Made by a program: the position numbers and the translations under genes. From the NCBI GenBank assembly GCA_020627965.1, contig JAHDFX010000025.1:1-39692 (forward strand): a DNA stretch of 39,692 bases, written 5' to 3'. Below the pieces are notes generated by a model. The model searched no databases. It saw only the letters and a list, made by a program, of their open reading frames with translations, and had not been told where the DNA came from. Every line of letters begins with the position of its first letter. Position 1 is the first letter of the stretch. The DNA comes from Saprospiraceae bacterium. Its GTDB lineage: Bacteria > Bacteroidota > Bacteroidia > Chitinophagales > Saprospiraceae. Shown here in pieces: positions 1-39,692 of the stretch.

Positions 1-796
1 TACACCTTTCAATAGCTTCTTCTTTTTCTTTAATTTTGCCTTCGATTTTGCCTTCGATTTTGCCTTCGATTTTGCCTTCTGCTCTAGCTGTATCTACTAC
101 ATTTTTAATATCTCTGTAAGTTTTTAAACTTTCCTCGTATTCTTTTCTCTCCTCTTCTGTAAATCCGGCTATTGCTGCAACTTCAAACAGTTTTTTGAAC
201 ACTCTTTCCTGTAATTCCTTAGGCCTGTCTTGTAGCTTTTGCAAATGAGTAAAAACATATAACCATTTGTCAAAGTGTGTTGTCAGCTCTGATTCTGCCT
301 TTTTGAACTTGGGCAACTCTATATAAATGAACTTTAATTTGTCGTAAAACACCTGGCACTTTTGATCTTTTAACTCGATGACATGCAACAGGTCTTTATC
401 CTCCTTATGCTCATCAAATTCAAAATCTAAAATTCCTATAGAAAATACTGGGTCTAACTGATAATCCCAATCTCCCTTTTTCGCCTGTTCCTGAATCGGG
501 AAAGAGGAATAAAATACACTTCTGTCTTTGAAATAATTTTGCTTGGCTTTCTGCATCTCAACGATAAATCGTTCATCATTTTCTCCGATACAATAGATAT
601 CAAAGACTGCTTTCCTGTCAATTTCGTACTTCCCGAAATGCTCATTAGTCGAATAAGTAAGGTCTTTTATTTTTCGATTTGGTAGGATTTCATTCAAAAA
701 ATCAATCAATAGGTCTTTATTCGGCTCAGTACCAAATAATTTTTTGAACCCAAAATCGGTCAAAGGATTGATATATTTTTCTTCTGTATTTTTCAT
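1..796 (-). CDS. Rpn-family PD-(D/E)XK nuclease/putative transposase, partial (C-terminus beyond window)
   Basis: An open frame reads on the minus strand from an ATG at 796 to the left edge (265 codons). It begins MKNTEEKYINPLTDFGFKKL, followed by FGTEPNKDLLIDFLNEIL, the classic N-terminus of Rpn/PDDEXK_2 proteins. The nuclease core is visible: the FDIYC aspartate near residue 66 and the FIVEMQ glutamate near residue 77, followed by KDRSVFYSS. Members of this family are DNA endonucleases linked to recombination and are often called transposases; the cellular role is uncertain. Near the edge the protein enters an EGKI-repeat tail, which is also typical of the family. There is no partner gene. 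The family assignment is strong; the C-terminal end is unseen. Confidence 0.9.
   Translation of the reverse strand, partial: MKNTEEKYINPLTDFGFKKLFGTEPNKDLLIDFLNEILPNRKIKDLTYSTNEHFGKYEIDRKAVFDIYCIGENDERFIVEMQKAKQNYFKDRSVFYSSFPIQEQAKKGDWDYQLDPVFSIGILDFEFDEHKEDKDLLHVIELKDQKCQVFYDKLKFIYIELPKFKKAESELTTHFDKWLYVFTHLQKLQDRPKELQERVFKKLFEVAAIAGFTEEERKEYEESLKTYRDIKNVVDTARAEGKIEGKIEGKIEGKIKEKEEAIERC
33..80 (-). repeat. 12-bp tandem repeat coding for EGKI units
   Basis: Four consecutive copies of a 12-bp unit (ATTTTGCCTTCG on the plus strand; the last copy ends in T) lie inside the Rpn-like gene and encode EGKI four times. Multiples of 12 keep the frame, so slippage would only change the length of the charged tail. 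Confidence 0.85.
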
Positions 797-825
797 AAAT
801 TTTGCTATTGTCCTTACTACGCTAA

Positions 826-833
826 CAAAATTA
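826..833 (-). promoter_or_regulatory. Candidate -7 element of the Rpn-like gene
   Basis: TAATTTTG on the minus strand matches the Bacteroidota -7 consensus TAnnTTTG and lies about 30 bp upstream of the ATG at 796. I see no convincing -33 TTTG. Confidence 0.35.
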
Positions 834-1026
834 AGGGTTTTTCTGTTTTATCGCTCGGTTTTCTTGTTTTTATTGGTGGAAGTGAACAACTGGATACACG
901 CACCAAAGCAAAGGTGCATATATATTTCATATCAACAAAGATATAGAATTCCAAATGATTACTTATTACTGATTTTCAGTGAAAAACAAATTAACAAACA
1001 TCGTATTTAAATATACACCAAGTTCT

Positions 1027-1061
1027 TTTAAGTGTTTAAAGTGGCTAAGTAAGCACTTAAA
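1027..1061 (-). terminator. Possible hairpin downstream of the alginate lyase gene
   Basis: TTTAAGTG and CACTTAAA form an 8-bp inverted repeat with a 19-nt loop, starting about 20 bp beyond the alginate lyase stop codon. It is AT-rich and lacks a clear U tract. The rest of 797-1083 shows nothing recognisable apart from the promoter candidate at 826-833. Confidence 0.25.
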
Positions 1062-1083
1062 GTAGATAATTAGATTCGATTTT

Positions 1084-3120
1084 TTACTTCTGCGGCGTAC
1101 CTGCACCTACCGTAGCTTCTCTAAACCATACTTCTGTGTAACAGCCATTTTCATATTGCTTCGCAATATCACCACCGTAAGTTTCCGCACCTGCACACCA
1201 AACCATATTTTTTTCAGGATCTTTTCCATTAGTTTGGTTATAAGCACCTTGTTTGAAATAAATCAACTCTCCTTTATAGGCTATTGCTCGTTCTGTACCA
1301 TCTTGTCCTATAGGCGCAAATATTTTCATTACCTGCGCTGGTCTATCTGATGGTTTGACATATTCAGATGCGATAAGGTTTTTAGTAAATGTTTTCGTTT
1401 CATGCCCATCACTTTTGAAGGTGAGATACATGATGCCTTTGTATACATTCACTTCATAACTAAATTCTTCCCCCAATTCTATACCGTCGGCAGGTTCTGG
1501 AGGATAATCATCTTTGCTTGTTCCAATGACAGACATATCATGCCCCCAAACAGCGCTGGAATAATCCCACCTTTTTGAATTATCGCCTTCAGTATTGATT
1601 TCATAATTCCAAAAAACGGAACCTTTAGTATGTCCAGGAAATTTCTTATAAAATATCTTTAAAGGTTCATTTTCATGTCCTTCTCCACTATGAATTTGCC
1701 CAATCACTGTTGAGTAAGACGCTGCTACTCTGGCATCGCCGGAAGTAGAAACTTGCATAACCCTACAAGTGCCTGTTAGTTTACCTCCTTGTTCTGGCGT
1801 CCACTGTCTTTTTTCGTGTAATTCGGTTCTTGTATTGCTCGAGTTTTTTGAAGTGACTCCGGAGTTTGGCGTTTTATAGACCACCCAACGCCTGGTACCG
1901 TCAATGACCGTATAGAAAAAATCTTTGTGCTCAAAGTCAACGAGATTTTCTACATTTGTTCCGTCTCCCATCAGCATTTTAAATTTATCCATAAAAGGAA
2001 TTACCTCACTAGGGTAGACTGTTTTTTTACTTAAGCCATCATTTGCCTGGAAATAACCTGCATTAGATATGGCATCGTTACTGACTTCTATGCTTGCTGA
2101 TTTAAACCAAACTTCAGCGTAGTTGCCATCTGCATATTGTTTTTGAATATCTCCGCCGTGGGTTTCAGCACCAGAACACCAGACTTTATTGACTGCCGGG
2201 TCTTTTCCATTAGTTTGATTATAAGAACCAAGTTTGAAAAACAGTCCCTCATCAGCATAGGCATTTGCACGTTCCACACCATCCTGACCTATGGGTACAA
2301 ATATTTTTTTGACTTGTTCCGGCATGTCTGAGCGTTCTGCATATTCAGAGGAGATGAGATTTTTAGTAAATGTTTTGGTCTCGTGTCCTTTACTCGTGAA
2401 TGTGAGGTACATCACTCCCTTCTTCACTTCTACTTCATAACTCAGCTCTTCCCCCAAAGCTATACCATCTTTCGGTTCCTCTGGATAAGTATTTTTTGCG
2501 GTTCCAAGATCAGAAAAATCGTAGCCCCAGACAGGGTAAGAATAATCCCACCGTCCAGAATTGTCATCGCCAGCTGTATTGATTTCATAATTCCAAAAAA
2601 CGGAACCTTTAGTATGCCCAGGGAATTTTTTGTAGAATATTTTTAATGGTTCATTCTCATGCCCATCTGCACTATGAATCTGACCAATAACGACTGAGTA
2701 TGTAGCGGCTACCCTGGCATCTCCTGTAGTTGCTACATTCATTACCTTAAGCGTAGCTGTCAATTTAGCATCGGTCATTGGTGACCATTTTTTCAATTGA
2801 GCTAATTCTGTTCTTGTATTGTTTGAAGTACCGTGAGTATTCCCGGCATTAGGTGTCTTGAAAACAACCCAGTCTTTTTTGCCATCATTGGTCGTAAAAA
2901 AGAAATCTTTATGATCCAGATTGATTGCCTTTCCAGCATTAGAACCATCTCCTAAAATCAGATTCCACTGATCGAAAAATGATATAACATCACTCGGATA
3001 AGCCGCTTTTTGTCCGCTTGCTTTGTCCCCATCTTTAGCTGTATTGGAACAACTGTTGAGTGATAAGAAAATACTAAGGATAAAGAGGGTTGATAATGAT
3101 ATGATGATTTGCTTATTCAT
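1084..3120 (-). CDS. Lipoprotein with two tandem PL7-type alginate lyase domains
   Basis: The 678-residue protein has a lipoprotein signal (hydrophobic stretch, then LNSC with the lipid cysteine at residue 24). Two homologous domains of about 310 residues follow (roughly 42-350 and 370-675), offset by 328 residues. Each carries the polysaccharide lyase family 7 signatures: RTEL (R103 and R431), QIH (Q147/H149 and Q475/H477), and a FKxGxYNQ motif near the domain end that holds the catalytic tyrosine. The family cleaves alginate by beta-elimination. The signal implies attachment to a membrane, probably the outer one. The two domains are close to each other in DNA as well as protein, which points to recent internal duplication. 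There are no SusC/D or other polysaccharide-locus genes next to it. The PL7 call is from motifs; exact substrate preference cannot be read. Confidence 0.87.
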   Translation of the reverse strand: MNKQIIISLSTLFILSIFLSLNSCSNTAKDGDKASGQKAAYPSDVISFFDQWNLILGDGSNAGKAINLDHKDFFFTTNDGKKDWVVFKTPNAGNTHGTSNNTRTELAQLKKWSPMTDAKLTATLKVMNVATTGDARVAATYSVVIGQIHSADGHENEPLKIFYKKFPGHTKGSVFWNYEINTAGDDNSGRWDYSYPVWGYDFSDLGTAKNTYPEEPKDGIALGEELSYEVEVKKGVMYLTFTSKGHETKTFTKNLISSEYAERSDMPEQVKKIFVPIGQDGVERANAYADEGLFFKLGSYNQTNGKDPAVNKVWCSGAETHGGDIQKQYADGNYAEVWFKSASIEVSNDAISNAGYFQANDGLSKKTVYPSEVIPFMDKFKMLMGDGTNVENLVDFEHKDFFYTVIDGTRRWVVYKTPNSGVTSKNSSNTRTELHEKRQWTPEQGGKLTGTCRVMQVSTSGDARVAASYSTVIGQIHSGEGHENEPLKIFYKKFPGHTKGSVFWNYEINTEGDNSKRWDYSSAVWGHDMSVIGTSKDDYPPEPADGIELGEEFSYEVNVYKGIMYLTFKSDGHETKTFTKNLIASEYVKPSDRPAQVMKIFAPIGQDGTERAIAYKGELIYFKQGAYNQTNGKDPEKNMVWCAGAETYGGDIAKQYENGCYTEVWFREATVGAGTPQK

Positions 3121-3289
3121 TTTTTTATTCTTTGATTTGCATTGCCTAAGTTACAGCTATTTTGGGTAACCTCCCAATAGTCAGGAGTCTAACTTTCTTT
3201 GTAGACAAACTCTCATTTTTTACCATAAAAGAGTCAATTTGTGCCGTTTATAATTAGCAAGCTAGTAAAACCGTTTAAAGTTAATTATC

Positions 3290-3297
3290 TAACTTTG
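3290..3297 (+). promoter_or_regulatory. Candidate -7 element for the Gfo/Idh/MocA gene
   Basis: TAACTTTG fits TAnnTTTG exactly, in the 229-bp gap between two divergent genes and about 50 bp before the TTG start at 3350. No TTTG lies at the expected -33 distance. Confidence 0.4.
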
Positions 3298-3349
3298 CCA
3301 GCCTGAATACATTGTAAACTAAATTTTTGATAATCATTTACTTATTCTT

Positions 3350-4378
3350 TTGACTGATACAACTATAAAATTCGCCGTTATCGGCTGTGGACATATTGGC
3401 AAACGCCATGCCCGCACTATTCGTATTCATCCTGAGGCGGAACTCGTTGCTTTATGCGATATTTTACCAAAAGCGACTTTAGAGCTGGAAGATTTTGACG
3501 TTGCTTTTTTTGATAAGCTGGAGACTTTGTTGAATAGCGATATAGATGTGGATGTTATCAGCATTTGTACGCCTAATGATCTACATACGCAACAAAGTAT
3601 TTTATCTTTAAACGCAGGTAAACATGTCGTTTGTGAAAAACCGATGGGGCTAAGTAAAGCTAATTGTGAGGCTGTCATTCACAAAGCACTCAATGTTGGC
3701 AAACAGGTTTTTTGTGTTATGCAAAACCGCTATTCTCCACCGGCAGTGTGGCTGAAAAAATTGGTTAATGAAGAGCATTTAGGCAACATTCATACGGTGC
3801 AGATCAATTGTTACTGGAATCGGGATGATCGTTATTATACTAAAAACGGTAAAGCGCATCCCTGGCATGGCAAACTCGAAAAAGATGGCGGACCATTGTT
3901 TACTCAATTTTCGCATTATGTAGATTTGATGTATTGGTTATTTGGGGATATTGATGACATTCAGGCACGTTTTGATAATTTTACTCATCAACATTCTACA
4001 GAGTTTGAAGATGCTGGTTTTGTCAATTTTCGTTTTATCAATGGTGGAATTGGCAGTTTTAATTACTCTACAGCAACCTGGGGACAGAATATGGAAACCA
4101 GCATCACCGTAACAGGAAGCAAAGGCAGTGTACGTATCGGTGGTCAGTATATGGATAAAGTCGAGTATTGCCATATTGATGGCTATGAAATGCCTGAACT
4201 TAGCCCAGTCAATCCTGCCAATGATTATGGAACTTATAAAGGCTCTGCCAATAATCATGGTCATGTATTTGCCAATGTAATTGATGTCCTGAAAAACCGA
4301 ACGACTATTACGACCAATGCTATGGAAGGCATGAAAGTCGTAGAAATGATCGAACGGATGTATGCTTTGCGAGATTAG
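3350..4378 (+). CDS. Gfo/Idh/MocA-family NAD(P)-dependent oxidoreductase
   Basis: The 342-residue protein has an N-terminal Rossmann fold with GCGHIGKRHA, then the family's CEKP motif with the catalytic lysine at residue 97. The C-terminal half contains a DGGPLFTQFSHYVDLMYWLF stretch, which resembles the UDP-N-acetylglucosamine-uronate oxidase subgroup (WlbA/WbpB). That subgroup oxidises C3 of a nucleotide sugar during surface-polysaccharide synthesis, so such a role is possible, but no other sugar-nucleotide genes are nearby. The start appears to be TTG: the frame is closed by a stop at 3320 and no ATG occurs before the conserved N-terminus. The gene meets the TRIC gene tail to tail, sharing 4 bp (TTAG). 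Confidence 0.88.
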   Translation: MTDTTIKFAVIGCGHIGKRHARTIRIHPEAELVALCDILPKATLELEDFDVAFFDKLETLLNSDIDVDVISICTPNDLHTQQSILSLNAGKHVVCEKPMGLSKANCEAVIHKALNVGKQVFCVMQNRYSPPAVWLKKLVNEEHLGNIHTVQINCYWNRDDRYYTKNGKAHPWHGKLEKDGGPLFTQFSHYVDLMYWLFGDIDDIQARFDNFTHQHSTEFEDAGFVNFRFINGGIGSFNYSTATWGQNMETSITVTGSKGSVRIGGQYMDKVEYCHIDGYEMPELSPVNPANDYGTYKGSANNHGHVFANVIDVLKNRTTITTNAMEGMKVVEMIERMYALRD

Positions 4379-4986
4379 TTTTTACCAGGATTAAAAGGCA
4401 ATCCCCAGTTATTTCTGACGGCTAAATAACGGATGATAATCACCACACTCATTGCGATAAGCATATTCCATACTGTGCCTGGCATAATAGCTTCAAAAAT
4501 CAGGAATACGACTCCGCCCAATAAACAGGCGCTGGCATATATCTCTTTTCTGAAAATAAGTGGGACTTCGTTCGACAAAACATCCCGCATCACACCGCCA
4601 AATACTGCTGAAACGATTCCCATCATTACAGCAATAGCGGGAGATAAACCAACACCCAGCGTTTTTTGTAAACCCAGAATAGTAAACAAAGCTATGCCTA
4701 TGGTATCGAATAAAAACATGCTTTTTCTCAGCTTAGCAATTGTGTTTTGAAAGAAATAACATAGAGGCAAAGCCGTCAGGATGACTAAGAGATAATTTCC
4801 GTCTTTCATCCAGCCTACAGGGGTTTCTCCGATGAGCACATCCCGCAAAGTCCCCCCTCCTACTGCAGTGACTAATCCTAAAATAAAAGCTCCAACCAAG
4901 TCAAACTTTTTTTCTACCGCAGCCAATACACCGCTTATTGCAAAAACGAGTGTTCCAATTAAATCTATGATGTAGATCAAATTCAT
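4375..4986 (-). CDS. TRIC-type cation channel family membrane protein (formerly UPF0126)
   Basis: The 203-residue protein has about seven hydrophobic segments in two homologous halves. The GGGTLRD motif at 43-49 is mirrored by GGVMRDV in the second half, the hallmark of the trimeric intracellular cation channel family (YadS/YicG in E. coli). Bacterial members are inner-membrane potassium-permeable channels of unclear physiological role. The last bases overlap the convergent oxidoreductase gene by 4 bp. A -7-like element sits only 4 nt before the ATG. Confidence 0.9.
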   Translation of the reverse strand: MNLIYIIDLIGTLVFAISGVLAAVEKKFDLVGAFILGLVTAVGGGTLRDVLIGETPVGWMKDGNYLLVILTALPLCYFFQNTIAKLRKSMFLFDTIGIALFTILGLQKTLGVGLSPAIAVMMGIVSAVFGGVMRDVLSNEVPLIFRKEIYASACLLGGVVFLIFEAIMPGTVWNMLIAMSVVIIIRYLAVRNNWGLPFNPGKN

Positions 4987-4990
4987 CTGG

Positions 4991-4998
4991 CAAAATTA
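4991..4998 (-). promoter_or_regulatory. Candidate -7 element; would give a near-leaderless TRIC mRNA
   Basis: TAATTTTG on the minus strand is separated from the ATG at 4986 by only 4 nt (CCAG). If used, transcription would begin at or next to the start codon. No good -33 TTTG was found. Confidence 0.4.
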
Positions 4999-5079
4999 AA
5001 CCAGAATCACTATTTTTATCTAGCAATTTGAAACAAAATTTCAAAATACATGTTTATACATTAAATTACATTTTTAATT

Positions 5080-5964
5080 ATGGATAGGAAAAATTTTATC
5101 AAGAAAACTATCTTAGGGACAACAGCGACCTTAGCAGGTGTATCTAGTCTTAATGCATCTAAAAAAGAGACAAAAAAAAGCACCTACGACAAGTTGATGG
5201 AGCAAGTTGGATTCAATCATTTACCTAATAAGGAAATAAAAGGCATGAAATCAGTATTACACAAAGCCGACAGCAGAGGATTAGCCAATCATGGCTGGTT
5301 ACAATCGCGTCATTCATTCAGCTTTGCAAATTATCATAATCCCGAACGGATGCATTTTGGTGTATTGCGTGTATTGAATGATGATATAGTAGCGCCAGGG
5401 AGAGGTTTTGGTAAGCATCCGCATGATAACATGGAAATTATTTCTATTCCCTTAGAAGGTGATTTGGAACATAAAGACAGCATGGATAATACGGCTGTGA
5501 TCCGTCAGGGCGACGTGCAGGTAATGAGTGCAGGAACAGGAATTTTCCATAGTGAATTTAATCGTCATAAAGATCAGGCGGTGAAATTTCTTCAAATATG
5601 GATGTTTCCTAAGCAACGTAATGTACAGCCTCGTTATGACCAAATCACGTTAAAAAATCAGCATCTAAAGAACCAGTTTCACCAAATTCTTTCTCCAAAT
5701 GCAGATGATGCTGGTGTATGGGTACATCAAAATGCCTGGTTCCATTTGGGTAATCTGGAAGAAGGTTTTAATGACAATTATACGGTAAAAACTAAAGGTA
5801 ATGGTGTTTATGCATTCATCATTGAAGGGCAGGTGAAGATCGCCGGGCAGGAACTGGAAGCTAGAGATGGTTTTGGTGTATGGGATACGGAAGAGATCAG
5901 TATAGAGGCACATTGCGGAAACGCAAAAGTATTATTGATGGATGTGCCCATGTCTTTGGCTTAG
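5080..5964 (+). CDS. Pirin-family (YhhW-type) cupin protein with an N-terminal export-like signal
   Basis: The 294-residue protein has a pirin/YhhW-type bicupin from about residue 55 to the end. The metal site is visible: HPHDNME in the first cupin, then GTGIFHSEFN with the third histidine and the glutamate. Relatives of this type include quercetin 2,3-dioxygenase-like enzymes, although most pirins have unknown substrates. The unusual part is the N-terminus: MDRKNFIKK followed by a hydrophobic TILGTTATLAG stretch and about 30 linker residues. It looks like the Tat-type or lipid-independent signals of Bacteroidota oxidoreductases, whereas pirins normally start at the cupin. The arginine pair is R-K rather than R-R, so Tat export is an inference. 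It converges with the small lipoprotein gene, leaving 19 bp. Confidence 0.85.
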   Translation: MDRKNFIKKTILGTTATLAGVSSLNASKKETKKSTYDKLMEQVGFNHLPNKEIKGMKSVLHKADSRGLANHGWLQSRHSFSFANYHNPERMHFGVLRVLNDDIVAPGRGFGKHPHDNMEIISIPLEGDLEHKDSMDNTAVIRQGDVQVMSAGTGIFHSEFNRHKDQAVKFLQIWMFPKQRNVQPRYDQITLKNQHLKNQFHQILSPNADDAGVWVHQNAWFHLGNLEEGFNDNYTVKTKGNGVYAFIIEGQVKIAGQELEARDGFGVWDTEEISIEAHCGNAKVLLMDVPMSLA

Positions 5965-5983
5965 AGGTAATTCATGAATTAAC

Positions 5984-6373
5984 CTATTGTTCTGATTCTT
6001 TCGTTTTCTGTATCAATTCATCAATATTGATATCTACCAGCCATTTCTCGTCCTGTTTTACAAACGGAACTTCAAATTTATCCCCATTCGGATCACAACA
6101 AAAACGACATTGAGCTACAGTCTCCTGAATAGAGCATTTGATATTCTCTACTGTCATTTCCAATTTGGTATCCACTCCCATCTCTATCATGCTGGCGGTT
6201 CGGTAGGCCAAGAAACGTTTGGTACTCTCTGTACCTAACTGACCAGCACGATAATTATCCCCTTCACTCATTAAAGTAATAAACTCACGGGTAATATTTT
6301 TTAATTCTTTTTTATCGGCTGAACAAGCAGTCATTAAAAAGATGAGACATAAAAAACCAAGTATCCTTATCAT
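5984..6373 (-). CDS. Small lipoprotein, DUF4878-like
   Basis: The 129-residue protein starts with a lipoprotein signal ending in LMTAC (lipid cysteine at residue 17). The rest resembles the NTF2-like/DUF4878 group of small Bacteroidota lipoproteins: a helical start (ITREFITLMSEGDN), a central conserved region with CRFCCDPNGD, and a closing strand pair ending EKWLVDIN. A cluster of three cysteines (CRFCC) plus an earlier Cys may form disulfides outside the cytoplasm. Function is unknown; the DUF assignment is from general resemblance. Confidence 0.75.
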   Translation of the reverse strand: MIRILGFLCLIFLMTACSADKKELKNITREFITLMSEGDNYRAGQLGTESTKRFLAYRTASMIEMGVDTKLEMTVENIKCSIQETVAQCRFCCDPNGDKFEVPFVKQDEKWLVDINIDELIQKTKESEQ

Positions 6374-6394
6374 TATGTTGGATTAAGTTCAGGA

Positions 6395-6402
6395 CAAAAA
6401 TA
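6395..6402 (-). promoter_or_regulatory. Candidate -7 element for the small lipoprotein gene
   Basis: TATTTTTG on the minus strand fits TAnnTTTG, 21 bp upstream of the ATG at 6373. Confidence 0.35.
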
Positions 6403-6438
6403 GAATAATTCGGGTAAGATGGTCTATGAATCAGCTTA

Positions 6439-6864
6439 CTATTTTTGAAGAGGACGGGCAAACCAAAAAATAATTCTGACTTTATCCGGTGTTCCATGGC
6501 GTGAAAACCATTCAGGCTCTAAATAAAAATCTTCATCTTCAGGGTTATTTTCAATATAATCTATTAACTCTTCCAGCGTCATCCAGCTCTTGTTGAGTAA
6601 TTCCAATGATTTGGAAGCCCCTTGGTAATACTCCATAAGTTCCGGCGATATATCAGGCGGTAATCCACGTTCTCCACTAGCTTTAAGCAAAGCATTTACT
6701 GTAGATTGGTCGCCCGGAATATAGCGAGATTGAGGGGCATATTCCGGCTCTCCTTTTTTATGATACCTGGGATGTCTGAAACTGGGGTTTTTTAATAATG
6801 GCTCAGGTAATACCCAATCTTCATTAATACAGATTTCAATGTATAAATAACCTCTGTCTTTCAT
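6439..6864 (-). CDS. Hypothetical protein, 141 aa, no recognised family
   Basis: The soluble, acidic-and-aromatic protein begins MKDRGYLYIEICINEDWVLP. It has no signal peptide or membrane segment. Its C-terminus has a strand-like stretch (KVRIIFWFARPL) after an acidic region (ENNPEDEDFYLEPEWF). Single small proteins with many W/Y/E residues are often immunity or toxin-associated factors, but no toxin gene is next to it, so that is speculation. Coding is supported by a sustained open frame and normal composition. It lies 66 bp upstream of the lipoprotein gene on the same strand and might be co-transcribed with it. Its upstream side carries a MITE-like element. Confidence 0.7.
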   Translation of the reverse strand: MKDRGYLYIEICINEDWVLPEPLLKNPSFRHPRYHKKGEPEYAPQSRYIPGDQSTVNALLKASGERGLPPDISPELMEYYQGASKSLELLNKSWMTLEELIDYIENNPEDEDFYLEPEWFSRHGTPDKVRIIFWFARPLQK

Positions 6865-6914
6865 GACTTGCTATAATATTATTACTACTTCGTTTTGGAT
6901 CGAATTAATCAAAT

Positions 6915-7091
6915 AAGTAATCGGACAGAATTAGGTATAAATTAATGAAGAGTAGATTTTTTCAGTAATCAAGGCGCTGAAATGTGAGCTATGCCTTTCC
7001 CGATAGCTATCGGGAAGTGAATATTTTAGCAACGCTGAGTACTGGTAAAAAGATGCCTTCATAAATCATAGATAATTCTGTCCGATTACTT
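6915..7091. mobile_element. MITE-like 177-bp inverted-repeat element
   Basis: A perfect 19-bp terminal inverted repeat, AAGTAATCGGACAGAATTA at 6915-6933 with its reverse complement at 7073-7091, encloses a segment that is itself an imperfect palindrome. Both arms contain ATGAAG, a T-run and CAGTA in the same order, and they meet at the 20-nt palindrome at 6997-7016. It contains no ORF. No clear target-site duplication is visible: the flanks are TCAAAT on the left and GTTGCC on the right. The size, terminal repeats and lack of coding sequence suggest a non-autonomous mobile element; a large structured RNA is the alternative. Confidence 0.6.
6997..7016. repeat. 20-nt perfect palindrome, core TCCCGATA-GC-TATCGGGA
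   Basis: This palindrome is the apex of the 6915-7091 element. Its 18-nt core matches a second intergenic palindrome at 32465-32482 in all but the two central bases, which marks it as a dispersed palindromic repeat. Confidence 0.8.
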
Positions 7092-7093
7092 GT

Positions 7094-7127
7094 TGCCTTA
7101 AAAATAATATAAATTATTTTTAAGGCA
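7094..7127. promoter_or_regulatory. Perfect 15-bp inverted repeat upstream of the RNase Z-like gene
   Basis: TGCCTTAAAAATAAT (7094-7108) and its exact reverse complement (7113-7127) flank a 4-nt loop. The repeat starts 3 bp beyond the MITE-like element and ends 54 bp before the ATG at 7182. It could be an operator, a 5'-UTR hairpin, or a bidirectional terminator whose T-runs lie inside the stem. Nothing decides between these. Confidence 0.5.
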
Positions 7128-7181
7128 GCCAGTACATTGAATCATTTTTGCATCTTGTTTGTTATTCTCCAAAATAATAAA

Positions 7182-8054
7182 ATGAACTTCACTATTACAG
7201 GCTATTCAACGGCTCTATTTTCTACCTGGTATTTTATTGAGGAACTAGGTCTGCTATTCGATGCCGGAGACGGAGTGGTTAGCCATTTATTGCAGAAATC
7301 AAGAAAGATCAGGCACATTTTTATTTCTCATCCAGACAGAGATCATTTGACGGGTTTATTGCAGCTGAATCAGCTTAATTCTTATGAAAATTTTCCAACA
7401 ATATATTACCCTAAAGATAGTGGTTCTTTTCCTGCTTTAGAGCAATTTGCCAAACGTTTTGACCCGCATGTAAGCGGTGGAAAATGGGTAGGCATTGATG
7501 ATAAGCAGGAAATAGAAATTAAGCCTGGGTTAATTGTTAAAGCAATTAAAAACGGACATCTTCCTCAAGCTGACGGTATTGTAAAAAGTCTGAGTTTTCA
7601 ATTGATACAATTTAAGCGAAAGCTGAAACCAGAATTTCTGGGACTTCCCGGAGAAGAGATCAAGCAATTGAGAATAGAGCAAGGAACTGATGCTATTACT
7701 TATGAAGTACGTGAAAAACTTTTAAGCTATTCGGGAGATACACCGGTGGAAGATCATGAGCGTTGGAAAGACGCTGGTATTCTTATACATGAAGCTACTT
7801 TTCTTGATGCCGGGCAAACTTCTGATTATGAAATCAGGGAAAACAAACATAGTACGCTGGAAGAGGTTATGGAAATGGTTGCCAATTCGGAGGTCAAAAA
7901 ATTGATACTGGGGCATTTTTCTTCTCGCTATTCAGCAGCAGAGATTGATGCAAAAATCAAAGAATTAAAAGAAAAGTATAGTGTCAATATTCCTATATAC
8001 AGGGTGCTTCCCGGGCAATTTATGCGAAACATATTAGCTTACCACTTCTTATAA
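7182..8054 (+). CDS. RNase Z-like metallo-beta-lactamase-fold hydrolase
   Basis: The 290-residue protein has the MBL-fold metal motif in the form SHPDRDH (H50, D52, D54, H55), where the usual second histidine of HxHxDH is aspartate. The metal-bridging D186 is in YSGDTP, and the last histidine is H245 in LGHFSSRY. The overall layout is that of ribonuclease Z relatives, which cut tRNA 3' trailers, but the changed metal ligand and missing exosite arm make a specific activity uncertain. The ATG at 7182 is preferred over an upstream in-frame TTG at 7137 because the conserved strand MNFTITGYSTA starts there. It overlaps the convergent DUF6940 gene by 16 bp. Confidence 0.85.
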   Translation: MNFTITGYSTALFSTWYFIEELGLLFDAGDGVVSHLLQKSRKIRHIFISHPDRDHLTGLLQLNQLNSYENFPTIYYPKDSGSFPALEQFAKRFDPHVSGGKWVGIDDKQEIEIKPGLIVKAIKNGHLPQADGIVKSLSFQLIQFKRKLKPEFLGLPGEEIKQLRIEQGTDAITYEVREKLLSYSGDTPVEDHERWKDAGILIHEATFLDAGQTSDYEIRENKHSTLEEVMEMVANSEVKKLILGHFSSRYSAAEIDAKIKELKEKYSVNIPIYRVLPGQFMRNILAYHFL

Positions 8055-8626
8055 GCATGATGATGGTAATATTTCGGACGACTATCCAGGCGTATATGTA
8101 ACCAATATACGCCAGTACCTTCTGTATTTAACCAAAGCGGTTTTTTACTCAGATTTTGTTTAACGGTTTTCCCTACCATTTGCCAAAACTTATCTTGCTG
8201 TTCTTCTGGTGCCTGCCTTGCAAAAGCTATCAAATGAGTATAAGCTGATTTTTCCTGAACTTTAGGGCAAGGAGCAACCAATACAGCATTGCGCCCAAGA
8301 TTTGGAAATGTGACTACATTATTTTCGATATCATTGAAAAAATAGGACTGGAAAGGGCTTGGATCAGGATCAACCTCTGGCAATATCCAGCTCTCTATTG
8401 CCATAAATTCAAAAGCCCTGTCAAAATTGCTTGTATTCACGGGCGGTGTTTCCCAAAAAATAGCTTCAAAAGGTAGATTTGCTATCGTAGCATTAAAAAA
8501 CGTTCGGAAGTCTGAATCAGATTTTAGTAATTCTATGACTTCTGAATATAGCAGAACCTCATTATCTTGCAACAAAATTACCTTGCATTTGTCTTCTTGT
8601 AAATAATCGATATTTGTTGTCCACAT
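8039..8626 (-). CDS. DUF6940 family protein
   Basis: The protein has 195 residues when started at the internal ATG (MWTTNIDYL), which matches the family's usual N-terminus better than the upstream ATG at 8668. That upstream start would overlap the divergent gene at 8651. Recognisable family features are FEAIFWETPP in the middle, FPNLGRNAVLVAPCP, a helix with HLIAFARQAPEEQQ, and a strongly conserved end GVYWLHIRLDSRPKYYHH. No catalytic role is known; the conserved W-L-H-x-R-L-D-S-R-P-K-Y string suggests a binding site. It is soluble with no signal. The family assignment is from memory of that C-terminal motif. Confidence 0.8.
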   Translation of the reverse strand: MWTTNIDYLQEDKCKVILLQDNEVLLYSEVIELLKSDSDFRTFFNATIANLPFEAIFWETPPVNTSNFDRAFEFMAIESWILPEVDPDPSPFQSYFFNDIENNVVTFPNLGRNAVLVAPCPKVQEKSAYTHLIAFARQAPEEQQDKFWQMVGKTVKQNLSKKPLWLNTEGTGVYWLHIRLDSRPKYYHHHAYKKW

Positions 8627-8650
8627 AGGTCTTAAATTTACGTATTTAGT

Positions 8651-9166
8651 ATGGCGTACCCCCGACATAAGGAATTGTTATTTACTGTACTCAAACGAGA
8701 GCGGTCATTAAAGCTGACAGCCAGTATTATTATGTTATTTGGGGGAGCTGTTTTTATGTGGTTGATGCTCAATTCCGCTTATAATCGTCTAGCTGTTCTT
8801 TGTGCATTAGTGAGTATGACATTGTTGATATTTGGTTTTAAATTTTTGTATGATACTATAGATTCCTGGCATCCGCATAATACAACAATTTGGGAAATCA
8901 TTAAAAATCGCCCAAGAGATATTGTCTGGGTATATACTGAATTGACTGAAACATTGCCTTACGGTGTTAAAGTTACTGGTAAAGGGACTATCTTTTTTAA
9001 AATGATTGATCGTAAGGAAATATCTCTCAGCGTACCTGCCAAGTACTTAAAGCCACTTTCTGAATCTCTGAACCCTGTTCTTCCCCATGCAACTTTTGGT
9101 TATACCTCAGAACGTGCTCAGTGGTATGTAGCCAGCCCCGATTTCCTTATTCGTTATGGTGAATGA
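8651..9166 (+). CDS. Two-helix membrane protein of unknown function, 171 aa
   Basis: A short basic N-terminus is followed by two hydrophobic helices (about 22-42 and 48-66). A soluble C-terminal domain of about 100 residues alternates beta-strands (DIVWVYTEL, GTIFFKMIDRKEISLSV). The arrangement resembles small PH-like membrane-anchored proteins, but I do not recognise a family. It is transcribed divergently from the DUF6940 gene with 24 bp between start codons, so the two may share regulation. A 68-nt tandem repeat starts immediately after its stop codon. Confidence 0.75.
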   Translation: MAYPRHKELLFTVLKRERSLKLTASIIMLFGGAVFMWLMLNSAYNRLAVLCALVSMTLLIFGFKFLYDTIDSWHPHNTTIWEIIKNRPRDIVWVYTELTETLPYGVKVTGKGTIFFKMIDRKEISLSVPAKYLKPLSESLNPVLPHATFGYTSERAQWYVASPDFLIRYGE

Positions 9167-9313
9167 GCGATCCCGAAGGGTGAATATCCAGTGGATATTC
9201 AAGCGAATGAACCACTCGTGGATGAGAAAGCTTTGCGATCCCGAAGGGTGAATATCCAGTGGATATTCAAGCGAATGAACCACTCGTGGACGGGAGGCTC
9301 TGCGATCCCGAAG
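9167..9313 (+). repeat. 68-nt tandem hairpin repeat, two full copies and a third start
   Basis: A 56-nt block occurs identically at 9167-9222 and 9235-9290, and its first 12 nt recur at 9302-9313. Each copy contains CCC-GAA-GGG, GAATATCC-AGT-GGATATTC and CCAC-TC-GTGG mini-hairpins separated by GCGA/AATGA linkers. It begins with the base after the stop codon of the membrane-protein gene and fills the gap to the convergent HIT gene. Reading frames that cross it on the minus strand are repeat translations, not genes. Confidence 0.85.
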
Positions 9314-9323
9314 AGTAAATATT

Positions 9324-9728
9324 CTAGCTTTCAGTCTCGAAAGCTTCATTGATTTGCCGGGCAATTTCCTGAAATTCTTCTTGAGTAAACTTTAATTTTG
9401 GGTGTGCAAAAGAGAAATCCCGCATGGAATTAAGCGGAATCAAATGAACATGTGCATGAGGTACCTCCAACCCTACAACTGCCACAGAAATACGTAAACA
9501 TGGAATGACAGACTCTATAGCTTTAGCTACTTTTTTAGCAAAAACATGTAATCCTGCCAATGTCTCATCATCCAGATCAAAGATGTAATCAACCTCTTTT
9601 TTCGGAATAACAAGGGTATGTCCTTTTACAACAGGGTTGATGTCCAGAAAAGCCAGATAATTTTCTGATTCAGCTACTTTGTAACAAGGTATTTCACCAT
9701 TAACGATTCGAGTAAATATGCTAGCCAT
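9324..9728 (-). CDS. HIT-family nucleotide hydrolase/transferase
   Basis: The 134-residue protein has the histidine triad HAHVHL (H91, H93, H95) preceded by the GLEVP loop common in Bacteroidota members, and an N-terminal FTRIVNGEIP start typical of the Hint branch. The family hydrolyses adenosine phosphoramidates or dinucleoside polyphosphates; the exact substrate is unknown. The length is normal for the family. It lies 41 bp downstream of greA on the same strand and is probably in the same transcript. Confidence 0.93.
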   Translation of the reverse strand: MASIFTRIVNGEIPCYKVAESENYLAFLDINPVVKGHTLVIPKKEVDYIFDLDDETLAGLHVFAKKVAKAIESVIPCLRISVAVVGLEVPHAHVHLIPLNSMRDFSFAHPKLKFTQEEFQEIARQINEAFETES

Positions 9729-9769
9729 AATATTAAAAGCATAAAAAAGGGGTTTACCTATTTCTGTTC

Positions 9770-10246
9770 TTAGATAGACATGGAAATATCCATAATCTCA
9801 AAACTCATTTTAGCCCGGGGTGTAATCACTTCTGTTACATCTCCTATTTTTTTTCCTAGTAAACTGCTTCCAATAGGTGATGTTACTGATATTTTTTTAG
9901 CAGCAATATTAGCTTCTGCTTCTGAAACCAGTGTATATGTATACTCTTTATTATTTTTGACATTTTTGATTTTCACTGTAGCCAGTACACGTACCTGTGA
10001 AGTATCCAGATCTTCAGGTTTAAGGATACGGGCATTCACCAGAACTTTGCTCATTTCATTGATCTTCAATTCCAGTAAGCCTTGTGCATCTTTAGCTGCA
10101 TCGTATTCTGCATTTTCTGATAAATCACCTTTTTCTCTGGCTTCTGCAATAGCTTTGGATGCTTCTGCTCTTCCCTCTGATTTCAAATATTCTAGTTCTT
10201 CAATAATCTTATCGTAACCTTCTTGTGTCAAATAGTTGTATCCCAT
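9770..10246 (-). CDS. greA: Transcription elongation factor GreA
   Basis: The 158-residue protein is full length. It has an N-terminal coiled-coil (residues 12-75) whose tip carries the acidic pair D41 and E44 in GDLSENAEYDAAK. This pair stimulates RNA polymerase to cleave backtracked RNA. A C-terminal FKBP-like domain includes SPIGSSLLGKKIGD. It acts in the cytoplasm through the polymerase secondary channel. It heads a likely two-gene unit with the HIT gene. Confidence 0.97.
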   Translation of the reverse strand: MGYNYLTQEGYDKIIEELEYLKSEGRAEASKAIAEAREKGDLSENAEYDAAKDAQGLLELKINEMSKVLVNARILKPEDLDTSQVRVLATVKIKNVKNNKEYTYTLVSEAEANIAAKKISVTSPIGSSLLGKKIGDVTEVITPRAKMSFEIMDISMSI

Positions 10247-10323
10247 TTTATTTATTTTTTAAATCGTAAGTAAGAAAAAAACACCGATTTGATGGCAATT
10301 ATTTCTTAACTATTTTTAGACAT

Positions 10324-10358
10324 CAAACGGTCAGATTCTCAGGAAATCTGACCGTTTG
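10324..10358 (-). terminator. Perfect 14-bp hairpin, second of a tandem pair
   Basis: CAAACGGTCAGATT (10324-10337) and its exact reverse complement (10345-10358) flank a 7-nt loop. It is downstream of the stronger terminator for the PorV-like gene and upstream of greA. It has no good U tract on either strand, so it may be a back-up terminator or a greA leader structure. Confidence 0.5.
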
Positions 10359-10373
10359 TCAACATTTATTAAA

Positions 10374-10414
10374 AAGAGAAGAACGTCTCTTTTTGGTGGA
10401 GACGTTCTTCTCTT
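10374..10414 (-). terminator. Intrinsic terminator of the PorV/T9SS cluster
   Basis: AAGAGAAGAACGTCTC (10374-10389) pairs perfectly with 10399-10414 over 16 bp with a 9-nt loop. On the minus strand it is followed by a T run. It lies about 60 bp beyond the stop codon of the PorV-like gene. Confidence 0.8.
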
Positions 10415-10476
10415 ATAAGCAAATTTACAAAAAAAAATTATATCATGTCAAGTCTGTCAAGACTTTTAATGCTAAT

Positions 10477-11538
10477 TTATATGGCCAGGCGGATACCAAT
10501 AGCATGCGTACCGTTGAACGGATTCGTTGCTTTATAGGAATAATCGATACCAAATTTTGAATCGCCACCTTTGCTAAATGGCACCTGTATTGTAGCACCA
10601 GCAGCAAGTCCTGTATGAACATTTGTACGCTCTGCGTCATTGGTAATACCATCTTCATAACGGTATCCGGCACGTATCATGAACATTTCGTTGAAAGCAT
10701 ATTCAAGTCCAAGTCCAAACTGATCTTTACTAAAGGAATTAGAAGTAAAAGCTGCCATGATGCTTAACCTTTGCTTATCTTCCTGAAATTTCAGATCATA
10801 TCCGAGTCCTACATTAAACACAGAAGGTAAATCGAAAGTACGGATACGAGTTTCAGCGGTATACGACTCATTTCCATTTACAGGATCAGCTGTACTGGAA
10901 GGAGAGAATGTAGTATATGCAAAACCAGTTCCTTTATAACGCATGGGTACACCGATATTACGCAGGCTGATACCGATATTCAAGCCACCTGTATTGTATT
11001 GAAGCCCCGCGTCAAAAGCGAAACCTGTAGCACTTACATCACTTGTTCCCTGTTCTGAGATCAAGCGAGTTGTCATACCTACACTGATACGCTCTGAGAA
11101 GGTATGCGAATAACCGATACCCAGATTAAAGAATAATGGTTCAAAATTTACACCTACACCTTCAGGCTGGTTCACTGTAGTTACAGGGATTTCTCCAAAA
11201 TCAACAGCCATCAGCGATAAACCGAGTACGCCATTTTCGCCAATACGTTGTCCTACACCTAATCCATTCAGACGAATGTCAGAACCTTGCATGTAGAAAG
11301 TATTAGCGATTGTTAATTCAGTTTTGTTGATACCGGACAAACCAGCAGGATTGATACGAAGCGCATCAATACCACGTACAGACCCGATACCTAGACCATA
11401 CAGACCCGAGCTTCTAGCCCATGGATTAAGCAGTAGCTCATAAGCACCAGCCTGTCCCTGTCTGTCTGGATTACCTGCTTCCGCCTGAAATGCGAAAACA
11501 GTAAGTAATATAATGAGTAAAAATAAATATTTTTTCAT
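10477..11538 (-). CDS. PorV/PorQ-family outer-membrane beta-barrel protein
   Basis: The 353-residue protein has a signal peptide ending AEA (about residue 21) and then alternating amphipathic strands to a C-terminal HAIGIRLAI. The conserved start GAYELLLNPWARSSGLYG...GIDALRINPAGL is the recognisable PorV/UPF0164 motif. PorV works in type IX secretion as the shuttle that hands cargo from the translocon to the attachment complex; this copy may be a paralogue devoted to its neighbour. It is last in a same-strand series with the T9SS-type protein and TonB receptor, 83 bp after the former. Confidence 0.88.
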   Translation of the reverse strand: MKKYLFLLIILLTVFAFQAEAGNPDRQGQAGAYELLLNPWARSSGLYGLGIGSVRGIDALRINPAGLSGINKTELTIANTFYMQGSDIRLNGLGVGQRIGENGVLGLSLMAVDFGEIPVTTVNQPEGVGVNFEPLFFNLGIGYSHTFSERISVGMTTRLISEQGTSDVSATGFAFDAGLQYNTGGLNIGISLRNIGVPMRYKGTGFAYTTFSPSSTADPVNGNESYTAETRIRTFDLPSVFNVGLGYDLKFQEDKQRLSIMAAFTSNSFSKDQFGLGLEYAFNEMFMIRAGYRYEDGITNDAERTNVHTGLAAGATIQVPFSKGGDSKFGIDYSYKATNPFNGTHAIGIRLAI

Positions 11539-11580
11539 GTCTATGGTTTTAATAGCATTGTATTTTAATTATACAAAATG

Positions 11581-11612
11581 GCTACTGAAAGACTATGAAG
11601 CCTTTCAGTAGC
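11581..11612 (-). other. Intercistronic 11-bp hairpin between the T9SS-type protein and PorV-like genes
   Basis: GCTACTGAAAG (11581-11591) and its exact reverse complement (11602-11612) flank a 10-nt loop, 9 bp past the stop codon of the large gene. A short U-containing stretch follows but no strong tract. It could be a partial terminator or an mRNA 3'-end stabiliser. Confidence 0.6.
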
Positions 11613-11621
11613 ACTATTATT

Positions 11622-14600
11622 TTAAAGCCCGGTAGCGTCAAATTCACGAACACCACCAAACCACTTAATGATCTTTTCGCCTAAGCCCGAAGCTGAAGCA
11701 TCAATATGAATGATGTATACACCACTGGCAACAGTAATACCACTAGCATTTTTCAAATCCCATTCCTGAGAAGTAATCAGTTGGTCAGAGCCTCTTGTAG
11801 GAGAAGGCTGTGCATTACGATTATAACGACGAATCAACTGACCGTCTAATGAGTAAATACTGATGGTAGCCTGTGGAGGCAAATTGGTGATTTTCACAAT
11901 TTGCTCAAACTCTGAACTCTCATATGGAGAGAAACCATAGTACGGATTGGGTACTGCACGAATCAGATCAAGCGCATTTTCTGCCACCTCAACATCATCA
12001 ACAGTAGCATCCAGTGCTGTATCAAAAGTAAACTGATATTTTGGATAACCATTATTATCAGCAACAGGATCACTTGTCTGGAATGGATTATTCACACGCA
12101 ATTTAAACGTAACATCATTAGGAATCAAGCCATCCTCAATAGAATTCAATTCTACATTTGGTATTGGCGCTGAAGTCCATGAAACGCTTGTCCACGCATC
12201 AATTTGCTGAATAATACTACCTTCAAGAGCAGTTCTGATATCAGCACACTCATCATAAGTTGTTTTTGCTACATAAATATAATGTTGAGCACCATAAGAC
12301 ATCTGCGCTAAAGAACCATCAGGTTGATCTACAATAAACCTGAAAGGAGATGGATTCCAAAGCATGTCTGCCCCTGTATTATCAGGCAGGTTAGCAGAAA
12401 TATTCTGGTCGAAGAAAGTATTTTCTCCAAAGAAAACATTCAGTCTTCTTCCTGTTTCTACATCAACAGCATAGCCTGGGAACCAGGACATACCAGTACC
12501 TGTACCATCAGGTTGTCCGTCTTTACCTACAGATTCTGCACTACGAATACCATACTGACCAGCTACATCATCAGGATTGAACCCAAGTTCAGTCTCGTAG
12601 TAATTGGAGAAAGTATTAAGTACTACACAACGACTCCATTTAGATTTATCTGAAGTCAATACAATATCTACATTAGCAATTTCCTTTGTCAATGCCTGCG
12701 CTTCAGCCGATGTTCCCCATAATCTGGTTCTGATGAAATTACCTAAGGAAGCATTGGAAGTAGCAGGATGCGGAGTCAGGAAGTAATCTCCATTACCAAC
12801 ACCTTGTACCGCAGGGTCAGGAGATGATGTAGTCATAGCAAATGGATACCAGGTACCATCAAGAATACCAGTATTACCATAAACATTCTCTGGATCACGA
12901 GGAATATCCGGTTCATTCGTTCCATTCTTGATGAAATTGGTTAGCCATAGCGTACCTACTTCATTATCAGCCATAGCCCCATACCATTCTACTCCTGCTG
13001 GATCTGCATACTCAGTATTTGCAGAAACAAAACCATTTGTAAATAAAGGATCATCAAAAGCATCAAGTGTTTGTTCAAAATTAACAGAAAGTCCTAATTC
13101 AGGAATCAACTGTTCAAATGGAGAACCAACAGGCTTTTCACTGGTAACAGACACTCCATTACCTTCCAATACCCAGTAGAAAGGATCTAAAAGCTCCGAA
13201 TCAGTCATAATCGTATCTTCAAGTGAAACAGTGTATGTACCACCTTTTACAGCTAATGGATCATATACTTTCACTTCAAAAGGTCCCGCATTTTCTTTAT
13301 AGGTAATTTCACTTTGAATTGTATTGGCTACAATAGCATCTACAGATTCTTGTGTTAAATCCAATGAATTTCCACCAATTCCCTCTCCATCAAGGCGAGT
13401 GATCTGAGCTACATCACCATAACTAGCATTTACAACTGCACCTCCAAACTCAGGGTCATTCTTATGTGGAATAGCCGTATAAGTAGTGATATTGCGGCGT
13501 CCCTGAAGATAAGGTGTCTGTTGTGTGTTTTCAGGATCAACTGGATCAAATGTTACGTAATTATTATATGCGTAGGCAATTGCCGTGTAATAGTATTTCT
13601 TATGATTGACAAGGCGAGGATTATCAACAGCAAATAAATCATCTCTAATGTTAAAAGAATGTCTAATGCCATCATCATCACCATCAACTTTTATAATAGG
13701 TGTAAATACATCTATTTCAACCTCTTCTTCAAAAGGTTCATAATTAACAATTTTTGCTACTCCATCTCTAATATCTACATTAGCTACTATTTTAGCCTCA
13801 TCGCAATCCTGAAAATTATCGCAAGGAGGAGTTGGTGTTGACAATTGATAAATTACATATCCCTGGAAATTATAAACAGAATCTTGATACCCTGGTGGAA
13901 TCAAAGGATCTTTCTCAAAATACTCTTCATTGAAATTATTCGAGCTAGGGCCATTGGTAATCGTAATTACTAATTCACGATCCAATTCGATAATAGATAA
14001 ATCTGGAGCATCTGGTCCGTCTGTAATGTCAAAACAGTTATCAAACAGTCCTTGTGCGATACGATCAGCACGTAATAGCTTATTAAATGAAGGGCAAGGA
14101 TAGGCTACATTAGACACCCAAACAGCCCCAACAATTACTTCATTAGTAGTTCCTGGTTCCAAAGTAAAAGGACCTGAAGATTGGACAAAACGACGATCAT
14201 CCGGAGCATTACTTACACTACATTCAGACCATGTACCTGCAGAATTATCTGAAGGATCACTTGGGAACATATAAGGTGTTGGGCCAGTTCCTTCCAAATA
14301 TCCATCTCCTCCTTCTTCAATAGGAGTATCATCTTTCCACGACCCCGAGAGATAACCGTAAAAATCTTCCGCTTCCTCTGGGTTACCAGTTGGTGAGAAG
14401 TCATTATTATAATATACAAAAGCACCCATTCCCAATTCATCACCATTCTCGTCTCTTGGTCCTCGGAAATAGTCTACACCTAACATAGGCACTTCGGTTC
14501 CATACCCATTCACTAGACCACCACCAGATGAGCAATCAGGATCCGTTGAGGTACCATTATATACAATACCTAAAGATTCTTCTACCTGACACCCAACAAA

Positions 14601-15575
14601 ATCGTTGTTCCAACATCCCAAATCAGGATCAACCCACTGTCCAACATAAGTACTATCTAATACATCCGTTGCCTTGTTTAGCAATGTGTATTTATAAAAG
14701 CTCATGTTATTTATAGGGTTATTAGTTGCAAACCCAAAAGCCAAAGCTTGTACTTCCATGCCAATCTGTGCACCACCAGTTTCTGTGTGGATATTTCCTT
14801 TATCATTATACACCCACCATACCATCTGGTCAGCATAAGCTACATCATCCAGTGATTGTGCATCACAACCGATAACGCCAATTTGAGGGATATCCCCTTT
14901 GTTGGGATCATAAATACCATCACCATCTTCATCATAAAAAGGTGCTAAATCCTGATTAGGTAATGCAAAGCCAAGCTGTTGTTCAAAATATGGATTTCCT
15001 CTTGCAGGCCATTGCAATAAAGAAGGAGCAGGTGTTCCTTCGATAGTATTATCAGGTACACCGTCTCCATTATCATCTGCCAGGTAGTCAGCGACTAATT
15101 GGTCAATATCTTCTCCTAATACAGTGAAGTGTCTATCCCAATTTTGACAAACAGACTGTTCAGTTTCTCCTGTTGCGTTATCGATTGGTCCTGGCCAGAA
15201 GTCATCTCCTGTCTGACGGTAGGTTTGTGCAGCTATTTTTAAGTTTCCGGCAGCATCAAAACCACCGATCCAGAGGGCTGCAGCGAAGATGGAAGAAATT
15301 TCTTTTTCTCCAGGTTCAACATTAGGAATAATATAACGACCATCACTCAAATCCCACCAGAGATCTCCACCACCGAGTAACCTTGCACGCACATTATTTA
15401 TATCAAGGTCTGTTTGGGAAACAGAGGCTGTACAGTCATTACGTAGAGAAACATTGTTCCCTGTATTAGTATCATCCGGTCTTCCTTCCGGATTTTCTAT
15501 ATTCTCTTTGGCAATAGCAGATTGTGCGACACCTGCTATCAAAAACAAAGCGATTAAGAACTTAATTTTATTCAT
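11622..15575 (-). CDS. Giant T9SS-type secreted surface protein, 1317 aa
   Basis: The signal peptide ends near residue 22 (AIA). Residues 40-515 form an N-terminal module with a disulfide-capable start (RNDCTAS), Ca-binding D-x-N/D-G-D repeats near 175 and 215 (DNGDGVPD, EDGDGIYDP) and many aromatic repeats. Residues 520-717 include a fibronectin-III-like unit (FQGYVIYQL ... NHKKYYYTAIAYAY). Residues 718-1220 form a second module (ITRLDGEG ... SKWSRCVV ... GQPDGTGTGMSWFPGY). The end is a T9SS type A-like C-terminal domain (ISIYSLDGQLIRRYN ... GVYIIHIDA ... KIIKWFGG) preceded by AVPNPYYGFS. No enzyme motif is recognisable. The two modules have separate paralogues at 22344-24185 and 20541-22310. 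It lies between the TonB receptor and the PorV-like gene. Confidence 0.88.
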   Translation of the reverse strand: MNKIKFLIALFLIAGVAQSAIAKENIENPEGRPDDTNTGNNVSLRNDCTASVSQTDLDINNVRARLLGGGDLWWDLSDGRYIIPNVEPGEKEISSIFAAALWIGGFDAAGNLKIAAQTYRQTGDDFWPGPIDNATGETEQSVCQNWDRHFTVLGEDIDQLVADYLADDNGDGVPDNTIEGTPAPSLLQWPARGNPYFEQQLGFALPNQDLAPFYDEDGDGIYDPNKGDIPQIGVIGCDAQSLDDVAYADQMVWWVYNDKGNIHTETGGAQIGMEVQALAFGFATNNPINNMSFYKYTLLNKATDVLDSTYVGQWVDPDLGCWNNDFVGCQVEESLGIVYNGTSTDPDCSSGGGLVNGYGTEVPMLGVDYFRGPRDENGDELGMGAFVYYNNDFSPTGNPEEAEDFYGYLSGSWKDDTPIEEGGDGYLEGTGPTPYMFPSDPSDNSAGTWSECSVSNAPDDRRFVQSSGPFTLEPGTTNEVIVGAVWVSNVAYPCPSFNKLLRADRIAQGLFDNCFDITDGPDAPDLSIIELDRELVITITNGPSSNNFNEEYFEKDPLIPPGYQDSVYNFQGYVIYQLSTPTPPCDNFQDCDEAKIVANVDIRDGVAKIVNYEPFEEEVEIDVFTPIIKVDGDDDGIRHSFNIRDDLFAVDNPRLVNHKKYYYTAIAYAYNNYVTFDPVDPENTQQTPYLQGRRNITTYTAIPHKNDPEFGGAVVNASYGDVAQITRLDGEGIGGNSLDLTQESVDAIVANTIQSEITYKENAGPFEVKVYDPLAVKGGTYTVSLEDTIMTDSELLDPFYWVLEGNGVSVTSEKPVGSPFEQLIPELGLSVNFEQTLDAFDDPLFTNGFVSANTEYADPAGVEWYGAMADNEVGTLWLTNFIKNGTNEPDIPRDPENVYGNTGILDGTWYPFAMTTSSPDPAVQGVGNGDYFLTPHPATSNASLGNFIRTRLWGTSAEAQALTKEIANVDIVLTSDKSKWSRCVVLNTFSNYYETELGFNPDDVAGQYGIRSAESVGKDGQPDGTGTGMSWFPGYAVDVETGRRLNVFFGENTFFDQNISANLPDNTGADMLWNPSPFRFIVDQPDGSLAQMSYGAQHYIYVAKTTYDECADIRTALEGSIIQQIDAWTSVSWTSAPIPNVELNSIEDGLIPNDVTFKLRVNNPFQTSDPVADNNGYPKYQFTFDTALDATVDDVEVAENALDLIRAVPNPYYGFSPYESSEFEQIVKITNLPPQATISIYSLDGQLIRRYNRNAQPSPTRGSDQLITSQEWDLKNASGITVASGVYIIHIDASASGLGEKIIKWFGGVREFDATGL

Positions 15576-15599
15576 GACAATTTTATTTTAAAATAAGTT

Positions 15600-15629
15600 C
15601 ATGATGTAGTATGTAGATACTACATCATG
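15600..15629 (-). other. Intercistronic 13-bp hairpin between TonB receptor and T9SS-type protein genes
   Basis: CATGATGTAGTAT (15600-15612) and its exact reverse complement (15617-15629) flank the 4-nt loop GTAG. It lies 11 bp after the TonB receptor stop codon and 25 bp before the next start codon. No U tract follows, so a processing or stability role within one transcript is as likely as termination. Confidence 0.6.
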
Positions 15630-15640
15630 CTTAAACGTTT

Positions 15641-18600
15641 TTAGAATGTAAGCACAGCTCCCGCATAGATTCTACGTGGAAGACCAAAATGTGCTGATTT
15701 TTCTAATCTCAGATTGTATAGGTATCTGTATGCATCAGGATTTACCTGACTTAAAGCTTCTGTTTCTCCAGTTGGTGACGCTAACCATCCGTCATCTGTT
15801 GCAGACTGTGTATAACCATATACCTGAACGATGTTTCTGGTATTCAACAGATTTTGGCTTCTTACATATACATTCAGGTAAAGAGGATTCTTTCCATCAG
15901 CTTTACCACCAATTTTGAAATCTTTATCCAATCTTGCATCAATTCTGGAAGTCCAGGGTAGACGGGCTCCATTGAAGCTTCCTCCTAATGCACCTGTACC
16001 ACCACGAGCATTACCATCACTTCCGGCGGTAGCACCTATAGAGACTTCCTGTTTAGGAGTATATGGACGTCCTGAACCTACACTCATTAATAGGTTCAAT
16101 CCTGTATTAGATAAAAAGTCTTTACCAAACCAAACAGGACCATTGTATTCACTACCTTCTCCATAACGGTAATCCGCACTTAAGACAATATTGTGGCGCT
16201 GGTCAAAATCGTAAGGATAGATAATACGAACATCACCTGTAGAAGCTGAACCTCTGGAAGAATTCGCATTAGAACCAGTACCATCAGCAAACTGTAGTGT
16301 ATAGTTGGCTTTCAATGATAAATTATTAGTCTCTCTTAAATCGTATTGGAATGTAAAGCCCTTAACTGTACCGAAGTCACGATTATCATAACTTGTATAG
16401 TTATTTGGCCAAGCATATAGATACTGTCTCTCATTCACTTCATCTCTTTGCTCACGATAGTAAGCAGAAATTTTAATGGCGGAAGTGTTAGAAATTTTTT
16501 GCTGGAAACCTACCTGGTAATCAATTGTTCTTGACGGTCTCAGATTTGGGTTATCAATAATACTACCAACGTTTGTTCTATCTCTGAAGTAATAGTAATC
16601 CAGTGCTGTTGCCTGAGAATTACTTGGTCTTCTTGAAAGAATATCGTAATGTGCAAAGAAACCAGCATCTTTAGATAATGGGAAAGAGAAAGAGATACGT
16701 GGCATCACGGTAATCTGTGGTTCATAATCAACAAACGTACCTGTAGGGTCAAAATCTTCTGACTTGATATCGTCATTTTCATTATCCAGATAAGGTTTAA
16801 TTACTCTACTACCAAATTCAGCAGCAGGGTTGTTTAATAAATTACCATCTGCATTATACCATTGGTCACCATCTCGATAAGCAATAACAGTACCAGCAAG
16901 TTGGTCGCCGTAAACAACAAAATCATTCTCTACATTAGAAGGATGACTAATTCCCTGTGTTTCGCTAACTGTTTGAGTAGCATATAAAGAATAAGGATCA
17001 GATAAAACCTTTTGGTTAGCATCATAGCGATCTATACGTAAACCCAAGTTGAAGTAAATTTCATTTTTCAATGAGAATTTATCCTGAATATAACCTGCGG
17101 CATATATTGGTTGTACTGGCGCTACTTCTCTAGTCAGGTTACCATTCGCATCTCTTTTAGAGAAGAAATCTTCAAATGTAACATCTGTTCCTACAGCATT
17201 ACCGGTATAATCATATCCCCAGTAATCCATTCTCAAACGTCCATAAGTACCACTGATTAATTCATCAGCAGAGAAAAGGTCTAATGAAAGCTGGTCAGGA
17301 GTCAATCCATCTAGGTTTACATATTCATTCTGTCCTAGCCCTAACTGATCTCTCAGGTTACGTCCGAAAGTTGAACTAACATTACTAAAATCATAAGTTG
17401 CTGCACTTACAGTATCTCCATCAACAACTATATTCTGAAATGAAGGATCACTATTCGGATTAATTTCAAGTCCTTGATTAACCAGTTGATTCCCTTGAAA
17501 CCATAAAGCATAAGGTCCCACACTAAACCCACTACCAATATCATAACCTCTATCAACACGTTGCTCGTAATACACACCAAATTGGATAGAATGTTTACTT
17601 TGATTTTCTGAATTAGGTGTTACGATGTCAAAACCACCACTTGCACTAACCCCTATTTGATTATTTTGTCTTTTGAAAAACTCATTAAAAGGGAAGCCTG
17701 CGCTTGAGTACAACTGAAAAGGATAGTAATTAGTCGTACTAAAACCACCATTTACATCTCCAATCAGGTCATCAACATCATACTGATAATATGCTGCCAA
17801 AGCAGGATTAATATCTCCTCCTGTAAAACCAGTTACAGCATCAGTATAATCAATAGAGCGGTAGATTCCATCATCTCCCTGTTCATATAAATAGTCTATC
17901 TCCTTATCAACACGTCCTACATAACCATAATTGAACAGATTGTCTTCGTGTTCAACATCTTGTAGCAAATCTTTATTTTGCGTATAATCAAATTGTAGTG
18001 TATAGTTGATATTTTGGATTAGCGAGCTTGTACGTGCTTCTTTTTCTTCATCGGTTAAATTCAATCCACTTCCACCAATTTTGTGACGGAAACGTACATA
18101 TCCACGCCAGTCTGTTTCAGCATAAGTTGGATTTCTATCGTAATTCAATAAACGATAAAATTCGTAAGCTTGCTGTGCGCTGGAATTAAATATTTGACCA
18201 CCAAGCGTCACATTGATGCCACTTGTTGGTTGAATATCAAATTTACCATTGATGGTATAATCCGTATCACGGGCATTCTGACGATAATTTTGTCTAACAA
18301 CATTTTGGTCAGATATATTATAAATATTGAAGCCTGCCCCTGAGCCTGGATCAGTTAATAAAGAGCTGACGAAATCATCAGAAGCTCTGTATGAGCCAAT
18401 ATAAGATGGAGTAGGTTCTTTGACTGTTTGAAACTGACCAGAAACACGGAAACCTAAAATAGTTTCTTCCTGCTCTGCTCCAGATGCATTGGTTCTTGTT
18501 CTTTTAATCAGCGGACCAGACAAACTGGCTGTCGCAAAATTGAAACCATAATCATCCAGGAATTCAGAAGTTTCCATGTCTACGGAACCACTATAAGTAC

Positions 18601-19276
18601 TAGCAGCACCTTTGGTTACGATATTGGTTACACCACCAGTAACGTCACCATAAGCTGCGGGGATTCCCCCTGTGATGACCTGGATTTGCTCAATATCTTG
18701 AGCAGGAACAGAGCGTCCACGTACCCTTACACCATCGACATAGATGATTTGGTCACCCTCACGAGCACCACGAAAACTAACGTCCTCTCCTTCTTTGTCC
18801 TGAGATACACCACCAGTTGTAGCGACCAGTGTGGTAACACTACGAGTAGGTAATTTCTTAATTTCTTCACCTCCCAGTGTGTTACCAGAGGCGGTTTCAT
18901 CCTGCTTGATTAATGGAATTTTATACGCTATTACTACGACTTCGTCCATAGTAACGCCTACTCCCATTTCTACATCAAGAGGAACGGTTTGACTGGAACT
19001 TACCTGTACACCAGTAATTTCTTTGTCTGCATAACCTACGTAAATTGCTTTTACGCTGTAAGTACCGGGGTCGAAGCCCGTAAAGGAGTAGTTTCCGTCT
19101 AAGTCGGTCGTTGTACCAGACTTTTGGATACCATCCTTGATCAAGACGACGTTTGCAAAAGGAAGTCCTTCCTTTGTCTTTTCGTCAAAAATTTTTCCTT
19201 GTATGGACTGCGTTTGCCCGAAGGCCACTGCGCTCATCAACATACAAGCTAATACAAGATAAATGTAACGTGCCAT
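15641..19276 (-). CDS. TonB-dependent receptor with N-terminal carboxypeptidase-regulatory-like domain
   Basis: The protein has 1211 residues when started at the ATG at 19276, where a clean signal peptide begins (MARYIYLVLACMLMSAVAFG, then Q). An earlier in-frame start at 19399 would overlap the upstream gene and add a second hydrophobic stretch. Residues about 22-105 are a CarboxypepD_reg-like beta-sandwich (IQGKIFDEKTKEGLPFANV). Residues about 120-230 are the plug (IKKLPTRSVTTLVATTGGV, then DVSFRGAREGDQIIYVDG). A large outer-membrane barrel ends in the typical terminal phenylalanine (GAVLTF). No SusD partner is present, so it is not a standard SusC/D glycan importer. The neighbours suggest that a T9SS-exported surface protein is its partner. 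Substrate unknown. Confidence 0.92.
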   Translation of the reverse strand: MARYIYLVLACMLMSAVAFGQTQSIQGKIFDEKTKEGLPFANVVLIKDGIQKSGTTTDLDGNYSFTGFDPGTYSVKAIYVGYADKEITGVQVSSSQTVPLDVEMGVGVTMDEVVVIAYKIPLIKQDETASGNTLGGEEIKKLPTRSVTTLVATTGGVSQDKEGEDVSFRGAREGDQIIYVDGVRVRGRSVPAQDIEQIQVITGGIPAAYGDVTGGVTNIVTKGAASTYSGSVDMETSEFLDDYGFNFATASLSGPLIKRTRTNASGAEQEETILGFRVSGQFQTVKEPTPSYIGSYRASDDFVSSLLTDPGSGAGFNIYNISDQNVVRQNYRQNARDTDYTINGKFDIQPTSGINVTLGGQIFNSSAQQAYEFYRLLNYDRNPTYAETDWRGYVRFRHKIGGSGLNLTDEEKEARTSSLIQNINYTLQFDYTQNKDLLQDVEHEDNLFNYGYVGRVDKEIDYLYEQGDDGIYRSIDYTDAVTGFTGGDINPALAAYYQYDVDDLIGDVNGGFSTTNYYPFQLYSSAGFPFNEFFKRQNNQIGVSASGGFDIVTPNSENQSKHSIQFGVYYEQRVDRGYDIGSGFSVGPYALWFQGNQLVNQGLEINPNSDPSFQNIVVDGDTVSAATYDFSNVSSTFGRNLRDQLGLGQNEYVNLDGLTPDQLSLDLFSADELISGTYGRLRMDYWGYDYTGNAVGTDVTFEDFFSKRDANGNLTREVAPVQPIYAAGYIQDKFSLKNEIYFNLGLRIDRYDANQKVLSDPYSLYATQTVSETQGISHPSNVENDFVVYGDQLAGTVIAYRDGDQWYNADGNLLNNPAAEFGSRVIKPYLDNENDDIKSEDFDPTGTFVDYEPQITVMPRISFSFPLSKDAGFFAHYDILSRRPSNSQATALDYYYFRDRTNVGSIIDNPNLRPSRTIDYQVGFQQKISNTSAIKISAYYREQRDEVNERQYLYAWPNNYTSYDNRDFGTVKGFTFQYDLRETNNLSLKANYTLQFADGTGSNANSSRGSASTGDVRIIYPYDFDQRHNIVLSADYRYGEGSEYNGPVWFGKDFLSNTGLNLLMSVGSGRPYTPKQEVSIGATAGSDGNARGGTGALGGSFNGARLPWTSRIDARLDKDFKIGGKADGKNPLYLNVYVRSQNLLNTRNIVQVYGYTQSATDDGWLASPTGETEALSQVNPDAYRYLYNLRLEKSAHFGLPRRIYAGAVLTF

Positions 19277-19395
19277 AAGCTTGAATCGGTTTTGAATCGG
19301 TTTAATCCACAATGTTAATGAAATGTTAACCAATAAAAAAATAATTTCTAGACATTTTAAGAGACTTGCCAGCTTTATGACAAACATCTGAAATG

Positions 19396-20343
19396 TCATT
19401 TTTGTATTCCCAAAATTTTATCTGCCAAAACGTTGGCTAAACGCTCTTTTGATTCGACTGTCCAGCCTGCAACGTGTGGCGTAAGTATCACATTTTCAAC
19501 ATCGTATAATTTATTATATGATATTTTTTCCTTAGTGGTAAATGTATTTGGTTTTTCATTTTCAAATACATCGAGACAAGCTCCAAGTACTTGTCCGTTT
19601 TGCAATCCTGCCAGCAGATCAACAGTGTGTATTACCTTACCTCTTGAAGTATTGATAATAATGATCGGCTTGGCAAAGCGATTTAAAAAGTTCTGATCTA
19701 CTAGATGATTTGTTTCATCTTTTAAAGGCAGATGCAAACTTATTATATCGGCTTCATTGAATATGTTATCCATATCCGTTTCTTCTACGTGTGGATGATT
19801 ATGCGTGTAGTAATTTTTATATTTATCATAAGCCAACACCCGCATTCCCATTCCTGTCAATTTAGTAGCAAAGGCGCTTCCTGTATGTCCGAAGCCAATA
19901 ATACCTATGGTTTTCCCCATAATTTCGATACCACGCATAGCTTCTCTGCGCCAAATATGCTGACGCACTTCTGCATCAGCTTGCAAAAATTTATTATTCA
20001 AAGCCAGTAACATCCCCAAAGCATGTTCTGCAACAGCATTACGGTTTCCTTCAGGTGCGCTGTGCACAGCTACACCACAGGCTTTAGCATAATCCAGATC
20101 AATAATCTCTAAGCCGGAGCCTACCCTCCCGATAAACTTCAGTTGAGTAGCTTTATCCAGCATAGTTTTATCCATCAGTATTTTACTGTTGATAATTATA
20201 CCTGAGTATCCAGCAATGATTTGGCTTGTTTCGTCTGTGTGAATTTTTGGGTAATATTCACAGTCATAACCGGCAGCTTCCAGTCGTATAGCGAGTACTG
20301 GATGTACATCGTCTGTGATGAGAACCTTACCTGATAGATGCAC
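19396..20343 (-). CDS. D-2-hydroxyacid dehydrogenase, phosphoglycerate-dehydrogenase-like
   Basis: The 315-residue protein has the full catalytic triad R234 (NTSRGK), E263 (FENEKP) and H290 (LTPHVAGW) and a Rossmann fingerprint IGIIGFGHTG around 146-155. It oxidises or reduces a 2-hydroxy acid with NAD(H). It resembles the SerA catalytic core but lacks the C-terminal ACT domain, so 3-phosphoglycerate is a guess. The start is GTG at 20343. It lies 119 bp upstream of the TonB receptor on the same strand and could be co-transcribed, although the metabolic link is unclear. Confidence 0.9.
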   Translation of the reverse strand: MHLSGKVLITDDVHPVLAIRLEAAGYDCEYYPKIHTDETSQIIAGYSGIIINSKILMDKTMLDKATQLKFIGRVGSGLEIIDLDYAKACGVAVHSAPEGNRNAVAEHALGMLLALNNKFLQADAEVRQHIWRREAMRGIEIMGKTIGIIGFGHTGSAFATKLTGMGMRVLAYDKYKNYYTHNHPHVEETDMDNIFNEADIISLHLPLKDETNHLVDQNFLNRFAKPIIIINTSRGKVIHTVDLLAGLQNGQVLGACLDVFENEKPNTFTTKEKISYNKLYDVENVILTPHVAGWTVESKERLANVLADKILGIQK

Positions 20344-20364
20344 TGGTTTCTAATTTTGGTGCAT

Positions 20365-20372
20365 CAAATGTA
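20365..20372 (-). promoter_or_regulatory. Candidate -7 element for the hydroxyacid dehydrogenase gene
   Basis: TACATTTG on the minus strand fits TAnnTTTG and lies 21 bp before the GTG start at 20343. Confidence 0.4.
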
Positions 20373-20480
20373 AAAAAAAATCCTCAAGTGTACGAATCTC
20401 TGTCTCTTTTTAACAATTGAGAATACTTTTTATTCGTTGAGCCTCTGTACAGGACAAAAATCTATTTTCAAATTAAATCT

Positions 20481-20516
20481 GGTGAATTGTCAGTCATTCA
20501 TAACTAACAATTCACC
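20481..20516 (-). terminator. Possible terminator hairpin of the split surface-protein pair
   Basis: GGTGAATTGT (20481-20490) and its exact reverse complement (20507-20516) flank a 16-nt loop, 24 bp past the stop codon of the 589-residue protein. It has no strong U tract. The rest of 20344-20540 shows only the promoter candidate and a motif at 20525-20540. Confidence 0.45.
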
Positions 20517-20524
20517 ATCAATCA

Positions 20525-20540
20525 TTTTAGAACGTTCTTA
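20525..20540 (-). repeat. Recurring intergenic motif TAAGNACGTTCTAAAA, copy 1
   Basis: On the minus strand this reads TAAGAACGTTCTAAAA, directly abutting the stop codon of the gene at 20541. Related copies lie at 24719-24735, 29464-29479, 29542-29557 and, weaker, 31568-31584; all are between genes. Confidence 0.5.
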
Positions 20541-22310
20541 TTATCGCCCACCTATCCATTTGATCGTTCTAACTCCTTTCTCAGATTCATTTGCATCTAT
20601 GTGTATCATATAAGTTCCGAAAGGCACTACTTGTCCATTATTACTTTTCATATCCCAGGTCAATACATCAGTCTGATTTTTTAGTTGACGTACTAGTCGG
20701 CCATCTATGGTATAAATAGAAATTATTGACCGTTCAGGTAAATTAGTAATACTGACCTGTTCTATAGAAGAAACAAAAGCAGGATTAGGTAGCACTTGCA
20801 CTTCAGGCAAATATTCTACTTCCTGTGTATTTACATTTTCACTGATCGTAAACTGATATGCTCCATAACCATTATTATTATTTGAATAGTCAGTTACCTG
20901 AAAATGGTTATTCACTCTTAATTTAAAAGTGACATCATTGGGAATTAGTCCATCAGTAATGGAGTTCAGTGGCACAGTAGGTACAGGTGTAGATACCCAT
21001 GAAAGATTAGTCCATATATCAAGTATTTGAATAATACTACCATCTAGTGAAGCACGGATAGCATCACACTCATCATAAGTAGTTGTAGAAACATAAATAT
21101 GATGCTGGGCTCCATAAGACATTTCTGTCAAAGCGGTTGTAGGGCTTACTATTTGTTCAATTGGTGATGGATTCCATATCATATCTGCTCCTGTATTATC
21201 TGGTATATTAGCACTGACATTCTGGTCAAAGAAGGTGTTTTCACCAAAGAAGACATTTAACCTTCTTCCTGTTTCCACATCAATAGCATACCCTGGAAAC
21301 CAGGACATCCCCGTACCCGTTCCGTCGGGTAAACCGTTCTGATCTACAGAAGCATCGCTACGTACACCAAAATGTCCGGCAGTAGCATCAGGATTAAAAC
21401 CAAGTTCCATTTGATAATAATTTGAAAAAGTATTGACGACTGCACAACGACTCCATTTAGACTTATCTGAAGTCAATACAATATCTACATTATTAATTTT
21501 CTTAGTTAGTGGCTGAGCTTCATTAGAAGGTCCCCAAAGTCTTGTTTTGATAAAATTGGCTAAAGCAACATTAGAAGATGCCGGATGTGGTGTAATATAA
21601 TAATCTCCATTTCCAATCCCGGGAATCCCGGGATCAGGGCTTGATGTAGTCATAGCAAACGGATACCAGGTTTCATCAAGGATGCCATCATTACCATATA
21701 TATTGACCGGATCATGGATTTCATCTGGTTCACTAAGTCCATTCTTAATAAAGTTAGTTATAAAAAATGTTCCTATTTCTTCATCTGCCATAGCTCCATA
21801 CCATTCTACACCAGCAGGATCCGCATATTCTATACTTGCATTTATAAAGCCATTCGTATCGTATATGTCCTCAAAAACATCTTGTGTCTGTTGAAATTTG
21901 ATCGATATACCCAGGTCTGGTATTTGTTCCTCATAAGCTGTCATACCTACGGGTTGCTGTCCTTGAAAAGAATAACCATTTCCTTCCAAAAGCCAAAAAA
22001 AAGTACTGTTCAATATGTTATCTCCCAGATCACCATCTATAATACTAATCGTATACGTACCTAATTGTAAGGCACTTTCGTCGATCACTTTCACTTCAAA
22101 TGGTGCTGCGCCAATTTTGTAGGTAATTTCACTTTGAACATTATTGTTTACAATAGCATCTGCTGAAGCTTGGGTCAGGTCAAGGAAATACCCGCCTGCT
22201 CCCTCTCCGTCCAGGCGGGTAATTTGCAATAGGTCTCCATTTGAATACTGTCCTTGTAAATATATTGGCAGTATAAGCGTGATCAGTAATAAGTAAAGTA
22301 ACTTGTTCAT
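20541..22310 (-). CDS. T9SS-type surface protein, paralogue of the C-terminal half of the giant protein
   Basis: The 589-residue protein has its own signal peptide (ending YLQG, about residue 20). It is colinear with residues 718-1317 of the large protein at 11622-15575 and shares blocks such as ITRLDGEG, EYADPAGVEWYGAMAD, LTSDKSKWSRC and GTGMSWFPGY. It ends in a T9SS type A-like domain (ISIYTIDGRLVRQL ... GTYMIHIDA ... RTIKWIGG). No enzyme signature is seen. It starts 33 bp after the gene for the other half, in the same order as in the large protein, so the two are probably co-expressed and may assemble together. Confidence 0.88.
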   Translation of the reverse strand: MNKLLYLLLITLILPIYLQGQYSNGDLLQITRLDGEGAGGYFLDLTQASADAIVNNNVQSEITYKIGAAPFEVKVIDESALQLGTYTISIIDGDLGDNILNSTFFWLLEGNGYSFQGQQPVGMTAYEEQIPDLGISIKFQQTQDVFEDIYDTNGFINASIEYADPAGVEWYGAMADEEIGTFFITNFIKNGLSEPDEIHDPVNIYGNDGILDETWYPFAMTTSSPDPGIPGIGNGDYYITPHPASSNVALANFIKTRLWGPSNEAQPLTKKINNVDIVLTSDKSKWSRCAVVNTFSNYYQMELGFNPDATAGHFGVRSDASVDQNGLPDGTGTGMSWFPGYAIDVETGRRLNVFFGENTFFDQNVSANIPDNTGADMIWNPSPIEQIVSPTTALTEMSYGAQHHIYVSTTTYDECDAIRASLDGSIIQILDIWTNLSWVSTPVPTVPLNSITDGLIPNDVTFKLRVNNHFQVTDYSNNNNGYGAYQFTISENVNTQEVEYLPEVQVLPNPAFVSSIEQVSITNLPERSIISIYTIDGRLVRQLKNQTDVLTWDMKSNNGQVVPFGTYMIHIDANESEKGVRTIKWIGGR

Positions 22311-22343
22311 AATACGTCTTTTTATAGTTAAAATTATTTGGAT

Positions 22344-24185
22344 TTATTGTCCCCCAATCCATTTGATAGCTTTCATTCCGTTATTAGAAGTACTCGCATC
22401 TATATGAATAATATAGGTTCCCATTGGTACGATTTGTCCATTATTGGCTTTCATATCCCAAGTTAATGTATCTCCCTGGTTATTTAGCTGGCGGATTTGT
22501 TTTCCATCTATGGTATAAATGGAAATGACTGATTGTTCAGGTACATTATTGATGGTAACTTCTTGTGAAGCACCAAAATATCCAGGATTTGGGAATACAC
22601 TAAGTGCGTTCAAAGCCGTACTTTCAGGGTGAACATCTTCTACGCTCGTTGCCAGATCGAAACAACCATCAAATAAATTCTGAGCCAGGGAATCTGCTGC
22701 CAGTATTTTATCAAATGTTGGGCAGGGGTATTGAACATCTGGCACCCATAATGCTCCGGTCACAATCTGATTAGTAGCACCAGGCTCCAGCGTAAAAAGT
22801 CCGGTAGACAGAACAAATCGACGATCTCCTGGAGCATTATTTTCAGAACATTCCGACCAAGCATCTGGTGAAACATCAGCAGGCACAGATGGGTACATGT
22901 AAGGAGATGGATTAGTTCCCTGCATATATCCATTCCCTCCATACTCAACTGGAGTATCATCTTTCCAAAAGCCAGCCAGATAGTTGTAGTAATCTTCAGT
23001 TGTCTCAGGATTACCTGTAGCAGAGAAATCATTATTATAAACGACAAAACTACTCATACCTAGTTCATTTCCATTTTCATCTATTGGACCTCTCAATATA
23101 TCGACCCCAAACATGGGTACTTCTTCCCCATAACCATTAAGGACACCCAAACCAGTAAGACAATCCTCATCTATTACTTCACCATTATACACAATACCCA
23201 TCCTTTTATCTATCTGGCAGCCGACATAATCATTATTCCAACATCCCAGATCCGGGTCTACCCATAAACCGATATAAGTATTCTCCAGTACATCTGCAGA
23301 TCTATTAATAAGCTTGTAATTATAGAAAGTCATATCATTAATAGCATCATCAGTTGCATAAGCAAAAGCCATCATTTGTATTTCTATACCTATTTGGTCA
23401 CCCCCTGTTTCGGTGTGAATATTTCCTATATCATTATATACCCACCAGATCATTTGATCCGCATAAGGAGCAAAAGCGCAATCATCTATTCCACTAACAG
23501 CTAGAATAGGTATATCTCCATCATAAGGATTGTAAATACCATCTCCATTCTGATCGTAAAATGGAGCTAAATCCTGATCCGGTAAATTAAAACCGACTTC
23601 TGTGGCAAAGTACGGATTTCCTCTTCCTGGCCATTGGAGCAATGATTCAGCAGGTGTATTATCCACTGAATAGTCCGATTGTCCATCACCATCATCATCA
23701 CTTAAATAGTCTGCACGTAAATCATTGATTTCTGTACCCAATACACTAAAATGTCTATCCCACTGTAAACAGGTGATGATATCTGTTTCGAAAGCTGTCT
23801 CTTCAATTGGCCCAGCCCAGAAATCGTTACCCGCCTGTCTATAAGTTTGTGCAGCCATTTTAAGATTACCCGCAGCATCAATCCCTCCTACCCATAAAGC
23901 ACTGGCAAAAACGGACGATACTTCCGGTTCTCCTGGTGCCACATTAGGTATAATGTACTTTCCATTACTCAAATCCCACCACATATCACCTCCACCCAAT
24001 AATCGGGCTCTTACATTATTGATACTAAGATCGACCTGAGAAGTAGATGCTGTACAGCTATTGCGTAATTCGGTATTATTGGTTTCTGGTCTGGCTGGTT
24101 TTATTCCATTCGGAAATTTAATATCTCCTGCCATACCAGTAGCAAAATAAAGTACAGTCAGTATAATTGTAATTCTAGTTTTCAT
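22344..24185 (-). CDS. T9SS-type surface protein, paralogue of the N-terminal half of the giant protein
   Basis: The 613-residue protein has a signal peptide (cleaved near residue 19) and residues 40-520 colinear with residues 40-515 of the large protein: LRNSCTAS, NNVRARLLGGGDMWWDLS, AAQTYRQAG, and Ca-binding-like DDDGDGQSD and DQNGDGIYNP. The FN3-like middle of the large protein is absent. A T9SS type A-like domain is attached instead (FPNPGYFG, ISIYTIDGKQIRQL, AIKWIGG at the end). It is first of a two-gene unit with the C-half paralogue. A good distal promoter lies at 24335-24366 and a second, start-proximal element at 24190-24197. Confidence 0.88.
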   Translation of the reverse strand: MKTRITIILTVLYFATGMAGDIKFPNGIKPARPETNNTELRNSCTASTSQVDLSINNVRARLLGGGDMWWDLSNGKYIIPNVAPGEPEVSSVFASALWVGGIDAAGNLKMAAQTYRQAGNDFWAGPIEETAFETDIITCLQWDRHFSVLGTEINDLRADYLSDDDGDGQSDYSVDNTPAESLLQWPGRGNPYFATEVGFNLPDQDLAPFYDQNGDGIYNPYDGDIPILAVSGIDDCAFAPYADQMIWWVYNDIGNIHTETGGDQIGIEIQMMAFAYATDDAINDMTFYNYKLINRSADVLENTYIGLWVDPDLGCWNNDYVGCQIDKRMGIVYNGEVIDEDCLTGLGVLNGYGEEVPMFGVDILRGPIDENGNELGMSSFVVYNNDFSATGNPETTEDYYNYLAGFWKDDTPVEYGGNGYMQGTNPSPYMYPSVPADVSPDAWSECSENNAPGDRRFVLSTGLFTLEPGATNQIVTGALWVPDVQYPCPTFDKILAADSLAQNLFDGCFDLATSVEDVHPESTALNALSVFPNPGYFGASQEVTINNVPEQSVISIYTIDGKQIRQLNNQGDTLTWDMKANNGQIVPMGTYIIHIDASTSNNGMKAIKWIGGQ

Positions 24186-24189
24186 TTCG

Positions 24190-24197
24190 CAAACGTA
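24190..24197 (-). promoter_or_regulatory. Start-proximal -7 element of the N-half paralogue gene
   Basis: TACGTTTG on the minus strand is 4 nt before the ATG at 24185, the same spacing as at the TRIC gene. If active it would give a leaderless mRNA. Confidence 0.35.
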
Positions 24198-24334
24198 AAT
24201 TTATTGCCCCCAATAGGCTCAATGCTATTAGAGTAATCGAGTTAATAAATAATAATAATTATTTCGTTTGTGGAAATTCCAGCTTCAGGATGAAACTAGT
24301 TATAGGTATTAATCCTTTATAAAACAGTATACCA

Positions 24335-24366
24335 CAAAGATATAAGAAAAATTAATGAAAATCAAA
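24335..24366 (-). promoter_or_regulatory. Promoter (TTTG, 20 nt, TATCTTTG) upstream of the split surface-protein pair
   Basis: On the minus strand TTTG (24366-24363) and TATCTTTG (24342-24335) are 20 nt apart, matching both parts of the Bacteroidota sigma-A promoter. Transcription would start near 24330, giving an untranslated leader of about 145 nt. Confidence 0.65.
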
Positions 24367-24377
24367 TCATAAAAAAG

Positions 24378-24710
24378 CTATTGCCTTGCAGCTAAGCCTG
24401 CCAGTGCCATTACTGCGCCAGCTAGAATAGGTCCCCAATAGATGACATAGGCACTACTTGCGTTCATATAACTCATAACTGTAACGAGGATACCTCCTGC
24501 GCAAATAAATAGCCCCATAGGTAATAAATAGCCTTGCGGGTTTACTTTTTTACTTTCAATTTTGTTCAACTCCCTATCTACCCGGTTCATGATGAAGGCC
24601 AATTCATCTTCAGAAGGGTTTTCTTTCAGGAGTTCTTCTCTGATGTCATCATAGCTCATTCCCTGACGGGCTAAGTCTACATAGTGACGAATATTAATTT
24701 GTTTTTCCAT
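24378..24710 (-). CDS. Small membrane protein of unknown function, 110 aa
   Basis: A charged cytoplasmic-type N-terminal part (about 1-60) has a helix-turn pattern, DLARQGMSYDDIREELLKEN. Two membrane helices follow (about 64-82 and 88-107). Such N-terminal helical segments plus a hairpin of membrane helices recur in Bacteroidota hypothetical proteins, but I know no function. It is 53 bp downstream of the CoA-binding protein gene on the same strand. Confidence 0.75.
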   Translation of the reverse strand: MEKQINIRHYVDLARQGMSYDDIREELLKENPSEDELAFIMNRVDRELNKIESKKVNPQGYLLPMGLFICAGGILVTVMSYMNASSAYVIYWGPILAGAVMALAGLAARQ

Positions 24711-24718
24711 GCGTCTAT

Positions 24719-24735
24719 TTTTAGAGCGTTTCTTA
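24719..24735 (-). repeat. Recurring intergenic motif, copy 2
   Basis: The minus-strand reading TAAGAAACGCTCTAAAA is one insertion and one substitution away from TAAGNACGTTCTAAAA. It lies between the CoA-binding protein gene and the small membrane protein gene. Confidence 0.4.
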
Positions 24736-24763
24736 GACCAATTGGAAGTTCACACTGTGTATA

Positions 24764-25126
24764 TTAATATGCGTTAGTGGATAACAAAACCAACGTACAG
24801 GCTATTTCCGGCTCTATACCTTCTTTTTTTGCCATCTGAATTAGTGTTGGATTTTCTGTACCTGGATTGAATATAATTCTTTTGGGCTTTAAGCCTAATA
24901 TATAATCGTAATACGCTTCCTGCCTTTTCGGATTCAGGTAGAGTGTCACTGTATCTATACCTTCCTGATCTGGTTTTCCCTGCTGAATTGTAATGCCTTC
25001 AATTGCACCTTCTCTGATTCCTACCGGTACTACTTCGTGTCCATATTGTTTCAGCCTTTGTGTTGCCAGATAAGAATAACGGGTAGGGTTGGTAGATGCC
25101 CCCAATACTAATGTTTTTTTCTCCAT
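24764..25126 (-). CDS. CoA-binding domain protein (YccU-like)
   Basis: The protein has 120 residues from the ATG at 25126, chosen over one four codons earlier because MEKKTLVLGAS leads directly into the first strand. It is a single Rossmann-like CoA-binding domain: TLVLGASTNPTRYSYLA at the N-terminus, a VTLYLNP strand and IIFNPGTENP, as in CoA_binding_2 proteins. These bind CoA but have no proven reaction. The length is normal for the stand-alone form. Confidence 0.88.
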   Translation of the reverse strand: MEKKTLVLGASTNPTRYSYLATQRLKQYGHEVVPVGIREGAIEGITIQQGKPDQEGIDTVTLYLNPKRQEAYYDYILGLKPKRIIFNPGTENPTLIQMAKKEGIEPEIACTLVLLSTNAY

Positions 25127-25171
25127 GATAAATTTCAAGGCATTTTCAATAAGCCTAGATCAAATTCAAGA

Positions 25172-26428
25172 TTATACAATCATGCGAATCGGGTCTTCCA
25201 GTATTGTTCTGAAGGTTTGCAGGAACTGTGCACCGCTTGCACCATCGACCACACGATGATCGCATGATAAAGTGACTTTCATACGTTTGCCGACCGCTAA
25301 TTCACCATCTTTTACTACTGGTACATCAGCAATGCCGCCTACTGCCATGATACAGGCATCCGGTGGATTGATGATGGCAGTAAATTCTTCAATACCGAAC
25401 ATTCCCAGATTGGAAATAGTAAAGGTATTGCCTTGCATTTCTTCACCAGAGAGTTTTCGTTCTTTAGCTTTTCCGGCTAATTCGCGGACTTCTCCATTGA
25501 TTTGAGATAATGATTTCATATCTGCATGGCGTACTACTGGCACCAACAAGCCCTCATCTACAGCTACAGCTACACCGATATTGACATCACCATTGACACG
25601 TATCTTATCACCTAACCAGGAAGAATTGATAGCGGGGTGCTGTCTTAATGCTACTGCAGCAGCTTTGATGACAAGATCGTTGAATGATATTTTTTGTGGT
25701 GCTATTTCATTAATGCGTTTGCGGGTTTCTACCGCTTTTTCCATATCAATACTTACTGTCAGGTAGAAATGTGGTGCACCAAATTTACTTTCAGATAAAC
25801 GACGAGCAATTGTTTTGCGCATTTGAGAAACCGGAATATCCTGATCGCCTGCACCTGCCGGAGCAAAGTTAATTGCGGCTGGTGCCACAGTAGGAGCTAT
25901 TGTTCCTGAAGCCATATAAGCCTCTATATCTCTTTTCACAATACGCCTATCATCGCCTGTGCCAGTTACATGTGCCAGATCAATGCCTTCTTTTTCTGCC
26001 ATACTTTTTGCTAATGGAGAAGCTTTGATTCTTCCTCCTGCCGGAGCTGCTACAGGTATTGGAGCAGGACTTTCTGCGGGAGCTGAAGCCGGGCTTGCAA
26101 CTGGTGCCGGGGCAGCAGGTGCTTCATCTTTTGCAGCATTTTCTGGTGTTTCTGCCAGGGCTGCTTCTAATTGTGCCTTAAAATCTTCTCCTTCCTCCCC
26201 TATTACTGCCATAACTGCATCAATGGGTACAGATTCTCCTTCCTGCACGCCGATATACAGTAAGGTTCCAGAATAATAACTATCCTGTTCCATAACTGCC
26301 TTATCGGTCTCTACCTCAAAGAGAGTTTCACCTGTTTCTACCTTATCTCCAACTTTTTTATGCCAAGCCACCACAGTTCCTTCCGTCATGGTGTCACTCA
26401 ATAAAGGCATTCTGATAATTTCTGCCAT
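25172..26428 (-). CDS. pdhC: Pyruvate dehydrogenase complex E2, dihydrolipoamide acetyltransferase
   Basis: The protein has 418 residues. The start at 26428 gives the canonical MAEIIRMPLLSDTMTEG; an earlier in-frame ATG at 26494 lies inside a hairpin. Domains in order: one lipoyl domain (1-80, lipoylated K43 in ETDKAVME), an Ala/Pro-rich flexible linker (about 90-130), the peripheral-subunit-binding domain (KASPLAKSMAEKEGIDL, about 133-172), and the acyltransferase core (about 195-418) with the catalytic DHRVVDG. It transfers acetyl groups from lipoyl to CoA. Only one lipoyl domain is present. E1 and E3 genes are not adjacent. A branched-chain or 2-oxoglutarate E2 is less likely, given the start and linker. 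Confidence 0.9.
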   Translation of the reverse strand: MAEIIRMPLLSDTMTEGTVVAWHKKVGDKVETGETLFEVETDKAVMEQDSYYSGTLLYIGVQEGESVPIDAVMAVIGEEGEDFKAQLEAALAETPENAAKDEAPAAPAPVASPASAPAESPAPIPVAAPAGGRIKASPLAKSMAEKEGIDLAHVTGTGDDRRIVKRDIEAYMASGTIAPTVAPAAINFAPAGAGDQDIPVSQMRKTIARRLSESKFGAPHFYLTVSIDMEKAVETRKRINEIAPQKISFNDLVIKAAAVALRQHPAINSSWLGDKIRVNGDVNIGVAVAVDEGLLVPVVRHADMKSLSQINGEVRELAGKAKERKLSGEEMQGNTFTISNLGMFGIEEFTAIINPPDACIMAVGGIADVPVVKDGELAVGKRMKVTLSCDHRVVDGASGAQFLQTFRTILEDPIRMIV

Positions 26429-26454
26429 GATGCTTTTTTTATTCTTATTAAATG

Positions 26455-26492
26455 GAACTACTTTAAACTTCAGTAAAAGTTTAAAGTAGTTC
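26455..26492 (-). promoter_or_regulatory. Perfect 16-bp hairpin just upstream of pdhC
   Basis: GAACTACTTTAAACTT (26455-26470) and its exact reverse complement (26477-26492) flank a 6-nt loop. The hairpin is 26 bp before the pdhC ATG and 54 bp after the preceding gene. An A-rich stretch follows on the minus strand rather than a U tract, so it may be a leader structure or an operator-like palindrome instead of a terminator. Confidence 0.55.
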
Positions 26493-26546
26493 ATGGTAAA
26501 AATACGTTAATATCATAAAAACCCGACTGAAATACCCAATGATTTT

Positions 26547-27146
26547 TTATTCCGTCGTTAATAAACTCATTAAGTCTTTAAAATCAGAGGCATCTTTAAA
26601 AAGATGATCGCTATAACCTGTTGCACTGAATTGTAAATTAATTAGTGCATCATTACGATATAAAAGCTCTATACGAACATTACCAAAACGCTGATTGATC
26701 TTTTTATTTTCCTGTAAAAGAGTACGGGGTTTCAGATAATGTCGTTCCACCATTTCCATCCCTTTTCCACGCTGATATATCCGGCGGTCAGACATATAAT
26801 TTGTATAACCGTTTTGTAATACTTTCTCTTTTAAATAATCAAATAAAAAAACCAGGTCTTGTTGTTCGTACTTGCCTGTTTTGGTATGTATGACGAAACC
26901 TTTCATAGAAGGCGTATCCAGAAAATCCATAGCATGGTCAACCTGAACTGCATCAATTTGATGAGTTGCATATTCATCACTCAAATTATTTAGCATACGC
27001 CGTCTGTCCAGGCTATTTTTCCATTGTTCATATACAATTTGTTCTGGCTCTGTTCTTACCAGTTCTTCATGAACATAAGGACGTACCGGAGAACTTTCTT
27101 CTGTTTCCCGAAACATTCTTTTGATGTATGCCCAGATGTTTTCCAT
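26547..27146 (-). CDS. Hypothetical cytoplasmic protein, 199 aa
   Basis: There is no signal peptide or membrane segment. The N-terminal half is helical and charged (WAYIKRMFRETEESS, YEQWKNSLDRRRML). The C-terminal half looks like an alpha-beta fold (GFVIHTKTGKYEQQDLVFLFDYLKEKVL, VRIELLYRNDALINLQFSA). I do not recognise the family. Normal codon use and an unbroken frame support coding. It lies between the SDR and pdhC genes on the same strand. Confidence 0.75.
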   Translation of the reverse strand: MENIWAYIKRMFRETEESSPVRPYVHEELVRTEPEQIVYEQWKNSLDRRRMLNNLSDEYATHQIDAVQVDHAMDFLDTPSMKGFVIHTKTGKYEQQDLVFLFDYLKEKVLQNGYTNYMSDRRIYQRGKGMEMVERHYLKPRTLLQENKKINQRFGNVRIELLYRNDALINLQFSATGYSDHLFKDASDFKDLMSLLTTE

Positions 27147-27222
27147 GTTTTTGACCTGTTGACCGTACTAATGTTGGGGCGTATGCAATACGCTCGTATC
27201 AATTGAGATTTATTTCGTTCCT

Positions 27223-27288
27223 CTCTCTTCCCTCAGTATCGCTTGCGATGCGGTCTCTCTTCTCGCCTCTCACAGCGCAGCAGTCTCT
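27223..27288 (-). repeat. Mini-hairpin array immediately after the SDR stop codon
   Basis: Read on the minus strand from the stop codon, GAGA-rich linkers separate small hairpins: a CTGCTGCGCTG unit, then ATCGC-AA-GCGAT flanked by GAGAGACCGC and ACTGAG. The 28-nt block at 27232-27259 matches the plus-strand block at 35661-35688 in 25 of 28 positions. Two of the three differences change one stem pair from C-G to T-A, which preserves the hairpin. Confidence 0.7.
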
Positions 27289-28074
27289 TTACAAAGACAT
27301 TGTTCTTCCTCCATCTACCGGGAGATTGACTCCTGAGATGTAAGAAGCGGCAGGAGAAGCCAAAAATGCAGCAGCGGCAGCTATTTCTTTTGGTTCTGCA
27401 AAACGCTTCATTGGAACCTTTCCTTCCCATGTTTTGACATTATCTTCTAAACTAATGCCTTTTTTCTCTGCCTGCGAACGAATAATATAATCCAGACGAC
27501 CTGTCTTGGTGGATCCTGGAAGCACATTATTAACTGTAATGCCAAAAGGTGCCAATTCAGTCGCTAGTGTTTTAGACCAGTTGGCTACTGCACCTCTTGT
27601 CGTATTAGAAACACCAAGATTGGGAATTGGTTGTTTGACCGAAGTAGAAATGATATTAATGACACGCCCATATTTTTCGGCTTTCATACCTTCCACGAGT
27701 GCTTGTACTAAAATATGATTACAAATAAGGTGATTATGAAATGCCTGTATAAATTCACTAATATCGGCATTGAGTGCAGGTCCGCCTGCTGGTCCGCCAG
27801 TATTATTGATGAGTATATGTATAGGCATTTTTTTTGCCCAGGCTTCTGCTTGTTTTTTCAAATTTTCGCTATCGCTAAAATCAGATACAAAATAGCGATG
27901 TACCTGTCCGTTTGGGCTTGGTAACTCAGCACGGACGTTCTGAAGTTTAGCTTCATTTCGGGCAGTAAGAATGATATTTGCTCCTAATGCAGCTAATTCA
28001 TGTGCTACTGCTTCCCCTATCCCCTGGCTACTTCCACAGACGAGTGCATTTTTTCCTTTTAGATTTAAATTCAT
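27289..28074 (-). CDS. Atypical SDR-family protein (3-oxoacyl-ACP-reductase-like, altered active site)
   Basis: The 261-residue protein has a Rossmann start LVCGSSQGIGEAVA (the usual TGxxxGIG is CGSSQGIG), the NNTGG motif, and an SDR C-terminus with ASYISGVNLPVDGG. The catalytic YxxxK is replaced: the aligned residues are S-N-T-T-R in GVSNTTRGAV. This fits a known divergent group of SDR-like proteins (BKR_like_SDR_like) that lack a perfect cofactor motif and tetrad. The fold is well supported; reductase activity is not assured. A hairpin array follows the stop codon directly. Confidence 0.88.
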   Translation of the reverse strand: MNLNLKGKNALVCGSSQGIGEAVAHELAALGANIILTARNEAKLQNVRAELPSPNGQVHRYFVSDFSDSENLKKQAEAWAKKMPIHILINNTGGPAGGPALNADISEFIQAFHNHLICNHILVQALVEGMKAEKYGRVINIISTSVKQPIPNLGVSNTTRGAVANWSKTLATELAPFGITVNNVLPGSTKTGRLDYIIRSQAEKKGISLEDNVKTWEGKVPMKRFAEPKEIAAAAAFLASPAASYISGVNLPVDGGRTMSL

Positions 28075-28207
28075 GGTGTGTTGTTTTATTGGGCTAAGGT
28101 AAGGGATTAATTACGAATTATGAATATTGTAATTACGAATGGTATAGCTAAAAGAATTTCTAAAGTAGTGGTGCTATAAACTCCCGCACCTATGCCCAAA
28201 AATCACA

Positions 28208-29443
28208 TCAAATCCCTTTCCCCCGTTCCCACATTTGCTGGAGTGCTTCACCTATTCCTCCTTCTCTTGCTTCTTCTCTTGCCGCCCGGTCTTCTTTCAT
28301 AATTAAACGATCTCCTTTCTTTTCCAAATTAAATTTAAACACATATTCTGGTTCATCATCTGGTGCAGCTATAGCATTCATGGAGCCATAACGAAGGTCA
28401 TTGAATTCAAAATTCCCGTCTTCTTTTACTTTTACATTAAAATAACCATTGGAGAACCAGCGTAGCGTTTTTATTTCGTAGGTATCTTCATAAGCCTGTA
28501 AAGCTTCATGGTTCTTTTCTATTTTTTTAAACTCAATATAAGGACGTGTATCATTGATAGAATATACGCCTGAATAAAAACCATCCGGAGCTTCCGCAAC
28601 ACCTTGCCAGAGTACATTATTAAAAATAAGTGGCGCTGCCATATAGCGAGAATAATTGATATTGGCTGCTTTCAGAGAATCTTCAAACACTTGATCTACC
28701 CGGAATTTATTATAAACACAAAAAAGCATATAGGCACTGCTTAGTCCTATGCCCAGCCAATTGAAAAAGGTTCTTCTTTTACTGCTGCGGCGCAATACAT
28801 AAACAATAATCAAACAAGTAACAAAAGGTATCGTGTACAATGGGTCAGCTACAGATATAACATTGAACGCTACTCGATAATCAGAAAAGGGTAGAAAAAG
28901 TTGTGTCCCGTAAGCAGTAAAAGAATCCAATAAAGGATGAGTAAATACCCCCCAGAAAAACAACCATGACCAGTCGCGCCAACTAGCCTGCTGACCTGTA
29001 TCACTCCATTGTCTTCTCCAGTAACGTGCTAAAAGATAGCTTCCAAAAGCTAATATTCCTGCGACCATCAATAATCCAGGCGACATATTCCCCTTAATAA
29101 TGGGGCTTATTATCCCGAACCACAACATGCCAGATAATGCTATTGCCCACAACGAGCCAACTACACTTTTGTAGGCTGGATGCCGGTCTATTTTATTTTT
29201 GTATAATTGCCACACCAGCCATCCAAAAAGTGGTGCAGTGATAATGGCAAAAGTAATTGAATGACTAAATCCCCTGTGTATTGCCAGGCTATGTATATCA
29301 TCTGTAAAAAGATTGGAGATAATATCAAGATCGGGTATAGTTCCAGCTACTGCCCCCCAAATCATAGCCCGGTTGCCTACTTTTTTACCCAACACTACCT
29401 CACCTACTGCGGCACCTAATGCTATCTGCGTAATTGAATCCAT
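28208..29443 (-). CDS. Inner-membrane metal-dependent hydrolase, YdjM/DUF457 family
   Basis: The 411-residue protein has an N-terminal membrane domain of about six helices carrying the family's metal-binding motifs: MDSITQIALGAAVGE, GTIPDLD and HRGFSHS, then FTHPLLDSF near residue 163. A soluble C-terminal part of about 170 residues (from roughly 240) ends with a charged tail. The family (YdjM in E. coli, LexA-regulated) is described as a membrane-bound hydrolase of unknown substrate. The gene stands alone, with 420 bp to the divergent peptidase gene. Confidence 0.87.
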   Translation of the reverse strand: MDSITQIALGAAVGEVVLGKKVGNRAMIWGAVAGTIPDLDIISNLFTDDIHSLAIHRGFSHSITFAIITAPLFGWLVWQLYKNKIDRHPAYKSVVGSLWAIALSGMLWFGIISPIIKGNMSPGLLMVAGILAFGSYLLARYWRRQWSDTGQQASWRDWSWLFFWGVFTHPLLDSFTAYGTQLFLPFSDYRVAFNVISVADPLYTIPFVTCLIIVYVLRRSSKRRTFFNWLGIGLSSAYMLFCVYNKFRVDQVFEDSLKAANINYSRYMAAPLIFNNVLWQGVAEAPDGFYSGVYSINDTRPYIEFKKIEKNHEALQAYEDTYEIKTLRWFSNGYFNVKVKEDGNFEFNDLRYGSMNAIAAPDDEPEYVFKFNLEKKGDRLIMKEDRAAREEAREGGIGEALQQMWERGKGI

Positions 29444-29463
29444 ATTTTATACTTTGGAACTTG

Positions 29464-29479
29464 TTTTAGAACGTGCTTA
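29464..29479 (-). repeat. Recurring intergenic motif, copy 3
   Basis: Minus-strand TAAGCACGTTCTAAAA lies about 20 bp upstream of the YdjM-like gene, in a 420-bp gap (29444-29863) that otherwise holds a fourth copy, one promoter candidate and AT-rich sequence. Confidence 0.5.
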
Positions 29480-29541
29480 GAGTTTGTCTGACCTTCCATT
29501 AATTAATATAAGTCCTTATTAGACATTATTTTGAAATAAAA

Positions 29542-29557
29542 GTTTAGAACGTATTTA
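29542..29557 (-). repeat. Recurring intergenic motif, copy 4
   Basis: Minus-strand TAAATACGTTCTAAAC has the same core ACGTTCTAAA as the other copies, 78 bp from copy 3. Confidence 0.45.
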
Positions 29558-29670
29558 AATAACACTTTATTAAGCCCACATCACTATTAACACTTACATT
29601 AAATGTTTAATTTTATCACAAACAAAACAAGTTAACACTTGTGAGGGTTTCAAAAGCGCTCATATTATTG

Positions 29671-29678
29671 TACTTTTG
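29671..29678 (+). promoter_or_regulatory. Candidate promoter for the M3 peptidase gene
   Basis: TACTTTTG fits TAnnTTTG, with GTTT/TTTC at roughly the -33 position. The start codon is 185 bp downstream, so a long leader would follow. Confidence 0.35.
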
Positions 29679-29863
29679 TATCATCAACGTGCTTTTCTTA
29701 GTATATATCCACCTTTGCATTTTGATAGTTATCACACTACTATGTATACTTGTGTACTAAAAAATTATGAATATTACTTTCAATAGTTAAATACTGCGAT
29801 ATGCTTTATTTCAAATCATTGACATTTAGAATTTAACTTAATAAACGACATAAATTAATCATC

Positions 29864-31558
29864 ATGAAATTTGGTGAATTGCCTTATACACGCCCCATTA
29901 TAGAACAATATGAAACAAAATTCAACCAATGGTTGGATAAATTCATTGCTGCGCAAACTTACAAAGAACAACACGAAGCTTTTGAGAAAATCTCAAATCT
30001 TCGCATGGAGTTTGAATCCATGAATCATTTGTGCCGCATTCGTCACTCAATTGATACTTCCGATAAATTCTATGAAGAGGAAAATACTTTCTTCGATATG
30101 AATTATCCTGTTTATGAGTCATTAAATACTCGTTTCTACAAAGCTCTTGTCGGTGCAAAGTTTAGAACAGAACTAGAAGAACAATGGGGTGACCAATTGT
30201 TTGTCATTGCAGAACTGTGTTTAAAAACATTTAAACCGAATATTCTGGAAGACCTGAAAGCAGAGAACAAGCTAAAAAGCGAGTATACCAAGCTAAGGGC
30301 TTCCGCCAGAATACAATTTCAGGGGGCGGAATACAACCTATCCTCTATCATGCCGCTGGAATTATCACCAGACCGCACAATACGTAAAGCAGCAGGTGAA
30401 GCCAAATGGAAGTTTTACAATGACAATCATGAAAAAATAGATGACATCTATGACCGTATGGTAAAAATGCGTCATGACATGGCTGTCAGACTGGGGTATA
30501 AGAATTTCATTAAAATGGGCTATGCACGCATGCTTCGCTCGGATTATACGCCAGAAGAAATAGCCACCTTCCGCAGCCACATACAAAAGCATATTGTTCC
30601 TATCGCCACTGAGCTTCGCAAACGCCAGCAAAGACGGATTGGTGTAGATAAGCTAAAATTTTATGACGAAGGTTTCCAGTTCAAAACTGGTAATCCAAAA
30701 CCACAGGGCAGCCCGGACTGGATCGTTAATAACGCCCAAACTATGTACAAGGAACTCTCAGGAGAAACCGATGAGTTTTTTAACTTCATGCTAGATAATG
30801 AGCTTTTAGATCTTGTTGCCAAAGAAAATAAAGCTCCAGGGGGTTATTGCTCATTTATTAATAAGTATAAAGCTCCTTTTATCTTCTCTAATTTCAATGG
30901 CACGAGTGGCGATATAGATGTACTGACGCACGAAGCCGGACATGCTTTTCAGGTTTATTCCAGTCGAAATCAAGGTGTACACGAGTATGCATGGCCAACC
31001 TTTGAAGCTTGTGAAATACACTCCATGAGTATGGAGTTCTTCACTTGGCCGTGGATGGAATTATTTTTCAAAAACGATACCGATAAATACAAATTTACAC
31101 ATCTTGCTGGTTCTCTCTTATTTTTGCCCTATGGCGTATCTGTAGATGAATTCCAGCATTTTGTATATGAAAACCCTGAAGCTACTCCAGCAGAACGTAA
31201 TGCCGCATGGCGAGAAATAGAGCAAAAATACATGCCACATCGTGATTATGATGGACATAGTTTCCTCGAAAGTGGAGGGTTCTGGCAAAGGCAAGGACAT
31301 ATTTTTTCTATGCCTTTCTATTATATAGACTATGTGCTGGCTCAGATATGTGCTTTCCAGTTCTGGACGAAAGACCGCCAAAATCATGAAAATGCCTGGG
31401 CAGATTATACCCGCCTGTGTAACGCCGGTGGCAGTATGGCTTTCCTTGATTTGGTAGAATTGGCAGGGCTCCGTTCTCCTTTCGAGGAAGAATGTATTGC
31501 TTCTGTTGCAAAAGAAATAAAAGCCTGGTTGGACAGCGTGGATGACAGCGTACTTTAA
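29864..31558 (+). CDS. M3-family oligoendopeptidase (PepF-like)
   Basis: The 564-residue zinc metallopeptidase has HEAGH at 356-360 and a downstream glutamate-bearing helix (FEACEIHSMSMEFF, about residues 380-393) giving the third ligand. The N-terminal part is helical, as in the closed-chamber M3 fold, and there is no signal peptide, so it acts in the cytoplasm on short peptides. It is followed by recX 41 bp downstream on the same strand. Confidence 0.93.
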   Translation: MKFGELPYTRPIIEQYETKFNQWLDKFIAAQTYKEQHEAFEKISNLRMEFESMNHLCRIRHSIDTSDKFYEEENTFFDMNYPVYESLNTRFYKALVGAKFRTELEEQWGDQLFVIAELCLKTFKPNILEDLKAENKLKSEYTKLRASARIQFQGAEYNLSSIMPLELSPDRTIRKAAGEAKWKFYNDNHEKIDDIYDRMVKMRHDMAVRLGYKNFIKMGYARMLRSDYTPEEIATFRSHIQKHIVPIATELRKRQQRRIGVDKLKFYDEGFQFKTGNPKPQGSPDWIVNNAQTMYKELSGETDEFFNFMLDNELLDLVAKENKAPGGYCSFINKYKAPFIFSNFNGTSGDIDVLTHEAGHAFQVYSSRNQGVHEYAWPTFEACEIHSMSMEFFTWPWMELFFKNDTDKYKFTHLAGSLLFLPYGVSVDEFQHFVYENPEATPAERNAAWREIEQKYMPHRDYDGHSFLESGGFWQRQGHIFSMPFYYIDYVLAQICAFQFWTKDRQNHENAWADYTRLCNAGGSMAFLDLVELAGLRSPFEEECIASVAKEIKAWLDSVDDSVL

Positions 31559-31567
31559 ACTTTATTC

Positions 31568-31584
31568 TAAGAACGTGTACAAAA
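31568..31584 (+). repeat. Recurring intergenic motif, weak copy 5
   Basis: TAAGAACGTGTACAAAA on the plus strand, between the peptidase and recX, matches TAAGNACGTTCTAAAA with two changes and one extra base. It is the only copy in this orientation. Confidence 0.3.
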
Positions 31585-31599
31585 CAATGTTCCAGGCAT

Positions 31600-32088
31600 T
31601 TGAATAAAAAAGATAAAAAGCTCTCCCCTACTCCTACTCATGATGCAGCCCTTTCTAAGATGCAACAATACTGCGCTTATCAGGATCGTTGTCATCAGGA
31701 AGTACGCAATAAGTTGCTGGAAATAGGTATGCGTGGTCATGAATTGGAATTAATTATTGTCGAACTCATTCAAGATAAATTTCTCGATGAAGAACGCTTC
31801 GCCCGATCTTATGTACGTGGCAAATTCAACATCAAACAATGGGGACGAATAAAGATCAAACAGGAATTAAAAAAACGCAATATATCTGCCTATTGTACAA
31901 AAAAAGGTTTATCAGAAATTGAAGAAGATGATTATCTAAAAACCTTAGAGAAGGTTATTCGTAAAAAATTAACTACGACTAAATCAAAAAATACTTACGA
32001 ATTAAAAAACAAACTAGCGCAGTATGCTATTAGGCGCGGCTTTGAGTCTGCTTTGGTATGGACTTGTATAAATGAGTTGATTTCTTAG
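31600..32088 (+). CDS. recX: RecX-family regulatory protein
   Basis: The 162-residue protein is made of three-helix repeats of the RecX type: ALSKMQQYCAYQDRCHQEVRNKL, then FLDEERFARSYVRGKFNIKQWGRIKIKQEL, a strongly conserved core, and a final helix bundle ending RRGFESALVWTCI. RecX binds RecA filaments and limits their activity. The start appears to be TTG at 31600, because no in-frame ATG exists before the first conserved helix. recA is not in the window. Confidence 0.9.
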   Translation: MNKKDKKLSPTPTHDAALSKMQQYCAYQDRCHQEVRNKLLEIGMRGHELELIIVELIQDKFLDEERFARSYVRGKFNIKQWGRIKIKQELKKRNISAYCTKKGLSEIEEDDYLKTLEKVIRKKLTTTKSKNTYELKNKLAQYAIRRGFESALVWTCINELIS

Positions 32089-32105
32089 AATTTTCTCTAT
32101 CTTTG
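32077..32105 (+). promoter_or_regulatory. Promoter of the DivIC/FtsB-like gene
   Basis: TTG (32077-32079), 18 nt, then TATCTTTG (32098-32105) matches the Bacteroidota -33/-7 pattern. It overlaps the end of recX and would start transcription about 20 bp before the ATG at 32131, giving the cell-division gene its own transcript. Confidence 0.65.
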
Positions 32106-32130
32106 CGGCGCATTAACTGTAATTTGTAAT

Positions 32131-32451
32131 ATGGCTCAAAGTGCATTCAACGTATATTTCAATAAAATACCTGCACCACTCAGGAATGTCTTCTTGATTA
32201 CTTCTGTCATTTTTGTAGTCTGGATTATATTCTTTGATAAAAATGATTTGATCTCACAACGCCATTTACAAAATACTATTGATGATATGCGGGCAAAAAA
32301 AGCATATTACGAAGAGCAGATTGAGCAGGTCAGAAAACAAAAAGAAGACCTATTCACCAATGATGATGCTTTAGAAAAATTTGCCAGAGAGCATTACCTA
32401 ATGAAAAAAGACAACGAAGACATTTTTGTCATCGTAGAAGAAGAGAAATAA
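32131..32451 (+). CDS. Septum formation initiator, DivIC/FtsB family
   Basis: The 106-residue bitopic membrane protein has a short cytoplasmic start, one helix (about 19-38, VFLITSVIFVVWIIFF), then a coiled coil (about 43-75, LQNTIDDMRAKKAYYEEQIE) and the conserved end FAREHYLMKKDNEDIFVI. Such proteins join FtsL and DivIB/FtsQ in the divisome, with the coiled coil outside the inner membrane. The length is normal. sucD follows after 46 bp. Confidence 0.92.
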   Translation: MAQSAFNVYFNKIPAPLRNVFLITSVIFVVWIIFFDKNDLISQRHLQNTIDDMRAKKAYYEEQIEQVRKQKEDLFTNDDALEKFAREHYLMKKDNEDIFVIVEEEK

Positions 32452-32464
32452 CTTTTTATCATTC

Positions 32465-32482
32465 TCCCGATAATTATCGGGA
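32465..32482. repeat. 18-nt perfect palindrome TCCCGATA-AT-TATCGGGA
   Basis: It lies between the DivIC-like gene and sucD. It differs only in the two central bases from the palindrome at 6998-7015. It could act as a weak terminator for the first gene or a leader hairpin for sucD. Confidence 0.8.
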
Positions 32483-32497
32483 TCATCGTTAAATTAA

Positions 32498-33370
32498 ATG
32501 TCAGTTCTAGTCAACAAAGATTCAAAGATTATCGTGCAGGGTTTTACTGGTAAAGAAGGTACTTTCCATGCTGGGCAAATGATCGATTACGGCACCAATG
32601 TAGTTGGTGGAGTAACACCAGGAAAAGGTGGGCAAACTCACCTTGACAAACCCGTTTTTAACACTGTAGTAGAAGCAGTAGAAAAGGCAGGCGCCGATAC
32701 ATCTATCATTTTCGTACCTCCTCGTTTTGCAGCAGATGCCATCATGGAAGCTGCAGATGCTGGTATTCAAGTAATTATCTGTATCACGGAAGGAATTCCA
32801 GTACAGGATATGGTGAAAGTAAAAGCCTACATCGAAGATAAAGACTGTCGGTTAGTTGGCCCGAATTGTCCTGGCGTCATGACACCAGGTGAAGCAAAGG
32901 TTGGTATCATGCCAGGCTTCATTCATAATGCAGGTCGCATAGGTATTGTTTCCCGTTCTGGTACATTGACCTATGAAGCTGTAGATCAAGTGACCAAAGC
33001 AGGTATGGGACAATCGACTTGTATCGGAATTGGTGGTGACCCTATTGTAGGTACTACAACAAAAGAAGCTGTAGAACTACTGATGAATGACCCTGAAACA
33101 GATGGCATTATCATGATCGGTGAAATTGGAGGAAGTATGGAAGCCGATGCAGCTCACTGGATCAAAGAACATGGCACCAAGCCTGTTGTTGGTTTTATTG
33201 CCGGACAAACTGCCCCTAAAGGCAGAACTATGGGCCACGCAGGTGCTATTGTAGGTGGGCATGAAGATACAGCCGAAGCCAAAATGGAGATCATGGCAGC
33301 TTGTGGTATCCATGTTGTAAAATCTCCGGCAACTATCGGAGAAACTATGGCTAAAGCATTAAAAGGATAA
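32498..33370 (+). CDS. sucD: Succinate--CoA ligase subunit alpha
   Basis: The 290-residue protein has an N-terminal CoA-binding Rossmann domain ([20 protein letters not shown]), the ligase motif [25 protein letters not shown], and the phosphohistidine H247 in [13 protein letters not shown]. It forms the TCA-cycle enzyme with the beta subunit, which is not in this window. The length is standard. A strong intrinsic terminator follows. Confidence 0.97.
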
Positions 33371-33400
33371 TTTGTAATAGACATTCTAAACAAATAAGTA

Positions 33401-33427
33401 AAAGCCCATCATTTGATGGGTTTTTTT
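33401..33427 (+). terminator. Intrinsic terminator of sucD
   Basis: CCCATCA (33405-33411) pairs with TGATGGG (33414-33420) in a tight hairpin extended by flanking A/T pairs. A run of seven T follows (33421-33427), 30 bp after the stop codon. Confidence 0.92.
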
Positions 33428-33519
33428 ATTTCCTGCCCCTATAATCTGAACTATACGTCTAAACAAACGTATATATTCAGAGTTATTCTTACTCAAACTT
33501 TTCAATTATAACCAAGCAA

Positions 33520-35634
33520 ATGTTGAGACTACTATTTGCAGCTATGCTGCCTATGCTTTTTATTGTGCAGATCGAGGCACAACATTCCATTGCCAGAGAA
33601 TGGAATGAACTGACGCTAGAGTCTATAAGAAATGACTTGGCACGCCCCACTGTTCATGCCAGAAACCTGTTTCATACCTCTATCGCTATGTATGATGTAT
33701 GGGCAGCTTATGACGATGTATCTTCTCCCTACTTTCTCGGACAGACTGTGGATGGCTATACTTGTTCATTTAGTGGCATCCCGATTCCTGATAATACAGA
33801 GACCGCCCGGGAAGAGGCAATAAGTTTTGCAGTATACAGGTTGCTCCGCCATCGTTTCCAGAGTACTTCATCTGTTGTTGCAAATGTATTTCCACAATAC
33901 GACAACCTAATGGCTACTAATGGTTATGACATCAATAATACTTCCATTGATTATAGTACAGGAGATCCGGCTGCATTGGGCAATTATATTGCTCAGGAAC
34001 TAATCGCCTTTGGTTTATTGGATGGTAGTAATGAACAAAATGCTTACGTAAATCAATTCTATAGTCCTATAAATCCTGACTTGGTTGTAGAGTTATCTGG
34101 CAATCCTGACATTACCGATCTAAATCGCTGGCAACCCCTCACACTTGATTTTTTTATTGACCAAAGTGGAAATGTATTCCCAACCAACACTCCGCCTTTC
34201 CTGAGTCCTGAATGGGGTGAAGTCAGTCCCTTTGCACTGAGTGCTACGGATAAGACTATTAATACCAGAGACGGCTATAACTATGAAGTTTACCATGATC
34301 AGGGCGCCCCTCCTTCCATTGATATTACTTCAGTTGCTGCTTCCGAAGAATACAAATGGAATTTTTCTTTGGTATCTATGTGGTCCTCTCACCTCGATAC
34401 CGCAGATCAGGTGATGTGGGATATTTCGCCCGCTTCTATCGGTAATATCCAGTCTTACCCGACAGATTTTGCTGGTATGCAGGCCTTCTATGATGATGTA
34501 AATGGTGGTGATCCGGGAACTGGTCATGCACTTAATCCTATTACAGGAATGTCTTATACTCCACAAATGGTACGTCGGGCAGATTATGCCAGAGTATTGG
34601 CTGAATTTTGGGCAGACGGACCTGAATCTGAAACACCTCCGGGGCACTGGTATACTATTCTCAATTATGTCAGTGACCACCCTATGTTTGAAAAACGCTT
34701 TGAAGGGGCAAGTAATATTCTGGATGATCTGGAATGGGATATAAAATCCTATTTTACATTAGGCGGTGCCATGCATGATGCCGCTATTACAGCCTGGGGC
34801 AATAAAGGCTGGTATGATTATATTCGTCCGGTATCCGCTATTCGGGCAATGGCTGAATATGGACAATGTTCTGATCCTGCACAGGCTTCTTATCATCCGG
34901 GAGGCTTACCCTTGATACCTGATTTTATAGAACTTATAGAAGCTGGTGATGTACTTTCCGGCGCTTCCAATCAACATGTCGGAAAAGTAAAAGTCTATGC
35001 CTGGCGCGGGCCAAATTACATTAGTAATCCGCTTATCGACGAGGCTGGCGTGGGCTGGATACGGGCTGAGGACTGGTGGCCTTATCAGCGTCCGACTTTT
35101 GTTACGCCTAACTTTGCTGGTTATGTATCCGGTCACTCTACGTTTTCCAGAGCTGCAGCAGAGGTCATGACTGCCCTTACGGGTAATGCATTTTTTCCAG
35201 GCGGAATGGGTGAGTTCAGTGCTACGCAAAACCAGTTTTTAGTATTTGAGGAAGGGCCCAGTGAAGATATTACTTTGCAATGGGCAACCTATAGAGATGC
35301 ATCCGACCAGTGTAGTTTATCCAGGATATGGGGCGGTATACATCCGCCTGCTGACGATATTCCTGGTCGCCTGATGGGAATAGAGATTGGAGTGGATGCT
35401 TTTGTTTTAGCTAAACAATATATTGATGGTGCAATATGTGTTGATTATAGAGTAGTTACCGATACCTCTATCGGAGGAAGTGTTTGTAAAGCCGATAATA
35501 CTATCCTATCAGATACGAATATCCAGTCTGGAGCGAATGTAAATTTTAAAGCTGGTCAGCTTATTAAGTTAGATGCTGGTTTTCAGTCTAATGTACAAGC
35601 CGATTTTTCTGCTGAAATAGAGGATTGTCAGTAG
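33520..35634 (+). CDS. Secreted vanadium-dependent haloperoxidase/PAP2-like protein with C-terminal 3-coathanger-stack-type domain
   Basis: The 704-residue protein has a signal peptide ending IEA (about residue 20). Residues about 25-640 are the PAP2/vanadium haloperoxidase-like fold. The vanadate/phosphate pocket is visible: YQRP (R near 525), SGHSTFSR (H539) and SRIWGGIHPPADD (R near 602, H608). Bacteroidota relatives are annotated as vanadium-dependent haloperoxidases; acid phosphatase activity is possible. Residues about 645-704 (ADNTILSDTNIQSGANVNFKA then GQLIKLDAGFQSNVQADFSAEI) look like the short beta-repeat domain called 3-coathanger stack, common at the end of secreted Bacteroidota proteins and likely an export or anchoring module. 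The gene stands alone; a hairpin array follows the stop codon. Confidence 0.88.
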   Translation: MLRLLFAAMLPMLFIVQIEAQHSIAREWNELTLESIRNDLARPTVHARNLFHTSIAMYDVWAAYDDVSSPYFLGQTVDGYTCSFSGIPIPDNTETAREEAISFAVYRLLRHRFQSTSSVVANVFPQYDNLMATNGYDINNTSIDYSTGDPAALGNYIAQELIAFGLLDGSNEQNAYVNQFYSPINPDLVVELSGNPDITDLNRWQPLTLDFFIDQSGNVFPTNTPPFLSPEWGEVSPFALSATDKTINTRDGYNYEVYHDQGAPPSIDITSVAASEEYKWNFSLVSMWSSHLDTADQVMWDISPASIGNIQSYPTDFAGMQAFYDDVNGGDPGTGHALNPITGMSYTPQMVRRADYARVLAEFWADGPESETPPGHWYTILNYVSDHPMFEKRFEGASNILDDLEWDIKSYFTLGGAMHDAAITAWGNKGWYDYIRPVSAIRAMAEYGQCSDPAQASYHPGGLPLIPDFIELIEAGDVLSGASNQHVGKVKVYAWRGPNYISNPLIDEAGVGWIRAEDWWPYQRPTFVTPNFAGYVSGHSTFSRAAAEVMTALTGNAFFPGGMGEFSATQNQFLVFEEGPSEDITLQWATYRDASDQCSLSRIWGGIHPPADDIPGRLMGIEIGVDAFVLAKQYIDGAICVDYRVVTDTSIGGSVCKADNTILSDTNIQSGANVNFKAGQLIKLDAGFQSNVQADFSAEIEDCQ

Positions 35635-35635
35635 G

Positions 35636-35740
35636 GAGACCGCCCTTCGGGCTGAGAGAGGAGAGACCGCATTGCAAGCAATGCTGAGAGAGAAGAGAGC
35701 GTTCGCTGGCTCACTGAGAGATCGTGCCTTTGGCACTGAG
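35636..35740 (+). repeat. Mini-hairpin array immediately after the haloperoxidase stop codon
   Basis: Four short hairpins are separated by GAGA-rich linkers. They are GCCC-TTC-GGGC (35642-35652), GCATTGC-AA-GCAATGC (35669-35684), AGCG-TT-CGCT (35698-35707) and GTGCC-TTT-GGCAC (35724-35736). Each is followed by CTGAGAG or a close variant. The second unit matches the array at 27223-27288. There is no reading frame across it. Confidence 0.75.
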
Positions 35741-35746
35741 AGATAC

Positions 35747-35839
35747 AATCAGGGCTTTGGACAGTAATTGAGTTGTTGAAAAATTAATTTTATTCTTAAT
35801 CGACTACTTCATCACCAGATTACTGTCCAAAATCTGATT
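35747..35839. repeat. Inverted-repeat element, possible bidirectional terminator
   Basis: TTTGGACAGTAAT (35756-35768) is repeated inverted at 35819-35831. The similarity extends outward through AATCAG/CTGATT with small gaps, enclosing 50 bp of AT-rich DNA. It sits between the hairpin array of the plus-strand haloperoxidase gene and the stop codon of a minus-strand small ORF, so it may terminate both. A small MITE-like element is an alternative. Confidence 0.5.
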
Positions 35840-35999
35840 AAAATGCCATTGGTATGACGTAAAGTGCAAAAAGGATAAGTAACAGGATTGAAATAATGTT
35901 TATGATAATAGTCGTTGGCAAATTATATAGGATAATGAAAAGGACAGGACCTAGTATGAGTCCGATTTTCTTGTATACAGAATAATTTTCTGGTATCAT
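35838..35999 (-). pseudogene. 53-codon membrane ORF resembling the N-terminus of a DASS/SLC13 transporter; gene remnant or small protein
   Basis: The minus-strand frame from ATG at 35999 to TAA at 35838 reads MIPENYSVYKKIGLILGPVL, then about 30 hydrophobic residues, ending YVIPMAF. The YKKIGLILGPVLF stretch looks like the first membrane segment of divalent anion:sodium symporters, which normally exceed 450 residues. After that the sequence becomes Ile/Leu-rich and stops. It could be a truncated transporter gene or a genuine two-helix small protein. The rest of the 480-bp region between genes (36000-36114) shows nothing recognisable. Confidence 0.45.
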
Positions 36000-36114
36000 A
36001 AGCGAAGCTCTATAGACATGAGTTGACGAATTTAAAAATAATAAAAAAGGCTAATAAGCAGTCATCAAACTCTTATAAATGTCTTTTTTACCTAAAATTC
36101 GTAGTACTTCTTCT

Positions 36115-37377
36115 CTATTTTCCAAAACCATTACCAATCATTTCTTTTACTAGTTTGGGTCCACGATGTCCCCATATTGGATGTGGTTGTTGTAATCTTT
36201 CTTCTGCAATTTGATTAGCAATAATAAAAGGAGATTGATTCTTTGATTTTGCCTTTTCTAACAAGTCGAGAGAGTCTGTATAGACTAATTCCACTTCACG
36301 ATCTATATCCGCTTTGACATAACCGTATTGCTCATTGGCACAATTGATAATTCCGAGTCGGTTGACAAAGAAGTCTGGCAGGTAAATGATGCCTTTGTCC
36401 TGTAATTGCCGGGCATGTTTTTCAGCAATTAATAGCTGATTATTCGCCCCACCAACAACCATTTCTACTTGTAAATTATTGATTGAATCATCATTCAGAA
36501 TAGCCCCGATGGCATTTGGTGAGAGCAGATGGGCTTTGGTGCTGAAAAAAGCTTTTTCATCCTGGATAATTTCTGCCTGATCGTTACTAAAATTTTCACG
36601 AATTCGTTGAAGCGTTTTTTCATTAATATCAAAAACCAATACTTTAGCTCCAGCTTCTATTAATTGCTCCATGACATGATAGCCGACATTGCCAGCTCCA
36701 TGCAGCAAAGCTGTTTTTCCTTTTAGAGGCTGATCTTTTCCATATTTGAATTCTGCTGCTGCTTTTATTCCGCTAAAAACACCTTTCGCTGTGTATATGC
36801 TCGGATTGGAACTCCCTCCAAATTCTACAGGGATGCAGGTAGTATGACGGGTAGTCGTGAAGATGTCAGCCATATCCTCTGGCTTGGTATTCATATCTTC
36901 TGCGGTAACATATACGCCATTTAATCGGGAAACAAACTTTCCATAGTTCTGGTACATATCCTTTCTTTCTTCTGCCGAAAGGTCGTGAATATTCTTCCTG
37001 TAGATTATACCTTTTCCTCCCCCCCACCAAAGTCTCGCAATGGCATTTTTATCTGCCATGCCTTTAGATAAACGTAAGCCATCCCGAAATAAATCGCCTA
37101 ATGTAGGGTAAGAATTAAAACGTACACCACCAGCAGACTGCCCCCGAACAGTACTGTATACACAAGCAGTAAACAGACAATTATTTCGCTGATCGGTTCC
37201 AAAGAAAACACCTTCATGCTGCTGAAAATCCGGCCATTTCCTGATATTATTGGCTAATGCCTGTAAGGAAGTATGCGAAGCTTTGAGTTGACCATTTTGA
37301 GTAATAAAATACCCTTCTCCAATATTATTTTGAGACAAATGTTGTAAAAAATCTTCGGGAGATGTTTGTGCGTTCAT
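36115..37377 (-). CDS. Glu/Leu/Phe/Val dehydrogenase family protein
   Basis: The 420-residue protein has an N-terminal dimerisation/substrate domain with the glycine-rich WWGGGKG motif (K122, substrate-binding lysine) and an aspartate-bearing TAEDMNTKPEDM stretch. An NAD-binding domain with ALLHGAGNVGYHVMEQL follows. Enzymes of this family deaminate amino acids oxidatively; the GGGKG form and length are closer to leucine/phenylalanine/valine enzymes than to glutamate dehydrogenase, but substrate cannot be fixed. It stands alone, with a 155-bp gap upstream holding inverted repeats. Confidence 0.88.
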   Translation of the reverse strand: MNAQTSPEDFLQHLSQNNIGEGYFITQNGQLKASHTSLQALANNIRKWPDFQQHEGVFFGTDQRNNCLFTACVYSTVRGQSAGGVRFNSYPTLGDLFRDGLRLSKGMADKNAIARLWWGGGKGIIYRKNIHDLSAEERKDMYQNYGKFVSRLNGVYVTAEDMNTKPEDMADIFTTTRHTTCIPVEFGGSSNPSIYTAKGVFSGIKAAAEFKYGKDQPLKGKTALLHGAGNVGYHVMEQLIEAGAKVLVFDINEKTLQRIRENFSNDQAEIIQDEKAFFSTKAHLLSPNAIGAILNDDSINNLQVEMVVGGANNQLLIAEKHARQLQDKGIIYLPDFFVNRLGIINCANEQYGYVKADIDREVELVYTDSLDLLEKAKSKNQSPFIIANQIAEERLQQPHPIWGHRGPKLVKEMIGNGFGK

Positions 37378-37391
37378 GTTCTGTTTGTTTA

Positions 37392-37518
37392 CAATACTTC
37401 GTATTGGGTTTTGCTTTTATCAGTAATAGTGATTTTTTGTGACCACAGTCCTCGGACATCGGACGACAGTCATAACTAGATCAAAGAATATCCATTATTT
37501 AAACTGACGACCGTGGTC
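37392..37518. repeat. Cluster of small inverted repeats in the gap upstream of the dehydrogenase
   Basis: CAATAC-TTC-GTATTG (37392-37406) is a perfect hairpin. GACCACAGTC (37441-37450) pairs with GACCGTGGTC (37509-37518) with one mismatch, and the latter is followed by TGAGAG as in the hairpin arrays at 27223-27288 and 35636-35740. GGACGACAGTCA and ACTGACGACCG also partly complement each other. It lies just past the flippase gene stop codon. Confidence 0.4.
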
Positions 37519-37532
37519 TGAGAGTTGACGTC

Positions 37533-38663
37533 CTAAACAGTTCCTTTTTTATGTTTTTTTCTCCTATTAACAACTCCTCGAATCCAATTAGGTAAGACGA
37601 TAGTACCCGCTAACAAATAAAAGTAATAAGTTAATATTCGCCAAAAGAAAGCGATAAGAATGGCTAGTCCGGTGATATATTCGCCTTTCAAATTAACAAT
37701 GAAGTCCTGTAAAAACGGGCCAAAAGCAGCTTCTGCAATACCTGTACCACCCGGTGTGGGACTCAAAGCCAACACAACATACATAGTCTGCACACGTCCA
37801 TATATCAGTGTTTGTTGTGCAAAACTAAAAGACTCCCTGATAGCCGGAACAAAGGCATACATCAACACCATAACTAAAACAAAGCGAATGATCCAGGCAG
37901 TAGCTGTAGTTCCGAAGCCTAATGCATGATAAGAAAATGGTTTTTGTCTTATTTCTTCAGAAGTCAGGACAATATCATTAGCCACTTCCATAGCTTTTTG
38001 CCTGAATCTTTTGAGGAAGCCCCATGAAGTCATCCAATGTAAAAAACGTCGAATTGTTGCCGGGCTGATAAAAACACCATAGAAAAATATGAGTCCATAG
38101 GTCAACATTGCGCCGTAGGCGACGAAAACGGAATTGGTCAATAATCCTCCCGACTCTCCTCCAGGATAGATCATCGGATAACCAAGGAAAGCAAAGAGTA
38201 TAGGCATGCTGAGCACGAAGAAAGTCGTGTCTAGAATAATGGTATATAAAACGATAGCCGCAATTTTTCCGGCAGGTAATTTTTCCTGAGATAATACAAA
38301 TAAGGCGACCCCCGAGCCACCAACACTTGTCGGCGTAATGGCAGAGCTAAACTCCCAGATAAATATGAGTTCAATACATTTACGCCAGGTAAATGCTCCA
38401 TCGGTCAATACCCGAAGTCGTGTAGCATAAGCCAAATGGCGAAGCCCCAACAAGAAAACAGTAAAAGCCAACCAGCCAACTGTAAAAGCAGTCCAGTTGA
38501 GTTCAGGCAGGTCTTCTTTTTGAAAAGCCCGCCACATGATATAGCCGACTACTCCAATACCGATAATAATAGGAATGATAACACGGCTAAATCGGACAGA
38601 ATTCAGCACTTCTGCTTCTTCCGAAGTCAGTTGTTCCTCTTGTAATAATGGTTCAGGATTCAT
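37533..38663 (-). CDS. Flippase-like integral membrane protein (UPF0104/LPG synthase TM-region family)
   Basis: The protein has 376 residues from the ATG at 38663. That start overlaps the scpA stop as ATGA, implying translational coupling. There are about eight membrane helices. Family motifs include FIWEFSSAITPTSVGGSG and SPTPGGTGIAEAAFG, the duplicated P-x-x-x-G-G-x-G pattern of this family. Members include the membrane part of MprF and putative lipid-linked sugar flippases. There is no soluble synthase domain, so lysyl-PG synthesis is excluded. Substrate unknown. Confidence 0.87.
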   Translation of the reverse strand: MNPEPLLQEEQLTSEEAEVLNSVRFSRVIIPIIIGIGVVGYIMWRAFQKEDLPELNWTAFTVGWLAFTVFLLGLRHLAYATRLRVLTDGAFTWRKCIELIFIWEFSSAITPTSVGGSGVALFVLSQEKLPAGKIAAIVLYTIILDTTFFVLSMPILFAFLGYPMIYPGGESGGLLTNSVFVAYGAMLTYGLIFFYGVFISPATIRRFLHWMTSWGFLKRFRQKAMEVANDIVLTSEEIRQKPFSYHALGFGTTATAWIIRFVLVMVLMYAFVPAIRESFSFAQQTLIYGRVQTMYVVLALSPTPGGTGIAEAAFGPFLQDFIVNLKGEYITGLAILIAFFWRILTYYFYLLAGTIVLPNWIRGVVNRRKKHKKGTV

Positions 38664-39409
38664 TCTACAGGTGAGCCGGTTAGCCAAAAGTTATTGATGC
38701 CGATACCGGCAACGATGCCAATTTCTTGCATTTGCAGTAATTCTAATATCGCCAAAAAGACAAAAATAGCATGCATACGGTTTTCGCATCGGGTAAAGAT
38801 ATAATTGAAGTCTGATTTTTCCCGTTTTTTGACCATCTTCAGGATTCTTTCCCTTTCGTCGCCTATGGTATAATCATATTTAACAACGGTGTGTATAACC
38901 ACCCGGTTTTCATCTTCAAAGCGTTGTAAAATTCGTTCAAAAGTTTTCAGCAGCTTGAACATGGTCAATGATTCGAGTTCTGCATCTACAAGGGCTTTTG
39001 TAGCAATAGAACGCAGCTCTCTACTAACATTACCTCTATCCTTTTTCTTAGCTCGGCTTTCCTCCAGCTCACGCATTTCATCAAGTACAGCTTTATAACG
39101 CTTATACTCTAATAATCGGCGTACCAGTTCTTCTCTAGGATCTATTTCATTACCTTCTTCGTCCAGTTCTTTGCGTGGTAACAATAGTTTGGCTTTGATA
39201 CGCATAAGAGTAGCTGCCACCAGAATAAATTCGCTGGCTAAGTCAATATTCAAAGCTTCCATCTTACGAATATACCCTAGAAAGTCGTCAGTCAGCTTTG
39301 CAATAGGAATATTATAAATATCCAATTCATCCCTTTCTATGAAGAAAAGAAGAAGATCGAAAGGTCCCTCAAACTGAGGAAGTTTAATATTGTACGTTGA
39401 GCTGCTCAT
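38660..39409 (-). CDS. scpA: Segregation and condensation protein A
   Basis: The 249-residue kleisin has the characteristic start YNIKLPQFEGPFDLLLFFIE, then RDELDIYNIPIAKLTDDFL, LASEFILVAATLMRIKAKLLLP, a charged central helix region, and a C-terminal winged-helix part ending in LAILELLQMQEIGI. It bridges SMC heads with ScpB for chromosome compaction. The length is normal. It is first of a two-gene unit with the flippase-like gene; scpB and smc are elsewhere. Confidence 0.95.
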   Translation of the reverse strand: MSSSTYNIKLPQFEGPFDLLLFFIERDELDIYNIPIAKLTDDFLGYIRKMEALNIDLASEFILVAATLMRIKAKLLLPRKELDEEGNEIDPREELVRRLLEYKRYKAVLDEMRELEESRAKKKDRGNVSRELRSIATKALVDAELESLTMFKLLKTFERILQRFEDENRVVIHTVVKYDYTIGDERERILKMVKKREKSDFNYIFTRCENRMHAIFVFLAILELLQMQEIGIVAGIGINNFWLTGSPVE

Positions 39410-39417
39410 GCGGAAAG

Positions 39418-39425
39418 CAAAGATA
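39418..39425 (-). promoter_or_regulatory. Candidate -7 element of scpA
   Basis: TATCTTTG on the minus strand is 8 nt before the ATG at 39409, so the mRNA leader would be only a few nucleotides. A second TAnnTTTG match (TAAATTTG) lies at 39426-39433. Confidence 0.5.
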
Positions 39426-39514
39426 CAAATTTAGGGTGGAAATAATTTGGTAAAACTCATTTCGATAAAACAAATAGTTTTTAATTTAAAATATTTTGTT
39501 TATTTTTACATTCT

Positions 39515-39613
39515 ATGTCAAATAAAACACCAAAAAAGGAGGGCAATAAATATGATAAAATTCTCAAGGAGAATATTGAAGCTTTGTTAATGCCTTTATT
39601 AGGTAAGGAATGA
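39515..39613 (+). pseudogene. 32-codon ORF resembling the start of an Rpn-like protein; possible broken gene
   Basis: The frame reads MSNKTPKKEGNKYDKILKEN, then IEALLMPLLGKE, and stops at TGA (39611-39613). The KYDKILKENIEALLMPLLGK pattern resembles the N-terminus of Bacteroidota Rpn/PDDEXK-type proteins, which are about 300 residues long. Beyond the stop the same frame stays open to the window edge without recognisable motifs, so the gene may be broken here or the likeness may be chance. The last 80 bp otherwise show nothing I can name. Confidence 0.35.
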
Positions 39614-39692
39614 GGAGAAAATAAATTTACTTTCTTGGGCGAAGCTATTTTTTTCTTTTTCAAGGCGCAAAAAGCCTTACATAGCCTGACAG

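Follow-up and report, generated by a model that had tools for sequence, protein, structure and literature searches.

A SusCD-type system consists of a TonB receptor with a surface lid. Type A substrates of the T9SS (TIGR04183) combine a signal-peptide-like start with a C-terminal sorting domain. As described in passages of two reports on the attachment complex of Porphyromonas gingivalis, PorZ is exported by the T9SS and retains its tail, which is bound by the PorV-family barrel PorQ (PMC10202324; PMC5562754). A passage on BamG-BamH describes a barrel of the PorV/FadL kind that contacts surface proteins, the partners of that FadL-family barrel being lipoproteins (PMC12578637). Finally, mitochondrial cox2 is an example of split genes with complementary parts, one protein being spread over two genes (PMC5374615).

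The locus analysed here lies in a window of 39,692 nucleotides, the whole stretch of DNA under study, from the genome of a Saprospiraceae bacterium (G000). In this genome a derived split copy, encoded by two adjacent genes, stands beside a one-piece giant that is widely conserved. The genes on the minus strand follow the order N half, C half, 2-hydroxyacid dehydrogenase-like gene, TonB receptor, giant, PorV/PorQ-family barrel, and genes for GreA and a HIT-domain protein lie 3′ of the barrel gene. The features are as follows.

22344..24185 (-): N half, 613 aa, the upstream gene of the pair; signal-peptide-like start, N module and T9SS-type tail
22311..22343 (-): spacer between the halves, 33 nt, in frame, without a stop or terminator-like match of its own
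20541..22310 (-): C half, 589 aa; signal-peptide-like start, C module and T9SS-type tail
20480..20517 (-): terminator-like hairpin of 17 pairs directly 3′ of the C half, a consensus match only
19396..20343 (-): 2-hydroxyacid dehydrogenase-like gene, separating the pair from the operon
15641..19399 (-): TonB-dependent receptor (CarboxypepD_reg, Plug), preceding the giant within the conserved operon
11622..15575 (-): giant paralogue in one piece, 1317 aa
14025..15503 (-): N module of the giant, residues 25-517
13425..14024 (-): middle region of the giant, residues 518-717, absent in both halves
12006..13424 (-): C module of the giant, residues 718-1190
12648..12971 (-): residues 869-976 of the giant, a stretch in which giant and C half agree by genome
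12147..12473 (-): residues 1035-1143 of the giant, the second stretch of this kind
11625..12005 (-): tail of the giant, residues 1191-1317; PorZ-like sorting domain and conserved C-terminal extension
10477..11538 (-): PorV/PorQ-family barrel, downstream of the giant

The likeness to PorZ lies in the tails. In NCBIfam, the model matched best by the giant and by each half was the C-terminus of PorZ (NF052228), which all 14 giants examined also matched (E up to 0.05). Unlike PorZ itself, the giant and the halves matched over the tail only, with 25-42 bits against a cut-off of 260, so that none of them qualifies as PorZ; moreover, the operon includes a TonB receptor, and the giant has a C-terminal extension. 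Both halves scored above the 23-bit cut-off of TIGR04183 (26.1 and 26.3), whereas the window's giant fell below it (17.9). No Pfam family was found in the bodies of the 14 giants at E up to 0.05, and profiles of the N and C modules gave no sequence match to solved structures (PDB) at E up to 1. The neighbour at 10477-11538 belongs to the PorV/PorQ family (NF033709, 135 bits, cut-off 90) and scored below the equivalog cut-offs of both PorV (250) and PorQ (220). As in SusCD, a TonB receptor with CarboxypepD_reg adjoins a large surface protein, but here that protein carries a T9SS tail and is accompanied by a PorV-family barrel. A SusD-like lid was not indicated: the 14 giants had no SusD profile match (Pfam, E up to 0.05), and the signal region of the window's giant is without cysteine. 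The parallel with BamG-BamH would lie in contact between a barrel of this kind and surface proteins. Unlike in the cox2 split, the one-piece paralogue persists and both halves look complete for export.

The original prediction, made from the letters of the DNA, held that the two smaller proteins are paralogues colinear with the giant, arranged in module order. This was borne out by BLASTP alignments significant over both modules. Residues 8-511 of the N half aligned with residues 6-517 of the giant (320/512 identical, 63%; 687 bits), and residues 23-588 of the C half with residues 718-1308 (364/592, 61%; 710 bits); the genes of the halves follow the order of the modules. Similarity between the N half and the C half was restricted to the tail-containing stretch (62/139). 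Each half was also predicted to have complete ends of its own, in agreement with the hydrophobic starts, which were assigned by eye from the translations for the giant and the halves alike, and with tails above the TIGR04183 cut-off. The giant's middle had been called FN3-like and missing from the pair; residues 518-717 are indeed absent in both halves, but the FN3 assignment was not borne out by profiles.

A single gene split by a sequencing error or frameshift at 22310-22344, an outcome considered in the original prediction, is ruled out. A second genome of the same genus (G342) carries the pair at the same place, upstream of the same dehydrogenase gene, with an out-of-frame spacer of 188 nt instead of the 33 nt in the window. 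In addition, each side of the break has an extra tail or start of its own. The N halves of G000 and G342 are 63% identical and the C halves 62%. Giants that are broken in other genomes (G250, G336, G258 and G560) have first pieces without a tail, and the window's pair is thus unlike a broken gene. The same observations bear on a simple fission of one giant copy, in which a new stop, tail and start were inserted mid-gene. The shared gene order, the adjacency of the halves, and their single shared frame in the window, interrupted by one TAA, would fit such an event. However, 188 is not a multiple of three, so the single-frame arrangement was not conserved in G342, the missing middle and the double tails require further steps, and the tail-less first pieces of the broken giants are not what the pair looks like. 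We therefore regard simple fission as quite unlikely.

In the window, the two halves probably form one bicistronic unit, because the terminator-like hairpin lies directly 3′ of the C half and the 33-nt spacer yielded no such match; the consensus scan gave 14 matches in the window's region versus 8.4 expected. In G342, the same scan placed a weak match in the spacer, and the C half was not followed by any; 4 matches were found and 4.0 are expected by chance. As the G342 matches are at chance level, co-transcription is proposed for the window only.

The direction of the event, which had been left to a search of other genomes, follows from the distribution of the two forms. Counting genomes with any match, the giant was found in 245/396 genomes of the order and 316/396 of the class; at family level, the C module was matched in 358/398 genomes and the N module in 363/398. 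Among the matches listed, nearly all are single frames of about 1,230-1,550 aa. These wide searches scored two or three candidates per genome, and solo copies are under-counted in them. The pair is present in two of the six genomes of the genus (G000 and G342), in a sample where two of the genomes without it are only 69% complete, and no pair was seen in further family members among the matches listed. Since the giant is class-wide and the pair so restricted, the one-piece giant is ancestral and the split pair is derived. The reverse course, in which two older separate genes fused into the giant, finds support only in the adjacency of the halves. It is ruled out by the class-wide one-piece form seen among the matches listed, and the solo C proteins of genus g57 are separate in origin from the C halves of G000 and G342; we give it practically no weight.

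The neighbourhood of the giant is conserved as well. Among 79 named loci, mostly from Saprospiraceae MAGs and including Membranihabitans and Aureispira, a TonB gene lies upstream in 70, a PorV-family gene downstream in 74, and both are present in 68. Each of the nine TonB misses, and three of the five PorV misses, are located at contig ends; in the two Aureispira loci, GreA follows the giant, without a PorV-family match there. Both genes flanked the giant in 20/20 of the best-scoring loci of the class search (the window itself, five others of the family and 14 from outside it). No description of an operon of a TonB receptor, a ~1,300-aa protein and a PorV-family barrel was found among the papers listed in literature searches, as judged from the beginnings of abstracts. 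In the explanation developed below, which we lean towards, the giant is a long-established surface protein of the class that is made along with a TonB receptor and a PorV-family barrel of its own.

As for how the split arose, we propose a duplication of the giant, upstream of the dehydrogenase gene, in the common ancestor of G000 and G342. One copy would then have lost the middle and the C module, leaving signal, N module and tail, and the other the N module and the middle, leaving signal, C module and tail. In the N half, the N module is followed immediately by a tail alignable with that of the giant, and in the C half the start runs straight into residue 718; both junctions fit internal deletion with nothing acquired. 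The original prediction had reasoned that a fission must gain a new tail and a new signal peptide. This was not supported, as internal deletions in two copies would suffice, and deleted copies are seen elsewhere: C-deleted copies (N module, middle and tail; 837-851 aa) stand beside full giants in 3/79 loci (L157, L181, L189). More than one N-bearing frame occurs in 10/79 loci, the G342 pair included. The route looks like a duplication with complementary internal deletions. Taken as a whole, the explanation by duplication, complementary deletions, export, retention, exchange and a shared partner is the one we judge best, with a little more confidence than doubt.

The separate trees of the two modules, suggested with the original prediction, placed the two halves differently. 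The giants in these trees are among the best-scoring ones and not a random draw. In the C-module tree, the C half was nested with the G000 and G342 giants (support 100/99 for the whole module and 100/96 for segment A, defined below). In the full N-module tree, built without three of the 49 rows because contig or locus ends truncated them, the N half grouped with solo N proteins in a clade of older origin (100/98). It is therefore conceivable, though we hold it only tentatively, that the pair has two sources, the N half belonging, as C105 and the 560-aa proteins do, to a solo-N lineage of greater age, and only the C half being a recent deletion copy of the giant that came to lie next to it. Besides the 100/98 grouping and the contrasting position of the C half, the constraint of the N half with only the G000 and G342 giants argues for this reading, as it was rejected when the C105 copy was left out (p 0.001; with C105, p 0.26). 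On the other hand, several of the solo-N rows are long-branched. When all of them except the pair and C105 were dropped, together with the G450 C122 giant, one event for both halves was not rejected (p 0.155); in this second tree, the pair's N halves and C105 were sister to five giants of the genus, whose clade has weak support (88/61). The G342 N half also has a start much like the giant's and is 75% identical to the N module of the G342 giant. The two N halves as sisters were disfavoured (p 0.015). A single event for both halves is preferred but not proven.

The arrangement had further been read as a Rosetta-stone case, implying that the two modules work together at the cell surface. The premise stands, in that the modules form one piece in one lineage and are split and adjacent in another. 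The inference is weakened by the occurrence of each module alone, which speaks against a mutual dependence of the parts; the matched stretches described below, for their part, concern the giant and the C half. The window's genome itself encodes a solo N protein (C105, 619 aa), whose 9.6-kb contig has no C module; further solo N proteins without an adjacent C module occur in G396, G397, G398 and others, with four in tandem in G498, and solo C proteins without an adjacent N module in G502, G450, G378 and G477. As each module is found alone, the adjacency of the pair offers only modest evidence for an N-C complex. A relationship of the g57 solo C proteins to the C halves, to the exclusion of the giants, was also considered, but a single clade of the two was rejected (p 6e-64); the g57 proteins arose separately.

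Beyond the sorting domain, the giants continue into an extension that has R-x-x-D close to its end. It was present in 83/84 full-length frames of the 79 loci (77 by the strict pattern and six by eye) and in 20/20 of the best-scoring loci of the class search, whereas 0/8 shortened forms tested by pattern had it. Two full-length copies are without the extension, namely the second copy in L141 and G450 C122. Given this difference, the shortened forms are probably sorted differently from the giant. We propose that each half is exported by Sec and then by the T9SS. The giant's tail would escape cleavage and be retained by the PorV-family barrel encoded next to it, much as PorQ retains PorZ. The extension probably belongs to this retention. 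The halves, lacking the extension and having a more ordinary type A tail, would be sorted by the general route. The window's genome has eight PorV-family matches, some of which are pieces of one gene and two of which lie below the cut-off, and other barrels are thus possible. A homogenisation of tails between the N half and the C half within each genome was also considered but not adopted: the tails of the two halves are 52 and 51% identical in amino acids within genomes, versus 45 and 41% between orthologues; over this short region, the nucleotide patterns were 26 by genome, 5 by orthology and 6 cross.

A comparison of the giant and the C half of two genomes, G000 and G342, revealed a mosaic in the C module. 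Segment A comprises residues 718-863 and 977-1034, and segment B residues 869-976 and 1035-1143 (giant numbering), with boundaries picked after the pattern was seen. In segment A, identity was 77% between the giants and 74% between the halves, versus 63-64% between giant and half within a genome. In segment B, the identity of giant and half within a genome was 70-71%, versus 55% between the giants and 56% between the halves. Site patterns followed suit, with 0 by genome versus 17 by orthology in segment A and 27 versus 5 in segment B (Fisher 4e-9), and a boundary-free runs test gave a signal reached by none of 10,000 shuffles. The segment trees conflict, and the AU test rejected the opposite groupings both for A (p 0.0025 and 0.0008) and for B (p 0.0012 and 6e-5). 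Gaps of 6, 2 and 1 residues were common to giant and half by genome, and gaps of 1 and 2 residues, outside segment B, were common by orthology. Silent sites showed the same lean, weakly (p 0.052). The N module, with 2 sites by genome versus 27 by orthology, showed no mosaic. A repeat of the mosaic in genus g57, hinted at by the segment tree, was not borne out by the site counts, as the solo C proteins gave by-genome to by-orthology ratios of 9:4, 3:4 and 1:3 in segment B.

The simplest cause of the mosaic would be gene conversion within each genome. After the species had separated, the two variable stretches would have been exchanged between the giant and the C half in each genome. Alternatively, two surface proteins may have adapted convergently to one ligand in these stretches, with no DNA exchanged. 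They hold the lowest 60-residue windows of the giants in the G000-G342 comparison (residues 901-960, 44%; other windows 57-95%) and in the G000-G358 comparison, and the second stretch holds the lowest one in the G398-G358 comparison; together with the weak silent-site signal, this fits convergence. The 27 matching sites and the shared gaps of 6, 2 and 1 residues, however, are more simply accounted for by exchange, and the gaps shared by orthology fall outside the stretches, so that we consider convergence rather improbable. Under gene conversion, the exchanged stretches keep the giant and the C half matched, which would point to one species-specific partner for both. One could go further and regard the C half as a freely sorted copy of the giant's recognition module, its patches kept in register by gene conversion, with the giant and the pair recognising the same species-specific ligand. 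We put this forward as a speculation that we ourselves rather doubt. If true, one gene would have given rise both to a capture protein, the split pair, released or anchored elsewhere, and to a matched barrel-held receptor at the TonB receptor.

The locus illustrates how a surface protein of the T9SS can be split in two with no export signal invented for the purpose, and in which direction the change went. It also points out a class-wide operon of a TonB receptor, a ~1,300-aa surface protein in which no Pfam domain was found, and a PorV-family barrel. The two variable stretches of the giant are the places in which to seek contacts with its partner.

The giant, a one-piece 1317-residue surface protein (window 11622-15575, minus strand), matched no Pfam domain at E values up to 0.05, as was the case throughout the 14 giants examined. 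Its gene is flanked by two terminator-like hairpins, both identified as consensus matches; these are listed with two other genes of the window.

1084-3120, 678-residue protein in which an alginate lyase domain (PF08787) was recognised
11581-11612, terminator-like hairpin of 14 pairs, following the giant gene
15600-15629, terminator-like hairpin of 13 pairs, preceding the giant gene
33520-35634, 704-residue protein combining DUF6851 with a second domain of the vanadium chloroperoxidase type

Four of the compared genomes (G250, G560, G336 and G258; loci L088, L089, L090 and L110) carry giants split over two frames, which reflect either real decay or assembly indels; for two of the four, the assembly is given with two contigs. 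Among the solo N-module genes, which have no adjacent C module, one in G378 (L103, 5272-6984) is interrupted by a TGA stop, and four form a tandem array in G498 (L091, 3096-10891).

In the window, the giant shares an operon (10477-19399) with a TonB receptor and a PorV-family barrel, an arrangement that we did not find described among the papers listed by our literature searches. In two Aureispira loci (L164, L186), a PorV-family match was absent between the giant and the GreA gene, and another frame bearing a T9SS-type sorting domain stands ahead of the giant. The three-gene arrangement recurs across the class Bacteroidia.
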